Below are positions 1 through 64,000 of a stretch of 64,000 nucleotides of DNA, one piece after another. This DNA is from Aestuariispira ectoiniformans. GTDB taxonomy: Bacteria; Pseudomonadota; Alphaproteobacteria; UBA8366; Aestuariispiraceae. The stretch spans positions 992,001 through 1,056,000 of the forward strand of contig NZ_CP062788.1 in assembly GCF_025136295.1 (NCBI RefSeq). The letters run 5' to 3'. The notes beneath the pieces are model-generated. The model saw only the letters and a program-made list of their open reading frames with translations, had not been told where the DNA came from and made no database searches. Made by a program: the position numbers and the translations under genes. Positions within the stretch are counted from its first letter, which is position 1; the number at the start of each line of letters is the position of its first letter.

Positions 1-108
1 TACAAATCCATCGTCCCCTTCGTGGCGGTGATGGTGCTGGGCCTGTCCCTGGTGATCATGTTCCCGCAAATCGCCATGTGGCTGCCGGATCAATACTACG
101 GAAAGTAA
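1..108 (+). CDS. TRAP transporter large permease, C-terminal end (partial)
   Basis: Only the last 35 codons are present; the frame is open from base 1 to the TAA at 106-108. The peptide is a hydrophobic helix followed by a short polar tail ending in DQYYGK, which fits the end of a DctM-type large membrane subunit. The identity rests mainly on the next gene, a TRAP solute-binding protein on the same strand. DctM subunits form the sodium-driven substrate channel in the inner membrane. The fragment alone would not prove the family. Confidence 0.6.
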   Translation, partial: YKSIVPFVAVMVLGLSLVIMFPQIAMWLPDQYYGK

Positions 109-199
109 AGCGAGTTTGCCGCGTCGCCGGATTGCCCGGCGGCGCGGTTTTACCTGGGCGGGTGGGGAGCACCCGAAATTGAACAAGGGAGTTATGATA

Positions 200-1252
200 A
201 TGAACAAAAGACGTGAGTTTCTGAAGAAGGCGGGTGTCGCCACGACAGCCGCCGCCGCCACGGCCACGATTGGCGCGCCTTATGTGAAGGCACAAAGCGA
301 AATTCGCTGGCGTCTGCAGACCTATGCAGGTCCGGCCCTGGCGGAACATGTGATCAAACCGGCCATCGACGCCTTCAACACGGTTGCCAAAGGCCAGATG
401 CATATCGAACTGTATCACGCAGACCAGCTTGTCCCGACGGGCGAATTGTTCCGCGCCATGCAGAACGGCACCATCGACGCGGTGCAGAGTGACGACGATT
501 CCATCGCGGCCCCGGTCGATGTCTCCGTCTTTGGCGGTTACTTCCCGTTTGCCAGCCGTTACAGCCTGGATGTGCCGGTGCTGTTCAACCAGTATGGCCT
601 GCGCGAAATCTGGGAAGAAGCGTACAACGAAGTTGAAGGTGTGACCTGGCTGAGCGCCGGTGCATGGGACCCGTGCAACTTTGCAACCCGTGACCCGATC
701 AACAGCCTGGAAGACCTGAAGGGCAAGCGCGTCTTCACCTTCCCGACCGCCGGTCGCTTCCTGTCCCGCTTTGGCGTTGTGCCCGTCACGCTGCCTTGGG
801 AAGACGTGGAAGTTGCCATGCAGACGGGTGAGTTGGACGGTATCGCCTGGTCCGGTATCACCGAGGACTACACCGTTGGTTGGGCCGATGTGACCAGCTA
901 CTTCCTGACCAACAACATCTCTGGTGCATGGTGTGGTTCCTTCTTCGCCAACTCCGACCGTTGGGCGGAAGTGCCGGATCACCTGAAAGAACTGTTCAAG
1001 CTTTGCATGGACAGCTCCCACTACTATCGCCTGCATTGGTACTGGGGCGGTGAAGCCAAACTGCGTACGCAGGGCAGCAAGATGAAACTGACCACGATTC
1101 CCGAGCAGGAATGGAAAACGGTCGAAGACGAAGCACTGAAATTCTGGGATGAGATCGCCCAGCAGAGCGACCGCAGCGCCCGTGTCGTCAAAATCCTGAA
1201 GGAATACAAGGAAACGATGGAGAAAGCCGGCGCGCCGTATCGTTACAGCTAA
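200..1252 (+). CDS. TRAP transporter solute-binding protein (DctP family), Tat-exported
   Basis: This 350-residue periplasmic binding protein captures an organic acid for a TRAP transporter whose large permease ends just upstream. The N-terminus MNKRREFLKKAG carries a twin-arginine pair at residues 4-5 followed by an Ala-rich helix and a KAQSE cleavage region, so Tat export of the folded protein is likely. The body has the DctP pattern, including NSLEDLKGKRV and a later stretch around GELDGIAWSG. An ATG at 194 is also in frame, but AAGGGAG at 185-191 sits only 2 bases from it and 8 from the ATG at 200, so 200 is preferred. The ligand cannot be told from sequence; 2-oxoacids or other carboxylates are usual. 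A strong terminator follows. Confidence 0.88.
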   Translation: MNKRREFLKKAGVATTAAAATATIGAPYVKAQSEIRWRLQTYAGPALAEHVIKPAIDAFNTVAKGQMHIELYHADQLVPTGELFRAMQNGTIDAVQSDDDSIAAPVDVSVFGGYFPFASRYSLDVPVLFNQYGLREIWEEAYNEVEGVTWLSAGAWDPCNFATRDPINSLEDLKGKRVFTFPTAGRFLSRFGVVPVTLPWEDVEVAMQTGELDGIAWSGITEDYTVGWADVTSYFLTNNISGAWCGSFFANSDRWAEVPDHLKELFKLCMDSSHYYRLHWYWGGEAKLRTQGSKMKLTTIPEQEWKTVEDEALKFWDEIAQQSDRSARVVKILKEYKETMEKAGAPYRYS

Positions 1253-1284
1253 GCCGACCTTCGTGGTTTCCCATAGTGCGAGAG

Positions 1285-1320
1285 AAACGCCCGTATCCCC
1301 CGATACGGGCGTTTTCTTTC
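1285..1320 (+). terminator. Rho-independent terminator after the TRAP binding-protein gene
   Basis: A 13-bp perfect stem (1285-1297 with 1302-1314), a CCCC loop and a following T-rich run (TTTTCTTTC) lie 32 bases after the stop codon. The gene on the other side is convergent and ends at 1329, so the hairpin may serve both directions. Confidence 0.9.
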
Positions 1321-1328
1321 TTCTGTGC

Positions 1329-2372
1329 CTAGAATTCCGTGATGACGGTCACGCCAGTGCCTTCGAAGGAATCCATTGCTGTCAGGGCGTCAACGGACTG
1401 CTCCAACGAGATGCGTTTTCCAATCAGCTTTTCCGGCATCAGCTTGCCGGATTGGATCATGGCAAGCATGGCGTCATAACGATGGGCCTGCATGCCGTGG
1501 GTTCCCAGGATTTCCAGTTCATGAGCGATCACGCGACCCATGGGGATTGCAGGTGTGCTGTGATCGCCTGCCATCAGGCCGATCTGAACATGTTTTCCGC
1601 GCCGCCGCAGGTTGCCGATCGAATTGACACAGGTCTCAGAATGCCCCAGCGCATCGAAGGATACATGCGCGCCGCCGTCTGTGATTTCCTGAACGGCCTC
1701 CACAACATTTCCAACCATACCGGCGTTGACCGTGGCAACGGCTCCGAGCGACCGCGCAAGTCCCAGCTTGTCTTCGGCAATATCGACGGCCACCACATTC
1801 GCGCCCATTGCGTTGGCGATCATGATGGCGGACAGGCCGACGCCGCCACAGCCATGAACGGCGACCCATTGGCCGGGACCGGTCTTACCCTGATCGACGA
1901 CGGCGCGGAATGACGTCACAAAGCGGCAGCCCAGGCTGGCGGCAGTGGCGAAATCCATGCTTTCCGGAAGGCGAACAAGGTTCGTGTCGGCATAGTGAAT
2001 GGAAACATATTCCGCAAAGGAACCCCAATGGGTGAAACCGGGCTGGAACTGGCTGGCGCAAACCTGCTGGTTGCCGGAATGACATTCCGGGCAAGACCCG
2101 CAGCCACCCACGAAAGGTACGGTGACGCGGTCGCCTGCCTTCCAGCGGACCACATCCTTGCCAACCTCTGCGACGATGCCTGCCAGTTCGTGACCGGGAA
2201 CATGTGGAAAGGTATCGATATCGGCGTCATGCCCGCGCCAGCCGTGCCAGTCGCTGCGGCAAACGCCGGTTGCCTCAACCTTGATTACGACACTATGGGG
2301 TTCCGGCCTGGGGTCGGCAACATTCTGAATTTTCGGTTTTTCACCAAATGCTTCGTAGACAACAGCTTTCAT
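1329..2372 (-). CDS. Zinc-dependent alcohol dehydrogenase (MDR family)
   Basis: A 347-residue medium-chain dehydrogenase that would oxidise an alcohol or reduce an aldehyde with NAD(P). Visible signatures are the catalytic-zinc Cys in [10 protein letters not shown], the GHE box in [14 protein letters not shown], the structural-zinc cluster [15 protein letters not shown] and the nucleotide-binding [10 protein letters not shown]. The start at 2372 gives the typical N-terminus [10 protein letters not shown] and has an AGGGG Shine-Dalgarno 6 bases upstream. An AraC/GyrI-type regulator lies upstream on the same strand with a hairpin between the genes, so control of this gene by that regulator is plausible but not shown. 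The substrate is unknown. Confidence 0.9.
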
Positions 2373-2429
2373 CCCGGACCCCTTGTCCCTTTCAATTGTT
2401 TCCGGGACGCAGGGTACAGGAAAGGGTTT

Positions 2430-2459
2430 GGCGGACGCCAACCAAAAATGACGTCCGCC
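2430..2459 (-). other. Intercistronic hairpin between AraC/GyrI regulator and alcohol dehydrogenase
   Basis: GGCGGACG (2430-2437) pairs with CGTCCGCC (2452-2459). It lies 7 bases after the regulator stop codon. No T-run follows on either strand, so it is more likely a processing or mRNA-stability hairpin than a full terminator. Confidence 0.45.
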
Positions 2460-2465
2460 GGATAA

Positions 2466-3317
2466 TTACCTGAGCGGCAGGCAGATATCCGTCAGCAGAT
2501 CGTTTGGTGCGGTGTCGCGGGGACTGTTCAAATATTCCTCAAAGCAGGGGGCGTCGGCCGCTTCGCGACCGGAGGATGTCAGCCATTCTCCATAAAACCA
2601 TTGATAGGCGGCCTGTATGGCGGCATAGGGACCCTTGTAATGCAGGATGGCATACTCTCCGCCCCTGATGTCTGTGATTTGTGTGTTTGCACCATCCGCG
2701 GTTCCGGACGGGCAGACGGCCCCGGCCTTGGACCGCAGATCGGCTTCTGCGACAGAGGAGGGGTCATCGTAGTAAAGGCCAACCATTCGGGTGTCGGGTG
2801 TGATCATATTCCGTGCACCAAGCCAGCCGTAAAGCGATTCAAACGCCTTGCCTATTTCCATGTAAGAGCCGCGATGATCCATTGTGATGGCAGTCATCGC
2901 AGGTACGGATTTGATTTCCACATCATACATTGCGCCAAGCCTTTCCCGGTCTGTGGATTGAAATTGGGTATGGTTGCCGTACTTCCGATATTGGATGGGT
3001 GGCATGCCATAGACGGCCTTGAAGCTGCGGTTAAAGGATTGAACGGTTTTATAGCCGGACCTGTTGGCAATTTCCTCTACCGGCATTGTCGTTCGGGCCA
3101 GATCGCCTGCCGCCCGGTTGAGACGCATCCGTTTGACGAAGGCGGCGATGGTTTCGCCGCGAACCGCATGAAAGACCCGATGCCAGTGATAGGGTGACAT
3201 GCAGGCAACTTCCGCCAGGTGGTTCAGGTCGATATCATCGTCCAGATGGTCGAAGATATAGTCCGTCACCCGGGTCAACCGGTCCTCATAGCTCAACGGT
3301 CTTATGCGATTGCTCAT
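2466..3317 (-). CDS. AraC-family regulator with GyrI-like effector domain
   Basis: A 283-residue two-domain regulator. Residues about 12-110 form the double helix-turn-helix AraC DNA-binding domain (LNHLAEVACMSPYHWHRVF, then VEEIANRSGYKTVQSFNRSF). Residues about 130-283 resemble the GyrI-like/SbmC small-molecule-binding fold, with the usual strand motif GEYAILHYKGPY. Such proteins sense hydrophobic or cationic compounds and activate detoxification genes. The alcohol dehydrogenase 93 bases downstream is a natural candidate target. A second protein of the same architecture occurs at 48874-49752. Confidence 0.88.
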   Translation of the reverse strand: MSNRIRPLSYEDRLTRVTDYIFDHLDDDIDLNHLAEVACMSPYHWHRVFHAVRGETIAAFVKRMRLNRAAGDLARTTMPVEEIANRSGYKTVQSFNRSFKAVYGMPPIQYRKYGNHTQFQSTDRERLGAMYDVEIKSVPAMTAITMDHRGSYMEIGKAFESLYGWLGARNMITPDTRMVGLYYDDPSSVAEADLRSKAGAVCPSGTADGANTQITDIRGGEYAILHYKGPYAAIQAAYQWFYGEWLTSSGREAADAPCFEEYLNSPRDTAPNDLLTDICLPLR

Positions 3318-3412
3318 CCGTTCCCCGCATTCTTCAAGATGGCGCGGACGCTAGCATAGGTCTTTTTGACAAATCTTGCTGAGTTGAATTTGCCAAAATC
3401 CGGAAAACGGCA

Positions 3413-3622
3413 TCAGTCGCCGGAGCCAAGCTTTCTGTAGTCGGTTGTCGGCATGCCCATGATGCCCCAGTTGTCCATATCCACCTCGTCAATCAGCACA
3501 AAGGTGGTTTTCGGGTCTTTGCCAAGGACGCGGACCAGCAGGTCTGTCGTGCCCTTGATCAGTTCGGCTTTCTGTTCCTTTGTGACACCCTCACGGGTGA
3601 CCTTGATATTCACGTAAGGCAT
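3413..3622 (-). CDS. 4-oxalocrotonate tautomerase family protein
   Basis: A 69-residue tautomerase-superfamily protein. The start at 3622 gives MPYVNIKVTREG, so Pro becomes the N-terminal catalytic base after Met removal, as in 4-OT. GVTKEQKAELIKGTTDLL and the C-terminal MGMPTTDYRK fit the family length and layout. TAGGAG lies about 10 bases upstream. The start overlaps the end of the upstream NTF2-like gene by 13 bases, so translation is probably coupled. It may belong to the glutathione transferase transcription unit controlled from 4684-4819. The substrate is unknown. Confidence 0.88.
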   Translation of the reverse strand: MPYVNIKVTREGVTKEQKAELIKGTTDLLVRVLGKDPKTTFVLIDEVDMDNWGIMGMPTTDYRKLGSGD

Positions 3623-4017
3623 TGGGTGAATTCTCCTAATCGGTGGCAATGAGGTCGAAAATGGAAGACCTTGGAGATGATCTGCCAGCGGCCGTCCAGT
3701 TTGATGAGTGTCAGAAGGTCGGTGAAATATTTAGGGCCGATGGCGCAATGGGCACGGACTAATGCGGTGACAGGGCCGGCGAATTCTATCGAGACGATTT
3801 CATCCCGGCGCGGTTCACCCGTGCTGGCGGGGGAGGGACGCTTGTCGACGATAGGGAAATAATCCGCCATGGTCAGATGCAGTAATTCTCCGTCGCTGGC
3901 GCAGGCGTAGATCGCGTCCGGGTGAAAGACCTGTTCAAGCCGGCTGGTGTCACTGTTGTATAAGCCATCGAAATAGGTCTGCATCAGGTTGGTGATTTCC
4001 GGATAGTCCTGTGTCAT
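3610..4017 (-). CDS. NTF2-like / putative lumazine-binding family protein
   Basis: A 135-residue cytosolic protein with the SnoaL/NTF2-like pattern: an N-terminal helix pair (MTQDYPEITNLMQTYFDGLY), FHPDAIYACASDGELLHLTM, and C-terminal strands ending LIKLDGRWQIISKVFHF. This is the layout of the putative lumazine-binding subgroup. The ATG at 4017 is chosen over a GTG at 4050 because the extra residues lie inside an intergenic hairpin and have no Shine-Dalgarno. It sits between glutathione transferase and tautomerase genes on the same strand, which suggests a role with small reactive compounds. No catalytic residue can be assigned. Confidence 0.75.
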   Translation of the reverse strand: MTQDYPEITNLMQTYFDGLYNSDTSRLEQVFHPDAIYACASDGELLHLTMADYFPIVDKRPSPASTGEPRRDEIVSIEFAGPVTALVRAHCAIGPKYFTDLLTLIKLDGRWQIISKVFHFRPHCHRLGEFTQCLT

Positions 4018-4039
4018 GAGAGCCTCGTCGGCAGGCAGC

Positions 4040-4065
4040 GGCGCTCTCACCGGAATGAGAGCGCC
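4040..4065 (-). other. Intercistronic hairpin downstream of glutathione transferase gene
   Basis: A perfect 10-bp inverted repeat GGCGCTCTCA / TGAGAGCGCC with a 6-base loop lies between the GST stop and the NTF2-like start. There is no T-run, so it probably protects or processes the mRNA, or attenuates weakly, rather than ending transcription. Confidence 0.55.
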
Positions 4066-4074
4066 ATGGTTGGG

Positions 4075-4683
4075 TCAGATCAGGCCTTCGGCCTTCAGGG
4101 CCGCCTGTACGGCAGGACGTGCGGCAACGCGTGCCTGGAAGGCGGCAATATGCGGCCACTGGCTTACATCGATACCGTGCATGCCACTCCAGTTGACGAC
4201 AACGAAGAGATAGCTGTCTGCCACCGAGAACTGGTCCCCGCCCAGATAGTCGCGGCCGTCTTTGAGATCCGCCTCGAAGGTATCCAGCCGCCTGGCAACA
4301 TTGGCTTTGGCGGTGTCGCGGTCCGCATCGCTGGTGTCCGGCTTGAAAAGCGGGCTGAAAGCCTTGTGCAATTCGGAGGCGACAAAATTCAGATGAGCCT
4401 GAAGATGCGTACGCTCCAGCGTGCCGGGCTTGGGCGCGAGGCCTTTTTCCGGATGCTGGTCGGCCAGATATTGAAGGATCGCGGCCCCTTCGGTCAGCAC
4501 GATATCGCTGTCGAGGCGCAGGGCGGGAACGTAGCCTTTCGGATTGACCTCCAGAAAGTTTTCGCCGCTTTCCGTGACCTTCGCCTTGTTATCCACTTTC
4601 TCGATCGTGAAATCGGTGCCGAGTTCCTGCAGCACGATATGGGATGCGAGAGAGCAGGCGCCGGGGCTGTAATAGAGTTTCAT
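4075..4683 (-). CDS. gstA: Glutathione S-transferase, Beta class (GstA type)
   Basis: A 202-residue transferase that conjugates or exchanges glutathione with electrophiles. The N-terminal thioredoxin fold begins MKLYYSPGACSLA with the Beta-class Cys10. It continues through NPKGYVPALRLDSDIVLTEGAA, which contains the cis-Pro and the glutathione gamma-Glu contact. The helical C-terminal half has the FSVADSYLFVVV N-capping motif. The start at 4683 is supported by AAGGA about 10 bases upstream. It is divergent from an HxlR regulator, and the shared promoter region carries nested inverted repeats, so redox- or electrophile-dependent control by HxlR is likely (inference). Confidence 0.92.
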   Translation of the reverse strand: MKLYYSPGACSLASHIVLQELGTDFTIEKVDNKAKVTESGENFLEVNPKGYVPALRLDSDIVLTEGAAILQYLADQHPEKGLAPKPGTLERTHLQAHLNFVASELHKAFSPLFKPDTSDADRDTAKANVARRLDTFEADLKDGRDYLGGDQFSVADSYLFVVVNWSGMHGIDVSQWPHIAAFQARVAARPAVQAALKAEGLI

Positions 4684-4738
4684 GGATTTGAATTCCTTGA
4701 ATAGGCTGTTGGTGTTGCCCAAAGGATTAAGGAATTAT

Positions 4739-4800
4739 GGTTACCTTTGTAAACCAAGTAACGTTATGTTATGCAATTATCGAGTTACTGTCCGGTAACC
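4739..4800. promoter_or_regulatory. Divergent promoter region with nested inverted repeats (gstA / HxlR)
   Basis: GGTTACC (4739-4745) is mirrored by GGTAACC (4794-4800). Inside it, AGTAAC (4757-4762) is mirrored by GTTACT (4784-4789), and a small TAACGTTA palindrome sits at 4759-4766. The whole stretch is AT-rich compared with its flanks. HxlR-family proteins bind such dyads between themselves and a divergent target. Exact -35/-10 boxes cannot be assigned with confidence. Confidence 0.55.
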
Positions 4801-4819
4801 TGAAACAGTGAATGGTAGT

Positions 4820-5218
4820 ATGCGTATGGCTTTGAAAATCCGGAAAAACCAAAGTCCCAAGGTGCCCTATAATTGCCCGTTGTCCGAATGCATGTCGGTT
4901 CTGGGCGGGGCATGGACTCCCAACATTGTCTGGAGTTTATGCGCAGGACCAAGGCGGTTCAGTGAGTTGCGAACGGATATTCCGGGCGTATCGGCAAAGG
5001 TGCTGACTGCCCGGCTGCGGGACCTGGAGATAAAGGGTGTCATTTCGCGCGAAATAAAACCGACATCGCCACCATCCGTAGAGTATGCTTTGACGGAATT
5101 GGGACAGGAGTTGATGCCTGTCATAAAATCAATCGTGGAAGTCGGGCATAAATTGAAAAAGGCAAAGCTGGCCGAGGCGGAAGAGTGTTCTGCCGCGGTT
5201 GGCTGCCAGGTCGGATAA
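4820..5218 (+). CDS. HxlR-family transcriptional regulator
   Basis: A winged-helix regulator of about 132 residues. It has the conserved HxlR core: a Cys followed by PLSECMSVLGGAWTPNIVW, then GPRRFSELRTDIPGVSAKVLTARLRDLE, then YALTELGQELMPVI. The Cys in NCPLSEC matches the position used for thiol sensing of electrophiles in characterised HxlR-like regulators, and two more Cys lie near the C-terminus. The start is uncertain: GTG 4808, ATG 4820 and ATG 4826 are in frame and none has a good Shine-Dalgarno. It is divergent from gstA and its stop precedes the patatin gene by 13 bases. Confidence 0.88.
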   Translation: MRMALKIRKNQSPKVPYNCPLSECMSVLGGAWTPNIVWSLCAGPRRFSELRTDIPGVSAKVLTARLRDLEIKGVISREIKPTSPPSVEYALTELGQELMPVIKSIVEVGHKLKKAKLAEAEECSAAVGCQVG

Positions 5219-5231
5219 GCGGAATGATGCG

Positions 5232-6296
5232 ATGGCGATGACGCGGAAGAAGCCGATAAATCTGGCGCTGCAAGGCGGCGGCGCTCACGGGGCGTTCACC
5301 TGGGGTGTCCTCGATGCCCTGTTGGAGGATGGCCGCGTCCATGTAGAAGGTATCAGCGGCACATCCGCCGGGGCAATGAACGGGGTGGTTGTCGCCGATG
5401 GGCTGATGCGTGGCGGTGAGGACGGGGCGCGACAGGCGCTATCGGACTTCTGGCATGCCGTCAGCGACGCCGGGCGTTTCAGTCCGCTGCAGCGCAGTCT
5501 GATCGACATCTTCATGGGAAACTGGAGCCTGGACAACAATCCGGCCTACCTTTTCTTCGATCTGATGAACCGTCTTGCCTCACCCTATGATATGAACCCG
5601 TTCGACGTGAATCCCCTGAGGGATATCCTGGACGAATTCGTCGATTTCGAGCGGGTCCGCTCCTGTGACGAGATGAAGATTTTTATCTCTGCCACCAATG
5701 TGGAGACGGGGCGGGTCAAGGTCTTCAACCGACGCGAATTGACCCTTGATATGGTCATGGCATCAGCCTGCCTGCCCTTTCTGTTCAAGGCCGTTGAAAT
5801 TGACGATGTGCCCTATTGGGACGGCGGGTATATGGGGAACCCCGTGTTGTTTCCCTTTTTCCAGACCTGCTCGTCCGAAGATATCCTGATTGTCCAGATC
5901 AACCCGATTGAGCGGCCCGGCACGCCGCGCACGGCCCGCGAGATTTTGAACCGGGTGAATGAAATCACCTTCAACGGAAGCCTGATGAAGGAATTGCGTG
6001 CGATCGACTTTGTCCGCCGACTGATCGAGGATGGGCGTCTGGACAGAAAGGATTATCGCCGGATCAATCTTCATATGGTGGAGGCCCAGGACGAGATTGC
6101 GCCGTTGGGGGCATCATCCAAATTGAATGCGGAATGGACCTTCCTCCGCTATCTCTTCGCGATTGGCCGTGATACGGCGCTCGACTGGCTGGACCGTCAT
6201 TATGACGACCTGGGACAGCGTTCCACGGTTGATATGCGTGCCCTGTTCCAGGGAACGGAGAATGAGCAGCAAGAGCTTGCGCGTGCGCTTCAGTGA
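5232..6296 (+). CDS. Patatin-like phospholipase
   Basis: A 354-residue acyl hydrolase with a Ser-Asp dyad. Near the N-terminus is the oxyanion-hole motif QGGGAHGAF, then the nucleophile elbow GTSAG with Ser45, and later the catalytic Asp in YWDGGYMGNP. Length and the C-terminal region match the bacterial patatin group that carries an extra C-terminal domain. No signal peptide is seen, so the protein is cytosolic or membrane-associated. The ATG at 5232 (alternatively 5238) is chosen because earlier codons overlap the HxlR gene; the Shine-Dalgarno is weak, so coupling to HxlR translation is likely. It ends 6 bases from the convergent recQ stop. Confidence 0.88.
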   Translation: MAMTRKKPINLALQGGGAHGAFTWGVLDALLEDGRVHVEGISGTSAGAMNGVVVADGLMRGGEDGARQALSDFWHAVSDAGRFSPLQRSLIDIFMGNWSLDNNPAYLFFDLMNRLASPYDMNPFDVNPLRDILDEFVDFERVRSCDEMKIFISATNVETGRVKVFNRRELTLDMVMASACLPFLFKAVEIDDVPYWDGGYMGNPVLFPFFQTCSSEDILIVQINPIERPGTPRTAREILNRVNEITFNGSLMKELRAIDFVRRLIEDGRLDRKDYRRINLHMVEAQDEIAPLGASSKLNAEWTFLRYLFAIGRDTALDWLDRHYDDLGQRSTVDMRALFQGTENEQQELARALQ

Positions 6297-6302
6297 TCGT
6301 GG

Positions 6303-8135
6303 CTATTGTGCGCGGATCAATTCAATGAAGGGCGCGCCGAATTTTTCCAGCTTGCTGCGGCCGACACCATAGATGGTGGAGAACTCCGCTTCGTTGGTGG
6401 GGCGCTGCAGCGCCATATCGATCAGGCTGCGGTCGCCGAAGACCACATAGGCGGGCAAATTGCGTTCCTTGGCCAGTTCCAGGCGAAGCCTTTTGAGTTC
6501 CTGCAGCAGTGCGTGATCCGCTTCCGACAGGTCGATGCTGGATGGTTTGTCGCTGCCAAAGGAAACTTTTGATTTCGACCTGGATGATTTGCCGCCTGCC
6601 AAGGTCGGGCGATAACGGAAGACCTCCCGGCCGCTCAGCAGAGCCTTGCCCTTCGGCGCCACCTGCAGCGCGCCATAGCCACCGATGTCGATATCCAGAA
6701 ATCCTGTGGCGACCAGTTGGCGAAGGATGCTTTTCCACTGTTTGGCGTTCTGGCTTTTCCCGCCTGCGAAACTGGGCAATTGGTCGTGCCGGAAGCGTTT
6801 GACCTTTTCGGTTTCCTTGCCGGTGACAAGGTCGACGATATGGCCAGCCCCAAAACTTTCACCGGTTTCCTGAATGGCGGACAGGGCGGCCTCGGCCAGA
6901 TGGGTGCCATCCTGGGTCATGCCGGGATTGAGGCAGACATCGCATTTGCCGCAGGGTTCGATCGTCTCGTTGAAATAGGCGAGCAGGGCGCGGCGGCGGC
7001 ATTCGGGTGCCTCGCAATAGGCCAGCAGCGCGTCCAGGCGCTGATGCTCCCGCCGTTTGCGGCCGTCTTCCGCGTCTTCGTTTTCAATGAAGGTCCGGCG
7101 CAGGCGTATATCATCCATGCCGTAAAGCATATGGACGGTCGCCTCTTCACCGTCACGACCGGCGCGGCCGATCTCCTGATAATAGGCCTCCGGGCCGCCG
7201 GGCAGGTCCGTATGGAAAACAAAGCGGATGTCGGGCTTATCGATGCCCATGCCGAAGGCGATGGTGGCGACCATGATGACGCCGGCCTCGGTCATGAAGC
7301 GGTCCTGGTGCTGGCTACGGTCTTCCTGGCTCATGCCCGCGTGATAGGGCAGGGCGAGATGGCCTTCCTCGCAAAGGAACTGGGCGACCTCTTCGGTTTT
7401 CTTGCGGGACAGGCAATAGACAATGCCGCTTTGCCCGATCCGTGGCGCGACGAAATCGCCAAGCTGTTTACGCCAGTTCTGTTTTTCCTCCACCGCCAGA
7501 TGCAGGTTGGGCCGGTCGAAGCCGGTCACGAAAACATCCGCCTCGCCACCGAACAGCTTGTCCTGGATGTGTGTACGCGTGACCGCATCCGCCGTGGCGG
7601 TCAGCGCGATGATCGGCGTGTCGGGGAAATAGTCGCGCAGCTTTGAAAGGTCTTCATATTCCGGGCGGAAAGCGGGACCCCATTGTGAAATACAATGGGC
7701 CTCGTCGACGGCAAAATAGGTTGGCTTCAACCTGGCGATGGCGGACAGCATCCGGTCGGTCATGAGCCGCTCGGGGGAGAGATAAAGCAGGTCGATCTCA
7801 CCGGCGGCCACCTGCCGCCATACCGAAACATTGACGTCGCGGCTGACGGCGGAATTGATGCTGGCGGCGCGCACCCCTGACAGGCGCAGGGCCGCAACCT
7901 GATTTTCCATCAGGGCGACGAGCGGGGACACGACGACGGTCAGTCCGCCTTTGACCAGGGCAGGCACCTGAAAGCATAGGGATTTACCTGCACCCGTAGG
8001 CATGACGGCCAGCACATTGTTGCCCGCCAGCAGGCGCGAGATGACGTCTGCCTGCCCCTTGCGGAAAGACGAATAGCCGAAAGTCTGTTTCAGGACATCA
8101 AGGGCGGCTTGATCTACCGGTTGAGAGGCGGTCAC
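6303..8135 (-). CDS. recQ: ATP-dependent DNA helicase RecQ
   Basis: A 3'-5' DNA helicase of 610 residues when started at the GTG at 8135 (GAAGG 6 bases upstream), matching the usual RecQ length. The frame stays open to a TTG at 8318, but the extra residues do not resemble RecQ. Domain order: Walker A MPTGAGKS (about 45-52), DEAH (about 144-147), motif VI QEIGRAGRDG, zinc domain with CRRR...CGKCDVC, winged helix, and a C-terminal HRDC domain (ELAKERNLPAYVVFGD). The aromatic-rich loop reads QWGPAFRPEY instead of the more usual QWGHDFRPEY. It acts in recombination and fork repair. It is convergent with the patatin gene. Confidence 0.95.
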   Translation of the reverse strand: MTASQPVDQAALDVLKQTFGYSSFRKGQADVISRLLAGNNVLAVMPTGAGKSLCFQVPALVKGGLTVVVSPLVALMENQVAALRLSGVRAASINSAVSRDVNVSVWRQVAAGEIDLLYLSPERLMTDRMLSAIARLKPTYFAVDEAHCISQWGPAFRPEYEDLSKLRDYFPDTPIIALTATADAVTRTHIQDKLFGGEADVFVTGFDRPNLHLAVEEKQNWRKQLGDFVAPRIGQSGIVYCLSRKKTEEVAQFLCEEGHLALPYHAGMSQEDRSQHQDRFMTEAGVIMVATIAFGMGIDKPDIRFVFHTDLPGGPEAYYQEIGRAGRDGEEATVHMLYGMDDIRLRRTFIENEDAEDGRKRREHQRLDALLAYCEAPECRRRALLAYFNETIEPCGKCDVCLNPGMTQDGTHLAEAALSAIQETGESFGAGHIVDLVTGKETEKVKRFRHDQLPSFAGGKSQNAKQWKSILRQLVATGFLDIDIGGYGALQVAPKGKALLSGREVFRYRPTLAGGKSSRSKSKVSFGSDKPSSIDLSEADHALLQELKRLRLELAKERNLPAYVVFGDRSLIDMALQRPTNEAEFSTIYGVGRSKLEKFGAPFIELIRAQ

Positions 8136-8444
8136 GGAAGGGCCTTCGGATTGGTCGGTGGATGAATCATTTTTCGATTGGTGCCTAGACCTATCAATCT
8201 TGCCGGGGAATGAGAAGGGCTTTATTACGTGGAAGGGGGAGTTGCGGAAATTCTTATATAAGAAGGCCTCTGGTTTTTTCCGGAAGTAACCCCACAAAAG
8301 TAATGGTTGGATTTTCAATTGTTAGCAGGTTAAAAGATGCATGCTTGGCGCACGGCGGGATGCTATGAAACAAGCTGCCAGACAAGGCACATAATAAAGA
8401 AATAACTTATCTTAGTAAGGTTTCCGGCAGAATGCGGTTGCGCT
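8136..8444. other. Intergenic region between recQ and the PAS protein gene
   Basis: About 310 bases separate the divergent recQ and PAS genes. The stretch turns AT-rich after about 8330 (AAATAACTTATCTTAGTAAGG at 8400-8420), as expected for promoters. I see no RNA gene, repeat or convincing small coding frame. The recQ frame continues upstream without a stop to 8318, so a longer recQ start cannot be fully excluded. Confidence 0.5.
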
Positions 8445-8993
8445 ATGATGAGGGACAGGGTGCAGGAAAAGAAAGTTAACTCAGCGGTGAGTAAGGATAT
8501 TCAGGCGGGAGACATTGCTGCGGATCGCAGTGATAATTTCGATTACATCGTCAGGCATTTCCTTCAGGGACCGCATTTCTTTCAATCAAGCGTTGTTCAG
8601 TATCTCTATGACTGGTGGCAGGGGTATGAGCCGTCCTTGCCGCAGCGTAAACAGTTCGATCTGGTGGAACATGCGGCGATTGCACCCAATCTGTTCCTGA
8701 TCAAGGTTTTGGGCGACGGCCGGTTCGAATACCGCATCAATGGTGAAGAAGTCGTGTCGCTGGTCGGCGTCTCGCTGAAGGGTGAGATGATCTCGCCGGA
8801 TCATCACGATATCGCGATGGCGAACCTGGCCCGCTATTATCAGGAAATCGTTGAAAAGAAACAGGCGCGGGCCTGTACCGGCAATTTGCGCCCTGCGCAT
8901 ATGGACGTGCTGGAATTTGAAACCGTTGACTGCCCCTTGGTCGATAAAAACGGCAATATCACACATATCGTCGGCGCGATTGGCACGAACTGA
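8445..8993 (+). CDS. PAS_5-type PAS domain protein
   Basis: A 182-residue soluble protein that appears to be a single PAS domain with an N-terminal helix. It shows the layout of the alphaproteobacterial PAS_5 family: a Trp-containing helix (LYDWWQGYEPSLPQRKQFD), then APNLFLIKVLGDGRFEYRINGEEV, SLKGEMI, and a final strand VDKNGNITHIVGAIGTN. No kinase, cyclase or DNA-binding domain is attached, so it probably works as a sensor partner for another protein. Two ATG codons (8445, 8448) are adjacent. It may have its own transcript, because an AT-rich gap of about 350 bases precedes prkA. Confidence 0.8.
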   Translation: MMRDRVQEKKVNSAVSKDIQAGDIAADRSDNFDYIVRHFLQGPHFFQSSVVQYLYDWWQGYEPSLPQRKQFDLVEHAAIAPNLFLIKVLGDGRFEYRINGEEVVSLVGVSLKGEMISPDHHDIAMANLARYYQEIVEKKQARACTGNLRPAHMDVLEFETVDCPLVDKNGNITHIVGAIGTN

Positions 8994-9246
8994 CGGGGCA
9001 TCCGGCAGTGATGATCGGCTGAATTGGAGGCACGCCCTTGACGGCGTAGCTCTTGTAAATTCTTTTTGAGTTATTACCTGATACTTATGGCATCTTGGCC
9101 TGATTTGAAGTATTATTATGTTAACCAAAAATTCATTAATTAATTCTGTGGGGCATTAAGCTTTAGTATTTGCAGCTACACTTAACTCATATTTAACCAT
9201 CCGGTGATAAAGTTAGGTTAGCTAAGAGCTTGAACATTGTGAATAG

Positions 9247-9296
9247 GCGGGGGCGGTCGTTTTGCGAGCGCCCCCGCTTTGCGTTTTCAGAAAGCG
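9247..9296 (+). promoter_or_regulatory. Overlapping hairpins in the prkA leader (terminator-like / attenuator candidate)
   Basis: GCGGGGGCG (9247-9255) pairs perfectly with CGCCCCCGC (9269-9277) and is followed by TTTGCGTTTT, which is terminator-like. CGCTTT (9275-9280) can instead pair with AAAGCG (9291-9296), sharing bases with the first stem. The element lies 44 bases before prkA, downstream of an AT-rich stretch (9060-9240) that probably holds the promoter. It could end the PAS transcript or attenuate prkA. Nothing else is recognised in the 346-base gap 8994-9339. Confidence 0.5.
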
Positions 9297-9339
9297 ATTG
9301 GGGGTTCACCGGTTTCCGTTTCGAAGGAGGTTGCATCTG

Positions 9340-11274
9340 ATGGAAGATATTCTGGACCTATATGCCGAACACTACAGTCTGGCGCGTGAGGAAGAGATGA
9401 CGCTCCACGACTATCTGCGAGGCTGCCGCGATGACGCAGGCATGTACGCCAGTGCCGCAGAACGTATGATTGCCGCCGTTGGAGAGCCGGAGCTGGTGGA
9501 TACGAGCCAGGACACGCGCCTGGGCCGGATATTCCACAACCGGACAATCAAGCGCTATCGCGCCTTTGATGACTTTTATGGCATGGAAGACACGATCGAA
9601 CGCATCGTGGGTTATTTCCGCTATGCAGCCCAGGGGCTGGAAGAACGCAAGCAGATCCTCTATCTCCTCGGGCCCGTTGGTGGCGGCAAGTCCTCCCTGG
9701 CCGAAAAGCTCAAACAGCTGATGGAAAAAGAGCCGATCTATGTCCTGAAGGCAGGCGATCAGATCAGCCCGATTTTTGAATCTCCGCTGGGGATTTTCGA
9801 CAAGGATCGCATGGGGGCTGTGCTGGCGGAAAAATATGGTATTGCACAGCACCGCCTGACCGGCCTGATGTCTCCCTGGGCGGTCAAACGTCTGGATGAA
9901 TTCGAAGGCGACATTTCGAAATTCAGCGTGGTCCGGCTGAACCCTTCAAAACTTCGCCAGATTTGCATTTCCAAGGTCGAACCCGGTGATGAAAACAACC
10001 AGGATATCTCCACCCTCGTGGGTAAGGTTGATATTCGCAAGCTGGAACATTTCAGCCAGCACGACCCGGATGCCTACAGCTATTCCGGTGGCCTGAACCG
10101 CACGACCCAGGGCCTGATGGAATTCGTGGAGATGTTCAAGGCGCCGATCAAGGTGCTGCACCCCATGCTGACCGCGACCCAGGAAGGTAACTATATCGGC
10201 ACCGAAAGTTTCGGCGCACTGCCTTTCCAGGGGGTTATCCTGGCGCATTCGAATGAGGCGGAATGGCAGCAGTTCAAGAACAACAAGAATAACGAGGCTT
10301 TCATTGACCGTGTCTGCATCGTGAAGGTGCCCTATTGCCTGCGCATGACCGAAGAGGCGATGATCTATTCCAAACTGGTTGAAAACAGCGAGTTGAATGA
10401 AGCCCCCTGTGCCCCGGAAACCCTCAATATTCTCAGCCGCTTCAGTGTTCTGACACGGTTGAAACCCCATGAGAATTCCAATCTCTATTCCAAGATGCGG
10501 GTCTATGATGGCGAAAGCCTCAAGGATACCGATCCGAAAGCCAAGACGGTACAGGAATATCGTGATGCAGCCGGCGTTGACGAGGGCATGGACGGTGTTT
10601 CCACCCGTTTCGCCTTCAAGGTGCTCAGCTCCACCTTCAATTACGATACCGAAGAGGTGGCGGCGGACCCTGTGCATCTGATGTATATCCTGGAACAGAT
10701 GATCAAACGCGAACAGTTCCCGCCGGAACAGGAAAGCACCTATCTTGAATTCATCAAGGAAGAACTGGCGCCGCGTTATGCCGAGTTCATCGGTAATGAA
10801 ATCCAGAAGGCCTATCTGGAAAGCTATACCGAATACGGTCAGAACGTCTTCGACCGCTATATTTCCTATGCCGATGCCTGGATTGAGGAGCAGGATTACA
10901 AGGACCCGGATACGGGACAGCTCTTCAATCGTCAGGTCCTCGATGCGGAACTGTCCAAGATCGAGAAACCGGCGGGCATTTCCAATCCGAAGGATTTCCG
11001 GAACGAAGTGGTCAAATTCGCGCTCCGGACACGGGCCAATACCGGGTCGAACCCGGCCTGGACGTCCTATGAGAAACTGCGTGATGTGATCGAAAAGCAC
11101 ATGTTCAGTCAGGTTGAAGACCTGCTGCCGGTGATCAGTTTCGGCACCAAGAAAGACAGCGATACCGAAGGCAAGCACAAGGAGTTTGTCGATCGTATGC
11201 AGGACCATGGTTACACCGAACGTCAGGTCCGCCGTCTGGTCGAATGGTATATGCGCGTGAACAAGGCCGGTTAA
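9340..11274 (+). CDS. prkA: PrkA (YeaG) serine protein kinase
   Basis: A 644-residue protein of the PrkA/YeaG family, an AAA-like ATPase domain followed by a kinase-like C-terminal domain; in enterobacteria it acts in nitrogen-starvation and stationary-phase stress. The Walker A is LLGPVGGGKSSLAEKLKQL, and family motifs such as GALPFQGVILAHSNEAEW and a C-terminal VEWYMRVNKAG are clear. The start at 9340 has a strong AAGGAGG 9 bases upstream. It is the first gene of a tight operon with yeaH (19-base gap) and spoVR (1-base overlap). A hairpin-rich leader lies upstream. Confidence 0.97.
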   Translation: MEDILDLYAEHYSLAREEEMTLHDYLRGCRDDAGMYASAAERMIAAVGEPELVDTSQDTRLGRIFHNRTIKRYRAFDDFYGMEDTIERIVGYFRYAAQGLEERKQILYLLGPVGGGKSSLAEKLKQLMEKEPIYVLKAGDQISPIFESPLGIFDKDRMGAVLAEKYGIAQHRLTGLMSPWAVKRLDEFEGDISKFSVVRLNPSKLRQICISKVEPGDENNQDISTLVGKVDIRKLEHFSQHDPDAYSYSGGLNRTTQGLMEFVEMFKAPIKVLHPMLTATQEGNYIGTESFGALPFQGVILAHSNEAEWQQFKNNKNNEAFIDRVCIVKVPYCLRMTEEAMIYSKLVENSELNEAPCAPETLNILSRFSVLTRLKPHENSNLYSKMRVYDGESLKDTDPKAKTVQEYRDAAGVDEGMDGVSTRFAFKVLSSTFNYDTEEVAADPVHLMYILEQMIKREQFPPEQESTYLEFIKEELAPRYAEFIGNEIQKAYLESYTEYGQNVFDRYISYADAWIEEQDYKDPDTGQLFNRQVLDAELSKIEKPAGISNPKDFRNEVVKFALRTRANTGSNPAWTSYEKLRDVIEKHMFSQVEDLLPVISFGTKKDSDTEGKHKEFVDRMQDHGYTERQVRRLVEWYMRVNKAG

Positions 11275-11293
11275 CCCGGAAAGGAGGCCGGTC

Positions 11294-12610
11294 ATGCACC
11301 ATTTCGTAGACCGACGGCAAAATCCGAAGGGCAAGAGCCTGGGGAACCGTCAAAGGTTCCTCCGGCGTGCCCGGCACCACATCAAGGATATGGTGGACCG
11401 GTCGATCAAGGACCGTTCCATGGGCGACCTGGAAAATGGTGAACAGGTCACCATCCCGACCAAGGGGATCAAGGAGCCCCATCTGGTCCACTCTCCCAAC
11501 GGTGGCAAGCGCGAGCGTATCTTTCCCGGCAATAAGGAATTTGTGGTGGGGGACAGTTTTCCCCGACCCAAACAGGGCGGTGGAAAAGGCCAGGGCAAAC
11601 AGGCCTCCGAAGATGGCGAAGGCGAGGATGCCTTTACCTTCACCCTGACCCGGGAAGAATTCCTGGAGCTGTTGTTCGAAGATCTGGAACTGCCTGATCT
11701 GGTAAAGACCACCTTGAAGGAAACCACAACCGTCAAACAGCGCAAGGCGGGGCTTGCGACGCAAGGGACGCCCGCCAACCTGAACCTGATCCGCACAATG
11801 AGAAATTCGCTTGGCCGACGTATTGCGCTCAAGCGGCCCTCGGGTGACGAGGTTGCCGCGCTGGAAGCGGAAATCGCCGAACTGGAGGCCAAGGAAAACC
11901 GCACGGCGGGCGAGGCCAAGCGGCTGGAAGAGTTGAAGGAACAATTGGAGGCATTGGAACGGCGCCGGAAGATCGTATCTTTCATCGACCCGGTGGATAT
12001 CCGCTACAACTCCTTTGTGCCGGAAATCATTCCGAATTCAAAGGCGGTCATGTTCTGCCTGATGGATGTCTCCGGCTCCATGGCGGAACGGGAAAAGGAG
12101 CTGGCGAAACGTTTCTTCCTGTTGCTGCACCTGTTTTTGGAACGGCGTTACGAACATACCGAAATCGTTTTTATCCGCCACACCCATTATGCCCAGGAAG
12201 TGGATGAGGAAACCTTCTTCTATGGCCGGGAAACCGGCGGCACGGTCGTCAGCACCGCGCTGGAAGAAATGGAGAAGATCGTCAAGGACCGCTATCCGAC
12301 CGGTGAGTGGAATATCTATGCCGCCCAGGCATCCGATGGCGAGAACCTCAGCCGGGATTCGCTGAAATGCGAACAGCTTCTGGAAGAGCGCCTGATGCCG
12401 GTGTGCCAGTTCTATGCCTATGTAGAGATTGTGGAGGAAAGCGAGATGGAAATCCTTGCCTCCGACGAGGCAGGCGGTGAATTGTGGCGCGCCTATCGCG
12501 AGGTCCGAAGCCGCTGGCCCAATTTCGACATGCGGCGCATCGCACAGCCCTCCCATATCTATCCGGTTTTCCGTGACTTCTTCAGCAGCAAGAAGGAAGG
12601 GGTTCGTTAA
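11294..12610 (+). CDS. yeaH: YeaH/YhbH family protein (DUF444), VWA-like
   Basis: A 438-residue partner of PrkA. The N-terminal third is basic and Gly/Lys-rich (VDRRQNPKGKSLGNRQRF; GGGKGQGKQ). A coiled-coil segment of alternating Glu/Lys follows at about 190-225 (EVAALEAEIAELEAKEN). The C-terminal half is a von Willebrand A-like fold with the MIDAS motif DVSGSM. AAGGAGG stands 7 bases before the ATG. The TAA overlaps the spoVR ATG by one base (TAATG), so the two are translationally coupled. Its molecular role is not known; in E. coli the gene is co-regulated with yeaG. Confidence 0.96.
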   Translation: MHHFVDRRQNPKGKSLGNRQRFLRRARHHIKDMVDRSIKDRSMGDLENGEQVTIPTKGIKEPHLVHSPNGGKRERIFPGNKEFVVGDSFPRPKQGGGKGQGKQASEDGEGEDAFTFTLTREEFLELLFEDLELPDLVKTTLKETTTVKQRKAGLATQGTPANLNLIRTMRNSLGRRIALKRPSGDEVAALEAEIAELEAKENRTAGEAKRLEELKEQLEALERRRKIVSFIDPVDIRYNSFVPEIIPNSKAVMFCLMDVSGSMAEREKELAKRFFLLLHLFLERRYEHTEIVFIRHTHYAQEVDEETFFYGRETGGTVVSTALEEMEKIVKDRYPTGEWNIYAAQASDGENLSRDSLKCEQLLEERLMPVCQFYAYVEIVEESEMEILASDEAGGELWRAYREVRSRWPNFDMRRIAQPSHIYPVFRDFFSSKKEGVR

Positions 12611-14172
12611 TGGCAGCGAAAACACGGGCGGTGCAGCCGCTCTTCGACAAACCCGACTGGACCTTCGACATCATGAGTGATGTCTATGACGCGATTGAAA
12701 AAATCGCGGTCGAGGATTTGCATCTGGATATATATCCCAACCAGATCGAGGTTATCTCCTCGGAACAGATGCTGGATGCCTATTCGTCGATCGGCTTGCC
12801 GCTGATGTATCATCACTGGTCCTTCGGCAAACGCTTTGTCCGCGACGAGACCATGTATCGCAAGGGTCTGGCGGGCCTGGCCTATGAGATCGTCATCAAT
12901 TCCAATCCCTGCATCAGCTACAACATGGAGGAAAATTCCATGGCGATGCAGACATTGGTGATGGCACATGCCGCCTTTGGCCATAACCATTTCTTCAAGA
13001 ACAACTATTTGTTCAAACAATGGACCGATGCCGACGGTATCCTGGACTATCTGTCCTTTGCGAAGAATTTCATCACCAAATGTGAAGAACGCTACGGTTT
13101 CACGGCAGTGGAGGAAGTGCTCGATGCGGCACATGCCCTGATGGATCATGGGGTTTTCCGCTATCGCCGTCCGCCGCGCCCCTCGCGTGAGGAACAGGAG
13201 GCCATGCGGCGGCAACGCGATGAATATGCCGACCAGCAAAGCCTGCTCGACCTTTGGACCGACAGCACGTTAAGCCCCGTGGACGAAAGGGGGGACGAGG
13301 TTCGGCGTAAACACAGCCGACGCCAAGATGCCTTGCATCTGCCACAGGAAAACATCCTGTATTTCCTGGAAAAGAACAGTCCGATCCTGGAGCCCTGGCA
13401 GCGGGAGATCGTGCGGATCGTACGCTTCCTGTCGCAATATCTCTATCCGCAGAAACAGACCAAGGTGATGAATGAGGGCTGTGCCTGCTTTGTCCATTAC
13501 TACATCATCAACCGCCTTCACGAATTGGGATTGATTACCGAAGGTGCGCTGATGGAGATGATGCACAGCCATACCAATGTGGTCTTCCAGCCGGAATATG
13601 ACGACCCGCGTTTTTCAGGGCTCAATCCCTATGCGCTGGGCTTTAACATGATGATGGATATCCGCCGGATATGCGAAGATCCGACCGACGAGGACCGGGA
13701 ATGGTTCCCGGAATTCGCGGGCAGCGGCGACTGGAACGCCGTGTTGCTGGATGCCTGGGCCAATTATCGGGATGAATCCTTCATACAGCAATTCCTCAGC
13801 CCCCATCTGATCCGTCAGTTCAAACTGTTCGTGATTACCGATGACGAACGGGAAGAAGACCTTCACGTTACGCATATCCACAACAAGCGTGGCTATCGGG
13901 AAATCAGGAAGATTCTCGCGAAATCATATGATACCGCCAATTTGGAACCGGATATCCAGGTCGTTGATACGGATTTGCGGGGGGACCGCGAACTGAAACT
14001 GCGTCATACGGTCCACAATGGTATTCTTCTGGATCAGAAGAACCGGGACGAGGCCCTGAAACATCTCAAATATCTCTGGGGTTATGAAGTGACCCTGGAC
14101 GGGGTATCCGCCGATACCGGTGACGTTCTTTATTCCGCGTCGACGGTACCGAAAGAGACCGAGTCCGCGTAG
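12610..14172 (+). CDS. spoVR: SpoVR family protein (YcgB)
   Basis: A 520-residue cytosolic protein of the SpoVR/YcgB family, named from a Bacillus spore-cortex gene but widespread in non-sporulating proteobacteria next to prkA and yeaH. Recognisable conserved blocks include MYRKGLAGLAYEIVINSNP, MVMAHAAFGHNHFFKNNYLF-like text around residues 115-135, MNEGCACFVHYYIINRL and NPYALGFNMMMDIRRI. The His/Glu-rich core (HAAFGHNHFF, NEGCACFVHYY) suggests a metal site, as inference. The last 18 codons are less conserved. It is the terminal gene of the operon; no clear terminator follows. Confidence 0.95.
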   Translation: MAAKTRAVQPLFDKPDWTFDIMSDVYDAIEKIAVEDLHLDIYPNQIEVISSEQMLDAYSSIGLPLMYHHWSFGKRFVRDETMYRKGLAGLAYEIVINSNPCISYNMEENSMAMQTLVMAHAAFGHNHFFKNNYLFKQWTDADGILDYLSFAKNFITKCEERYGFTAVEEVLDAAHALMDHGVFRYRRPPRPSREEQEAMRRQRDEYADQQSLLDLWTDSTLSPVDERGDEVRRKHSRRQDALHLPQENILYFLEKNSPILEPWQREIVRIVRFLSQYLYPQKQTKVMNEGCACFVHYYIINRLHELGLITEGALMEMMHSHTNVVFQPEYDDPRFSGLNPYALGFNMMMDIRRICEDPTDEDREWFPEFAGSGDWNAVLLDAWANYRDESFIQQFLSPHLIRQFKLFVITDDEREEDLHVTHIHNKRGYREIRKILAKSYDTANLEPDIQVVDTDLRGDRELKLRHTVHNGILLDQKNRDEALKHLKYLWGYEVTLDGVSADTGDVLYSASTVPKETESA

Positions 14173-14400
14173 CCGGCGCCCGGTTCCAGGGCGATCTCAC
14201 CAAAAAGCTCACCATGCACTGTATTCTGCGGCATGATCGCTTTGGGCGGTATGTCCTCTTCGATGATGGATTTGGACAGGACTTGATGCGCCATCGTTGG
14301 ATTTCGTTAATATTTGAGCCGTAATATAGGATTGGCGCCTACAGGGGCAGATGGGGACGCGGCGTCAGGATATAGTTACTGACGACTGAGGGATATAGGG

Positions 14401-17400
14401 TTGCGGCGTGCGCGGAAAGCTCCTCTGCTTGCATTGACAGTGTCGATGGTCGTCGTGCTGGGCATAACCTTGTTCGTTGACCGCAGCATGGAGGAACGGG
14501 GGACCAGGTTCAATCAATGGGCCCTGACGAACATTCTTGATGCACGGGCGGCTGCCCTGGTTGCGCATCTCGACGGGCTGCGCGAGGAAACGAAACTCCT
14601 ATCCCAAAATGCAACCGTTCTGGATGCGATGGGGGCCTTCAATGCCGCTTTCGACGCGACAAGTGAAGACAGCCGCTTTCAATTGCGCCGCAGCTATATC
14701 AGTGAAAATCCAAAATCTCCTCACCGGCGCTATCTTCTGGATGATGATGGCCGCGATACGCCCTACAGTCATGTGCATCGCCGCTATCATCCGGCCATTC
14801 ATACGCTGACCTCACCGCGCGGTTTGTATGATGCATTCCTGGTGAACCCTGACGGGGACGTTGTCTACAGCGTTCTGAAGGAACAGGATTTCGGCACGAA
14901 TCTGATGACGGGGCCTTGGCGGGACACGGGGCTGGCCCGTGTGTTCCGGACCATATTGGCAAATCCTGATGACGATAGTGTTCATTTCGAGGACTACAGT
15001 CTCTATCGCCCCAGTGCCGGTGATCCTGCGGCCTTTATCGCCGTACCGTTGCATCGTACCGACAATGGTGCGTTTCTCGGTGTTTTGGCGCTGCAGCTTC
15101 CGCAAGCGCCGATCCAGAATATTCTTCAGGCCGGGTTCAAAAGCGAAAAGGAAGGGAATGTCTACCTGATTGGTCCCGATTATCTGCTACGCAGTGACAT
15201 GCTGGACCGGGAATGGGGGATGATGTTGCGCTCCAAGCGGGAGCACAAGGGGATTGTAAAGGCCCAGAAGGGGGAAACCGTCATCCTGAATGACATTACG
15301 GTTTTCGGGAAACCAGGGTATGGAGGCTATAGGCCGATCGATTTCCTCGGCGTGCGATATGTCCTGGCTCTGGAAATACCGGTCAGCAGTTTTGAGCACC
15401 AGGACTGGACGACAATCATCTGGATTGCCACGCTGATGATCGCGGCGTCTATTGCCTTCGCATTTTTCCTGTGGCGGCGGGAAAGTGCAATTGCCCGGAG
15501 GACCAATGCGCTCAAGGCTTTTGTGGAAGATGCGCCCGATGCAGGTGATATCCTTGGGCAGGATGACGAATTCGACGGTCTCGCCCGGGCCATTGCAAAG
15601 TACCACGACCAGTCGCAGAACCTTCTCCAGGCTGAGCAGGAATATGTCAGCCTGTTCGAGGCCTTCGGGTTTGGCACCTATCGCAGGTCGACTGACGGGC
15701 GTTTGCTTCAGGTGAACGAGACCCTGGCGAAAATCTACGGGTATCAATCCGCTGAAGAAATGATCTGGTCCGCGCAGTCCGGCTTCTGGGAACGTTACGC
15801 CGACAGTCGCCCGGACAGCCACAGCTATACCGTTTGGGATGAAAGTCCGGATGGCGCCCGCGTGGAGGCAAAGGCCCTGCGCAAGGACGGAAGTGAAATC
15901 TGGATTTCGGAAAATTATAAATCCATCCGGAACCCGAACGGCGATATCGTCTTTTACGAAGGCGTGGTCTCCGATATCACGCAGCGCTATCAGATTGAAG
16001 CCGACATACGCAAGGCGCGGCGCGAACTGGCTGAAACCACCAGGCGTCTCCAGACGGCGCTGAACACGATGCCGATTGGCCTGATCATGCTCGACAAGGA
16101 TCTGAATATCCTGTTGGTCAATGAACTGGTCGCCGACTATTACGGGCTTCCGAAAGAGATTATGCGTGCTGGTGAGCCGTTGCGTAATTCCGTCAAATAT
16201 CTGGTGGAAGCGGGTTATCTCACAGGTGTCGATGTTGACGAAGAATTCGAGCGCTTGAAGGTTCTCTATACCTCCGGCAAGCCGTTCCGTTTCGAGCGGG
16301 AACTGCAGCGCGGCAGATTTATGGAGGTCAATGGCAACCCCCTCGAAGAAGGCGGTGTCGTGTTGAATATCGTCGACGTGACCGAGATTCGCCGGGCCGA
16401 ACAGGTCGTGAAGCGGGCGCGGCAGCGGCTTTTGGATGCCATCGAGGCGATCAATGACGCCTTCACTATCTGGGACAGCAATGAAGGATTGGTGGTTTTC
16501 AACAGCCGCCTGCTGGCTCTGCAACCGGAACTGAAAGGTGTCGTGCGGACCGGCATGTCTTTCGAGGAGTTTCTGGACGCGCTCATTCAGTTCCGGCTGG
16601 AGGGCCAGGATCAAAGCGATGTCAATCAGTGGCGGAACAAGCAGCTTGAATTGTTCCGAAAAGGCGGCGTGGTTGAAATTCAGCGCGGCAACGGCGCATG
16701 GCATCACCAGTCCTATGTTGCAACAAAGGATGGCGGCAGGGTCGGCGTGCGCAGCGACATTACCCAGCGCCGGACCTGGGAGGAAACCCTGGTCCAGTCC
16801 GAGCAAAAATTCCGCCACCTGATCGAAGGGTCTGTGCTGGGGGTCTTGATCTGTACGCCTGAGGGCAAGCCGCTCTACGTGAACCGCGCTATTGCGACGA
16901 TATTCGGTTTCGATAAACCCGACGGTATGATGGCTGTTGATCCGGTTAGTACCCTGATTGATGAACGGGACCGCTCGGCCCTGATTTCACGCGGCTTCGA
17001 TATTGCCAATGGTCTCGCGGCGGAAGAACGGGCCAGATATCGGGGGATCGGCCATGATGGTCGGTTGGTCTGGCTTGATATGGCGGTTCAGCGCATAGAC
17101 TGGCAGGGGCAGGTGGCGCTTCAATGCACCTGTTCCGATATCACCAAGCAGGTGATGATCGAACATGAGATTCAACAACAGTCCTCAACCTTCCAGAAGG
17201 CTGTCGACGGGATGCCGCAGGGGGTTGCGGTCTTCGATCCGGACGGGAAGGTCCGGCTTGTCAATGACAGGGCGCTGGAACTGGTGGACCTGAGCAGGGA
17301 CGATGTGGTGACCGGCGGGTCCTTCCGCAATCTGCTGATCACTGCGGACAGGCTCGGAACCGAGCGTTACTGGCCGACGGTCAAGGATTTACGGGAAATC

Positions 17401-19554
17401 CTGCAAGAGGATGAGTCCTTTTCCTATGAGCGGCAGATCAAGGATGACAAGATTCTGGAAATCCGGGGCAACAGGCTGCCGGATAACGGGTTGGTTATAA
17501 CGCTGGTCGATATCACGGAACGCAAGCGTTTCGAGGAAGAGATACAGCGCGCGCGCATGGAGGCGGATGCCGCCAACGCAGCTAAATCGCAATTTCTGGC
17601 GGTGATGAGCCATGAAATCAGGACGCCAATGAATGGCGTTATGGCCATGTCTGAACTGATGGCGCAAACACCGCTGACGGCAGAACAGCAGAATATCGCA
17701 TCGGTCATTCAGGAATCCGCTTCCGTGCTGCTGGATATCATCAACGATATCCTGGATTTCTCGAAAATCGAGGCGGATAAACTGCACCTGGAGGAGGTTG
17801 AATTCTCGCTGGTCGATCTGGTGGAACATGTGCCGATGCCCATGTCGACGCGGGCCTATGAAAAGGGGCTGGAGATTATCTGTTTTGTCGACCCGGCCCT
17901 GCCGGACCATATGGTCGGGGACCCGACGAGACTGCGGCAGATATTGGTCAATCTGCTGAGTAACGCGATTAAATTCACAGAACGCGGCCATGTGGCCATC
18001 AAGGTGACCAAGGGTGCGGAAGAAGACGATAAATGCACAATCCGATTTGAGGTGGAGGATACCGGCGTCGGTATCGATTTGAGCAGGGCGGATGGTCTCT
18101 TCGAACCGTTCCAGCAGTTGGATGGGTCGACGGCCCGCGAGTTCGGCGGAACGGGGCTTGGGCTGGCAATCTCAAAACGTCTGGCGGATGCAATGCAGGG
18201 AACTCTCGCGGTCGAAAGTACGTTGGGCAAAGGGGCGACATTTGTTCTTGAGCTGCCGCTGACGGCCTTGCCGGAACGTCGCCAAACTGAAGAAATCAGT
18301 CTCGATGGGTTCCGTCTGTTGGTCATTGCGCCGGACGCCGGGCTGGGGCGCGTGTTGCAGGTCTACGGTGCTTACTACGGGGCTGTGGTTGATACTGTAA
18401 CGACTGTAGAGGAGGCCGAAGAGACTATGGCCTCTAAAGCAGAAGGAGAGGGCTGTATCTATGATCTGGTCGTTATGGATGACCGTGTGCCCGGCGAGGA
18501 TAACCTTGCCTGGGGCGCGCTAATGCTGGCGCGCTACCCGGATTTAAGGCTTTTGCTGATGACTGGTTTCCTGGATGTGGAGCGGCGTAATAGTGCGCTG
18601 CAAGCCGGTTTTTCCCAATGTTTGAGCAAGCCGGTTACGCGCAAGGCCTATCGCGATGCAGCTGCGGTTGCCCTTGGTGTAATCGAAGCCGGGGATGTCG
18701 AGCGGCCCCGCGGTGCCGGGGAGGCGGCCGTCTATGAGCCTCCGCCTCGTGATATTGCGGAAGACAGGGGCTGCCTGATCCTTGTTGTCGAGGACAATCC
18801 GACCAACCGGGAGGTCATGCGACGCCAGATGGACCGCCTGGGCCTGGCTATTGATATGGCGGATAACGGGGGGTCGGCCTTGGAAAAAATGGCCGTGCAT
18901 GATTATGGGATGGTGCTGACCGATTGTCATATGCCGGTCATGGATGGTTATGAGCTTGTCCGGAAAATTCGGGAGAAGGAAAAGAAAACAGCAACGCATC
19001 TTCCCGTCGTCGCGCTGACGGCGGATGCGCTGGTTGGGACGGCGCAGGCCTGTCTGGAGGCGGGAATGGATGAATATTTGTCCAAGCCGGTCCAGTTGGC
19101 AGAGCTTGAGGCGGTTGTGCGGCGTTGCCTGCCCGGGGCAATGGAGCTGCGTGACGATTTCAGGGTAGCGCAGCCTGGAATCGAACAAGGCGGGGGCGGC
19201 AAATCCGTCATGCCTGTATTGCCGGATGACACTTTTGATCCGGGGCCGCTTGAGATGGCTTTCGGCAGCATCAATGACGAGGCGAGGCGTTTCGCACAGG
19301 ATTTCCTGGCCACCTTGCCCGGTCACTTCCAGGCGATCCAGCATTCGATGGCGCAGGGGGATTTTCAGGCGGTTCGGGAGGCAGCCCATGCCCTGAAGGG
19401 GGCCTCAGGTTCCATTGGTGCGCGTGGCCTCAGTCATCTGAGTGCGGATATCGAGGGGGCTGCCAAGGAACGGGATTTTGACAGGGTACATCAACTTGTG
19501 CCCGAGTTGAGCCGTCACTCACAGGCATTGGACACGGTTATTGCAGGACTATAG
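14401..19554 (+). CDS. Large hybrid sensor histidine kinase (Cache-like, 5 PAS, HisKA, HATPase, 2 REC, HPt)
   Basis: A 1717-residue tripartite phosphorelay kinase in the inner membrane. TM1 lies at about residues 9-27 and TM2 at about 338-356, enclosing a periplasmic sensor with the dCache-like text VYSVLKEQDFGTNL. Five PAS-like modules follow (about 413-530, 550-660, 676-785, 801-910, 927-1040). The HisKA box is SHEIRTPMNG with His1071, then the N-box and G-box (GGTGLGLAIS). A first receiver (about 1300-1420) has DD at 1360-1361 but a weakened acidic pocket. A second is canonical (VVEDNPTNRE, Asp1508). The C-terminal HPt has AHALKGASGSIGA with His1663. The start is a TTG with GAGGGA upstream; an ATG at 14446 would delete half of TM1. 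No response-regulator gene is adjacent. Confidence 0.9.
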   Translation: MRRARKAPLLALTVSMVVVLGITLFVDRSMEERGTRFNQWALTNILDARAAALVAHLDGLREETKLLSQNATVLDAMGAFNAAFDATSEDSRFQLRRSYISENPKSPHRRYLLDDDGRDTPYSHVHRRYHPAIHTLTSPRGLYDAFLVNPDGDVVYSVLKEQDFGTNLMTGPWRDTGLARVFRTILANPDDDSVHFEDYSLYRPSAGDPAAFIAVPLHRTDNGAFLGVLALQLPQAPIQNILQAGFKSEKEGNVYLIGPDYLLRSDMLDREWGMMLRSKREHKGIVKAQKGETVILNDITVFGKPGYGGYRPIDFLGVRYVLALEIPVSSFEHQDWTTIIWIATLMIAASIAFAFFLWRRESAIARRTNALKAFVEDAPDAGDILGQDDEFDGLARAIAKYHDQSQNLLQAEQEYVSLFEAFGFGTYRRSTDGRLLQVNETLAKIYGYQSAEEMIWSAQSGFWERYADSRPDSHSYTVWDESPDGARVEAKALRKDGSEIWISENYKSIRNPNGDIVFYEGVVSDITQRYQIEADIRKARRELAETTRRLQTALNTMPIGLIMLDKDLNILLVNELVADYYGLPKEIMRAGEPLRNSVKYLVEAGYLTGVDVDEEFERLKVLYTSGKPFRFERELQRGRFMEVNGNPLEEGGVVLNIVDVTEIRRAEQVVKRARQRLLDAIEAINDAFTIWDSNEGLVVFNSRLLALQPELKGVVRTGMSFEEFLDALIQFRLEGQDQSDVNQWRNKQLELFRKGGVVEIQRGNGAWHHQSYVATKDGGRVGVRSDITQRRTWEETLVQSEQKFRHLIEGSVLGVLICTPEGKPLYVNRAIATIFGFDKPDGMMAVDPVSTLIDERDRSALISRGFDIANGLAAEERARYRGIGHDGRLVWLDMAVQRIDWQGQVALQCTCSDITKQVMIEHEIQQQSSTFQKAVDGMPQGVAVFDPDGKVRLVNDRALELVDLSRDDVVTGGSFRNLLITADRLGTERYWPTVKDLREILQEDESFSYERQIKDDKILEIRGNRLPDNGLVITLVDITERKRFEEEIQRARMEADAANAAKSQFLAVMSHEIRTPMNGVMAMSELMAQTPLTAEQQNIASVIQESASVLLDIINDILDFSKIEADKLHLEEVEFSLVDLVEHVPMPMSTRAYEKGLEIICFVDPALPDHMVGDPTRLRQILVNLLSNAIKFTERGHVAIKVTKGAEEDDKCTIRFEVEDTGVGIDLSRADGLFEPFQQLDGSTAREFGGTGLGLAISKRLADAMQGTLAVESTLGKGATFVLELPLTALPERRQTEEISLDGFRLLVIAPDAGLGRVLQVYGAYYGAVVDTVTTVEEAEETMASKAEGEGCIYDLVVMDDRVPGEDNLAWGALMLARYPDLRLLLMTGFLDVERRNSALQAGFSQCLSKPVTRKAYRDAAAVALGVIEAGDVERPRGAGEAAVYEPPPRDIAEDRGCLILVVEDNPTNREVMRRQMDRLGLAIDMADNGGSALEKMAVHDYGMVLTDCHMPVMDGYELVRKIREKEKKTATHLPVVALTADALVGTAQACLEAGMDEYLSKPVQLAELEAVVRRCLPGAMELRDDFRVAQPGIEQGGGGKSVMPVLPDDTFDPGPLEMAFGSINDEARRFAQDFLATLPGHFQAIQHSMAQGDFQAVREAAHALKGASGSIGARGLSHLSADIEGAAKERDFDRVHQLVPELSRHSQALDTVIAGL

Positions 19555-19558
19555 GAAT

Positions 19559-19578
19559 GGCGGCCCCTGGGGGCCGCC
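19559..19578. terminator. Hairpin between convergent hybrid kinase and Cys-rich protein genes
   Basis: GGCGGCCCC / GGGGCCGCC is a 9-bp perfect stem with a 2-base loop, 5 bases after the kinase stop and 13 bases from the convergent Cys-rich gene stop. There is no strong T-run on either side, so termination strength is uncertain. Confidence 0.55.
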
Positions 19579-19590
19579 AGAGGGAAAAGC

Positions 19591-19935
19591 CTAGTTTGCA
19601 GCGCATGGATTGCATGGGTTTTTGGCCGCGCACGGGTTGCACGGGTTCTTTGCAGCGCACGGGTTGCAAGGGTTACAGGGATTGGCGGCTTTTTTCTTCA
19701 CCGCACAGGGGTTGCATGGGTTGCACGGGTTTTTGGCGGCTGCGCAGGGATTGCAAGGATTGCAGCCGGTCGCAACCTGAATGCCGACGGTGCTGTGGCT
19801 GACGGCGTCGGCATTGCCGGTAATCGGCTGACTGGTGGCTGATGCCAGCGCGATGGAAGCCCCTGTCGATACGCCTGCGCCGATTACCATCGCCATGACA
19901 GTGCTGGAAAGCAGTTTATTCTTATGTGATTTCAC
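19591..19935 (-). CDS. Exported Cys-rich repeat protein with NPC tandem motifs
   Basis: A 114-residue protein I do not recognise as a named family. Residues 1-32 form a signal peptide: a Lys-containing start (MKSHKNKLL), a hydrophobic stretch and an Ala/Ser-rich end. A short linker rich in Thr/Ser/Gly follows. The C-terminal 57 residues (58-114) are built from CNPCNPC and NPCNPC units separated by AAK-type spacers and hold 13 Cys. The start is the GTG at 19935 with TAGGAG 7 bases upstream; an in-frame TTG at 19953 lacks a ribosome site. Regularly spaced Cys-x-x-Cys suggests periplasmic or surface metal binding or disulfide cross-linking (inference). No metallochaperone or maturation gene adjoins it. 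Confidence 0.75.
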
Positions 19936-20583
19936 GGTTTCACTCCTAGACAAATTGGGAAACAGTCATGCGGTTTTCGAAGAACATCCGTTGAGGGCAA
20001 CCAGCGGATGTCGTTCCTGTTTCTTATGGGCACAGACTGTCGCCAACCGATTTTGAAATCGAATAAAGTCGGCTCAATTGAATGTGAGTTGCTGTGACGT
20101 GACGGAAAGTGTCGGAATCCCTATTTGAAGAAATAGGTGCCGGGATTGTCGGCGGTTGAATGAATGCCGCGTGACAGGATGAAAGGACTTGTGGTTGTTG
20201 TGACTGGTGATGTGGCATGGTTTCCCGAAGCCGAAGGCGGCTCGCAATGGCGTGAGCGCAGGCGGCTGATGGGGCGAATGGACGCTGGCCTGCCGGGCGA
20301 TTTCGATTTGATCCGATGCGATTAAACAGTCATGATCACGGACCGTTCGACATTGGACATGCCGGTTGCGCTCTGGAAGGCATTGATTTCCCTGTGGGGT
20401 GATGGATATGGTGCGTCGGTTGTATGAATGGATCGTGACCCGGGCCGGTTGGGGAAGACATAACGTCAAAGGTGGCTCGAGGGTTAAAAAAACAAATAAA
20501 TATTCTGATCGGCCTTGGACCGGTCAGGCAGTTGGATGGTTAGGCATAGTGAAGTTGGCGAGCAAGTGTAAAGGAACACACGC
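19936..20583. other. Long intergenic region between Cys-rich protein and conserved unknown
   Basis: About 650 bases without a convincing gene, divergent on both sides. On the Cys-rich side its 5' leader contains ACATCCG (19985-19991) mirrored by CGGATGT about 14 bases on, a likely leader hairpin. A second hairpin, CCTATTT-GAAG-AAATAGG, lies near 20120-20138. AT-rich text at 20485-20505 (GGTTAAAAAAACAAATAAAT) could belong to the promoter of the gene at 20584. A 53-codon open frame at 20164-20325 lacks a ribosome site and is not called. Confidence 0.5.
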
Positions 20584-21321
20584 ATGCCATTTGGTGACAT
20601 GTTGACGGTAAACGATCGGTACTGGGCCGACCTCACCCCGGCTGATCTGGAAATGATGGTGGCTGCCGGGGAAGATATCCTGGAATGCTATCGGGTGTTG
20701 ACGAAGGTCGGCGGCAATGTGGTCGGCGAGATCCTGCGCCATGAAGGCACCTTCTACGAGTGGGATCATTATCCGACCGGGGACGTCTACGACAAAGACA
20801 CCCATGCGCAATATTACTACCATGCCCATCGTGGGGTGGAAAACGAGCACGGCCATTTTCACACCTTCCTGCGGCGCAAGGGGATGCCGAAGGGGATCGA
20901 GCCTGCGCCCTATTCCGGTGACGCGGACGTGCCGGATGGAGAAGATGTCATCACCCATTTCGCCGCGATCTCAATGGACAAGCAGGGGTACCCGACACAT
21001 CTGTTTACCACCAACCGCTGGGTAACCGGCGAAAACTGGTTCAAGGCGGAAGATGTGAAGGCGATGCTGGACTATTTCCTGATTGACCATGCCTGGCCGT
21101 CATGGCCCGCCAATCGTTGGATTTCCGCGATGATGAGCCTGTTCCGGCCCCAGATTTTCGCCCTGCTGGATGCGCGTGACCTCAAGATCGGTGACTGGAC
21201 GGCGATGCATCCCAACGTGGATGTCTATGAAGACCGTGATCTGGAGATCACCTCGATCACAGCCATTTCCGTGGATGAACAGCTTGCGCGGGCCAGACAG
21301 GAGCTTGCCGCCCGTCAGTAA
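20584..21321 (+). CDS. Conserved protein of unknown function (possibly DUF6969 family)
   Basis: A 245-residue cytosolic protein without signal peptide or membrane segment. The central part is rich in His and aromatic residues: YYYHAHRGVENEHGHFHTFL, then THFAAISMDKQGYPTHLFTT and NRWVTGENW. This looks like a small metal- or ligand-binding beta fold. I associate the pattern with the DUF6969 family but cannot verify it. AAAGGAAC stands 6-8 bases before the ATG. It is followed by a convergent chemoreceptor gene 21 bases away. No function is proposed. Confidence 0.72.
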   Translation: MPFGDMLTVNDRYWADLTPADLEMMVAAGEDILECYRVLTKVGGNVVGEILRHEGTFYEWDHYPTGDVYDKDTHAQYYYHAHRGVENEHGHFHTFLRRKGMPKGIEPAPYSGDADVPDGEDVITHFAAISMDKQGYPTHLFTTNRWVTGENWFKAEDVKAMLDYFLIDHAWPSWPANRWISAMMSLFRPQIFALLDARDLKIGDWTAMHPNVDVYEDRDLEITSITAISVDEQLARARQELAARQ

Positions 21322-21342
21322 CACTGCCCCCGGTTGGGCCGC

Positions 21343-22683
21343 TCAGGTCAGGTCGGCCAAAAACCGCTGGGCTGCTTCGTGCAGGCTTTTCGTGGCATCC
21401 GACAGATTTCCCGCCTGTTGGCTCAATTCTTCGGAAGACTGACGGGTATCACCCGCCATGGTGTTGACGGTGCCCAGGTCCTGGCTGATGCGGCCGGTGC
21501 CGTCCACGGCGCCTTCGATGTTGGTCTGGATCTGGCTGGTGGCGCTGTCCTGCTGATGGACGGCGGTGGCGATGACGGCGGTGTTCTCGCTTATCTCACG
21601 GATGGTGCGGCTGATTTCCTGGATGGCGTCTACGGTTTTGCCCGTTACATCCTGAATATTGGAGACCTGGGTTGCAATTTCGTCCGTTGCGCTGGCGGTC
21701 TGGTTCGCCAGGTTCTTCACTTCGTTGGCAACCACGGCGAAACCCTTGCCAGCCTCACCGGCGCGGGCGGCTTCAATCGTGGCGTTCAGGGCCAGCAGAT
21801 TGGTCTGTTCTGCGATTTCCGTGATCAGTTTTACCACTTCGCCAATCCGGTCGGTTGCCTCGGCCAGTGAATGCACATGGACATCGGTCCGTTCGGCCTC
21901 CGTCACGGCGCGTTCCGCAATTGTGGCGGAGATGGAAACCGTGCGGCCGATTTCGCTGATGGAGGATGAAAGCTGGCTGACCGCGGCAGAGATGCTGCTG
22001 ATATTGTTGGCGACTTCATTGGCGGTTTCGACGGACCGGCCGCTTTGCCGGTTGGTCTTTTCCGCCACCTCCATCATCGTGGCGGAAACGGGATTGATGC
22101 TGGATACAATGTCGCTGATCTGTGTGATTTCATCCTGCATGTCGGTTTCAAACCGTTGGCGCAGGGTAACCAGGGCCTCGTTGCGGCGTTCGACGGCGGA
22201 TTCTTCTGCCTGGGCGAAATAGACCGACAGCCGCAGGTTCAGATCAAAAAAGACGAGCCGCGTGATGCTGTCCAACACATGAGACAGGGCCTTGGGTCGC
22301 AGGCGGAAACTGCGTATCGCGAGCGCCTGAAGCTCTGTCTGCAGGAAGGCGTAGTTGCCCATCAGCCAGCGTGGGCGCAGCCCGTTGCGCGATTGCTGGC
22401 GGCCGATTTCCTGACAGCGTTTGTAATAGGCTTCATTCAGGTTGCCGGAAAACAGGTCCAGCCAATGCGCCCTTGTCTGTTTTTGAAAGCTTCCGGAGGC
22501 AACGTCGTCTTTCGATACGTCTTTCAGGCCGTCTATTGTCTGGGTGTGCCGGGCAAGCCGGTCGAGAATACCGTCGATATTGGCCTGCAGGACGGGGTGG
22601 AACCGTTTTGCGCCTTCGAGTGTCCTGTCGTCGATCCCCTGTGACCGCAAACGGTCCGCCAGCTCTGCGCCGGATGTCGTCAT
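21343..22683 (-). CDS. Soluble globin-coupled chemoreceptor lacking the heme proximal His
   Basis: A 446-residue cytosolic methyl-accepting chemotaxis protein with no transmembrane segment. Residues about 10-165 match the protoglobin sensor of HemAT-type receptors ([21 protein letters not shown], then [13 protein letters not shown]). The usual IGxxH proximal heme ligand reads IGRQQ, so Gln97 replaces His. Residues about 200-446 are the coiled-coil signalling domain with the conserved hairpin [20 protein letters not shown]. The start at 22683 has AGGGG 8 bases upstream. No che genes are nearby, so it must join a kinase array encoded elsewhere. It may sense something other than O2. Confidence 0.92.
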
Positions 22684-22803
22684 TATGAAGCCCCTGTAGA
22701 TTTTATCTTTTGTTAGCGACCTTTTTATCCGGCCCTTGATACACAATTAGGGGAGGTCTGTACGTGATGCAAGTTCTTCTGTTGCTAATGAAATGGCAAA
22801 GAA

Positions 22804-22835
22804 AAAGGCCCGGAGCGGTGAAGCCCCGGGCCTTT
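22804..22835 (-). terminator. Rho-independent terminator of leuA
   Basis: Read on the minus strand, AAAGGCCCGG pairs with CCGGGCCTTT around a 12-base loop and is followed by TTTTTCTTT. It lies 24 bases after the leuA stop codon. Confidence 0.88.
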
Positions 22836-22858
22836 CTGCCTTCGGGTTTGTATTGCTA

Positions 22859-24574
<1,716 letters not shown>

Positions 24575-24608
24575 TTAAGTACGGTGTCTTGAGTGCGGCG
24601 CGATCACA

Positions 24609-24796
24609 GTCACCGGCGGCCGCTTGTGCCCGGTGACCGACCATTAGTCGTAGCCCCGGATGCCACAAAGCCCGAATGGTTTGTGTATCGGTAGTCTTGG
24701 TGAATGTCGCGAAGCTGGAAATCATCTCTTGATCGAACCTGGTGTCAGCTATGTCGGGATGTCTTTTTGGCAAAGACAGGGGCCATCGGCCGCCGG
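24609..24796 (-). promoter_or_regulatory. leuA attenuator: mutually exclusive RNA pairings
   Basis: On the leuA transcript, the segment at 24788-24796 (just after the leader-peptide stop) is perfectly complementary over 9 bases to 24613-24621. The second segment also forms half of a strong local hairpin, 24609-24616 with 24630-24637 (GTCACCGG / CCGGTGAC). The two pairings exclude each other. A ribosome at the leader stop would cover 24788-24796 and favour the local hairpin; one stalled at the upstream Leu codons would leave it free to break the hairpin. No T-run follows the hairpin, so the final step is unclear. Confidence 0.6.
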
Positions 24797-24805
24797 AGGA
24801 AAATC

Positions 24806-24859
24806 TCAGGCGCCTAGTAGTAGGCCTAGTAGTAGCTGCAGTTCACGGTTCTTAATCAT
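24806..24859 (-). CDS. leuL: leu operon leader peptide
   Basis: A 17-residue open frame, MIKNRELQLLLGLLLGA, ends about 270 bases before leuA. Seven of 17 residues are Leu; codons 9-11 and 13-15 are all CTA, a leucine codon that is rare in the neighbouring genes, in two triplets separated by one Gly. This is the expected design of a ribosome-stalling sensor for leucyl-tRNA. The Shine-Dalgarno is weak. The stop codon lies 10 bases from the segment involved in alternative pairing, which fits ribosome-mediated attenuation. Confidence 0.85.
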   Translation of the reverse strand: MIKNRELQLLLGLLLGA

Positions 24860-24920
24860 GGGCGCAAGGTTAGTAAGGGGTGCCGACGGGGTCAAGCGAA
24901 ACTTATGCCCAAAATTGCCG

Positions 24921-25442
24921 CTATTGCGAAGATGCGTGAAAGAATGTTGTCGCTTGGTCGACCACCAGGTCACGAAAAAGCATGAATGCCGGGTCGCGCA
25001 GCGCGTCGAAACGCCAGCTCAGGTCGACGCCGAATTCCGGCAGGGCGAGGGGGCAGTGGCAGGTGTCGAGGCTACTTGCCTGTGCCAGGGCACGGGCCGC
25101 ATGGGCGGGCAGGGTGGCGATGGCCTCACTGCCACGCAGGAGAAAGGGCAGGGCCGCATAATGTGAGGTCGCACTGCCGATCCGGCGCTGCAAGCCCTGT
25201 TCCGCCAGTATATCGTCGATGACGCCAGTCAGCCCTTCGCAGGAGATCAGGATATGGTCACGGGCAAGAAATTCTCCCAGTGTCAGGGCGGCGCTGACTG
25301 CGGCCTGGGTGACGCCGAGGCGGTCTGCGGCCTTGGTCGCGCTATGTTCTTCAAGCAGGACGAGAAAGACATGAAGCAGGTTCAGATCCACCTGCCGTAA
25401 ATTAATCTCATTTATATCTGATGGTAGATCTATTTTCTTCAT
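24921..25442 (-). pseudogene. LysR-type regulator with large in-frame internal deletion
   Basis: The 173-residue frame begins like a normal LysR protein (LRQVDLNLLHVFLVLLEEHS, helix-turn-helix ATKAADRLGVTQAAVSAAL). It then jumps directly to text typical of the far half of the effector domain (TLGEFLARDHILIS, then YAALPFLLRGSEAIATLP). The end of the winged helix, the linker helix and effector subdomain I, about 120-130 residues, are missing without a frameshift. LysR proteins are normally near 300 residues, so this one cannot dimerise or bind ligand normally. It is either a decayed gene or an assembly deletion. It is divergent from the amidotransferase at 25506, probably its former target. Confidence 0.75.
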
Positions 25443-25505
25443 TTATTATGAATGGCGCTCTACCCTGGCTCCTGTCAAGCAATCCCTAAAACCGGAGCGT
25501 TCCGC

Positions 25506-26204
25506 ATGTCTCAGTCTTTCCGTCTGGCGTTAATCGGTGATTACGATGCAAGCATTCCGGCGCATCAGGCGCTTCCCCTGGCTTTGGACCGTGCCGGGCG
25601 GGCCGTTGGCCATGAGATCGGTCATGACTGGATCGAGACCGGTGGTCTTGTCGACCCATCGGCAATGTTGGCAGGTTATGGCGGTGTCTGGGTTACGCCC
25701 GGCAGCCCCTATCGAAATATGGATGGCGTGCTGGCGGCAATCCGCTTTGCCAGGGAGGTAGAGGTTCCCTTTTTGGGCACCTGCGGCGGGTTCCAGCATG
25801 CGGTGATCGAATATCTGCGCAATGTCCTGGGGCAGGGGGAGGCCGATCATGCGGAATCCAACCCGGAAAGCAGCATGCCGGTGATCGCGCCCTTGGTCTG
25901 TTCGCTGGTGGAAAAGACCGGTGCGATTAGATTTGAAGCCGGGTCGAGGCTGGCTGAGATTTTTCAGGGACCTACCCATGAAGGCTATCGCTGCAGCTAT
26001 GGCCTGAACGAGGCCTATCGACCGCTTTTGGTGGAAAGTGACATGCGTTTCACCGGCTTTGACGAGAATGGCGATGTGCGAGCCTTTGAATTGCGGGCGC
26101 ATCCCTTTTTCATGGGAACGCTTTTTCAGCCGGAACGCTCTGCCCTGGCCGGACGGGATCATCCGCTGATCACTGCTTTTGTCCAAGCGATTGCAAGCCG
26201 CTAA
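25506..26204 (+). CDS. Class I glutamine amidotransferase-like protein (CTP synthase C-terminal-like)
   Basis: A 232-residue protein with the class I amidotransferase fold. It has the nucleophile elbow LGTCGGFQHAVIEY with Cys, and a C-terminal His/Glu region in GTLFQPERSALAGRDHP. The nearest family I recognise is the free-standing CTP-synthase-C-terminal-related group, some members of which use selenocysteine; here the codon is a plain TGC. No synthetase domain is attached, so the acceptor of ammonia, or another hydrolase role, is unknown. The ATG at 25506 follows a short spacer from the divergent defective LysR gene. It ends about 110 bases before the cobalamin riboswitch. Confidence 0.82.
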   Translation: MSQSFRLALIGDYDASIPAHQALPLALDRAGRAVGHEIGHDWIETGGLVDPSAMLAGYGGVWVTPGSPYRNMDGVLAAIRFAREVEVPFLGTCGGFQHAVIEYLRNVLGQGEADHAESNPESSMPVIAPLVCSLVEKTGAIRFEAGSRLAEIFQGPTHEGYRCSYGLNEAYRPLLVESDMRFTGFDENGDVRAFELRAHPFFMGTLFQPERSALAGRDHPLITAFVQAIASR

Positions 26205-26313
26205 CCGGAATCCGCATCGCGTCGCTTTTTCCGTAGAAATTTGCCGCACCTGAGACGAGACAGATAGAGCAGGGCTGATAATGTCCGATCGTCATCGTGG
26301 GATATGCGATGGC

Positions 26314-26521
26314 CGGTTGCAGGTGCCTTGGGTCTCTTTCGCGGGAGCCCGGGGAGAATTGGGAAGCCGGTGCGACGGATCTCCGTCAATTCCGGCGCTG
26401 CCCCCGCAACGGTAAGAGAGGAAGGGCCTGCGTCGCAAACCACTGGGGGTGCACACCCTGGGAAGGGACGGCAGGCGGATGAAACAATCCCCTCTTGAGC
26501 CCGGAAACCAGCCTGAGACCG
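26314..26521 (+). promoter_or_regulatory. Cobalamin riboswitch (AdoCbl/B12 element)
   Basis: All conserved parts of the B12 element occur in order: GGGAAGCCGGTG at 26361-26372, GCTGCCCCCGCAACGGTAAG at 26398-26417, the CCACTGG arm near 26440, and the B12 box GAGCCCGGAAACCAGCCTG at about 26497-26515. An outer P1 stem can form between CGGTTGCAGG (from 26314) and CCTGAGACCG (to 26521). It lies on the plus strand about 210 bases before gbcA with no other gene between. Binding of coenzyme B12 normally represses the downstream gene. No T-tailed terminator is seen, so control of translation start, or a weak expression platform, is more likely. Confidence 0.93.
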
Positions 26522-26733
26522 AACAGTCGATTGGATCGCGGTGGGCGATTTGGCTGACGTGCTTGGGAAAAGCCCGGGTGTCCGACAGGGGACGTGCGAC
26601 CCTGCGGAAGGAACCGGTTACGTCTCCGGCGCGATCAGACCATCTCTCCAAAATCCGTGATCCATAACAAACGAAATTCAGTCCGACCCGCACGCCAAGA
26701 CGGGACCAGGACAGGACGATGAGGAATTGCGTT

Positions 26734-27978
26734 ATGGATGCGACAGGTTTGATGCGTGGCTTGCTTGCCAATCGTCGCCAGGGGTTCAGTCTGGAACAGC
26801 CTTTTTACAATGACCAGGCCTTCTATGACCTGGATATCAAACATGTCTGGTACAAATCCTGGCTGTTCGCCGGGGTAACCGCCGACATCCCGAAGTCGGG
26901 CGATTACTTCACCATGCAGGTGGGCGATAGCTCCATCGTCGTGGTCCGGGACCAGGACGGCAGCATCCATGGCATGTTCAACACCTGCCGCCATCGCGGT
27001 TCCAAGCTTTGCCTCAAGGAAAAGGGCAACAGCCCGAAACTGGTCTGCCCCTATCACCAGTGGACCTATAACCTGGACGGATCACTCCTGTTTGCAGGCA
27101 ATATGGGCGATGATTTCAAGGCGTCCGACTATCCGCTGAAGAAGGTTCACACCGAAGTTGTCGGTGGCTATATCTTCGTCTGTCTGGCCGATGAGGCCCC
27201 GGACTTCAGTGACTTCCGCCGCGATGTGGAACCTTTCCTGCTGCCGCATGGGTTGGAAGACGCAAAAGTCGCCTATGAGACGACGATCCTGGAAAAGGCC
27301 AACTGGAAGCTGGTGATCGAGAACAACCGCGAATGTTATCACTGTGCGGGGTCTCATCCGGAATTGCTGAACACGCTGGCGGAATTCGACAATACGAATG
27401 ACCCGCGTATCGACCCGAAATATAAAGAAATCCAGGAACGCAAGGCGAAGGACTGGGATGCGCTGGGCCTGCCGCATGAACCGACCCCGGATAACCTGCG
27501 CTATCGCGCGGTGCGGCTGCCTTTCATCAATGGCGCAAAATCCATGACCATCGACGGGTCGCCTGCCTGTGAAAAGCTGATGGGCAACCTGACCGACCGG
27601 GAACTGGGCTCCGTTCGTATGTTGAGCCTGCCCAATAGCTGGAACCATCTGCAGAGCGACCATGCGCTTGCCTTCCGCGTGTTGCCGGTCGGCCCGCAGG
27701 AAACCCTGGTGACCACCAAATGGCTGGTTCACAAGGATGCGGTGGAAGGCAAGGACTACGACCTGGAGAAAATGACCCGCGTCTGGATCGCCACAAACGA
27801 CCAGGACCGCAAGCTGGCCGAAGATAACCAGGCCGGCATCAACTCCAAGGCCTATCAGCCGGGCCCCTATTCGGAACGTATTGAATTCGGTGTGCGCAAT
27901 TTCATCGACTGGTACTGCCAGGAACTGGAAGCGCAGATTGATCGTGAGACCCCAGAGCTTCAGGTGGTGAACGCCTGA
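26734..27978 (+). CDS. gbcA: Glycine betaine monooxygenase, Rieske oxygenase subunit
   Basis: A 414-residue Rieske non-heme iron oxygenase that demethylates glycine betaine to dimethylglycine and formaldehyde with O2 and electrons from GbcB. The Rieske cluster ligands are in CRHRGSKLC and CPYHQW. The catalytic iron motif is ENNRECYHCAGSHPELL. The C-terminal block TTKWLVHKDAVEGKDYDLE and the later NDQDRKLAEDNQAGINS match GbcA closely and separate it from aromatic-ring dioxygenases. The ATG at 26734 has GAGGAA 8-9 bases upstream; an in-frame ATG at 26719 is an alternative. A cobalamin riboswitch lies upstream and a strong terminator downstream, before gbcB. Confidence 0.9.
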   Translation: MDATGLMRGLLANRRQGFSLEQPFYNDQAFYDLDIKHVWYKSWLFAGVTADIPKSGDYFTMQVGDSSIVVVRDQDGSIHGMFNTCRHRGSKLCLKEKGNSPKLVCPYHQWTYNLDGSLLFAGNMGDDFKASDYPLKKVHTEVVGGYIFVCLADEAPDFSDFRRDVEPFLLPHGLEDAKVAYETTILEKANWKLVIENNRECYHCAGSHPELLNTLAEFDNTNDPRIDPKYKEIQERKAKDWDALGLPHEPTPDNLRYRAVRLPFINGAKSMTIDGSPACEKLMGNLTDRELGSVRMLSLPNSWNHLQSDHALAFRVLPVGPQETLVTTKWLVHKDAVEGKDYDLEKMTRVWIATNDQDRKLAEDNQAGINSKAYQPGPYSERIEFGVRNFIDWYCQELEAQIDRETPELQVVNA

Positions 27979-27985
27979 GGCAAAT

Positions 27986-28033
27986 CGGGAGGGGGTGGAT
28001 AGAACCCCCAAACGCCCCCTCCCGCTTTTTTTT
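27986..28033 (+). terminator. Strong Rho-independent terminator between gbcA and gbcB
   Basis: CGGGAGGGGG (27986-27995) pairs with CCCCCTCCCG (28015-28024) and is followed by C and eight T. It lies 8 bases after the gbcA stop, so gbcB is expressed by read-through or from its own promoter in 28034-28104. Confidence 0.92.
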
Positions 28034-28104
28034 AAGAATAAGGCAGCGGGCCGGTTTCGGCCCAAAAGCCGTTTAAATGCGCCTAATAGGATGGAGTAGG
28101 AGCG

Positions 28105-29193
28105 ATGTCCGTTATCAAGTCGATCACGGCCCTGAATAAAACCAAACCCTGGGACAGCCATAACCAGTTGCTGGAATGCGTGATGGTCCGCCAGGATTCC
28201 CACAATGTGAAGACCTTTGTCTTCCATACCTCCGACAATAGTTGGTTCGTCTACCTGCCGGGGCAGTTCATCACGCTGGAACTGAATATCGACGGTAAGA
28301 CGGTCCATCGCACCTATACGCTTTCCTCCAGTCCCTCGCGCCCGCTTTGCATTTCCATCACGGTGAAGGCCAACCAGGATGGTTATGTGTCCAAATGGCT
28401 GCATGAAAACATGAAGGAAGGTGACAAGGTTAAGGCCTATGGCCCCGCCGGGATTTTCAGCTTCCACAATCACCTGTCGGACAAATACCTGTTCCTGGCC
28501 GGTGGCGTCGGGATTACACCGCTGATGTCCATGGCGCGCTGGATGTTCGACTACGGCACCGAAAGCGATGTGGTCTTTATCCAGTGTAACCAGACGCCCA
28601 GCGACAATCTGTTCACCCGCGAGTTGGAAAGCATGAGCGCGCGCACGCCGGAAATGAAGGTGGCGCTGGTCTGTGAGCGTGCGGATGAATACGGTGCCTG
28701 GACCGGTTATACGGGCCGTATCAACCAGCTTATGCTGGAACTGATCGCGCCGGACTATATGGAACGCGAGATTTTCTGCTGCGGGCCGGAACCCTATATG
28801 CAGGCGGTGCGCGATATCCTGAACACGGCCGGTTTCGACATGGACCGCTATCACGAGGAAAGCTTCACCTCGCCGGTGGAAACCGAGGCGGATATTCCGG
28901 ATCACGACGATGTCATCATTGACGAGACCAACAAATCCCAGGTTGCCTTCATCAATTCCGGCAAGACGGTCAAGGTGAGCGAAAGCGAGACCATTCTGGC
29001 GGCGGCGAAAGAGGCCGGTATCCATATCCCCAATGCCTGCCAGTTCGGTGTCTGCGGCACCTGCAAGGTGAAGAAAACCTCCGGTGACGTCCATATGGTC
29101 CACAACGGTGGCATCAACGACGAGGATGTCGAGGCCGGTTACATCCTCGCCTGCTGTTCCAACCCGTTGGGCGAAGTCGAGATCGAGTACTAG
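28105..29193 (+). CDS. gbcB: Glycine betaine monooxygenase, ferredoxin-NAD(P)H reductase subunit
   Basis: A 362-residue electron donor to GbcA. Order of domains: FAD-binding barrel with the flavin motif HRTYTLSSSPSRP, an NAD(P)-binding domain with GGVGITPLMSM and FCCGPEPYMQAV, and a C-terminal plant-type [2Fe-2S] ferredoxin with CQFGVCGTC and a distal CC in ILACCS. This order matches GbcB. GGAGTAGGAGCG precedes the ATG. It lies 126 bases after gbcA with a terminator between them. Sarcosine/dimethylglycine-processing genes expected in a full betaine pathway are not in this window. Confidence 0.9.
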   Translation: MSVIKSITALNKTKPWDSHNQLLECVMVRQDSHNVKTFVFHTSDNSWFVYLPGQFITLELNIDGKTVHRTYTLSSSPSRPLCISITVKANQDGYVSKWLHENMKEGDKVKAYGPAGIFSFHNHLSDKYLFLAGGVGITPLMSMARWMFDYGTESDVVFIQCNQTPSDNLFTRELESMSARTPEMKVALVCERADEYGAWTGYTGRINQLMLELIAPDYMEREIFCCGPEPYMQAVRDILNTAGFDMDRYHEESFTSPVETEADIPDHDDVIIDETNKSQVAFINSGKTVKVSESETILAAAKEAGIHIPNACQFGVCGTCKVKKTSGDVHMVHNGGINDEDVEAGYILACCSNPLGEVEIEY

Positions 29194-29199
29194 AGCTGG

Positions 29200-29232
29200 C
29201 ATATCCCGCAATGCGGGATGTGTTTGTTATTA
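29200..29232 (+). terminator. Terminator after gbcB
   Basis: ATCCCGC (29203-29209) and GCGGGAT (29213-29219) form a tight stem with an AAT loop, followed by GTGTTTGTTATTAT. It lies 7 bases after the gbcB stop codon. Confidence 0.75.
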
Positions 29233-29241
29233 TAAACCCGC

Positions 29242-29321
29242 TCGTTCCGGCGAAGGCCGGAATCTTTGGGGCAGTCCTTGAAGTTTGCTGCTAAAGGTCC
29301 CGGCCTTCGCCGGGATGAACG
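29242..29321. repeat. REP-like palindrome pair in inverted orientation
   Basis: Two palindromic units with the core CCGGCGAAGGCCGG (around 29247-29260) and CCCGGCCTTCGCCGGG (around 29299-29314) face each other across about 30 bases. Each has a flanking GTTC or GAAC-type edge. Short dispersed palindromes of this kind (ATTCCGGCGAAGGCCGGAAT type) are common between convergent genes in alphaproteobacteria. Only this pair is seen in the window. Confidence 0.7.
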
Positions 29322-29361
29322 GCTTTTGTATAGGGCGTGTGAGGCACGGTCATGACGGGTA

Positions 29362-30276
29362 TTATGTGGTGTCCGCTTCATGCTCCCGCTGTAACCACCC
29401 CACGAATTGCTCGATCAACTCCGGGCGCGGGTTGCTGGCGAGATAGAGGGCGTAGTCGTTCATGCCGGGCAGGGTGATGTCGAAGGGGGCGATCAGCGTG
29501 CCGTTGTCCAGCAGATGCCCGACCAGAAGGTTGCTGGCGAGTGCCAGACCTTCTCCGGCAAGGGCTGCGTCCATGGCGTGGGAGGCCTCGCTGAATTTCA
29601 GGAATTTGGCTTTCGAGAGCAGGGCTTCGGCCTTTTGCGGATCGCCGATTGCCTCGCCCAGCCATTTTTCCCAGGTCACATAACCGAAATGCCCCGGCAT
29701 TTTTGAGCGGAAATCGGTCAGGGTGAAATTCACAATGTCTTCCGGGTTGTTCAGCCTGTCGCCGATCACGTCGGGCCTGCCCATCGGCGTGAAAACATCG
29801 TCTGCGATTTTGACCACCTTGACGCCTGTTGGCGGTGACTTGGCATAGCGCACGGCGATATCCACCTCGCCCGCGTGAAGATCAACCGGTGTTTCACTGG
29901 CGCGCACTTCCAGTTCGATATCGCTGATCTCCCGCCAGCGGCGCAGGCGCGGCATCAGCCAATAGGCCGCATAGGCGGTGGTGACGCTGATCACCAGCGG
30001 ACGGTCGGCGGTGTTTTTGAGGCGCTCGATTGCCGCGGCGAAATTGTCGAAGCCATCCTTCAACACCGGCAGAAGGATTTGCCCCTCTGCGGTCAGGCTG
30101 ATCGGGCGCGGTTGCCGCCTGAATAATTCACAGCCGCAGATATCTTCCAACAGGCGGATCTGGTGGCTGATGGCGGTGGGCGTGACATGCAGCTCTTCCG
30201 CGGCGGCCTTAAAGCTCAGGTGGCGGGCGGCGGCCTCAAAGGCGCGCAGGGCATTTAACGGCGGAAGATAACGCAT
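29362..30276 (-). CDS. LysR-family regulator (GcvA-like)
   Basis: A full-length 304-residue LysR protein. The N-terminus is MRYLPPLNALRAFEAAARH, with the winged helix LSFKAAAEELHVTPTAISHQI. The effector domain (about 90-300) starts RPLVISVTTAYAAYWLMPRL and resembles the GcvA subgroup. The start at 30276 has TAGGA 6 bases upstream; an ATG at 30282 overlaps that Shine-Dalgarno. It is divergent from the azoreductase gene, and a perfect dyad lies just upstream of its start, which is the usual arrangement for self-repression plus activation of the neighbour. Confidence 0.92.
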   Translation of the reverse strand: MRYLPPLNALRAFEAAARHLSFKAAAEELHVTPTAISHQIRLLEDICGCELFRRQPRPISLTAEGQILLPVLKDGFDNFAAAIERLKNTADRPLVISVTTAYAAYWLMPRLRRWREISDIELEVRASETPVDLHAGEVDIAVRYAKSPPTGVKVVKIADDVFTPMGRPDVIGDRLNNPEDIVNFTLTDFRSKMPGHFGYVTWEKWLGEAIGDPQKAEALLSKAKFLKFSEASHAMDAALAGEGLALASNLLVGHLLDNGTLIAPFDITLPGMNDYALYLASNPRPELIEQFVGWLQREHEADTT

Positions 30277-30284
30277 GATCATTC

Positions 30285-30307
30285 CTAGATGAATTTGCCT
30301 CATCTAG
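30285..30307. promoter_or_regulatory. Probable LysR operator between regulator and azoR
   Basis: CTAGATGA (30285-30292) and TCATCTAG (30300-30307) form a perfect 8-bp dyad with a 7-base spacer. A third partial copy, AGTAGATGAT, follows at once. The site lies 9 bases upstream of the LysR start and 85 bases from azoR, typical for a LysR box in a divergent promoter. Confidence 0.65.
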
Positions 30308-30391
30308 TAGATGATAAATGCCCTTTTGAAATCAAGCGAAATCGGAGGCACATCATGAGAAAGAATTCATCCATGAGAGAGGGCTATCCCC

Positions 30392-31060
30392 ATGTCCAAA
30401 CTACTTCGTATCGACGCCAGTGCCCGTGTGGAGGGCTCGCTCAGTCGCGGGTTGTCTCGGGCTTTTGTCGATCACTGGAAAGAGATTGATCCCGCCTACA
30501 AGATCATGAACCGCGATGTGGGGTTGGTCGCGCCACCTGCGATGAGCGAGGCCTGGATGGCGGCTGCCTTCACACCGGAGGCGGCGCGTACGCGGGAGCA
30601 AGAGGCTGAACTCAGCTTATCCGACCGGTTGATTGAGGAACTGGATTGGGCGGAGGTGATAGTGATGGCCACACCTATGTATAACTACGGCATGCCATCG
30701 GCGCTCAAAGCCTGGCTGGATCATGTGGTGCGGATCAACAAGACCTTCACCTTTGATCTTGCACGGGGCGACAAGCCGCTGCGCCCCATATTGTCCGGCA
30801 AGACGCTGGTGCTGCTGACCGCCAGCGGTGAATTCGGCTTCGGCCCCGGCGGCATCAACGAAGAGATGAACCATCTGGATACCCATATCCGTGCGGTCTC
30901 CGGTTATCTCGGTGTTGAGGATATTCACCACATCGGGATCGAATATCAGGAATTCAAAGATGCACGGCATGAGCAGTCATTCGCAAAAGCCCATGCGGAT
31001 GTGGCAGCCCTCGTAGACAGCCTGAATCAGCCGGATAACGAGACGCGGGCGGTGGCTTAA
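30392..31060 (+). CDS. azoR: FMN-dependent NADH:quinone oxidoreductase / azoreductase (AzoR family)
   Basis: A 222-residue flavodoxin-fold reductase. It reduces quinones and azo dyes with NADH and is thought to protect against thiol and electrophile stress. The N-terminal phosphate-binding loop is LLRIDASARVEGSLSR. The FMN-site motif is MATPMYNYGMPSALKAWLD, and LLTASGEFGFGPGG is a further family block. The ATG at 30392 follows GAGAGGG. Expression is probably governed by the divergent LysR protein through the dyad at 30285-30307. Its stop overlaps the convergent GNAT stop by 4 bases. Confidence 0.92.
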   Translation: MSKLLRIDASARVEGSLSRGLSRAFVDHWKEIDPAYKIMNRDVGLVAPPAMSEAWMAAAFTPEAARTREQEAELSLSDRLIEELDWAEVIVMATPMYNYGMPSALKAWLDHVVRINKTFTFDLARGDKPLRPILSGKTLVLLTASGEFGFGPGGINEEMNHLDTHIRAVSGYLGVEDIHHIGIEYQEFKDARHEQSFAKAHADVAALVDSLNQPDNETRAVA

Positions 31061-31659
31061 AGTTCTTCCACCGGTAATAGGGGGCGGGGGTCGGTGCGTA
31101 GGATGCCGTAGGTGACATGGTCCTGCCAGCGCCCGTTGATGCAGAGATATTGACGGGCCAGCCCCTCTTCCCGGAAACCGCATTTTTCCAGCAAACCGCG
31201 GCTGGCCACATTATGGGGCAGACAGGCAGCCTCCACCCGATGCAGGTTCAGCATCTTGAAAGCATAGTCCAGAGTGAGGTTCAGCCCTTCGCTCATGATG
31301 CCCTGCCGGGCGAAGGATTCTCCCACCCAATAGCCGACACTGGCAGCCTGGGAGACGCCGCGCCGGATGTTGGACAGCGTAACGCCACCGGCCAGCTTGT
31401 TGCCGTGGTTGGTCAGGATGAAGAAGGGATAGCTTTCGCCACTGTCCCAACTTGCCTGAAAACGGTGCAGGCGGCGCATGAAACCCTGGCGGGTCACGGC
31501 GTCCGGGGCCCAGGTCGGTTCCCACGGCTGGAGGAAGGCTTTGCTTGCCTCGCGCAGGGCGAGCCATTGGGCCCGGTCACCGGTCTCGGGCGGTCGGATA
31601 TGGACCCTGGGTCCGGTCAACTGGACTTTCGGTGAGCGGCGAAAACTCAGGCCGAGCAC
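31057..31659 (-). CDS. GNAT acetyltransferase, RimJ/RimL type
   Basis: A 200-residue acetyl-CoA-dependent N-acetyltransferase of the ribosomal-protein-alanine group. The fold is recognised from VHIRPPETGDRAQWLALRE, GYWVGESFARQGIMSEGL (acetyl-CoA pyrophosphate loop) and LNLHRVEAACLPHNVASRGLLEKCGF. It starts with a GTG at 31659 that overlaps the end of the M16 peptidase gene by 13 bases, so it is the last gene of the thrC-peptidase-GNAT unit. The true substrate, ribosomal protein or small molecule, cannot be told. Gene order thrC, M16, GNAT is familiar from alphaproteobacteria. Confidence 0.88.
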   Translation of the reverse strand: MLGLSFRRSPKVQLTGPRVHIRPPETGDRAQWLALREASKAFLQPWEPTWAPDAVTRQGFMRRLHRFQASWDSGESYPFFILTNHGNKLAGGVTLSNIRRGVSQAASVGYWVGESFARQGIMSEGLNLTLDYAFKMLNLHRVEAACLPHNVASRGLLEKCGFREEGLARQYLCINGRWQDHVTYGILRTDPRPLLPVEEL

Positions 31660-32918
31660 GTAAACCTCGCAAGCAGAGAGTCGTAAGACTCAAGCTTGGC
31701 GAGAGGACCGATGGCCGTCAAGGTCGGTTTGCTGGCAATCAGTTTTTTTGCGGCCCCGGCAAGGCTGTCCTCGGTCACGGCGTCGATCTTTTCGATCAGT
31801 TCTTCCATGCTCCACGGACGGCCATAGACCAGCATCTGGTTGCCAAGCTGGTCGGCGCGGTTGCTGGTGGATTCCATCCCCATCAAAAGGCTGGCCTTCA
31901 GCTGTGCCCGGGCACGTTCCAGTTCTTCCCCGGTGATCGTATCGGGCAGCTTCACCAGTTCGTCGCAGACGATGGGCAGCAGTTCGGGCACCTCGTCCGG
32001 GCCGGTGCCCGCGTAAATCCCGAACAGACCGGAATCCTGGAAGGCGCTGGCATAGGCGAAGATCGAATAGACCAGGCCGCGTTTTTCGCGCACTTCCTGG
32101 AACAGGCGGGACGACATGCCGCCGCCCAGGATGTTGGACAGCACGGCAAAGTCGAACTGGTCATCCGCGCCATAAGAGGCGCTTTCGAAGCCCAGCTTCA
32201 GGTGAACCTGTTCGCTTTCCCGGTTCTGGCGGAAGTCGCCGCCTTCATAGCGGGCAGGCTCCTGCTGGTTGAGATCGGCATTGCTCAGGTCGGCGAAGTC
32301 CCGCGTTGCGCGTTCGACGATTTCGTCGTGGTCAACGGCCCCGGCGGCAACCAGCACCATATTACCCGCCTGATAGCGTTCTTTCATGAAACCGATAAGG
32401 GCATCGCGCGGCATGTTGCGCACCAGGTCGCTGGTCCCCAGGATCGGGCGGCCCATGGCCTGATCGGGATAGGCGGTTTCCTGAAAATAGTCGTAGATGA
32501 TATCGTCCGGCGTATCATGAGCCTGACCGATTTCCTGCAGGATGACACCACGTTCCCGGCGCAATTCCTCTTCGTCGAAGGTCGGGTGCTGCAGAATATC
32601 CGCGAGAATATCCGTGGCAAGGCCGACGTCATTACGCAGAACCTTCATGAAATAGGCGGTGTTTTCCCGTGCCGTATAGGCATTGAAACTGCCACCGACG
32701 GCTTCCACCTCCAGCGCGATATCCAAGGCGCTGCGGCTGGTCGTGCCTTTGAAGGCCATATGTTCCAGGAAATGAGCCGCGCCGTTGACTTCCGGTTCCT
32801 CGGCCCGGCTTCCGGTGCCGACCCATACGCCGATGGTGGCGGATTCAACGGAAGCCATACTGTCGGTAACGACCCTCAGGCCATTATCCAGGGTACTGAT
32901 ACGAACGTCGTCGGTCAC
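31647..32918 (-). CDS. M16 family zinc metallopeptidase (processing-peptidase-like)
   Basis: A 423-residue single-chain M16B peptidase related to the beta subunit of mitochondrial processing peptidase. The inverted zinc motif HxxEH is in AAHFLEHMAFKGT. The third ligand Glu lies downstream in the segment ending FDEEELRRERGVILQEI. Both halves of the clamshell are present. No signal peptide is visible, so it is probably cytosolic. The GTG start at 32918 overlaps the thrC stop in GTGA, indicating coupling. Its physiological substrate is unknown. Confidence 0.92.
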   Translation of the reverse strand: MTDDVRISTLDNGLRVVTDSMASVESATIGVWVGTGSRAEEPEVNGAAHFLEHMAFKGTTSRSALDIALEVEAVGGSFNAYTARENTAYFMKVLRNDVGLATDILADILQHPTFDEEELRRERGVILQEIGQAHDTPDDIIYDYFQETAYPDQAMGRPILGTSDLVRNMPRDALIGFMKERYQAGNMVLVAAGAVDHDEIVERATRDFADLSNADLNQQEPARYEGGDFRQNRESEQVHLKLGFESASYGADDQFDFAVLSNILGGGMSSRLFQEVREKRGLVYSIFAYASAFQDSGLFGIYAGTGPDEVPELLPIVCDELVKLPDTITGEELERARAQLKASLLMGMESTSNRADQLGNQMLVYGRPWSMEELIEKIDAVTEDSLAGAAKKLIASKPTLTAIGPLAKLESYDSLLARFTCSA

Positions 32919-34321
32919 ACAGGCGCTCCTGCACGGTTGCTTTTGCGGATTTCACTTTGCACCGCGTCAACCGAATTGGAAAGGATACTCATACGTTCTT
33001 CCCGGTCGTAGAGGTCTGCCAGATGTTTGGGCAGATGCGGGAAGACGCCCGTGGCATCCTCGACCGCTTTCGGGAATTTCGCGGGATGGGCCGTTGCCAT
33101 GCAAACCAGCGGGGAGGCCGGGTCACGCCGCTGCAGCCAGCCGGAGACAATGCCGACGGCGGTATGCGGGTCGACCAGTTCTCCACTGGACTGGTAGATG
33201 GCGCCGATGGCGGCCAGCGTTTCACTGTCGTCCAGGCGATGCGCGGAGAATAGCTCGCAGGCCTTTTCCCAGCGGGCTTTTTCCAGCGGCATGCGGCCGC
33301 TGGCCCGGAACTGCTGCAACATGTCGTTGACCGCTTCGCCGTCGCGATCCATCAGGTCGAACAACAGGCGTTCGAAATTGCTGGATACCTGGATGTCCAT
33401 GCTGGGCGACAGGGTCGGGACAACGTCGCCTGCGGTCATGTCGTTGTCCTGGAAGAAACGGGTCAGGATATCGTTGCTGTTGGACCCGATGATGAACTGG
33501 TCGACCGGCAGGCCCATTTCACGGGCGGCATAACCGGCGAAAACATTGCCGAAGTTACCGGTCGGGACCGATACGGTGATCCCACGATCCGGCGCGCCCA
33601 GCGACACGCCTGCATAGATATAATAGACGATCTGGGCCATGATCCGCGCCCAGTTGATGGAATTGACCGCCGACAGGTTCACCTCGTCCCGGAAGGGCTG
33701 GTCGTTGAACATCGCCTTTACCAGGTCCTGGCAATCGTCGAAGGTGCCGTCGATGGCAATGTTGTGGACGTTAGGGGCCATGACGGTGGTCATCTGGCGG
33801 CGCTGCACTTCCGATGTGCGGTTATGCGGGTGCAGGATATAGATATCGATCGTGTCGCGGTCACGGCAGGCCTCGATCGCTGCCGACCCGGTGTCGCCGG
33901 AGGTCGCGCCTGCAATGGTCACCCGTTCGCCGCGCTTGCTCAGCACGTAATCGAACAACCGGCCCAGCAGTTGCAGCGCCACATCCTTGAAGGCGAGTGT
34001 GGGCCCATGGAACAGTTCCATGACCCAGGCGTTGGGGTCGAGCTGCTTCATCGGGCAGACGGCATCATGGTCGAACCCGGCATAGGCCTGGGCGACCAGG
34101 GTTGCGAAATCATCTTCCGGGATGCAGCCGGCGACAAAAGGATACATGACGCGGGTGGCAATCTCGTCATAGGCCAGTCCGCGGAAACTTTTCAGATCAT
34201 CGGCTGTCAGCTTTGGCCATTCGGCGGGAACATAAAGTCCCCCGTCGCGGGCCAGACCCGTTAACAATACATCGTCGAAATCAAGTTCGGGGGCTTTGCC
34301 GCGCGTGCTGATATAGCGCAT
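32915..34321 (-). CDS. thrC: Threonine synthase
   Basis: A PLP enzyme of 468 residues converting O-phosphohomoserine to threonine. The PLP lysine lies in FHGPTLAFKDVALQLLG. Family motifs IAGATSGDTGSAAIEA and SVPTGNFGNVFAGYAA follow, and the N-terminus MRYISTRGKAPELDFDD is typical of the proteobacterial long form. It is the first gene of a three-gene overlapping unit with the M16 peptidase and GNAT genes. An unusual nested inverted-repeat element lies upstream, between thrC and mscS. Confidence 0.97.
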   Translation of the reverse strand: MRYISTRGKAPELDFDDVLLTGLARDGGLYVPAEWPKLTADDLKSFRGLAYDEIATRVMYPFVAGCIPEDDFATLVAQAYAGFDHDAVCPMKQLDPNAWVMELFHGPTLAFKDVALQLLGRLFDYVLSKRGERVTIAGATSGDTGSAAIEACRDRDTIDIYILHPHNRTSEVQRRQMTTVMAPNVHNIAIDGTFDDCQDLVKAMFNDQPFRDEVNLSAVNSINWARIMAQIVYYIYAGVSLGAPDRGITVSVPTGNFGNVFAGYAAREMGLPVDQFIIGSNSNDILTRFFQDNDMTAGDVVPTLSPSMDIQVSSNFERLLFDLMDRDGEAVNDMLQQFRASGRMPLEKARWEKACELFSAHRLDDSETLAAIGAIYQSSGELVDPHTAVGIVSGWLQRRDPASPLVCMATAHPAKFPKAVEDATGVFPHLPKHLADLYDREERMSILSNSVDAVQSEIRKSNRAGAPV

Positions 34322-34370
34322 TTTTGACTACCTAATTTGCATCTCGATTGCGGTTTGGTCTGCCCTTGTA

Positions 34371-34672
34371 AAGCGAAAGGCGCGCGCCCGCAAGGGGTGC
34401 CAAGGTCTGGCGTGATGGCGCAACGAGACGCCTTTTCCCGGTTTCCGGCTAGAAGCGGTCCGCGTAGCGATGCGGTGCATCGGAAGGGGAGCGCGACGCG
34501 GACCGGTGGCCGGGAAAAAACGCCTTCGGTCGTGGAAGCCTGCCGTCGGAGGGCGTCAGCAAATCTTGGTGATGTCTCCATCACCTGCGGCTTGCTTCCT
34601 ACCCGACGGCAGGCTTTCACGATCTCTTTGTGTCATGCACGCCAGACCTTGGCACCTGCGCGCCTTGCTTTG
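34371..34672. repeat. Non-coding three-armed nested inverted-repeat element
   Basis: The outer stem is a 19-bp perfect inverted repeat (34396-34414 with 34638-34656), extended outward by near matches (AAAGCGAAAGGCGCGC against GCGCGCCTTGCTTT). Within it are two further long arms. Arm one has CGGTCCGCGT (34456-34465) with ACGCGGACCG (34496-34505) plus flanking GCCTTTTCCCGG / CCGGG-A-run text. Arm two pairs 34531-34549 with 34603-34621 (18 of 19) and carries an inner GGTGAT / ATCACC hairpin. Open frames crossing it are side effects of symmetry. It resembles a MITE-like palindromic element or a structured RNA locus. Only one copy is in the window. Confidence 0.8.
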
Positions 34673-34686
34673 TCTCGTTTCCGGCG

Positions 34687-35544
34687 TCAGTCGGCGGTTT
34701 TTTCCGATGAGGACGGAATCTGATGCATGTAAACATCCTGCTGCGGGTAGGGAATCGTGAAGCCCTTGGCGTCCAGGCGCAGTTTCGCTTCGCGGTTCAT
34801 ATGCCACAGCATTCCCCAATAGTCGCTGCCGTTGACCCAGCAGCGCATGCGGATGTTGACGGAGCTGTCCGCCAGGGCAACGACCATGACTTCCGGCACC
34901 GGATCGGTAAGGACGCGGCTGTCGTCGGCCATTACCGTGCGCAGGACTTCCATCGCGCCATTGACGTCGTCGTCATAGGAAACGCCCACATCCAGGTCGA
35001 TGCGGCGTGTGCTGTTCTTGCTGTAATTCTTGATCGTACCGTTCCAGAGGGTGGAATTTGGTGCAGAGATGAACACACCGTCCGCAGTATTCAGCAGCGT
35101 CGTGAACAGCCCGATCTCCTGGACCGTGCCGCCGATGCCACCGGCTTCGATATAGTCACCGTTGCGGAAGGGGCGCAGCAGCAACAGCATGATACCAGCC
35201 GCAATATTCTGCAGTGTGCCCTGCAAGGCCAGGCCAATGGCGAGGCCGGCCGCGCCGACGACGGCGATGATGCTTGCGGTCTGTACGCCGAAATGGGCGA
35301 GAACCGCCACGATGGTGAAGATGATGATGGTGTAGCGCACGATATTGGACAGCAACGGTTTCAGCGTCGCATCCATGCGTTTCATCCGGTCCAGCGACCG
35401 GCGGGTCAATGCCTTCATCCATCCGGCGATAATCCAACCGACGACCAGGATCACAAGTGCCTGTGCGATTTGGATCAGATACGCCAAGGCGGTCTGGGCG
35501 AGTTCACCCTGACTGCCCTGCAAACCGTTCAAGAATTCTTCCAT
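34687..35544 (-). CDS. mscS: Small-conductance mechanosensitive channel (MscS family)
   Basis: A 285-residue inner-membrane channel that opens under hypo-osmotic tension. Three N-terminal transmembrane helices are visible. The pore-lining TM3 is Gly/Ala-rich (GAAGLAIGLALQGTLQNIAAG), followed by the MscS beta domain (FRNGDYIEAGGIGGTVQEIG) and the alpha-beta C-terminal domain. AAGGA stands about 7 bases before the ATG. Length matches classical MscS. The downstream side holds the nested inverted-repeat element. Confidence 0.95.
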   Translation of the reverse strand: MEEFLNGLQGSQGELAQTALAYLIQIAQALVILVVGWIIAGWMKALTRRSLDRMKRMDATLKPLLSNIVRYTIIIFTIVAVLAHFGVQTASIIAVVGAAGLAIGLALQGTLQNIAAGIMLLLLRPFRNGDYIEAGGIGGTVQEIGLFTTLLNTADGVFISAPNSTLWNGTIKNYSKNSTRRIDLDVGVSYDDDVNGAMEVLRTVMADDSRVLTDPVPEVMVVALADSSVNIRMRCWVNGSDYWGMLWHMNREAKLRLDAKGFTIPYPQQDVYMHQIPSSSEKTAD

Positions 35545-35653
35545 TGCTCAATCCTTTAATGCCTTTATGGCAATCCCCTGTGAAGCGAACCTGCAAATTT
35601 TAGTCGAAATGTCGCAGCTTCTTCAATCCCAAGCTTGCCGCTTGGTTTAATTG

Positions 35654-37150
35654 TCAGGCGTCGCCGAGATAACGATTACGGAGATGGTCTTTGAATGCCT
35701 GCGGGTCGAGTGCCCGTCCGGTTGCCCGTTCCGTCAGTTCCCGGGTGTTCCAGCGCGACCCCTGGCTGTGTATATGGTCGCGAAGCCAGGACAACAGCGG
35801 GGTGAAATCCCCACGGGCCAGCCCGGCCTCTATGTCCGGGTCGGCATCGGTGGCCGCCTTGAACAACTGGGCGGCTGTCATGGCCCCCAATGTATATGTC
35901 GGGAAATAGCCCCAGGCCCCGTCATACCAGTGAATATCCTGCATGCAGCCGACGGTATCCGTCGGCGGCGTGATGCCCAGAAGCTTTTGCATGCCGTCGT
36001 TCCAGGCGCCGGGCAGGTCCGCCAGCTTCATGTCGCCTTCCAGCAGGGCCTTTTCCAGACGATAGCGCAGGATGACATGGGCGGGATAGGTGACCTCGTC
36101 GGCATCGACGCGGATAAAGTCGGGCTTCACCCGGATATATTGGCGATAAAGATTGTCGGGTTCGAACGCGGCCTGCTCTCCGAAGGCGCGGGCGAGGGAG
36201 GCCGATGCCCAACCGACGAATTCCCGCGACCGGCAGGCCTGCATCTCCACGATCAGGGACTGGCTTTCGTGGATCGCCATGCCGCGTGCCGCGCCCACGG
36301 GCTGATTGTGCCAGGCGTCGGGCAGGCCCTGTTCATAGAGTGCGTGGCCGCATTCATGCATCACGGCCATCAGGCCCTGGCTATAGTCGTTCTCGTCATA
36401 GCGTACGGTAATCCGGCTGTCGCCCTTGTAACCGGTGGAAAACGGATGGGCGCTTTCATCCAGGCGGCCGCTGGCAAAGCTGAACCCGACGGCTTCGGCG
36501 AAATGGCGGGTCAGTTCACGTTGTTTGTCGACCGGGAAGGGGGCATTGGCCTGAACCGGCGCGCCATCGCGGGCCTGCTTGTCCAGAACGGCCTGCAGGA
36601 AGTCCGGCAGGAAGGCGGCATAGTCGTCGAAAATGGGGTCGATCTCCGCCGATTTACCGAGCGGTTCATACTGGTCCAGCAACGCATCATACAAGCCGCA
36701 GTTCAACTTCGCGGCCTTGGCCTCGCCCATTTCCCGGGACAGGGACAGAACCCGTTCCATTTCCGGCAGGACTGCCTTGAATTCGTTGTCCTTCTTTGCC
36801 GTGCGCCAGGTGGTTTCGCAGTCCGAACAGGCCATGGAAAGGGCTTCGACCAGATCGCTGGGAACGGCGGTTGCGTGGATATATTCACGACGCATTTCCC
36901 GGACGTTGGCCTCCTGCCAGTCGTCCAATGGCATGGCCTCGGCGGCATCCAGAAGATCGCCGATGGCCGGGTCGACCATCATCGCATGATGCATGACACG
37001 CATTGCCGCCAGTTGTTCCGACCGTGGTTTTGCCCCACCCGGCGGCATCATGACGGCCATATCCCAATGCAGAACGGACATTGCCTCGCCAAAAACAGCC
37101 ATGCGTTGAAACCGGTGTTCCAAATCTTGGTAGGCGGATTTAATGGTCAT
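35654..37150 (-). CDS. Carboxypeptidase Taq (M32 family metallopeptidase)
   Basis: A 498-residue zinc carboxypeptidase. The active-site motif HECGHALYEQ (HExxH) and the downstream zinc ligand in GMAIHESQSLIVE are plain. Other family blocks are GDSRITVRYDENDYSQGLMAV and VDADEVTYPAHVILRY. The start at 37150 gives MTIKSAYQDLEHRFQ, the usual beginning, and has GGGGAAG close upstream; the frame extends 34 codons further without family similarity. The enzyme is cytosolic and removes C-terminal residues from peptides. It is divergent from the O-antigen ligase gene. Confidence 0.95.
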   Translation of the reverse strand: MTIKSAYQDLEHRFQRMAVFGEAMSVLHWDMAVMMPPGGAKPRSEQLAAMRVMHHAMMVDPAIGDLLDAAEAMPLDDWQEANVREMRREYIHATAVPSDLVEALSMACSDCETTWRTAKKDNEFKAVLPEMERVLSLSREMGEAKAAKLNCGLYDALLDQYEPLGKSAEIDPIFDDYAAFLPDFLQAVLDKQARDGAPVQANAPFPVDKQRELTRHFAEAVGFSFASGRLDESAHPFSTGYKGDSRITVRYDENDYSQGLMAVMHECGHALYEQGLPDAWHNQPVGAARGMAIHESQSLIVEMQACRSREFVGWASASLARAFGEQAAFEPDNLYRQYIRVKPDFIRVDADEVTYPAHVILRYRLEKALLEGDMKLADLPGAWNDGMQKLLGITPPTDTVGCMQDIHWYDGAWGYFPTYTLGAMTAAQLFKAATDADPDIEAGLARGDFTPLLSWLRDHIHSQGSRWNTRELTERATGRALDPQAFKDHLRNRYLGDA

Positions 37151-37260
37151 GTCTTCCCCCGGCGTTTGTGATGCTGGTTTATCGGCTGGCGCGCTGATAT
37201 AGTCGCCGCCACTTTCATTAAAGAATAAGTCATTCTTGCCAGAGAAAAGCAATCCGACAG

Positions 37261-38574
37261 ATGGAACAAACCACCATTCCGGCGCTGCACGCGCCGTTGT
37301 CCTGGGTCGATAAAACCGCGGCTGTCTTTCTTGGGCTTGCTGTTACGACAGTCGCTTTCGGGCCTGCGCTGGTCGGGGTTTTTCTGGGGTTGGCCGCGTT
37401 GATCATCCTGCCCCGTTTCGTCCAACGGCGTCTCTGGGCGCGGATACCGGCCGATTTCGGAAAGTCGCTCGGCCTTGCGATCATTGCGACTTTTGCCTGG
37501 TGGCTGGTCTGTTCGCTGGTTTCCATTGACCCCGGGCGGGCATTTTCGACATGGGCGCGTACTGTGGGGCTGGTCTTCCTGGCCTATTCCATCACCCATT
37601 TTCTTGCCTGTGACCGTAGGCTGATCGACTGGTTCCTGAAAGCCGTGATTGTCGCAGGCATGCCGATCCTCCTCTATCTGGTTGCTATCGGCTTCGTCGA
37701 TGTCGGTTTCATCGCCCTGATGGAATGGGTGAAGGGGCACAGTCTGGATGCCGGACTTTTCGGCAAAGGCTTCCGGTCGGTTATATCCTGCATCCTGCCG
37801 GTTATGGTCTGGGCGGCTTTCCGGCTGCGTGGAGGCTGGCGCATCCCGGCTGTTGTGATGGTCGTCCTGAGTGGGCTTGCCATTTATGCCGGTGACGCGC
37901 AGATGAGCCGGTCCGCCGTGGCGGGCGTTGCCGCGGGGCTGGCTGCGGTGCTGTTGCTCGTGGCGTTTCGTCCGTTGCCGCAGGTGGCCCGCCGGGCGAT
38001 CGTGGTCATAGGGATCGTGGCGGTTACCGTTGGCGGGCTGGTCTTTCTGGACAAGCTGCCGCGCCCGCCGATGACAGGGCGGGAACTGGCCCGCGTTATG
38101 CCCTTGCCCGATGCGCATCGTCAGGTGATCTGGGGATTCGCAGAAGATCAGGTCAAAAAGCGCCCGGTCTTTGGCACCGGCATGAACACCATCAATCTGA
38201 CGCCGGAAGCCCAGAAGCGGCACCACCCCTTCCGCTGGCTTGAGAATACAAGCGGAGAAACGGTCAAAACCGTTCTGGACCTGGAGTATCTGCCAAGCCA
38301 CCCGCATAACTGGGTGCTGGAAGTCGCGGCGGAAAACGGAGTGCCGGGGCTTGTTTTGATGTTGGCGGCAATTTTGCTTTTGCTGGGCCGGTTTATGCAG
38401 GCGGCCTATTCAGGGGCAAGGGCGGGATGGGTTGCCTTCGTGGTGACGGCTGTCTTCTTTGTTGGCTCGCTCGCCAATTTTTCCTTCTGGTCCGTCTGGT
38501 GGCAGGCCAGCTTCCTGATTTTCCTGGCTGTGGCCTGGGCGGCGACGCGCCAGGAAGAAGGCCGCGCCGCCTAG
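37261..38574 (+). CDS. O-antigen ligase family (Wzy/WaaL-like) polytopic membrane protein
   Basis: A 437-residue inner-membrane protein with about ten to twelve hydrophobic helices. Between helices near the C-terminus is the family signature LPSHPHNWVLEVAAENGVPGL, and a large loop holds PVFGTGMNTINLTPEAQ. These match the Wzy_C/O-antigen ligase superfamily, which transfers or polymerises lipid-linked glycans in the periplasm. Whether it is the LPS ligase or a polymerase cannot be decided, and no other surface-glycan genes are adjacent. The Shine-Dalgarno is weak. Confidence 0.85.
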   Translation: MEQTTIPALHAPLSWVDKTAAVFLGLAVTTVAFGPALVGVFLGLAALIILPRFVQRRLWARIPADFGKSLGLAIIATFAWWLVCSLVSIDPGRAFSTWARTVGLVFLAYSITHFLACDRRLIDWFLKAVIVAGMPILLYLVAIGFVDVGFIALMEWVKGHSLDAGLFGKGFRSVISCILPVMVWAAFRLRGGWRIPAVVMVVLSGLAIYAGDAQMSRSAVAGVAAGLAAVLLLVAFRPLPQVARRAIVVIGIVAVTVGGLVFLDKLPRPPMTGRELARVMPLPDAHRQVIWGFAEDQVKKRPVFGTGMNTINLTPEAQKRHHPFRWLENTSGETVKTVLDLEYLPSHPHNWVLEVAAENGVPGLVLMLAAILLLLGRFMQAAYSGARAGWVAFVVTAVFFVGSLANFSFWSVWWQASFLIFLAVAWAATRQEEGRAA

Positions 38575-38587
38575 GAACTCAGATTTC

Positions 38588-39463
38588 TTAGGGCCATTTG
38601 GCTTCCGGCGGAAGCGACATCAGCACTGCTTCCGGGTTGCCGCCGGTCATCAGGCCGAAACGGGTGCCGCGGTCATAGACCAGATTGAACTCCGCATAGC
38701 GGCCCCGTTTGACCAGTTGCCATTCGCGCTGTTCCGCGGTCCAGGGATCGTTCATATGTTTGGCGACCAGACCCGGATAGGTATTCAGGAAGGCCTTGCC
38801 CACATCCTGGGTCAGACCGAAATCGTCTTCCCAGTCGCCGCTGTCCAGATAGTCGTAGAAGATACCGCCGACGCCGCGTGGCTCGTTCCAGTGCTTGATC
38901 ATGAAATAGTCATCGCACCAGGCTTTGTATTTCTCGTAATAGTCGGGGTTATGCGCGTCGCAGGCGGCTTTCAGGGCCGCGTGAAAGGCGTCGGTGTCTT
39001 CCTGGACGGGATACATCGGATTGAGGTCCGCCCCGCCGCCGAACCAGCTCTTTGACGTGCAGATGAAGCGTGTGTTCATATGGACTGCAGGCGCTAGTGG
39101 TGAATGCAGATGCGCCACCAGCGAAATGCCGCTGGCCCAGAACCGGCCGTCCGATTCCTCGGCGCCCGGGATTTCCTTGCGAAACTGCTCGGAGAAGGTG
39201 CCATGGACGGTGGAGATATTGACCCCGACCTTTTCGAACACGCGTCCGCGCATGATCGACATGACACCGCCGCCGCCCTTGGTTTCGTCGCTGTCCGGGC
39301 GTTCCCAGGACTTCTGTTCGAAACGACCGGCTTCCTGGTCGGAATTAGTGCCGGTCAGATCATCTTCCAGTTTTTCGAAGGCGGCGCAAATCTGGTCCCG
39401 AAGGGATTTGAACCAGGCGCTTGCCTGTGATTTCCGGACTTCCAGTCGTTGGGCGTCGGTCAT
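38588..39463 (-). CDS. hemF: Oxygen-dependent coproporphyrinogen III oxidase
   Basis: A 291-residue heme-pathway enzyme that decarboxylates two propionates of coproporphyrinogen III using O2. Signatures are [31 protein letters not shown], the segment around [20 protein letters not shown], and [20 protein letters not shown]. Its ATG overlaps the trmL stop by 4 bases (ATGA), so the two form one unit transcribed away from petABC. It implies aerobic heme synthesis, in keeping with the adjacent cytochrome genes. Confidence 0.97.
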
Positions 39464-39948
39464 AAGGCGGTCTCTGTTGTCTGGGTGTTTTTCAGGGGGA
39501 AGCCATCAGTCTGGCGCAGGGCCTCACCTAATACCATCGCGGCAGACATGGCAACATTAATGGATCGCATGGCCGGGGCCATGGGGATTGTTATCTGTTC
39601 GTCACTATTGTTGTGAACGTCGTCCGGGACCCCGGCGCTTTCCCGTCCCACCATCAGGCAGTCGTCGGGCCGGAATTGGAAGTCGGTGTAGGCCCTGTCG
39701 GTCTTGGTGGTCAAAAGGACAAGACGGCGCGGGCCGGTTTGTTGGCGGAAAAAATCCCAGGACCGGTGGCGGACAAGATCCACGTGGCGCAGATAGTCCA
39801 TTCCGGCGCGTTTCATTTTGGCCTCCGACCAAACGAAACCGCAGGGTTCGATGATGTCCACACCGACGTTCAGACATGCGGCCAAACGTAGCATTGTACC
39901 TGTATTCTGGGGTATATCGGGTTGAAAAAGCGCCAGTCTAATTGTCAT
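39460..39948 (-). CDS. trmL: tRNA (cytidine/uridine-34-2'-O)-methyltransferase
   Basis: A 162-residue SPOUT-class methyltransferase that 2'-O-methylates position 34 of tRNA-Leu isoacceptors. The N-terminus [20 protein letters not shown] and the trefoil-knot motifs [14 protein letters not shown] and [20 protein letters not shown] are diagnostic of TrmL (YibK). It is coupled to hemF by an ATGA overlap and divergent from petA across a 225-base promoter region. Confidence 0.95.
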
Positions 39949-40173
39949 ACCTTACTAACTTCTCTCGCAATTTCGCGCAGCCGCCTCTTTCCAACGACGA
40001 CCTTATCTTGTATAGGAACCTCGACATTAGCGTGCATGACCCATGCGGGAAAGCGGGATAAGGGCTTGGAGGCCAAGAATCCGGCTGACTTCGGGATGTG
40101 CACGTTCCGTATGTTTTACGGAACCTTTAACGAGCCCGACAGGGGCTATTGTGATCGGAATGAGGGGACGAAA

Positions 40174-40725
40174 ATGGCGGACGTGAGCCAGACGACGGAA
40201 ACCGGACAAGACGAGCCGACCCGTCGTGACTTCCTAGGCATCAGCTTCGCGGCAACCAGTGCCGTCGGTGGTGCGGTCTTCGTTTGGCCGATAATCGATT
40301 CGATGAACCCGTCCAAAGACGTATTGGCCTTGGCCTCTATCGAAGTGGACTTGAGCGGCATCGAACCGGGACAGGCCATCACCGTTAAATGGCGCGGTAA
40401 ACCGGTTTTCATCCGCCATCGGACCGAGGCGGAAATCGAAGCCGCACAGGCAGTGGATGTGTCCACCCTGCCGGACCCGGAATCGGATGCTGATCGCGTC
40501 CAGAAGCCGGAATGGTTGGTTATGGTCGGTGTTTGCACCCACTTGGGTTGCGTGCCGCTGGGCAACAAGGAAGGCGAGCCCAAGGGTGAATTCGGGGGCT
40601 GGTTCTGCCCGTGCCACGGTTCCCAGTACGATACGGCGGGCCGTATCCGTAAGGGCCCGGCACCGAAAAACCTGGTTGTGCCGACCTATAGCTTCGTCAG
40701 CGACACCGTCGTTAAAGTTGGTTAA
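40174..40725 (+). CDS. petA: Ubiquinol-cytochrome c reductase, Rieske iron-sulfur subunit
   Basis: A 183-residue Rieske protein of the cytochrome bc1 complex. The N-terminal twin-arginine motif [10 protein letters not shown] and a hydrophobic anchor show Tat insertion. The cluster-binding boxes are CTHLGC and CPCHGSQYD. The frame is open upstream, but the ATG at 40174 gives the standard N-terminus and has GAGGGG 7 bases before it. It leads petABC with gaps of 11 and 15 bases to the next genes. It passes electrons from ubiquinol to cytochrome c1 at the periplasmic side. Confidence 0.97.
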
Positions 40726-40736
40726 GGGGAGTAGCG

Positions 40737-42002
40737 ATGAGCGGACCCGCACCTGAATTCAAAAACCCGGTCGTACGCTGGATCGACGTACGCCTGCCGG
40801 TTTTTTCGTATCTTCATAATGAATATCGTGCCTTCCCTGTTCCGAAGAACCTGAACTATTTCTGGAGCTTCGGCGGCATGGCGACCCTGGCGCTGATCAC
40901 GATGATCCTGACCGGGATCATGCTGGTGATGCAGTATACGCCGCATGTCGACCACGCCTTTGACAGTGTCGAACGCATCATGCGCGACGTGAACTTCGGC
41001 TGGCTGATCCGTTACATTCACATGAACGGCGCCTCGATGTTCTTCATTGTGGTCTATATCCATATTTTCCGGGGGCTCTACTACGGTTCCTACAAACAGC
41101 CGCGTGAGTTGCTGTGGATTCTGGGTGTCATAATCCTGATCCTGATGATGGCGACCGCCTTCATGGGCTACGTCCTGCCGTGGGGCCAGATGAGCTTCTG
41201 GGGCGCAACCGTGATCACCAGCCTGTTCTCGGCCATTCCGGTGGTCGGCGACACCATCGTGACCTGGCTGTGGGGTGGTTTCTCTGTCGGTAACCCGACG
41301 CTGAACCGCTTCTTCTCGCTGCACTACCTGCTGCCGTTCGTGATCCTGGGCGTCGTTGCGCTGCACATCGTTGCAATGCATATCGCCGGGTCCAACAACC
41401 CGGACGGGATCGACCCGAAAGGTCCGCAGGACACGGTGATGTTCCACCCGTATATGACGGCAAAAGACAGCATCGCGCTGGTTGCCTTCATCATGGTCTG
41501 GGCTTTCTTCATCTTCTACGCGCCGAACTACATGGGCCATCCGGACAACTACCTTCCGGCCAACCCGCTGTCGACGCCGGCGCATATCGTACCTGAATGG
41601 TACTTCCTGCCTTACTACGCAATCCTGCGTAGCTTCACCCAGGACGCATGGATCTATTTCCCGATCTCCTGGCTGATGACACCGAAACTGGCGGGTGTAC
41701 TGGCGATGTTTGCCTCCCTGGGGCTGCTGGCGCTGCTGCCGTGGCTGGACACGTCCCGTGTGCGTAGCTGCCGCTATCGCCCGGTCTACAAGTGGCTGGT
41801 CATTCTCTTTACGATTGACGTCGTGATCCTCGGGTATTGCGGTGGCAAGCCGGCGGAAGGCGTCTATGTGATGATGTCCCAGTGGGCGACCTTCTACTAT
41901 TTCTTCCACCTGATCATCCTGACCCCGTTGGTGGGCTGGTTCGAACGTCCGAAGCCGCTGCCGGCATCGATTTCCGAACCCGTCCTCAAAGCGGCCGAAT
42001 AA
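40737..42002 (+). CDS. petB: Cytochrome b of the bc1 complex
   Basis: A 421-residue membrane protein with eight or more transmembrane helices and the two heme-b sites. Helix B is [19 protein letters not shown] and helix D contains [20 protein letters not shown], giving the paired His ligands. The Qo-site motif [13 protein letters not shown] is present. AAGGGGAG precedes the ATG. The protein oxidises ubiquinol at Qo and reduces ubiquinone at Qi. It is in the middle of petABC. Confidence 0.98.
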
Positions 42003-42017
42003 GGGGAGATGAGACCA

Positions 42018-42920
42018 ATGCGTAAGTCTTTGATTGCTCTCGCTGCTGTTCTGGCCGTTGGGTTCGGTGCAAATGCTCAAGCCTCCGAAGGGGCGACGCC
42101 GCCGATCGAGAACTGGTCCTGGACCGGTTTCTTCGGCAGCTTCGACAAGGCATCTGCACAGCGTGGCCTGCAGGTCTACACCGAGGTTTGTTCCTCCTGC
42201 CACAGCCTGAAGCGCGTTCACTACCGTAACCTGACCGAGTTGGGTTACAGCGAGGACGCCGTGAAGGAATTCGCGGCACAGTTCGAAGTAGAAGACGGCC
42301 CGAACGACGATGGTGAAATGTTCACCCGTCCGGCCAAGCCGTCGGATCACTTCGTGTCGCCGTTCCCGAACGAACAGGCAGCGCGTGTTTCCAATGGTGG
42401 CGCCCTGCCGCCGGACTTGTCCCTGATTATCAAGTCCCGTGCACATGGCCAGGGCAACATCGTGAAGAACTTCGGTATGTGGCTTTCCGGCCGCGGTACG
42501 GCATCCGGTGCGGACTATGTCTATCACCTGCTGACCGGCTACAAGGAAGCCGGCGAAGCCGAAGCCTACATGCGTGAGAAATGGGACGAGGAAAAGGCTG
42601 CTGGCGTTCTGACTGAAGAGCAGATTGCTAAAGGCTTCTCCTTCCACCTGCCTGAAGGCAAACATTTCAACGAATGGTTTGCTGGCCACGCCATTTCCAT
42701 GCCGAAGCCGCTCGACGAAGAATATGTCGAATATGCGGACGGCACGCCGGCAACGCTGGAACAGGAAGTTCGCGACGTTGTTACCTTCCTTGCCTGGGCT
42801 TCCGAGCCCGAGCTGGAAATGCGTAAGGAAATGGGCCTGAAGGTCCTGTTGTTCCTGGTGGTCCTGCTGGGCCTGGCCATTGCGGCGAAACGCCGCCTCT
42901 GGGCTGGCATCAAGCACTAA
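42018..42920 (+). CDS. petC: Cytochrome c1 of the bc1 complex
   Basis: A 300-residue heme protein. A Sec signal peptide (MRKSLIALAAVLAVGFGANAQ) is followed by the heme-attachment motif CSSCH in EVCSSCHSLKRVHYRNL. The distal Met region lies in GHAISMPKPL. A C-terminal anchor helix (VLLFLVVLLGLAIAA) holds it to the membrane, with the heme domain in the periplasm. An ATG at 42009 is in frame, but it is only 1 base from the AAGGGGAG ribosome site; the ATG at 42018 is 10 bases away and is preferred. A strong terminator follows. Confidence 0.97.
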   Translation: MRKSLIALAAVLAVGFGANAQASEGATPPIENWSWTGFFGSFDKASAQRGLQVYTEVCSSCHSLKRVHYRNLTELGYSEDAVKEFAAQFEVEDGPNDDGEMFTRPAKPSDHFVSPFPNEQAARVSNGGALPPDLSLIIKSRAHGQGNIVKNFGMWLSGRGTASGADYVYHLLTGYKEAGEAEAYMREKWDEEKAAGVLTEEQIAKGFSFHLPEGKHFNEWFAGHAISMPKPLDEEYVEYADGTPATLEQEVRDVVTFLAWASEPELEMRKEMGLKVLLFLVVLLGLAIAAKRRLWAGIKH

Positions 42921-42947
42921 GCCGGAACATAAATCGTTACAGGAAGG

Positions 42948-42985
42948 CGGCTCGTCCCATTGGGACGGGCCGTTTTCTTTTTGAT
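42948..42985 (+). terminator. Rho-independent terminator of petABC
   Basis: GGCTCGTCCCA pairs with TGGGACGGGCC (one imperfect pair), followed by GTTTTCTTTTTG. It starts 28 bases after the petC stop. Confidence 0.9.
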
Positions 42986-43104
42986 GCGATATTTCTGTTG
43001 CCAGCGACCGGATGCCTGTTAGTTAAAATGTCATCTATCTATGCTTTTCAAGAGGACATTCGTTTCCTACTATAATACCGGATTGGTTGTTAAAGAGGCG
43101 AATG

Positions 43105-43866
43105 ATGCTGACGGATATAGATCTGTCGGAATATGATGACCCACGTCATTACGACTTGGAAAACCCCTTAGGTGCGGAAAAAACATTCTTCCTGGACCTG
43201 GTTGAAGAAACCGGTGGGCCTGTGTTGGATGTTGCTTGCGGCACGGGGCTGTTGGCGGGGGAGATGGCGCGTTGTTTCGGCGTGGAGGTCACCGGTATAG
43301 ACCTGTCTGCGCCGATGTTGTCCCACGCACGGGATATGTCAGGCGACTTGCCGGTAACATATGTCCAGGCCGATTGCCGGGACTTTGACCTGCCGGAATG
43401 GTATGCGTTGGCGATCATGACGGGGCATGCTTTCCAGAATATGATCACCGATGACGATGTCATCAGCTTGTTTCGCTGCGTATACAAACATTTGCAGCCG
43501 GGCGGACATTTTGCCTTCGAGACCCGCAACCCGTCCGCCAGCGCGCTGGTGTCCTCCTGCTCGCGGACCTTTTACCGCAGGCTTCCCCGGTCGGAGGAGG
43601 GCGCGATCATTTGTTCGATCGCCCGCGACTATGATTCCTCACAGGCGGTTCTGGACTATAAGGTCTGGCGTGAAAATACCGAGACCGGACAGGAACGGGT
43701 GAGCGGAGGCCGTCTGCGCTTTCTGACGGATGATGAAATACGCGGCTTGTTGAAGCGGGCCGGGTTTCAGTTGCAACTGGTCTATGGTGACTGGAACCGT
43801 GATTCCCTGACCGACTACAGTCCAGAAATGATCTATCTGTGCCAGAAGCCTTATTCGGATATGTGA
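43105..43866 (+). CDS. Class I SAM-dependent methyltransferase
   Basis: A 253-residue methyltransferase with motif I LDVACGTGLLAGEMA, an acidic end of the second strand in VTGIDLSAPMLSHARD, and a later GGHFAFETRNPSA. The C-terminal half lacks features tying it to a known substrate. The ATG at 43105 is preferred over 43102 because GAGG lies 6 bases before it. It is monocistronic, with the petC terminator upstream and a convergent gene 3 bases beyond its stop. A small-molecule substrate is likely, but no target is suggested by neighbours. Confidence 0.85.
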   Translation: MLTDIDLSEYDDPRHYDLENPLGAEKTFFLDLVEETGGPVLDVACGTGLLAGEMARCFGVEVTGIDLSAPMLSHARDMSGDLPVTYVQADCRDFDLPEWYALAIMTGHAFQNMITDDDVISLFRCVYKHLQPGGHFAFETRNPSASALVSSCSRTFYRRLPRSEEGAIICSIARDYDSSQAVLDYKVWRENTETGQERVSGGRLRFLTDDEIRGLLKRAGFQLQLVYGDWNRDSLTDYSPEMIYLCQKPYSDM

Positions 43867-43869
43867 CGC

Positions 43870-44586
43870 TCAGAAACGTTCCACAATCCGGTAGGGATAG
43901 GTAAACCGGGTTTCATCCTGTGAGATGGCCTGCGTTACGGACCGGCGATAATCCTTGTCTGCAACCAGATCAAGGATGAACTGGTCGGTGGTCCGGTCGG
44001 GCGCAACACGCCTGCGGACAAGCTCCAGGACTTCTCCGGTGCTGCGCGCTGTCCAGCGGCGGTTTTCCGCCTGAATGGCGAGGAGAGAAACCGCGCCGTC
44101 ATCATGGACCAGATGTCCTCTTTCACCGACATAGGCGAATACGGTCTGGACGCGCATGGTATCGCGATGGTGAAGGGTGACGTCGTCCAGGGCCGCAAAG
44201 ACGTAGTTTGCGGCATAGAGTTCCGTCTGGTGCATAACGTCCAACTGATCGTCGTCGAGCCAGGAAATGGCCACGTCCACGTAGGTGCCGGGGCAATGCT
44301 GCATCATCGCCGGAACCGCGCCATAGCTGGTTATATGGGCGGAATAGACCACATCGAAGTCATGCAGGCGCACCCGTTCCACCGGTATCGGATGGTTCAC
44401 GCGGCCGAATTTGCGGGTGAGTTGTGCCGGTGACTGGTTGGAGCCAAAGGCCAGAACCGGCGTGCGACCGTCGGTCTGCGTCGGCTCAAAGGGCAGCACC
44501 TCGCCGTTTTGAAACAGAAAGGAGTGGCGCGGGTAATCATAGGGATAGGCCCGCGCCCTGTGCAGGATATCCTGAACGTCTTCCAC
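43870..44586 (-). CDS. Hypothetical protein with GGCT-like N-terminal motif
   Basis: A 238-residue cytosolic protein I cannot assign. After an N-terminal Tyr-rich segment (ARAYPYDYPRHSFLF) it carries VLAFGSNQSPAQL, which resembles the YGSNL loop of gamma-glutamylcyclotransferase-like folds, and later SWLDDDQLDVMHQTE. The rest shows no known catalytic set. It starts with a GTG preceded by GAGGA 9 bases upstream and follows the DUF4170 gene after 19 bases on the same strand, so the two are probably co-transcribed. The GGCT relation is a guess from one motif. Confidence 0.65.
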   Translation of the reverse strand: MEDVQDILHRARAYPYDYPRHSFLFQNGEVLPFEPTQTDGRTPVLAFGSNQSPAQLTRKFGRVNHPIPVERVRLHDFDVVYSAHITSYGAVPAMMQHCPGTYVDVAISWLDDDQLDVMHQTELYAANYVFAALDDVTLHHRDTMRVQTVFAYVGERGHLVHDDGAVSLLAIQAENRRWTARSTGEVLELVRRRVAPDRTTDQFILDLVADKDYRRSVTQAISQDETRFTYPYRIVERF

Positions 44587-44605
44587 GACGGGAGGTCCTC
44601 AGGCG

Positions 44606-44989
44606 TCAGAGCTTTTCAATGCGATAGCGCACATAGGCATTGTCGATATGTTCCATCGACTTTGACTTCCAGGCGGACCGGGCATCGTCACGGTTGTTGA
44701 AAGGCCCGATATGTTCTTCCTGAACGCCGCCTTTGAGTTCCTTGAAATTGGTGTCGGTATATTCGCCGCCAACAACCCAGTATTCGGTCGGTTCCAGAAT
44801 TTCGATGTTGAATTTGGCATAGGCCTCGTCGATGGTTTCCATCGCCTTGGCGCGCCAGACAGCAACAGCTTCTTCATAGTTGTCGAAAGGACCAAATTTC
44901 CACAGCTTCTCGCCGTCCGCGATATTGGTGAAGCTGGTGTCTTTATACAGGCCGCCGACCACGTAATATTGTTTCTTTGTATCGGTCAT
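44606..44989 (-). CDS. Tandem DUF4170 protein
   Basis: A 127-residue protein made of two DUF4170 units, residues about 8-63 and 70-125. Matching pairs are YYVVGGLYKDTSF / YWVVGGEYTDTNF, FGPFDNYEEAVAVWRAKAM / IGPFNNRDDARSAWKSKSM and FNIEIL / YRIEKL. DUF4170 proteins are small alphaproteobacterial proteins of unknown function that normally carry one unit. The ATG at 44989 has GAGGG 5 bases before it. It probably shares a transcript with the downstream hypothetical gene. No function can be proposed beyond a small soluble binding domain. Confidence 0.85.
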   Translation of the reverse strand: MTDTKKQYYVVGGLYKDTSFTNIADGEKLWKFGPFDNYEEAVAVWRAKAMETIDEAYAKFNIEILEPTEYWVVGGEYTDTNFKELKGGVQEEHIGPFNNRDDARSAWKSKSMEHIDNAYVRYRIEKL

Positions 44990-45166
44990 CAAATCCCTCA
45001 GGAGGTAGGCTTCATTTTGAGGCTTTTATAGTCCGGAATTCTACACATGACAAAGGCGCAGGCCAAGATGGCGCGGCGGATCGGTCGCAGTCCGTCCGCC
45101 AATTTGCCTTGCGCTCACCAGAATTGACTGCTGTAAGACGGCAATCGTGTTTTTTGGGGATTGGCT

Positions 45167-46060
45167 ATGTCATGGAAAATAAAGGGAATCGGTGTTGTTG
45201 CACTGATGATCGCTGTTTTTTCGGGTAATACGGGTGTCGCTGTCGCCCATCCGGATGTCGACCGGGCGGAACAGGCCGCTGTGGAAATCTATGATCTGAT
45301 GCTGGCAAGTCGGGTCGACGACCTTCTGGAAAGATCGGTCCTGCCGGTTGGTGTGGACAGGCAGGTCTCCGTGGCAAGGCTGGGCAGGTATCTTGGCAAG
45401 CCGAGGGCGGGAGAACGCCCGGATGTGAGGACACGGGCTGGCAACGTTCAGGTTCCTCATCAGGATGGCGCGGATTCATGGCTTGGCGGGAATGTGGACA
45501 ACTTTGACCTGGAGGAATTGTCCGATGACCTTCCGCTGTGGTCGCGGGTGAGGGTGGATTTCCGTACTGCCACACGGGGCACGGCGGTTTTCATGATGAA
45601 GACGCCGGACGGCTGGAAAGCCGACTTTCGGTATGCCCTCGAACACCGTCGGCTCAGGGAGGAATGCAAGGATACGAACGGGGATGGGAGCTTTCCGCCG
45701 GGATGTGGCCCGGAAGAGCCCGAGGCGCGGGTGCGGGCCTTCCTCTATTACAGCTTCCAATGCCGTAAGGACAAACTGGCGGAAATCGTGACTGATCCTG
45801 ACCTGATTGATCTGGAAAACTGCCGTTCGACGCCGGGGGCGGATCGCGGCCATGTCGCCCAATTGGCGTTGGAGATGGTGGTGACGCGGACCCTGCCTGA
45901 TGAGGCGGTGGTCCTTGCAGGTGGCTACGAGACGAAGGTCAACCCGAATAGGCCGGACCGGATGCTGTTGCGTGGCGTGTTTGGCGCGGGCGATGAACTG
46001 GGTTTTGAGGTCGTTAAAGTCGATGGCAAGTGGAAAGTCGTGCCAGTCACAGTGATGTAG
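45167..46060 (+). CDS. Secreted protein of unknown function
   Basis: A 297-residue protein with a clear Sec signal peptide (GIGVVALMIAVFSGN, cleavage likely after AVA before HPDV). The mature part has two similar-sized halves separated by a Cys/Pro/Glu-rich linker (DGSFPPGCGPEEPEARVRAF). Both halves end in a strand motif of the form DGWKADFRY or DGKWKVVPV, which may reflect repeated NTF2- or SCP-like folds. Cys residues at the linker could form disulfides. GGGGA lies 6 bases before the ATG at 45167. No family is recognised. A shared terminator separates it from convergent phoX. Confidence 0.75.
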   Translation: MSWKIKGIGVVALMIAVFSGNTGVAVAHPDVDRAEQAAVEIYDLMLASRVDDLLERSVLPVGVDRQVSVARLGRYLGKPRAGERPDVRTRAGNVQVPHQDGADSWLGGNVDNFDLEELSDDLPLWSRVRVDFRTATRGTAVFMMKTPDGWKADFRYALEHRRLREECKDTNGDGSFPPGCGPEEPEARVRAFLYYSFQCRKDKLAEIVTDPDLIDLENCRSTPGADRGHVAQLALEMVVTRTLPDEAVVLAGGYETKVNPNRPDRMLLRGVFGAGDELGFEVVKVDGKWKVVPVTVM

Positions 46061-46092
46061 CCTGTATGGCGTAGCAGCCTGACAGATAAGGA

Positions 46093-46131
46093 AATACCCC
46101 GGATCTCGTTGGAAATCCGGGGTATTCCTGT
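46093..46131. terminator. Bidirectional terminator between secreted unknown and phoX
   Basis: AATACCCCGGAT (46093-46104) pairs with ATCCGGGGTATT (46115-46126), followed by CCTGTCTT on the plus strand and by TCCTTA on the minus strand. It lies 30 bases from each convergent stop codon. Confidence 0.8.
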
Positions 46132-46154
46132 CTTGGCGTGAAGGGGTAGTCAGC

Positions 46155-48101
46155 TTAGGAGCCGATTTCCCCGCCACCCTGTTTGGTGATGACAACAACC
46201 GACGGGCGCGGCGGCATGTTGTCGGCAAAATCCGGCCAGCGGGTGGACGGTGCGTCGAAGTTGGACTTTTCACCCGGATGCTGAACCGCGCAGAAGAAGG
46301 CGCTGTTATCCGGGTTGAAGAACGGGCCACACAGCTCTGCTTCCTGCGGGGTGCGCAGGAAATGCTTGGTCAGGGCCCGGCCTTCGCCGGTCACGTCGCA
46401 GGCCCACACGCCGTCAGCCACACCCAGTTTGTAAGCGCCGTCAGTTGCGATCCACAGGCGGCCCTTGTTGTCAAAGGCGCAGTTGTCGGGGTCGGCAAGC
46501 CAGCCGTTTTCGCTGATGCCCTTGTTATACATGGCACCGGTTTCTTCCTTCGGATTACCGGCCAGCAGGAACATGTCCCATTTGAATTCGCGGGCGCTGT
46601 GGTCACCGTTCGGCGCGGTCATTTCCACGATATGGCCGAAGGCGTTTTTCGCACGCGGGTTGGCGGGGTCGACCTGGTCGCCCTTACGCTTGGTGTTGTT
46701 GGTCAACATGGCAAAGACCGTGCCGGTGACCGGGTTCACTTCGATGTCTTCCGGGCGGTCCATCGGGGTTGCGCCCAGCAGGTCGGCGGCCTTACGGGCG
46801 TCGATGACCACATCGGCCTGGCTGTGGAAGCCGTTGGCGGCAGTCAATTTGCCCTGGCCGTGGACCAGGTCATGCCACAGGATCGTGCCGTCTTCCTTGA
46901 ACTCGGCCACGGCGAGCGTGCCTTCTTCCAACAGCGTCATGTTGGCGGCGCGGTCGTCCGGATTGTATTTGTTCTTGGAAATGAAGCGGTAGATATATTC
47001 GAAACGTTCGTCATCGCCGGTATAGGCAACCACATGGCCGTCAGCGTTGATGGTGACGTTGCAGCCTTCGTGTTTGAAGCGGCCCAAAGCGGTGCGTTTC
47101 ATCGGCTTGGATTTCGGATCAAACGGGTCGATTTCGACGATCCAGCCCACATGCAGCGGCTCGTTCGGTTCCACATCGACATTCCAGCGGTCGTAGTAAT
47201 CAGCCCAGGCATAGCGCGCGTGGTCGCCGCCCTTGATGCCAAAACGTTTGTAGTTTTCGGCTTCGGCGGTGTCGCCCGGTTTGCCCTTGAAGTAGTTCTG
47301 GACGTTTTCTTCGGCCGTCAGGACCGTGCCCCAGGGAGTCACGCCACCGGCGCAGTTGCCATAGGTGCCGAGTGTGCGCACACCGTCTTTGGAGATCGCG
47401 GTTTTCATACGGTCGGAACCGGCAGCGGGGCCGGTCAGAACGGCTTCAGTCAGCGGTGTGATGCGGCGGTTGGCCGTGCCGTTGGTCAGGACGCGCCATT
47501 TGCCGTCAACGCGTTTGATCTCGATAACCGACAGGCCATGGGCCATCATGTCGACGTCGGCCTGTTCCTTGCTGAGCTCTTCGGTTTTCGGAGAACCCTT
47601 ATACATCATCTTGGGGATGGTGTATTCGTGGTTCACGGTCAGCAGGCCATGGTCGGAATTGTTGGAGCCGAGCGGCAGCGGAATGAAACCGACGAAGTCG
47701 TTGTTGTAACCGAACTGCGTGGCCTGGGCCTCCGCGGTCTGGTTCAGCGGATCAAAGGCCGGGGAGTTGGCAAGCACCGCATCACCCCAGCGGATCAGGA
47801 CATCGGCGTCATAGCCCTTGGCGACGTGGAAATCCGGGTCGAAACCGTGGGACAGTTCCTCAAAGGTCAGCGTGGAAACACCGGAAGCCGCTTCGGCCAG
47901 GTTGCCCATCGGCAGAACGGAACCGGCCACGCCGCCCAGAGCCACGGCAGAGGCGGAAGCAGCCATGCCCTTGAGGAAGCCGCGACGGTTGAGGCGGCCT
48001 TCCAGAACCTGGTAGAAATGCGGGTTTTCGGTTTCGTTCGACGGAATATCGTCGGCGTCTTGTACCGGCCAGGAAAGGCCGCGTGCTTCAAAATCGGTCA
48101 T
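46155..48101 (-). CDS. phoX: PhoX-family alkaline phosphatase (Tat-exported)
   Basis: A 648-residue periplasmic or secreted phosphatase of the calcium/iron-dependent PhoX family. The twin-arginine motif NRRGFLKG lies at residues 38-45, unusually far from the Met, as is common in PhoX. Family blocks include GLLTVNHEYTIPKMMY, YGNCAGGVTPWGTVLTAEEN, GRFKHEGCNVTINADGHVV and MDRPEDIEVNPVTG. The start at 48101 has AAGGGG upstream; the longer frame lacks support. It releases phosphate from organic esters. No clear Pho box was seen in 48102-48304, so phosphate control is not shown. Confidence 0.95.
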   Translation of the reverse strand: MTDFEARGLSWPVQDADDIPSNETENPHFYQVLEGRLNRRGFLKGMAASASAVALGGVAGSVLPMGNLAEAASGVSTLTFEELSHGFDPDFHVAKGYDADVLIRWGDAVLANSPAFDPLNQTAEAQATQFGYNNDFVGFIPLPLGSNNSDHGLLTVNHEYTIPKMMYKGSPKTEELSKEQADVDMMAHGLSVIEIKRVDGKWRVLTNGTANRRITPLTEAVLTGPAAGSDRMKTAISKDGVRTLGTYGNCAGGVTPWGTVLTAEENVQNYFKGKPGDTAEAENYKRFGIKGGDHARYAWADYYDRWNVDVEPNEPLHVGWIVEIDPFDPKSKPMKRTALGRFKHEGCNVTINADGHVVAYTGDDERFEYIYRFISKNKYNPDDRAANMTLLEEGTLAVAEFKEDGTILWHDLVHGQGKLTAANGFHSQADVVIDARKAADLLGATPMDRPEDIEVNPVTGTVFAMLTNNTKRKGDQVDPANPRAKNAFGHIVEMTAPNGDHSAREFKWDMFLLAGNPKEETGAMYNKGISENGWLADPDNCAFDNKGRLWIATDGAYKLGVADGVWACDVTGEGRALTKHFLRTPQEAELCGPFFNPDNSAFFCAVQHPGEKSNFDAPSTRWPDFADNMPPRPSVVVITKQGGGEIGS

Positions 48102-48304
48102 TGGGGAACCCCTTGTCCTGCAAAGATCCTGAATATTCGAATTCTTCTGGTGATCCTGAAGGCGTGCGGAATTGCCCAGCAACCAACACGCCCGTCTGAG
48201 GAGGCTCAGCACGGATCGGCAGGAACAATGCCTCGCGAATATTGCACTTACGTGACGGTATCAGGATAGATTTATTGCGTATTAAGGGGGGATGGCGCGA
48301 GGGG

Positions 48305-48781
48305 TTATTTTTCTGTGATCGGGATATAAAGGTCGACTTCGCCTGACATGTTGCGACTGTTGAAACGATGGTCATACATCTCAAAGTCGGGCGCATAGGC
48401 ACGTTTGTAGGCGGAGTTTGGCAGCCAGATATCAGTGAAATATCGCCGGATTTCGAGCAGGCCTTGGTCGATTGGGCCGTCTGACAGGCTGTGGGTGAAA
48501 ACGGCATATCGCTGGGGCGGCATGGCCCGCCCGGCCATACCCTTGGGGACATTGTAAAGGGAGTTGACCTCTGCCCCCGCCAGATAGCGGCCTAGGCCGC
48601 TGGTCTCGTCGAATTCAATGCAGATTCCGAAACAGCGGTCGCCGGTCGTATTGGGAATGCTGTCCATTTCCCGGGCAAAGCGTTCCCAGATTTTGCCGAT
48701 CGGCTGCGTGTCGTCCAGGGTGAAATCCTGGACAAGGCCGACGGTCAGAAAGCCGCTGTCGTCAACAATTCTGGGTTCCAT
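48305..48781 (-). CDS. Stand-alone GyrI-like small-molecule-binding protein
   Basis: A 158-residue GyrI/SbmC-like domain without DNA-binding part. It is plainly related to the C-terminal half of the AraC/GyrI regulator encoded next upstream (48874-49752): FGICIEFDETSG against [23 protein letters not shown] against [22 protein letters not shown] against [11 protein letters not shown], and the same YIPI-EK end. It probably arose by duplication of that domain. It may bind the same ligand as a buffer or hydrolase, since some GyrI-like proteins are enzymes, or modulate the regulator. It is on the same strand, 92 bases downstream. Confidence 0.85.
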   Translation of the reverse strand: MEPRIVDDSGFLTVGLVQDFTLDDTQPIGKIWERFAREMDSIPNTTGDRCFGICIEFDETSGLGRYLAGAEVNSLYNVPKGMAGRAMPPQRYAVFTHSLSDGPIDQGLLEIRRYFTDIWLPNSAYKRAYAPDFEMYDHRFNSRNMSGEVDLYIPITEK

Positions 48782-48873
48782 GGCACAGCCTTTCAAATCC
48801 GGTTTTCGGTCTTTATCCGGTCACTGTGACCATGGAACCCGGGTTGATCTGTGATCCTGTTCTCACATAGGGG

Positions 48874-49752
48874 CTATTTTTCCTTTATGGGAATATAGAC
48901 GTCGATCTCGCCGCCGGGGCCGTCGGGGGCGCTGGGCGGGATAAAGCGGGAATCATAGAGTTCAAAATCCGGCGCGGGGACACGCTCGTAATTCGACTGG
49001 GGAAACCAGGTGCCCCAGATATAGTTCAATGTTGCCTTGAAATCCGCCGAGAGGTCGGGGCTGGTGACCTTATGGGTGAAGACCGCATATTTCTGTGGTC
49101 CTATTTCCTTTGCGTCCATGCCTTCAGGCAAGTCGCCGAATTCAGTCACCTCCGACGCGGCGGTATAGCGGAACTTGCTGCTGCCTGACTTCTCGTCGAA
49201 ATCATCGCAGATGCCAAAAAACAGGTTGCCGGTCATATTCGAAATTTCGCCAACCCTGGTGTTGAAAATGCGCCAGAGGTCGCCGATCCTGTGGGTGGTA
49301 TCCTGGGTGAAATAGTCTGCCATGCCGACGGCCTTGAAGCCCGGATGCTCAACGATCTTCGGTTCCACGGTCATATTCTCCTTGAAATGATGAAGCAGGT
49401 CCCTGCTCAGGACAGGCTGAAAACCAAAGCGAATGGGGTCGGTGTGTTTCCGATATTCGCCGGGGGTCATGCCGAAGGCCCGTTTGAAGGCGCGGGTGAA
49501 GGCCTCCTGGGATTCAAAACCACAGTCAAGTGCAAGCTCGATCAACCGGACCTCTTCACTCAACAGGCGTTGAGCCGCCAGCGAAAGACGCCGCCTGCGG
49601 ATATAGCCCATCACCGAAAGTCCGGAAATCGCCCGGAACATCCGGGCAAAATGAAAGGCGGAATAACCGGCGGCCTGCGCCACATCGTCCAGGGTTATGT
49701 TCTGGTCCAGATTGGCCTCAATAAAGTCAACTGCATCAAAAAACTGCTTCAT
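48874..49752 (-). CDS. AraC-family regulator with GyrI-like effector domain
   Basis: A 292-residue regulator. Residues 1-105 form the AraC helix-turn-helix pair ([20 protein letters not shown], then [20 protein letters not shown] and the closing [10 protein letters not shown]). Residues about 125-292 form a GyrI-like effector pocket. A stand-alone copy of the effector domain is encoded downstream on the same strand. Likely role: sensing a hydrophobic or cationic compound and activating this small operon (inference). The upstream gene at 49932 is divergent and codes for a UbiD-family protein. Confidence 0.9.
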
Positions 49753-49931
49753 GCATTCCCCCGTTTTGGTGTGGCGACTATAGGCCGATGCCGGATCGTT
49801 GTTTTGATCGCGCCTGCTGTATTTCGCATTATTGTCGCCAGTGCCGCAATGACGGCGTTGCCAATGCTTGCTGTGGCTGGCGGGGCGTGCGATATCTGCC
49901 GAAATGGATTGATTTCGAGTGGGATAGCCGC

Positions 49932-51446
49932 ATGCCCTATGCCTCCTTGCGCGATTTTATGGACAAGCTGGAACTGGACGGGCGACTGGTGCGCGTGAAA
50001 CATCCGGTTTCAACTGTTCTGGAAATGACGGAAATCCAGACACGCCTGCTGGCTGAAGGCGGTCCGGCGGTATTGTTTGAAAATGTCATTCGCGCCGACG
50101 GCTCTCCCTCCAACATGCCGGTTCTGGTGAACCTGTTCGGCACGGTGGAACGCGTCGCCTGGGGAATGGAACGCACGCCCAAGCAGTTACGGGAAGTGGG
50201 CGAGATGCTGGCCTTCCTGCGCCAGCCGGAACCGCCGGGGGGCTTCAAGGAAGCCTTCGAGATGCTGCCGATCCTGAAAACCGTGATGGCGATGAAGCCC
50301 AAGACCACCGGCAAGGCCCCCTGTCAGGAAGTGGTGCTGGAGGGCGATCAGGTCAACCTGCGGCAACTGCCGATCCAGACCTGCTGGCCGGGAGAGCCCG
50401 CGCCGCTGATCACCTGGCCGCTGGTGGTGACGCAGGGACCGAACCCCAAGGGTGACAAGACGGATGCGTATAATCTTGGCATTTACAGGATGCAGTTGCT
50501 GGGGCGCAACCAGACCATCATGCGCTGGCTGAAGCATCGCGGCGGGGCGCAGCATCATGCGCGCTGGAAAAAGGAAAAGGCGGAACCGCTGCCCGTGGCC
50601 GTGGTGCTTGGGGCCGATCCCGGCACAATACTGGCGGCGGTGACGCCCGTGCCCGACACCCTGTCGGAATATCAGTTTGCGGGCCTGCTGCGCGGCAAGA
50701 AGGTGGAGCTGGTCGACTGCAAGACCGTGCCGCTGAAAGTCCCGGCAGAGGCGGAGATTGTGCTGGAAGGCTATGTCTCGTTGGATGATTACGCCGATGA
50801 GGGGCCCTATGGCGACCATACCGGCTATTATAATTCGGTGGAACAGTTCCCCATCTTTACCGTGACCGCGGTGACGATGCGCAAGAACCCGATTTACCTC
50901 AGCACCTTCACTGGCCGTCCGCCGGATGAACCGTCGGTTCTGGGCGAGGCGCTGAACGAGGTCTTCATCCCGCTCTTGCAACAGCAATTCCCGGAGATCA
51001 CCGATTTCTGGCTGCCGCCGGAAGGCTGCAGCTATCGCATCGCCGTCATTTCCATGAAGAAGGCCTATCCCGGCCATGCCAAGCGGGTGATGATGGGCGC
51101 GTGGTCCTATCTGCGCCAGTTCATGTATACCAAATGGCTGATCGTGGTGGATGACGATATCAATGCGCGCGACTGGAAAGACGTGATGTGGGCGGTTTCC
51201 ACCAAGATGGACCCGGCCCGCGATATCACTGTGATCGAGGATACGCCCATCGACTATCTGGATTTTGCCAGCCCGGAACCCAGCCTGGGCTCCAAGATCG
51301 GGCTGGACGCCACCGACAAGGTATTCCCGGAAACCAAACGCGAATGGGGCGAGGAAATCCGCATGGATCAGGAGATTGTCGACCGCGTTTCGGATATGTG
51401 GGAAAAACTGGGCCTGCCGGGGTCCGGCAAGCCCATTTGGAAGTAA
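49932..51446 (+). CDS. ubiD: UbiD-family prenylated-FMN decarboxylase
   Basis: A 504-residue decarboxylase, most simply 3-octaprenyl-4-hydroxybenzoate carboxy-lyase of ubiquinone synthesis. [22 protein letters not shown] is the usual N-terminus. The prFMN- and metal-binding region is seen around [20 protein letters not shown], and [12 protein letters not shown] holds an active-site Glu. The start at 49932 removes 48 unsupported codons. The prenyltransferase partner ubiX is not in the window, so its true substrate (ubiquinone precursor or another aromatic acid) rests on general similarity. Confidence 0.92.
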
Positions 51447-51464
51447 CCGAAGCTAAAGGGAGGC

Positions 51465-52385
51465 TCAGGCTGTTTCGGTGGAGGTTTTCGCCGGTTTCTT
51501 TCGTGCACGCAGAACCTTGTCCCAATTGGTAAGGACCAGAATATTACCGGCCAGAATGGCGAGCAGTCCGATGATGGCTGACGGTGCCCAGTGATAGCCT
51601 TCCCAGACCGTGGAGATGCTGAGAGCCACCACAGGGAAAAGGACTGTCATATAGGCGGCCTTTTCCGGACCCAGTCGACCGACGACCCAGAGATAGGTGG
51701 TAAAGGCGATGACAGAGCCGGGAATGGCCAGGAACAGCAATCCGCCGACATAGGGCAGGGAGGTGTCGAAGCTGAACGTCACGCCCTTGCCCGCGGCGAT
51801 CAGCGCCAGGACGATGCTGCCGTAGAGCATGGCATGGGCATTGGCGGAGGCGACGGTGATGCCGTGCTTTTGGTTGCGGGCGGAAACCAGATTGCCCAGC
51901 GAAAAGAAATAGGTGCCCAGAACCGACAAACCCAGCCCGATCAGCATATCAGTGCCCATTTCCTTGCCGATGATGCCGTCCCAGAACAGGCCGACGACAC
52001 CCATCACGCCGAGGATGGCCCCGATCAGCGTACTCATCGTGGGCGTGCGGCGATGGAAGATATAGCTGTTGACCACATTCAGGATCGTTGCCGTTGAGAA
52101 AATCACTGCCGTCAGGCCGCTGACGATATATTGCGTGGCGGTGTAAAAGCAGATGAAGTTGAAGCAGAAAAGGCACAGCCCCTGCAGCAGGATAAAGGGC
52201 TGGTCCCGCCAGGCGATTGGTTTCAGTCGGCGGCTGATCAGCAGGATCAGGAACAGGGTCAGGCCCGCCAGCGTGAAGCGGTAGATGATCGATGCCTCGA
52301 TTGCGACGACGCCCAGTTGCATTTTAATGGCGATCCAGGTGGTGCCCCAGATCAGCACGGTCAATCCATATAGAAATGCGGTCAT
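51465..52385 (-). CDS. DMT-superfamily (EamA) exporter
   Basis: A 306-residue inner-membrane protein with ten hydrophobic helices arranged as two EamA repeats. The first begins at LYGLTVLIWGTTWIAIKMQLG; the second contains GGLLFLAIPGSVIAFTTYLW and GPEKAAYMTVLFPVVALSIS. Such permeases export amino acids, bases or other metabolites. It is divergent from the AraC regulator at 52566, which is a probable controller (inference). It is tail-to-tail with ubiD, 18 bases apart. The substrate is unknown. Confidence 0.9.
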   Translation of the reverse strand: MTAFLYGLTVLIWGTTWIAIKMQLGVVAIEASIIYRFTLAGLTLFLILLISRRLKPIAWRDQPFILLQGLCLFCFNFICFYTATQYIVSGLTAVIFSTATILNVVNSYIFHRRTPTMSTLIGAILGVMGVVGLFWDGIIGKEMGTDMLIGLGLSVLGTYFFSLGNLVSARNQKHGITVASANAHAMLYGSIVLALIAAGKGVTFSFDTSLPYVGGLLFLAIPGSVIAFTTYLWVVGRLGPEKAAYMTVLFPVVALSISTVWEGYHWAPSAIIGLLAILAGNILVLTNWDKVLRARKKPAKTSTETA

Positions 52386-52565
52386 GGTTCAATCCGGAAT
52401 ACTAACAAAACAGACCGGGATTATGCGGGATTCCGGGGCGTGCGTCTTTCAGGCGTTTGGGCGTTTTTGCAGATTCTTGCGGTTATTTGATTGCCCGATT
52501 TGCCACCGGCTTGCTAGGGACGCCTGCGCGGTGTCTAATATGACCGTTCTTTTGTGAGTGGAACC

Positions 52566-53441
52566 ATGTCCCTTCAGCCGTCGAAAAATGTGTCAGATAT
52601 CCTGTCGTCCATCGGGGCGAGGATGCTGCGTTCCGGTGAAATCGGCAGCGGGCTGTCCCTGGCGGAATGGGAAAATACCGAAAGTCAGGCGGCCTATGAC
52701 AATCCCGGTCATCATACGCTGAGCCTTTATCTTGATGGCGGACAGCGGATTTACCGCCGTGACGGGAAAAGCGCGATCACCGGCGGGGCCCCGGACAAGG
52801 TCTGCCTGCTGCCGTCCGACCATGTGTCCGCATGGGATATCTGCGAACGTCTTCACATGTTTCACCTTTATATCGAACCGGCGGAACTGAACCGGATCGC
52901 GGTACAGTCTTTCGATATGGACCCGCGTCTGCTGCAATTGCAGGATCTGACTTTCGCAGAAGACGACTTTGTCGCCAATATTGTGAGGACCGCAATCCTG
53001 CCGCAGAACTGGGAGGACCGGGCCGACCGCATGGTGCTGAACAGCGCGGCCAACCTGCTGATTGTGAACCTGCTGAAAAACCATACGCGCAAGAATGCCA
53101 CGCTGGCGGTGCGCGGCGGTCTGGCGCCTGCGGTGCGCGGTCGCGTTGCCGACTATGTGGAAGCCAATCTGGATCAGCCGCTGACCCTGGATGACCTGGC
53201 GGCGGAAGCGGGGCTCAGCGCCTATCATTTTGCGAAAATGTTCAAGATCAGTTTCGGCCAGCCGCCCCATCGTTATGTGACCGATCGCCGCATTTCCAAG
53301 GCAAAGGAATTGCTGGCGGATGCCTCAATTCGGCTGGCGGATGTTGCGCTGGCCTGCGGTTTTTCTTCCCAGAGTCACTTTACCAACAGCTTCCGCCGAT
53401 ATGCCGGTGTTACTCCCCGTCGTTTCCGGCAAGGGTATTGA
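52566..53441 (+). CDS. AraC-family transcriptional regulator
   Basis: A 291-residue regulator with a divergent N-terminal sensing domain (about 1-185) and a typical C-terminal AraC domain: LDDLAAEAGLSAYHFAKMFK, VTDRRISKAKELLADASIRL, VALACGFSSQSHFTNSFRRY and the closing GVTPRRFRQ. The ATG at 52566 follows GAGTGGA; a GTG at 52554 is in frame. It lies between a divergent EamA exporter gene and the downstream polyamine-type ABC operon, and could regulate either. Confidence 0.92.
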   Translation: MSLQPSKNVSDILSSIGARMLRSGEIGSGLSLAEWENTESQAAYDNPGHHTLSLYLDGGQRIYRRDGKSAITGGAPDKVCLLPSDHVSAWDICERLHMFHLYIEPAELNRIAVQSFDMDPRLLQLQDLTFAEDDFVANIVRTAILPQNWEDRADRMVLNSAANLLIVNLLKNHTRKNATLAVRGGLAPAVRGRVADYVEANLDQPLTLDDLAAEAGLSAYHFAKMFKISFGQPPHRYVTDRRISKAKELLADASIRLADVALACGFSSQSHFTNSFRRYAGVTPRRFRQGY

Positions 53442-53499
53442 GGTAAATTCTTTTTCGACTTTTTCGGAATTGAAAATAATTCCTGTCATAAATGTTCAA

Positions 53500-53545
53500 A
53501 ATTTTCTATGCTATAGAGAGTCCGATGCATATGATCATGTGCATC
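53500..53545 (+). promoter_or_regulatory. Promoter and palindromic operator of the polyamine-type ABC operon
   Basis: A TATGCTATAG box near 53508-53517 resembles a -10 element in an AT-rich stretch. Just downstream, a 22-bp near-perfect palindrome (GATGCA at 53524-53529, TGATCA at the centre, TGCATC at 53540-53545) overlaps the likely transcript start. This placement fits a repressor site. The binding protein is unknown. Confidence 0.55.
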
Positions 53546-53635
53546 TAGGGACGTTGTGCCGCTCATTGAAAACAGGGAGTCGGCCTAGGTCTTGGATGGG
53601 GTGCTACGCGCCTGAATAACAATGGGGAAGTTTAA

Positions 53636-54718
53636 ATGAAGTCGTTCAAGAAGACGCTGCTGGGCAGCGCTGTTGCCGTGTTTGCATTGGCGGCGGGTTC
53701 CGTTTCCGCACAGGCGGAAACCCTGCGCCTGCTGACCTGGGGTGGTTACGCACCGGAGAAAGTCATCGAAATGTTCAAGGCCGAGACCGGCATTGACGTT
53801 GAAGTGACCAAATCCAACAACGAAGACATGATCTCCAAACTGCGTGCGACGGGCGGTTCCGGTTTTGACCTGGCGCAGCCCAGCCAGGACCGTGTTACCG
53901 GCGCACAGTATGAGTTTGAAATCTACAAGCCGATCGACCTGAGCAAGATCGACACGGACAAATTCATTCCGTCCATGCTGGCCGCGACCAAGAAAAACAC
54001 CACGCTGGAAGGCAAAGTCTACGGCCTGCCGCATATCTGGGGCACCAGCGGCCTGGTTCTGGACACCAAAAAGGCGTCCATGGTCAAGGATTACACCGAC
54101 CTGTGCAGCCCGGAACTGGCTGGCAAGGTCTCCTATCGCCTGAAGCGTCCGACCCTGATCGGTTTCGCCTATGCCATGGGGCTTGACCCGTTTGCTGCCT
54201 ACGGCGACATCGCCAAATATCAGGAAATCATGAACAAGGTTCAGGACAAGCTGATCGACTGTAAGTCCAATGTGAAGGCTTACTGGTCCGGTGGCGATGC
54301 GCTGATGAACCTGATCCGTTCCGGCGAAGTCGTTGCCGCAATGGCTTGGGATACCGGTGGTTGGAAACTGAACAAGGAACTGGCCGATGTGACCTTTGTC
54401 GCGCCGAAGTCCGGTGCGCTGGGTTGGATCGACACCTTTGCCCTGCCGAAGAAGACCAAGGCTGAAGATGCGGCCTACAAATGGATCAACTTCGTGATGC
54501 AGCCGAAGGTTGCCGCGATGATCACCGACGCTGCGGGTAACTTCACCGCTGCCAAAGGGGCGGATGAATATGTGAATGCGGATCTGAAAACCCGCTTCCA
54601 GAAGAGCTTCTCCCAGGCTGATATCGACAATGTGAAATGGTATCCGCCGGTCCCGGCCGGTCTGGAAGAAATCGAAGGCAAGGTCCTGGATAAGGTCCAG
54701 GCCGCCAGCAGTGACTGA
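53636..54718 (+). CDS. ABC transporter substrate-binding protein, spermidine/putrescine type
   Basis: A 360-residue periplasmic binding protein. Its signal peptide (MKSFKKTLLGSAVAVFALAA) ends at AQA. The mature N-terminus LRLLTWGGYAPEKVIEMF and KSNNEDMISKLRATGGSGFDL are typical of PotD/PotF-type proteins. A segment AAMAWDTGGWKLNKEL near residue 240 is where an acidic residue contacts the amine in PotD/PotF. It leads an operon with ATPase and two permeases; a terminator hairpin after it would give extra binding protein over the membrane parts. The ligand could be a polyamine or a related cation. Confidence 0.9.
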   Translation: MKSFKKTLLGSAVAVFALAAGSVSAQAETLRLLTWGGYAPEKVIEMFKAETGIDVEVTKSNNEDMISKLRATGGSGFDLAQPSQDRVTGAQYEFEIYKPIDLSKIDTDKFIPSMLAATKKNTTLEGKVYGLPHIWGTSGLVLDTKKASMVKDYTDLCSPELAGKVSYRLKRPTLIGFAYAMGLDPFAAYGDIAKYQEIMNKVQDKLIDCKSNVKAYWSGGDALMNLIRSGEVVAAMAWDTGGWKLNKELADVTFVAPKSGALGWIDTFALPKKTKAEDAAYKWINFVMQPKVAAMITDAAGNFTAAKGADEYVNADLKTRFQKSFSQADIDNVKWYPPVPAGLEEIEGKVLDKVQAASSD

Positions 54719-54743
54719 TCGATTGTCAGGTTAAGGCTGGCAT

Positions 54744-54779
54744 ACGGGCGTCCCCTTGCGGGACGCCCGTTCCCCTTTT
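54744..54779 (+). terminator. Partial terminator between binding protein and ATPase genes
   Basis: ACGGGCGTCC (54744-54753) pairs with GGACGCCCGT (54761-54770) and is followed by TCCCCTTTTG. The T-run is broken, so some read-through into the ATPase and permease genes is expected. Confidence 0.75.
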
Positions 54780-54834
54780 GTCGGCAAAATAGTGTATTCA
54801 TTGGAACAGCAAGAAAAATAGTAGGTAACAGGTC

Positions 54835-55956
54835 ATGGCTGGACGTGGCGAGACAATGCCGGTGGATTTGGAATGCCGGAATATCGTGAAAACCTTTGGA
54901 AACTTTACCGCTGTCGATGACGTATCGTTTTCGATCCCCAGCGGTTCGTTTTTTTCAATCCTGGGGCCGAGTGGCTGTGGCAAGACCACGCTGTTGCGGA
55001 TGATTGCCGGTTTCCAGGACCCGACCTCCGGCGACCTGCTGATCAAGGGGCGCTCCGTTCTGAACACGCCGCCGAACAAACGTCCGGTGAATATGGTGTT
55101 TCAGCATTTGGCCCTGTTCCCGATGATGACTGTCGCCGAAAATATCGCCTACGGTCTGAAACGCCAGGGCATGCCCAAATCCCGGATCGGCCAGAAAGTG
55201 GCGGAAGCCCTGGTAAAGGTTGGTTTGCCGGACGCCGGGCCGAAGCGCGTGGATCAGCTTTCCGGCGGCCAGAAACAGCGTATCGCGATTGCGCGCTGTA
55301 TGGTTCTGGACCCCGATGTGCTGCTGCTGGACGAGCCGCTGGGCGCGCTGGACCTGAAACTGCGCGAACATATGAAGGTAGAGCTGAAACAGCTTCAGCA
55401 TGAATTCGGCACGACCTTCGTCTATATCACCCATGACCAGTCGGAAGCCCTTGTCATGTCCGACCGTGTGGCGGTCATGAATGCCGGGCGTTTCGAACAG
55501 GTCGGCACACCGCAGGAGCTTTACTACAATCCGCAGACCGCTTTCGTCGCGGGTTTTGTCGGCGATAGCAACCGCTGGATTGGCCGTGTTGTGGACCTGG
55601 ACCCGACGTCGGTGAAGGTGGAAACCGAAGACGGCCTGACATTTGTTGCGGAAACTGCGGGCCACGAAGTTGTGGCTCGGGGGGACCAGGTTGAGATCTT
55701 TGTCCGTCCGGAATCGGTCACCCTGTCCAAGGATGCCGAGGGCGGTGACAATCACCTGACCGGCGTGGTGGACAATCTCCTCTTCAACGGTGCCAACAGT
55801 CGGATTCTTCTGAAAGACCGGCAAAGCGGTGGCGAGATCACCGTGAACCTGCCGCAGACGGGTGACTATGCGGACCTGAAAGCCGGGCAGGAATTGTCGC
55901 TGAGCTGGCATCAGTCCAAGGCAAAATGTTTTCGCGCCACCAGGCGGGAGGCCTAG
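54835..55956 (+). CDS. ABC transporter ATP-binding protein, PotA/PotG type
   Basis: A 373-residue ATPase. Walker A GPSGCGKTT, signature LSGGQKQRIAIAR and Walker B VLLLDEPLGALDLKLRE are all intact. The C-terminal third is a TOBE/OB regulatory domain typical of polyamine and iron importers (NRWIGRVVDLDPTSVKVE). The ATG at 54835 is used; an ATG at 54856 (MPVDLE) is equally possible. The next gene begins 5 bases after its stop. Confidence 0.95.
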   Translation: MAGRGETMPVDLECRNIVKTFGNFTAVDDVSFSIPSGSFFSILGPSGCGKTTLLRMIAGFQDPTSGDLLIKGRSVLNTPPNKRPVNMVFQHLALFPMMTVAENIAYGLKRQGMPKSRIGQKVAEALVKVGLPDAGPKRVDQLSGGQKQRIAIARCMVLDPDVLLLDEPLGALDLKLREHMKVELKQLQHEFGTTFVYITHDQSEALVMSDRVAVMNAGRFEQVGTPQELYYNPQTAFVAGFVGDSNRWIGRVVDLDPTSVKVETEDGLTFVAETAGHEVVARGDQVEIFVRPESVTLSKDAEGGDNHLTGVVDNLLFNGANSRILLKDRQSGGEITVNLPQTGDYADLKAGQELSLSWHQSKAKCFRATRREA

Positions 55957-55961
55957 GCCCG

Positions 55962-56831
55962 ATGGATAAACGCTCTGCCTCACGGTTGACGGTGATCCTG
56001 CTGATGGCCCCCCTGGTCGTCTGGCTCGCCGCCTTCATCATTCTGCCCCATGTGGACATGTTCATGTTGTCCCTGCGGGAGAAAGTCGCCCCGCGCGTCT
56101 ATACGACAAGCTTTGCAAACTATGGAGAATTCTTCGGGGAGCCGCTTTACTGGATCACGTTGGCCCGCACGACGATCATGTCTGTTGCGGCGACGGTCCT
56201 GACGCTGTTGATCGGCTTTCCCATTGCCTATTACATCGCCAAGATCGCGCGTGGTAAAACCAAGAATGTCCTGTTCCTTTTCTGCCTGTTGCCCTTCTGG
56301 GTCAGTGAGCTGGTCCGGACCTTCGGCTGGATGATCCTGCTGCGCGAGACCGGGATTATTTCCAATGTCCTGCAGTGGCTGGGCCTCGTCGATGGCCCGG
56401 TGGAGATGCTCTACAACGATGTCACCGTCATGGTCGGGCTGGTCTATACCTCCATGCTGTTCATGGTGGTGCCGCTGGTCAGCACACTGGACAGTCTGGA
56501 CGACAGCTATATCGAGGCGGGTTATGACCTGGGCGGCAATGGTTTCACCGTGATGCGTGAGGTTGTTATCCCCCACGCAATGCCGGGGATTGTTTCGGGC
56601 TGTATTGTGGTCTTCATGCTGACACTAGGGAACTATCTGACGCCGATCCTGTTGGGCGGTAAAGACAGCCTGTGGTTCACCGGCCAGATCTATACCCAGT
56701 TCATCACCCGCTTTAACTGGGAGTTGGGTGCGGCCTTCGGCTTCCTGTTGCTGGCTGTGTCTTCGATCATGGTATGGGCGGGGCTGAAGCTGAGCCGTCA
56801 GACCCTGAGCAGCACTTTGGCGGAGGGTTGA
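55962..56831 (+). CDS. ABC transporter permease, PotB/PotH type
   Basis: A 289-residue inner-membrane permease with about six helices. The cytoplasmic coupling loop EAGYDLGGNGFTVMREVVIP corresponds to the EAA motif that docks on the ATPase. The ATG at 55962 has GGGAGG about 10 bases upstream; an earlier in-frame ATG at 55926 lies inside the ATPase gene. It is followed by the second permease after 3 bases. Confidence 0.93.
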   Translation: MDKRSASRLTVILLMAPLVVWLAAFIILPHVDMFMLSLREKVAPRVYTTSFANYGEFFGEPLYWITLARTTIMSVAATVLTLLIGFPIAYYIAKIARGKTKNVLFLFCLLPFWVSELVRTFGWMILLRETGIISNVLQWLGLVDGPVEMLYNDVTVMVGLVYTSMLFMVVPLVSTLDSLDDSYIEAGYDLGGNGFTVMREVVIPHAMPGIVSGCIVVFMLTLGNYLTPILLGGKDSLWFTGQIYTQFITRFNWELGAAFGFLLLAVSSIMVWAGLKLSRQTLSSTLAEG

Positions 56832-56834
56832 TCC

Positions 56835-57701
56835 ATGATTCCATCCATTCCCCAACCGAAATCCGCACGCGTCGCCTATGGCATCTATGTGGCGATGTTC
56901 TTCGTCTATCTGATCGCGCCGCTGGTGGTCGTCGGGACGTTTGCTTTCAACGATTCCCTTTTTCCCTCACTGCCCTGGGAGGGCTTCACCTGGGACTGGT
57001 TCTTCAACGATACAGAACCGCGTCTGGGGCTGTTTCATGACCGCAGCCTGCTCGGCGGTGTGGGCGTGTCCCTGTTTGTTGCATTCTGGGTGACGCTGTT
57101 ATCGGTCTGTGTGGGCACTACCAATGCCTTCCTTTTCGAGCGCCATAATTTCCCGATGAAAAGTTTCTTTTTCATCCTGATGTTGATGCCGCTGGTCATT
57201 CCCGGTGTGATCCTGGGGATCTCGATCCTGGTGTTCAGCAACACAATCGCCAACGGAACGGAAGACCTGTTTGGTCTGGACCTGGAGTTCTTGCGGCCCG
57301 GCCTGTTCCTGGTGGTGATGGGGCAGTTTTCCTTCATCACAACCATCGCGACCCTGGTGATTTCCGCAAGGCTGCGCAAATTCGACCTGTCGCTGGAAGA
57401 GGCGGCGCTCAACCTGGGGGCAACAAAATGGGGCGCAGTGCGGACCATCACCCTGCCGTTCCTGAAACCGGCGATGATCGGATCGGCGGTTGTGGCTTTC
57501 CTGATGTCGTTCGAGAACTTCAACACGACCCTGATGCTGGTCGGGTCCGATGCGCCGTTGACGATCACTATGTATGACCGTTTGAAGGAAGGGTCGACAC
57601 CGGTTCTGAATGCGGTGTCGCTGATGCTGATGCTGGGTTCCGGCCTGCTGGCGCTGATCAGTGTGCTGGCTCAGCGCGACAAGGGAATCAAGGACGGCTA
57701 G
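56835..57701 (+). CDS. ABC transporter permease, PotC/PotI type
   Basis: A 288-residue permease with about six helices and the EAA loop EEAALNLGATKWGAVRTITL. It pairs with the preceding permease to form the import channel. GGAGG stands 6-7 bases before the ATG. It is the last gene of the operon and is convergent with rnhB, 7 bases apart, with no evident terminator between. Confidence 0.93.
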   Translation: MIPSIPQPKSARVAYGIYVAMFFVYLIAPLVVVGTFAFNDSLFPSLPWEGFTWDWFFNDTEPRLGLFHDRSLLGGVGVSLFVAFWVTLLSVCVGTTNAFLFERHNFPMKSFFFILMLMPLVIPGVILGISILVFSNTIANGTEDLFGLDLEFLRPGLFLVVMGQFSFITTIATLVISARLRKFDLSLEEAALNLGATKWGAVRTITLPFLKPAMIGSAVVAFLMSFENFNTTLMLVGSDAPLTITMYDRLKEGSTPVLNAVSLMLMLGSGLLALISVLAQRDKGIKDG

Positions 57702-57708
57702 GCCGTTG

Positions 57709-58317
57709 TCACTCCGCCAGGAGCTTTGCAATCGGTGCGAAGCTCCTGCGGTGGTGAATGGTGACCCCGTGGCCTGCCAGTCCTGCCTGATGGGCCTTGG
57801 TGCCGTATCCGGCATTTCGTTCCCAGGCATAATGGGGGAATTCCTGCGCAAGTTCCGCCATCATCCTGTCCCGCGTGACTTTCGCAAGGATCGAGGCTGC
57901 GGCGATACTGAGGCTGCGGCTGTCGCCCTTGACGACCGTTTCCAATGGCATTGCCAGATCAGGCCTGCGGTTGCCGTCGACCAGAACGGCGGCAGGCGTG
58001 ACGGACAAGCCTTCGACGGCGCGTTTCATCGCCAGCATGGTTGCGGCAAGGATATTGTGCTCGTCGATTTCCTCAACCGTTGCCTCTGCGATACAGAAGG
58101 CTTCGGCGTTCTGTTTGATCGGTTCAAACAGGGCTTCCCGCTTTTTATCGGACAGTTTTTTGGAATCATCCAGTTGCGCCGCAAGGTCGGCGGGGAAAGT
58201 CTCCCGGTCCAGGATTACCGCGCAGGTAACCACCGGCCCCGCCCAGGGGCCGCGGCCCACCTCGTCGACGCCGGCGACCGGCCCGACGTAATTCTGCTCC
58301 AGGGAAAAATCAGGCAT
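57709..58317 (-). CDS. rnhB: Ribonuclease HII
   Basis: A 202-residue endonuclease that removes ribonucleotides from DNA and RNA primers. The catalytic acidic residues begin in [14 protein letters not shown] (Asp18, Glu19). Further blocks are [28 protein letters not shown] and [17 protein letters not shown]. The ATG at 58317 gives the standard length; the frame extends 43 codons further only because it runs antisense into the antiporter gene end. The Shine-Dalgarno is weak and the antiporter stop is 10 bases upstream, so translation may be coupled. Confidence 0.96.
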
Positions 58318-58327
58318 TTTCTTGCTA

Positions 58328-59698
58328 CTATTCTGCGGCTTCTTTCTTCTTTCCGCGGCTGGCCTTGCGGGCGTTGATCTCGGCCACCCTTTTGTCGGAA
58401 TGGTTTCTGACGCGGTCCATATGACGCTGGGACCAACTGCTGGCACCCAGCAGGACGCGGTAGACCATGAGCGAGAATTCCCGTGTGATCGTCCATTCCT
58501 TCCAATACAGGAATTTCAGGGTGTTGCGGAAACCTTGAACCTTGAGGCCCTTACGGGTCAGTCGTTTGGCCGCATCGGTATAGATCGGACTGGTGATCAA
58601 TGACAAGACCGTCACGACCACGATCAGGCGGTATATTTCCGAATCGATCACCTTGGCGTCCTCTGCCGCCGCGCCCAGTACGAAAGAGAATTCCCCCAAC
58701 TGTCCCAGGACCAGACTGACCGTGAAGGCGCGGACCCATTGCTCTCCCTGAATTTTCAGGATAGCTGCGTTGAGGGCGGTTTTGAATACGGTGACGAACA
58801 GCCATAGCGCCAGAACGATACCCAGATTGTCGAAGAAGAAACCGAAGTCGATCAGCAACCCGATGGACAGGAAGAAGACCATCATCAGGATGCTTTGTAC
58901 CGGTCCGGCGTTATCGTGGATCAGTTTGCGTTGGGCGCTGTTGCCGCCGATCAGGCCCGCAAGGAAGGCCCCGAATGCGGGTGACAGGCCGATCAACCCT
59001 GCGAAGCTTGCCAGTGCGAAACACCAGGCAAGGGCGGCCAGCGGCTCCAGATCGCCACGCCCTTCCAGCAGGTGGTGGAAGGGCAGGTTGATCCGCTTTT
59101 TTCGTGTTAGATAGAGGATGAGGGCAACCAATATGCCGACGGACAAGGCGACTTCGGCCAATACGGACAGGTCGAATTCCTCGCCCGTCAGGCCGGTCAC
59201 GATCACCAGCATCGGCGCGACGGCCAGGTCCTGCGCAATCAGTATGCCGACCGTGATCCGGCCGACACGGGTGCGCAATTCGCCCAGTCCTTCAAGGACT
59301 TTCACGGCGACGGCGGTACTGGAAAGCGCCAGGCAGAAACCGAAAAGGACGGCATATTCCATCGGCCAGCCAAACAGCCGGGACAGGGTGATAACGGCAA
59401 TTGTACTGCCGCCGATCTGGGCAAGGGTGGCGACGATTGCCAGCTTCCAGATGACGCGGAAACTGCGCAATGACAGTTCCATGCCGACGAAATACAGCAG
59501 GAGGATGACGCCCAGTTCCGCGAGCAGGGAGATATATTCACGGTTCTCGACAAAGCCCAGGCCACTAGGCCCCAGAATGATCCCGGCCAGGATATAGCCG
59601 ATGATGGCGGGCTGTTTGTAGCGGACCATGAAAATGCCGCAGAGCGTCGCGGCCACGGCGACGATGGCGATCCCGGTGAGTTCAGTTGCTCCGTGCAT
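58328..59698 (-). CDS. CPA2-family cation:proton antiporter
   Basis: A 456-residue inner-membrane antiporter with twelve or so helices. KefB/YbaL-like blocks are [53 protein letters not shown] and [18 protein letters not shown]. Unlike KefB/KefC it has no C-terminal NAD-binding TrkA-N domain; only a basic tail follows the last helix. It would exchange K+ or Na+ for H+. It probably forms a unit with rnhB and is divergent from the cupin gene. Confidence 0.92.
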
Positions 59699-59755
59699 GG
59701 TTACTGTTTCAAATTGTCCGTTGGGGTACTATGTTAGGGGCGAAATAATGCCAAT

Positions 59756-59778
59756 GCCATATGTATCGACAATATGGC
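59756..59778. promoter_or_regulatory. Inverted repeat in antiporter/cupin divergent promoter
   Basis: GCCATAT (59756-59762) is mirrored by ATATGGC (59772-59778) across 9 bases, in a short AT-rich spacer between the two divergent genes. It may be an operator; no regulator is encoded nearby. Confidence 0.4.
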
Positions 59779-59818
59779 AACAATAGTAAGGCCAATAAGG
59801 CAAAACTGGGACAGGATA

Positions 59819-60307
59819 ATGAAAATGAAGGAATTTCCGTCCGTATTGAATGCGTTGGACGTGAAAGCAACAACAGGATCGGGCTATCCAGGTGAGTTGA
59901 GCAGGATTTGCGACGGTCGGGAAAAGCGGCGTCTGGGCGACCTTCTGGGCCTGAGCCAGTTTGGTGTGAACCTGACGACATTACAGCCGGGCAGTGGTTC
60001 CTCCCAGCGGCATTGGCACGAAGAGGAAGACGAATTTATCTATGTCGTCTCAGGTGTGCTGACCCTGATCAACGATGAGGGGGAGCATGAACTGACCGCC
60101 GGTATGGTGGCCGGTTTTCCGGCGGGGCATTCTGACGCCCATCACCTGGTGAATAATTCCGGCGAAGCGGCCTCATATCTGGAAATCGGCACCCGATCCC
60201 TCAACGAGGTCGCCCATTATCCGGATGTGGATTTGAAGGCGGTGAAAGAAAACGGCGCGCTTCAGTTCCTCCACAAGGATGGTTCCACCTACAGCAAAGA
60301 CATCTGA
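59819..60307 (+). CDS. Cupin-domain protein
   Basis: A 162-residue single-domain cupin. Motif 1 is SSQRHWHEEEDEFIYVVSG with the two His and a Glu for metal binding, and motif 2 is AGFPAGHSDAHHLVNNS. The group is often found with sugar-binding or storage-related functions, but the reaction is unknown. Adjacent ATGs at 59819 and 59825 are both possible starts. Its 3' end overlaps the convergent radical SAM gene by 19 bases. Confidence 0.88.
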   Translation: MKMKEFPSVLNALDVKATTGSGYPGELSRICDGREKRRLGDLLGLSQFGVNLTTLQPGSGSSQRHWHEEEDEFIYVVSGVLTLINDEGEHELTAGMVAGFPAGHSDAHHLVNNSGEAASYLEIGTRSLNEVAHYPDVDLKAVKENGALQFLHKDGSTYSKDI

Positions 60308-61392
60308 TCGCCGACCTGGGGCGGCACGGTGAACTGGCTGCAATCCAGTTGCCAGTGCCGCTGGTCGAGGCCGAGGCGTTTGCGTGCAAGGCGGAAACGC
60401 TGCTTGATCATATCCGCATAGACACCGCTGCCGGTCATGCGTTTGCCCCAGAAACTGCGATAGCGTTTCCCTTCGCGGCACTCTTCGATCAGGGACAAAA
60501 CCCGGTCCTTGCGGTCCGGCGCATAGGCGTCGAGCCACTCACAGAAAAGATCGTCGATTTCCCGCGGCAGGCGCAGCAGGACATAACCTGCACTCAATGC
60601 GCCGGCCCGTGTTACCGCCTGCAGGATGGCCTCGATCTCATGATCGTTGATGGCCGGGATGATCGGGGCCACAAGCGTTGTCACGGGCACACCCGCCTTT
60701 GACAGCTCATGGATCGCCTCCAGCCGTTTGGACGGGGTGCAGGCCCGCGGTTCCAGACGGTTGGCCAGTTTCCGGTCCAATGTCGTCACCGACACCGCAA
60801 CGGAGGCCAGACCCTGTTTTGCCATCGGCGCGATAATGTCCAGGTCTCTCAGGACAAGATCGGATTTCGTGATGATGGAGAAGGGGTGTTTGAATTCCGC
60901 CAGGACTTCAAGGATGCGCCGGGTCAGTTGCTGGTCCCGTTCCACTGGCTGGTAAGGGTCGGTATTGGCGCCAAGGGCGATCGGACCGGGCTTGTAGCCC
61001 TTCTTTGATAGCTCTTTCGCCAGGATTTCCGGGGCGTCCGGCTTGTGGAACAGCTTGCTTTCAAAATCCAACCCGGCGGACAGGCCCCAATACGCGTGAC
61101 TGGGACGGGCAAAACAATAGACACAGCCATGTTCGCATCCCCGATAGGGATTGATGGACCGGTCAAAGGGAACATCCGGCGACTGGTTGTAGGTGATGAC
61201 CTTCTTGCTGGTATCAACAGATAGTGTCGTGCGCAGCTTGGGCCGTTCCGTCTCCCCAGTCAGGGAACGCCAGCCATCATCGATGGCGACGCGGTCCTGA
61301 CGCTCAAAACGCCCAACCCGGTTGCTGATGCTCCCCCGCCCCTTGATGGGGAGGTTCGGCAATTGGTCATATGCTGTTTCTGTCCCGTACAT
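60289..61392 (-). CDS. PA0069-family radical SAM protein
   Basis: A 367-residue radical SAM enzyme. The cluster motif is CEHGCVYC in a segment beginning NPYRGCEHGC. Other family-specific text is KGRGSISNRVGRFE near the N-terminus, GANTDPYQPVE and KSDLVLRDLDII. It belongs to the spore-photoproduct-lyase-like PA0069 group, whose reaction is not known. It lies upstream of and convergent to the cupin gene. It could share regulation with the que genes on the same strand, but a terminator at 61476-61510 separates them. Confidence 0.93.
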   Translation of the reverse strand: MYGTETAYDQLPNLPIKGRGSISNRVGRFERQDRVAIDDGWRSLTGETERPKLRTTLSVDTSKKVITYNQSPDVPFDRSINPYRGCEHGCVYCFARPSHAYWGLSAGLDFESKLFHKPDAPEILAKELSKKGYKPGPIALGANTDPYQPVERDQQLTRRILEVLAEFKHPFSIITKSDLVLRDLDIIAPMAKQGLASVAVSVTTLDRKLANRLEPRACTPSKRLEAIHELSKAGVPVTTLVAPIIPAINDHEIEAILQAVTRAGALSAGYVLLRLPREIDDLFCEWLDAYAPDRKDRVLSLIEECREGKRYRSFWGKRMTGSGVYADMIKQRFRLARKRLGLDQRHWQLDCSQFTVPPQVGDQMSLL

Positions 61393-61475
61393 AGCGGGCT
61401 CATACTGAGATCAAAAATAGAACAAATCAAGAAGAAAAGATCAAAATGAGAACAAACGACGGCGCTTGGATAACG

Positions 61476-61510
61476 AAAAGCCCGGAATCCTGCGGACCCG
61501 GGCCTTGTTC
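61476..61510 (-). terminator. Terminator after queF
   Basis: On the minus strand AAGGCCCGG pairs with CCGGGCTT around a 13-base loop and is followed by TTTCGTT. It lies about 22 bases after the queF stop. Confidence 0.75.
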
Positions 61511-61531
61511 TTTTGTTCTCTTTTCGCGCGG

Positions 61532-61999
61532 TTAGCCGCGACCGCGATAGCCCGCGACACTTTGTTCGGGAATCCAGACGCCCTCGGGGGCGGGGCCGGT
61601 CTGGTAGAAGACGTCGATGGGGATACCGCCGCGCGGATACCAGTAACCGCCAATACGCAGCCATTGCGGTTCCAGCAGGTCCACAAGGCGTTTGGCGATG
61701 GAAACCGTGCAATCCTCGTGAAAGGCCCCGTGGTTGCGGAAGGACGCCAGGAACAGCTTCAGCGATTTGCTTTCCACCAGCCAGTCGCCCGGCACGTAGT
61801 CGATCACCAGATGGGCGAAGTCGGGCTGGCCGGTGATCGGGCAGAGTGAGGTAAATTCCGGCGCGGTGAAACGCACGCAATAGCCGGTGTCCTTCTGCGG
61901 GTTCGGTACCTTTTCCAACACTGCCTCTTCCGGGCTTTTGGGCTGTACCGTCGCGCCACCCAACTGGGTCAGATTGGCGTAGATATTTTCTTCGGTCAT
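61532..61999 (-). CDS. queF: NADPH-dependent 7-cyano-7-deazaguanine (preQ0) reductase
   Basis: A 155-residue single-module QueF that reduces the preQ0 nitrile to the preQ1 amine. The nucleophile is Cys53 and the acid Asp60 in [13 protein letters not shown]. The NADPH-binding QueF motif [16 protein letters not shown] is complete, with EDCT following. It lies 37 bases after queE on the same strand, making queC-queD-queE-queF a full route from GTP-derived pterin to preQ1, apart from folE. Confidence 0.97.
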
Positions 62000-62036
62000 T
62001 CTTGTCTCTCCTCAGGGGACGTGGGCGCTTTCCGCG

Positions 62037-62780
62037 TCATACGCCGGACTTGCCGCCCCAGATCATCACATGCAATTGCGGCAATACGGTCGCGTTGAAC
62101 CAGCGATCCTCGACGACCTTGTCGACCAGCCAGCGCATCCGGTCCATGATGCCCGCCATGTCGGGGTCCTGATCCGCATTCACGCCCCACCCCAGATGGG
62201 GCGTGTGGTTGCAGGGCTGCAGATAGAGCGGCAGGTCGGGATAACGTGCGCCAACCTGTTTGGCATAGGCGTAATCCGCGTCGTCAAAGATCACGATCTT
62301 CATGGACACACGGGTGTCGGGCCCGGCTGCTGCCACGCTGGCGTCCAGCTTGTCCCAATCCGTTTCCATATAGCTGGACGGCGGTTTGGGGCTGAGCGTC
62401 AAAACGTCGAGATCGGCAAACCACGGACGATGAATGGAGCCCTGTGTCTCAATGGCAAAGCGATAGCCCTTGGCCTTGCCCAAAGTGATCAGATCGCCCA
62501 GCGGCGGGATCGCCGGATTGCCGCCGGACAGCGTCACCATCAGCGGCTCGCCGCCGGACAGTTTTTCGATCTCCGCAAAAATCTCTTCCGCTGTCATGGA
62601 CTGCCAGTCGAAACGATAACGTGAACCTACGGCATAGGGCGTGTCGCACCAGTCGCAGCGATAATCGCATCCCGCCGTGCGCACGAAGACTGTCGGTTGG
62701 CCGATCAGGGCGCCCTCGCCCTGGATGGTCGGGCCGAAAATCTCGCTGATGCGGATTTTTGGGATGCGCTTGGTCGTCAT
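62037..62780 (-). CDS. queE: 7-carboxy-7-deazaguanine synthase
   Basis: A 247-residue radical SAM enzyme contracting 6-carboxytetrahydropterin to CDG. The N-terminus reads [20 protein letters not shown]. The cluster motif CX3CX2C is Cys38, Cys42, Cys45 in [10 protein letters not shown], and VTLSGGNPA and IETQGSI bind the cofactor. The ATG at 62780 overlaps the queD stop (ATGA), so the genes are coupled; the longer frame upstream is antisense noise inside queD. Confidence 0.96.
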
Positions 62781-63133
62781 GGACGATACTCCGCCCAGGT
62801 CTTGGGCGTCTCGCTGATCCGCACGGCGCTGGTTTCCGGCCATATGGCCTTGCACCAGTCGTAGAGATGTTTCGCCATCAGTTCTGCCGTGACCTGGTCG
62901 TCACCCAGAACGTCGTTCAGATGGCGATGGTCCAGCTCGTCATCAATATAGGACTTGAGCGGGCCTAGTTCACGATAGTCCCGCACAAAGCCCACGTGGT
63001 TCAGCGCTTCCGATTCCAGTTCCACCACGACTATATAGTTATGGCCGTGCAGGCGTGCACAGGGGTGATCCTCCGGCAATCCCTTGAGCTGGTGGGATGC
63101 GGAGAAGTGAAATTCCTTTGATATGCGGAACAT
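62777..63133 (-). CDS. queD: 6-carboxy-5,6,7,8-tetrahydropterin synthase
   Basis: A 118-residue enzyme converting dihydroneopterin triphosphate to 6-carboxytetrahydropterin. Zinc ligands are His14, His29 and His31 (SASHQL, RLHGHNY). The catalytic Cys25 is in DHPCARLHG. Its ATG overlaps the queC stop by one base (TAATG) and its stop overlaps queE, so the three genes are read as one coupled message. Confidence 0.96.
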
Positions 63134-63843
63134 TACCCTAGTCCATGTTCCGTGGCGCGCGCCACTGCTGCCTGCCAGTAATCCGGGTCGGCATAGACGG
63201 TCGGGTCTTCGACACCGGCCAGATGGAAGGCCTCCCGCCGTTCCACGCAGGTGCCGCAGCGCCCGCAGTGATGCTCCCCGCCCTTGTAGCAGGACCAGGT
63301 CTCTGCGAAGGGTACGTTATGCTTCGCGCCTTCGGTCACGATATCCGCCTTTGGGATCGTCACGAATGGCGTGTAGAGCTTCACATCCGCATAGCCGTCC
63401 AGCGCCTGACGCTGCATGGCCTCAAAGCTTTCGGTGAAGGCCGGGCGGCAGTCCGGATAGATGAAATGGTCTCCGCCATGGACGGCGGCGGCCACGGCGT
63501 CGGCCTGCTGGGCCGCGGCAATACCAAAGGCCACCGCCAGCATGATTGCATTGCGGTTAGGCACCACAGTGATCTTCATATTCTCTTCGGCATAATGGCC
63601 GTCGGGAACGTCCACGTCATCGGTGAGTGCCGAACCACTTAGCAAAGCGCCGACAGCACGCAGATCGACCAGGTCATGGGGCACACTCAAATTTTCCGCA
63701 GCAAGGCGGGCGTAATCCACTTCCTTCTTGTGGCGTTGGCCGTAATCGAAAGAGACGAGACGGGTCAATTCCGCCTCATGGGCCACTTTATAGGCCAAGG
63801 TGACGGAATCCAGTCCGCCGGAACAGATAACAATCGTTTTCAT
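63133..63843 (-). CDS. queC: 7-cyano-7-deazaguanine synthase
   Basis: A 236-residue ATP-dependent enzyme that turns CDG into preQ0. The PP-loop SGGLDSVTLAY is at the N-terminus. The C-terminal zinc site is built from WSCYKGGEHHCGRCGTCVER. AAGGA stands 6 bases before the ATG. It is the first gene of the queCDE(F) unit. A hairpin GGTCCG / CGGACC at 63881-63898 lies in its leader, but no preQ1 riboswitch pattern is seen. Confidence 0.97.
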   Translation of the reverse strand: MKTIVICSGGLDSVTLAYKVAHEAELTRLVSFDYGQRHKKEVDYARLAAENLSVPHDLVDLRAVGALLSGSALTDDVDVPDGHYAEENMKITVVPNRNAIMLAVAFGIAAAQQADAVAAAVHGGDHFIYPDCRPAFTESFEAMQRQALDGYADVKLYTPFVTIPKADIVTEGAKHNVPFAETWSCYKGGEHHCGRCGTCVERREAFHLAGVEDPTVYADPDYWQAAVARATEHGLG

Positions 63844-63942
63844 TACACGTCCTTGTTTTAACCGGGTAGGCTGCGACCGGGGTCCGTTGATCCGGACCAG
63901 TGACGGGGGCTATATCAGCTTTTTCTGGGAAAGGAAAGTTTT

Positions 63943-64000
63943 CTATCGGATTGCCGGTCGATCGACATATTGAGCGATAATCCGGTCAAAGCTGCCGTCT
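63943..64000 (-). CDS. Possible 3' end of an upstream gene (partial)
   Basis: The minus strand from the window edge is open for 18 codons and ends at a TAG at 63943-63945. The peptide DGSFDRIIAQYVDRPAIR resembles the tail of periplasmic solute-binding proteins, where such a helix is common. The evidence is only this short tail and its position about 100 bases upstream of queC on the same strand. Confidence 0.4.
   Translation of the reverse strand, partial: DGSFDRIIAQYVDRPAIR

Follow-up and report, generated by a model that had tools for sequence, protein, structure and literature searches.

A cobalamin riboswitch upstream of gbcAB-like genes in Aestuariispira ectoiniformans and its inferred role in the control of betaine demethylation

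The DNA under study is a stretch of 64,000 nucleotides of Aestuariispira ectoiniformans (contig NZ_CP062788.1, positions 992,001 to 1,056,000), hereafter the window, and the positions given below are those of this stretch. At the locus, a cobalamin riboswitch is followed on the same strand by a P13-type hairpin, a long leader, a gbcA-like gene and a gbcB-like gene. An earlier note, made from the sequence alone, had described a complete B12 element directly upstream of gbcA with nothing between, and had named the lack of a significant cobalamin-model hit as a result that would count against it. We confirmed the observation of the note: the scan with Rfam models gave a full-length match to RF00174, which scored far above the gathering score of 31.5 bits and was the only Rfam match at gathering score in the 64 kb. 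The core and the B12 box are where the note had put them, with TTGGGAAGCCGGTG at 26359-26372. When up to 2 mismatches were allowed, the box had 2 matches in the window against 0.1 expected, this one (exact) and one with 1 mismatch at 51270, where Rfam finds nothing. The note had also named a transcript ending before gbcA as a refuting case; no terminator-like site was found between the riboswitch and gbcA, and one lies just after gbcB. The P13-type hairpin and the distinctive box were not mentioned in the note. The features are collected in Table 1.

Table 1. Features of the riboswitch-gbcAB locus, in window coordinates.
Feature	Position (strand)	Evidence
Cobalamin riboswitch aptamer (RF00174), gbcA-type	26304..26530 (+)	cmscan 109.4 bits, E 1.7e-26, model 1-189 of 189
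CAACGGT, part of the gbcA-type signature; classic riboswitches mostly have CAACTGT	26407..26413 (+)	2 of 45 riboswitches without the variant box share it
Variant B12 box AGCCCGGAAACCAGCC, seen in the gbcA and fdhA riboswitches	26498..26513 (+)	24 of 69 riboswitches carry it (23 before gbcA, 1 before fdhA), 45 do not
P13-type hairpin (GAUCGC-GGUGG-GCGAUU), candidate L13 partner of the L5 loop of the aptamer (26398-26407); naming by analogy	26534..26550 (+)	5 of 6 pairs change on both sides among 27 leaders, 96.9% of cells paired
Long leader between P13 and the ribosome-binding site, no intrinsic terminator found; putative expression platform, translational or Rho-dependent (inferred)	26551..26720 (+)	
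Shine-Dalgarno-like GAGGA ahead of the likely gbcA start at 26734	26721..26725 (+)	Sequence and homologous N-termini
gbcA-like: Rieske-type glycine betaine monooxygenase, oxygenase subunit (open reading frame begins at 26719)	26734..27978 (+)	NF058607 635.3 bits, cut-off 670 not reached; Rieske and Ring_hydroxyl_A domains
gbcB-like: reductase subunit (FAD/NAD/2Fe-2S)	28105..29193 (+)	NF058606 454.2 bits, cut-off 500 not reached; FAD_binding_6, NAD_binding_1, Fer2
Terminator-like hairpin after gbcB	29198..29224 (+)	6 such sites in the region against 2.9 expected, so a pattern match only

Both proteins are best matched by the NCBIfam GbcA and GbcB models, but each falls short of the curated cut-off. 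On the GbcA model, the close relatives L013, L127 and L020 scored 623-655 bits, a member of family f197 (L192) 802 bits and Chromohalobacter moromii 815 bits, so the window protein is GbcA-like in the strict sense. The adjacent reductase gene expected of a GbcA system is present. In the tree the window protein groups with the GbcA of f197 (support 98), while five members of other clades scored 468-521 bits on the same model. It is possible that the substrate is another betaine, such as proline betaine, and that the B12-dependent counterpart is the matching MTTB enzyme. Three riboswitch-linked homologues from other families are nearer to the stachydrine demethylase Stc2 (508, 540 and 669 bits to 3vca) than the window protein is (423 bits), so the substrate there may be proline betaine; MTTB genes come in many copies (2-12 in 12 riboswitch-gbcA genomes), and one MTTB gene of this genome is followed by a gene whose start, read by eye, resembles a mandelate-racemase-type epimerase. 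Considering the grouping of the window protein, we regard this alternative as unlikely for the window gene; glycine betaine is its likely substrate but is unproven, as enzyme activity was not assayed.

The comparative search that the note had proposed showed that the pairing recurs. In the family of the window 14 genomes were searched, and 8 of 8 gbcA-bearing genomes have the riboswitch directly 5' of gbcA. It also occurs in four other families of the class sample, in 10 genomes of two further families, in Rhodoferax lacus, and in named Sinorhizobium, Phaeobacter and Ruegeria plasmids. With our model no cobalamin riboswitch was found at 79 of 80 named, mostly gammaproteobacterial, gbcA loci, nor at the best-matching locus of 13 of 13 gbcA genomes outside the class. 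No gbcA was found on viral contigs. These riboswitches share a distinctive box (AGYCCGGAAACCAGCC), and a search of 398 genomes with the box alone, without the gene as a query, gave 10 new hits that lie in an RF00174 riboswitch, 10 of 10 of which have a gbcA homologue next; on the tree of the larger set of riboswitches, the label is defined by the box itself. In two families the riboswitch of gbcA stands back to back with a classic one ahead of ribonucleotide reductase genes (genome G418, alpha subunit; genome G692, nrdEF about 0.65 kb further on), which are a B12-independent isozyme target. The P13-type hairpin is conserved and covaries, so the RNA is under selection; its pairing with L5 was not examined, and the hairpin is therefore neither confirmed nor excluded as an L13 partner. 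A chance or vestigial riboswitch without regulatory effect could be proposed from the long leader and the lack of expression evidence, but it is very unlikely considering the conservation over several families, the covarying P13 and the occurrence of one type of riboswitch for one gene.

The genes that the note had asked to be sought elsewhere in the genome were also examined. A riboswitch of the same type precedes fdhA (formaldehyde dehydrogenase; TIGR02819, 711 bits, above the cut-off), and a classic B12 riboswitch precedes a BHMT-like gene, whose closest solved relatives are BHMT entries (E 4.5e-46) although its score on the BHMT model is 92 bits against a cut-off of 338. The genome encodes MtgB-, MtgC-, MtgD-, MtgE- and MetH-like B12-dependent counterparts: it carries three MTTB-family methyltransferases, one of them followed by a dimethylglycine-dehydrogenase-like gene, and a cluster with MtgC-, DUF1638-, MtgE-, MtgD- and RACo-type proteins. 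Canonical metE was not found. The genome that carries gbcAB also encodes the B12-dependent enzyme for the same step, but that they act on the same substrate is inferred.

MTTB (PF06253) is present in 22 of 22 riboswitch-gbcA genomes against 8 of 38 gbcA genomes without the riboswitch (Fisher 8e-10, uncorrected for kinship). Within family f177, one of those with both kinds of gbcA locus, it is 7 of 7 against 0 of 4. By family, with three families on both sides and one mixed family counted as MTTB+, it is 7 of 7 against 4 of 17 (p 0.001). When corrected for kinship, the association rests on 5 supported independent pairs (on average 3.5 the same way, 0 opposite, p 0.125), and this test is underpowered. 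The eight genomes that carry MTTB without the riboswitch are G083, G724, G752, G148, which has an in-frame TGA, and four for which no adjacent gbcB was seen. Of 41 genomes with a GbcA match, 4 are of the family of the window and 26 others had a retrieved locus; six low-identity loci (L147-L152) in which our model found no riboswitch, 5 of 6 MTTB+, were left out of the count, and 11 genomes without a retrieved locus, 7 of 11 MTTB+, were not scanned. With the six the comparison is 22 of 22 against 13 of 44, and with all 17 it is 22 of 22 against 20 of 55, both still significant before correction for kinship. Only the best match of each genome was scanned for a riboswitch (both in genome G776), so that second matches in 9 genomes of this sample and in 5 other genomes were not covered, and Rhodoferax lacus was not included in the MTTB test. 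The second sample was chosen after the box search and contains its 10 genomes, and PF06253 covers methyltransferases for several methylamines, not betaine alone. The comparative evidence favours the first logic proposed in the note, that GbcAB replaces a corrinoid-dependent betaine methyltransferase.

Next we considered how the leader could act. Since no intrinsic terminator was found, this type of expression platform was set aside. Direct sequestration of the ribosome-binding site by P13 was also set aside, as P13 lies 57-164 nt upstream of it in 26 leaders. Folding with P13 enforced lowered the accessibility of the Shine-Dalgarno sequence in 8 of 23 leaders, raised it in 2 and left 13 unchanged, which is only weak support for an OFF switch and did not decide the sign. 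C exceeds G in 24 of 26 leaders, a hint only of Rho-dependent termination, since the best leader window was compared with all coding windows. Leader length is not distinctive of the gbcA type: of 15 classic leaders read by eye, about 6 have the hairpin directly at the ribosome-binding site and the others do not. It is possible that the riboswitch is an activating switch or answers to a different corrinoid form, such as methyl- or hydroxocobalamin, so that gbcAB is induced when B12 is present or reports methyl-B12 status. The gbcA type has its own B12 box and its own P13 loop (GGUGG, where 12 of the 15 classic leaders show GGGGTG or GGGGCG), and the distance of P13 from the ribosome-binding site and the nearly neutral folding test are compatible with this view. 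However, each signature element occurs singly in a few classic riboswitches, so the signature may mark descent only; long leaders also occur among the classic ones; the pairing with ribonucleotide reductase riboswitches and with fdhA and the BHMT-like gene fits repression; and known cobalamin riboswitches mostly repress. We therefore consider this alternative unlikely.

The explanation that we prefer, with fairly good confidence, is that the riboswitch controls a B12-independent isozyme pathway. In this view, when coenzyme B12 is ample the cell would demethylate betaine through corrinoid methyltransferases of the MtgB-MtgC-MtgD type, passing the methyl group to tetrahydrofolate, and the riboswitch would keep gbcAB low. 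When B12 is scarce, the unliganded RNA would let gbcAB be expressed; the Rieske oxygenase would then remove the methyl group with O2 as formaldehyde, which FdhA would oxidise to formate, and the BHMT-like enzyme would make methionine from betaine in place of B12-dependent MetH/MtgE. Our analysis shows the RNA, its conservation, the gene arrangement, the signature and the co-occurrence with MTTB genes, while repression by B12, the ligand, the expression platform and the exact substrates are inferred, as neither cobalamin binding nor expression was measured. The interpretation of the note is supported in its first logic, and its idea that betaine-derived units support methionine synthesis under B12 limitation is partly right, considering the riboswitch of the BHMT-like gene and the lack of canonical metE. 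Its third logic, the sparing of betaine as a methyl donor when B12 is ample without replacement of a corrinoid enzyme, would agree with the presence of B12 riboswitches at both the BHMT-like gene and gbcAB, both of which would consume betaine. This is doubtful, however, considering the co-occurrence with MTTB, including its absence in relatives of family f177 that have gbcA without a riboswitch, and that the BHMT-like enzyme would be up in the same condition and compete with GbcAB for betaine.

A wider reading, which we consider more likely than not, is that a dedicated and apparently horizontally spread type of cobalamin riboswitch, recognisable by its B12 box and P13 loop, controls oxidative N-demethylation of betaines (gbcAB, and fdhA in the genome of the window) across several families of one class and reaches a betaproteobacterium, making B12 supply the switch between corrinoid and O2-dependent betaine catabolism. 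Betaine is a major marine and plant osmolyte and B12 is often limiting in the sea. If B12 decides between the two routes, its supply would set whether the methyl carbon enters tetrahydrofolate or is released as formaldehyde, and a further enzyme class would be added, next to methionine synthase and ribonucleotide reductase, to the B12-free isozymes under riboswitch control. In the open-access literature searched, no title or abstract beginning was found that reports control of gbcAB, betaine or stachydrine demethylation or formaldehyde dehydrogenase by a cobalamin riboswitch.

Cobalamin riboswitches of RF00174 control B12-independent isozymes such as metE and nrdAB/nrdEF. The isozyme category is also described in PMC3766115, whose main text has no occurrence of betaine, gbcA or formaldehyde (its supplements were not examined). 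The element described here belongs to the same aptamer family and follows the same logic of a B12-free enzyme beside a B12-dependent one, but its target is an oxygen-dependent betaine demethylase (and fdhA), and its B12 box and P13 loop are distinct. With the GbcAB glycine betaine monooxygenase of Pseudomonas and Chromohalobacter, the locus shares the gene pair and the domains, and it differs in the riboswitch, which was not found with our model at 79 of the 80 named loci scanned, and in the model score below the curated cut-off. Stc2 (PDB 3vca, 4qup) is of the same Rieske family, and the riboswitch-linked protein of Ruegeria sp. TM1040 is PDB 3n0q itself, although the window protein falls with the GbcA group. 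By comparison with the cobalamin-dependent betaine methyltransferase/methionine synthase MtgBCDE of Ruegeria pomeroyi (PMC12478193), this genome carries a matching set, formed by MTTB, a 232-aa corrinoid protein, a pterin-binding MtgD-like protein, an MtgE-like protein, DUF1638 and a RACo-type activator. In the parts examined, that work mentions a riboswitch only in a reference title, and it reports organisms with GbcAB but not MtgBCDE, while here both are in one genome.

The observation of the earlier note, a cobalamin riboswitch directly upstream of gbcA, was confirmed. Its significance had been set beforehand as a condition on which the observation depended, and in the Rfam scan the only match at gathering score in the 64 kb window was a full-length cobalamin riboswitch (RF00174, 109.4 bits, E 1.7e-26). 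The next genes on the strand are a Rieske oxygenase and its reductase, whose best NCBIfam models are the glycine betaine monooxygenase subunits GbcA (635 bits, cut-off 670) and GbcB (454 bits, cut-off 500), so that both fall a little short of the curated cut-offs. A transcript ending before gbcA had also been named as a result that would speak against the proposal. No terminator-like site lies between RNA and gene, while one follows gbcB. By comparison with homologous N-termini, and taking into account an SD-like GAGGA, the gbcA start was placed inside the open reading frame rather than at its first position. The coordinates are collected in the table.

Positions of the features in the window and in the loci (L numbers) fetched from this and other genomes (G numbers)
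Feature	Locus	Position	Strand
Cobalamin riboswitch, RF00174	window	26304-26530	+
P13-type hairpin	window	26534-26550	
Rieske oxygenase, GbcA-like (ORF)	window	26719-27978	+
Likely gbcA start	window	26734	+
Reductase, GbcB-like	window	28105-29193	+
Terminator-like site after gbcB	window	29198-29224	
Small ORF after a classic cobalamin riboswitch	L003	1106-1462	-
Small ORF after a classic cobalamin riboswitch	L105	1734-2069	+
Small ORF after a classic cobalamin riboswitch	L104	1764-2114	+
Second, divergent classic riboswitch beside that of gbcA (G418 and G692)	L163; L183	5149-5365; 1809-2007	+; +
Classic and gbcA-type riboswitches in line ahead of gbcA (G010)	L015	3719-3927; 2860-3067	-; -
Classic riboswitch near gbcA (G189)	L169	13833-14053	-
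BHMT-like gene near gbcA (G189)		10661-11662	-
MetH-like region of the window's genome	L242	1990-5741	-
Riboswitch-linked oxygenase of Ruegeria sp. TM1040	L248	7138-8364	-

The window lies in a 4.36 Mb single-contig genome in which 8 cobalamin riboswitches were found. Five of them have expected or unidentified targets, namely, DUF4198-CbiM and a CbtA-like gene (both read by eye), an ABC transporter ATPase, BluB, and a small ORF without a family match. Such a small ORF, of about 112-119 aa, follows a classic cobalamin riboswitch in several genomes of the family (by eye), and the three that were searched gave no Pfam or NCBIfam match; it looks like an unnamed B12-regulated protein family. The other three riboswitches form a set, with gbcAB in the window, fdhA, a glutathione-independent formaldehyde dehydrogenase (TIGR02819, 711 bits, cut-off 637), and, divergent from fdhA, a 354-aa S-methyl_trans protein whose best solved relatives are betaine-homocysteine methyltransferases (E 4.5e-46), although it does not reach the cut-off of any NCBIfam model (BHMT model 92 bits, cut-off 338). 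One gbcA copy was found. In G189, a genome of the class sample, a classic cobalamin riboswitch lies about 2 kb upstream of a BHMT-like gene near gbcA; whether they share a transcript was not examined. In G010 a classic riboswitch, a stretch with a DUF1636 match and the gbcA-type riboswitch stand in line on one strand ahead of gbcA.

The presence of corrinoid betaine methyltransferase, metE, metH and BHMT genes elsewhere in this genome had been proposed as a test of the interpretation. Three MTTB-family (PF06253) methyltransferases were found, one of which is followed by a gene with the domains of dimethylglycine dehydrogenase, and its solved relatives include an entry named glycine betaine methyltransferase (9yce). 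It was also possible to see a cluster at about 1,891-1,898 kb that encodes a 232-aa corrinoid protein, DUF1638, a homocysteine methyltransferase domain protein, a pterin-binding protein and a RACo-type activator; a further ORF that we took for MetF-like has no Pfam match at E 1e-5. A second B12-binding_2 match lies in a gene read by eye as MetH, and the MetH-like region appears as two overlapping ORFs of 940 and 354 aa, a split methionine synthase or a frameshift. Canonical metE was not found here, and in 12 genomes tested no match reached the cut-off and 3 had weak partial matches.

The comparative search for the same arrangement, likewise suggested in advance, showed that in the window's family (14 genomes) 8 have gbcA and all 8 have the riboswitch directly upstream. 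In a class sample of 385 genomes, 41 have a GbcA match at E 1e-80 or better. Of these, 26 non-family loci were fetched, 20 of which were scanned with Rfam and all 26 with our own model, and 4 have the riboswitch ahead of gbcA (genomes G297, G418, G189 and G379); for 11 genomes no locus was fetched. Among 80 named GbcA loci, mostly from Gammaproteobacteria and taken as the best of at least 595, our model finds it only in Rhodoferax lacus. Named plasmid records of Phaeobacter gallaeciensis DSM 26640, Sinorhizobium meliloti Ak57 pSymB and Ruegeria sp. TM1040 have it, while the Cereibacter sphaeroides MBTLJ-20 and Paracoccus denitrificans PD1222 loci do not.

The gbcA riboswitches and the fdhA riboswitch carry AGYCCGGAAACCAGCC where classic ones mostly have AGCCAGGAGACCTGCC, plus CAACGGT. 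Of 69 distinct riboswitches in the alignment, 24 carry the box (23 before gbcA, 1 before fdhA) and 45 do not; none of the 45 combines CAACGGT, GGAAACC and ACCAGCC (2, 4 and 1 have one of them). Considering that ten of the 24 were found by the box itself, 30 gbcA loci of the second sample were scanned with a general model as a check; 10 have a riboswitch upstream, and these are the same 10. On a tree of the 69 RNAs the 24 are one side of a branch, with modest support (64/85, 62% of bootstrap trees), and the fdhA RNA sits among gbcA RNAs of the window's family. The search for the box alone in 398 phylum-sampled genomes gave 19 places in 18 genomes, two of which are the window genome's own (gbcA, fdhA). 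Of the other 17, 10 lie in an RF00174 match and all 10 have a gbcA homologue as the next gene, whereas 7 have no riboswitch and look like chance.

Just after the aptamer, 23 of 23 gbcA leaders examined have a hairpin of GRUCGC-GGUGG-GCGAUC type. Among 27 aligned leaders (26 gbcA, 1 fdhA) 96.9% of its cells pair and 5 of 6 pairs show changes on both sides, above the slid controls, although related sequences inflate the shuffle control. We read it as P13, whose loop would pair with L5, a pairing that was not put to a test. In 15 classic leaders read by eye, 12 show a GGGGTG or GGGGCG loop instead, and about 6 have that hairpin directly at the ribosome-binding site, while in the gbcA leaders the site is 57-164 nt further down (26 leaders). 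A difference of leader layout between the gbcA type and the classic riboswitches was considered and withdrawn on these classic leaders. C exceeds G in 24 of 26 of the gbcA stretches, which would suit Rho, but this is a hint. When P13 was enforced in the folding, SD accessibility was lowered in 8 of 23 leaders, raised in 2 and left unchanged in 13.

If GbcAB replaces a corrinoid enzyme, riboswitch-gbcA genomes should carry MTTB genes. In the first set 12 of 12 do, against 6 of 16 gbcA genomes without riboswitch. In the second set, which was chosen after the box search and includes its 10 genomes, 10 of 10 do, against 2 of 22. Together it is 22 of 22 against 8 of 38, within the class alone 22 of 22 against 8 of 25, and within one family (f177) 7 of 7 against 0 of 4; with the rows that were dropped from the comparison the counts are less favourable. 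Corrected for descent, the test has only 5 supported pairs and does not reach significance (3.5 on average for, 0 against, p 0.125), and presence or absence of the riboswitch needs 9 changes on the GbcA tree. MTTB is also present in the 6 family genomes without gbcA, as expected if MTTB is the older route. Two further genomes support the logic by position, since the gbcA riboswitch is back to back with a classic riboswitch ahead of a ribonucleotide reductase alpha-subunit gene in G418 and, with about 0.65 kb not examined for small ORFs, of nrdEF in G692. The first of the possible logics of the earlier note, in which GbcAB replaces a corrinoid-dependent betaine methyltransferase, is supported by comparative evidence, and we hold it with fairly good confidence, slightly reduced by the results against it. 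In this reading the sign of regulation and the ligand are inferred from the known family, whereas the arrangement of RNA and genes was observed directly. No report of this control was found in the literature on B12 riboswitches and betaine demethylation, as far as open-access papers are concerned.

By comparison with what has been described in Ruegeria pomeroyi, the cluster of this genome is the set named MtgC, DUF1638, MtgE, MtgD and RamA (PMC12478193). The substrate of the window enzyme is probably glycine betaine, since it groups with the high-scoring GbcA of another family (f197). Meanwhile, three riboswitch-linked homologues are nearer to Stc2 than it is, so proline betaine is possible there. 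One of them, the riboswitch-linked oxygenase of Ruegeria sp. TM1040, matches the solved structure 3n0q letter for letter over the aligned length; that entry is named putative aromatic-ring hydroxylating dioxygenase, and by inference it is likely a betaine demethylase.
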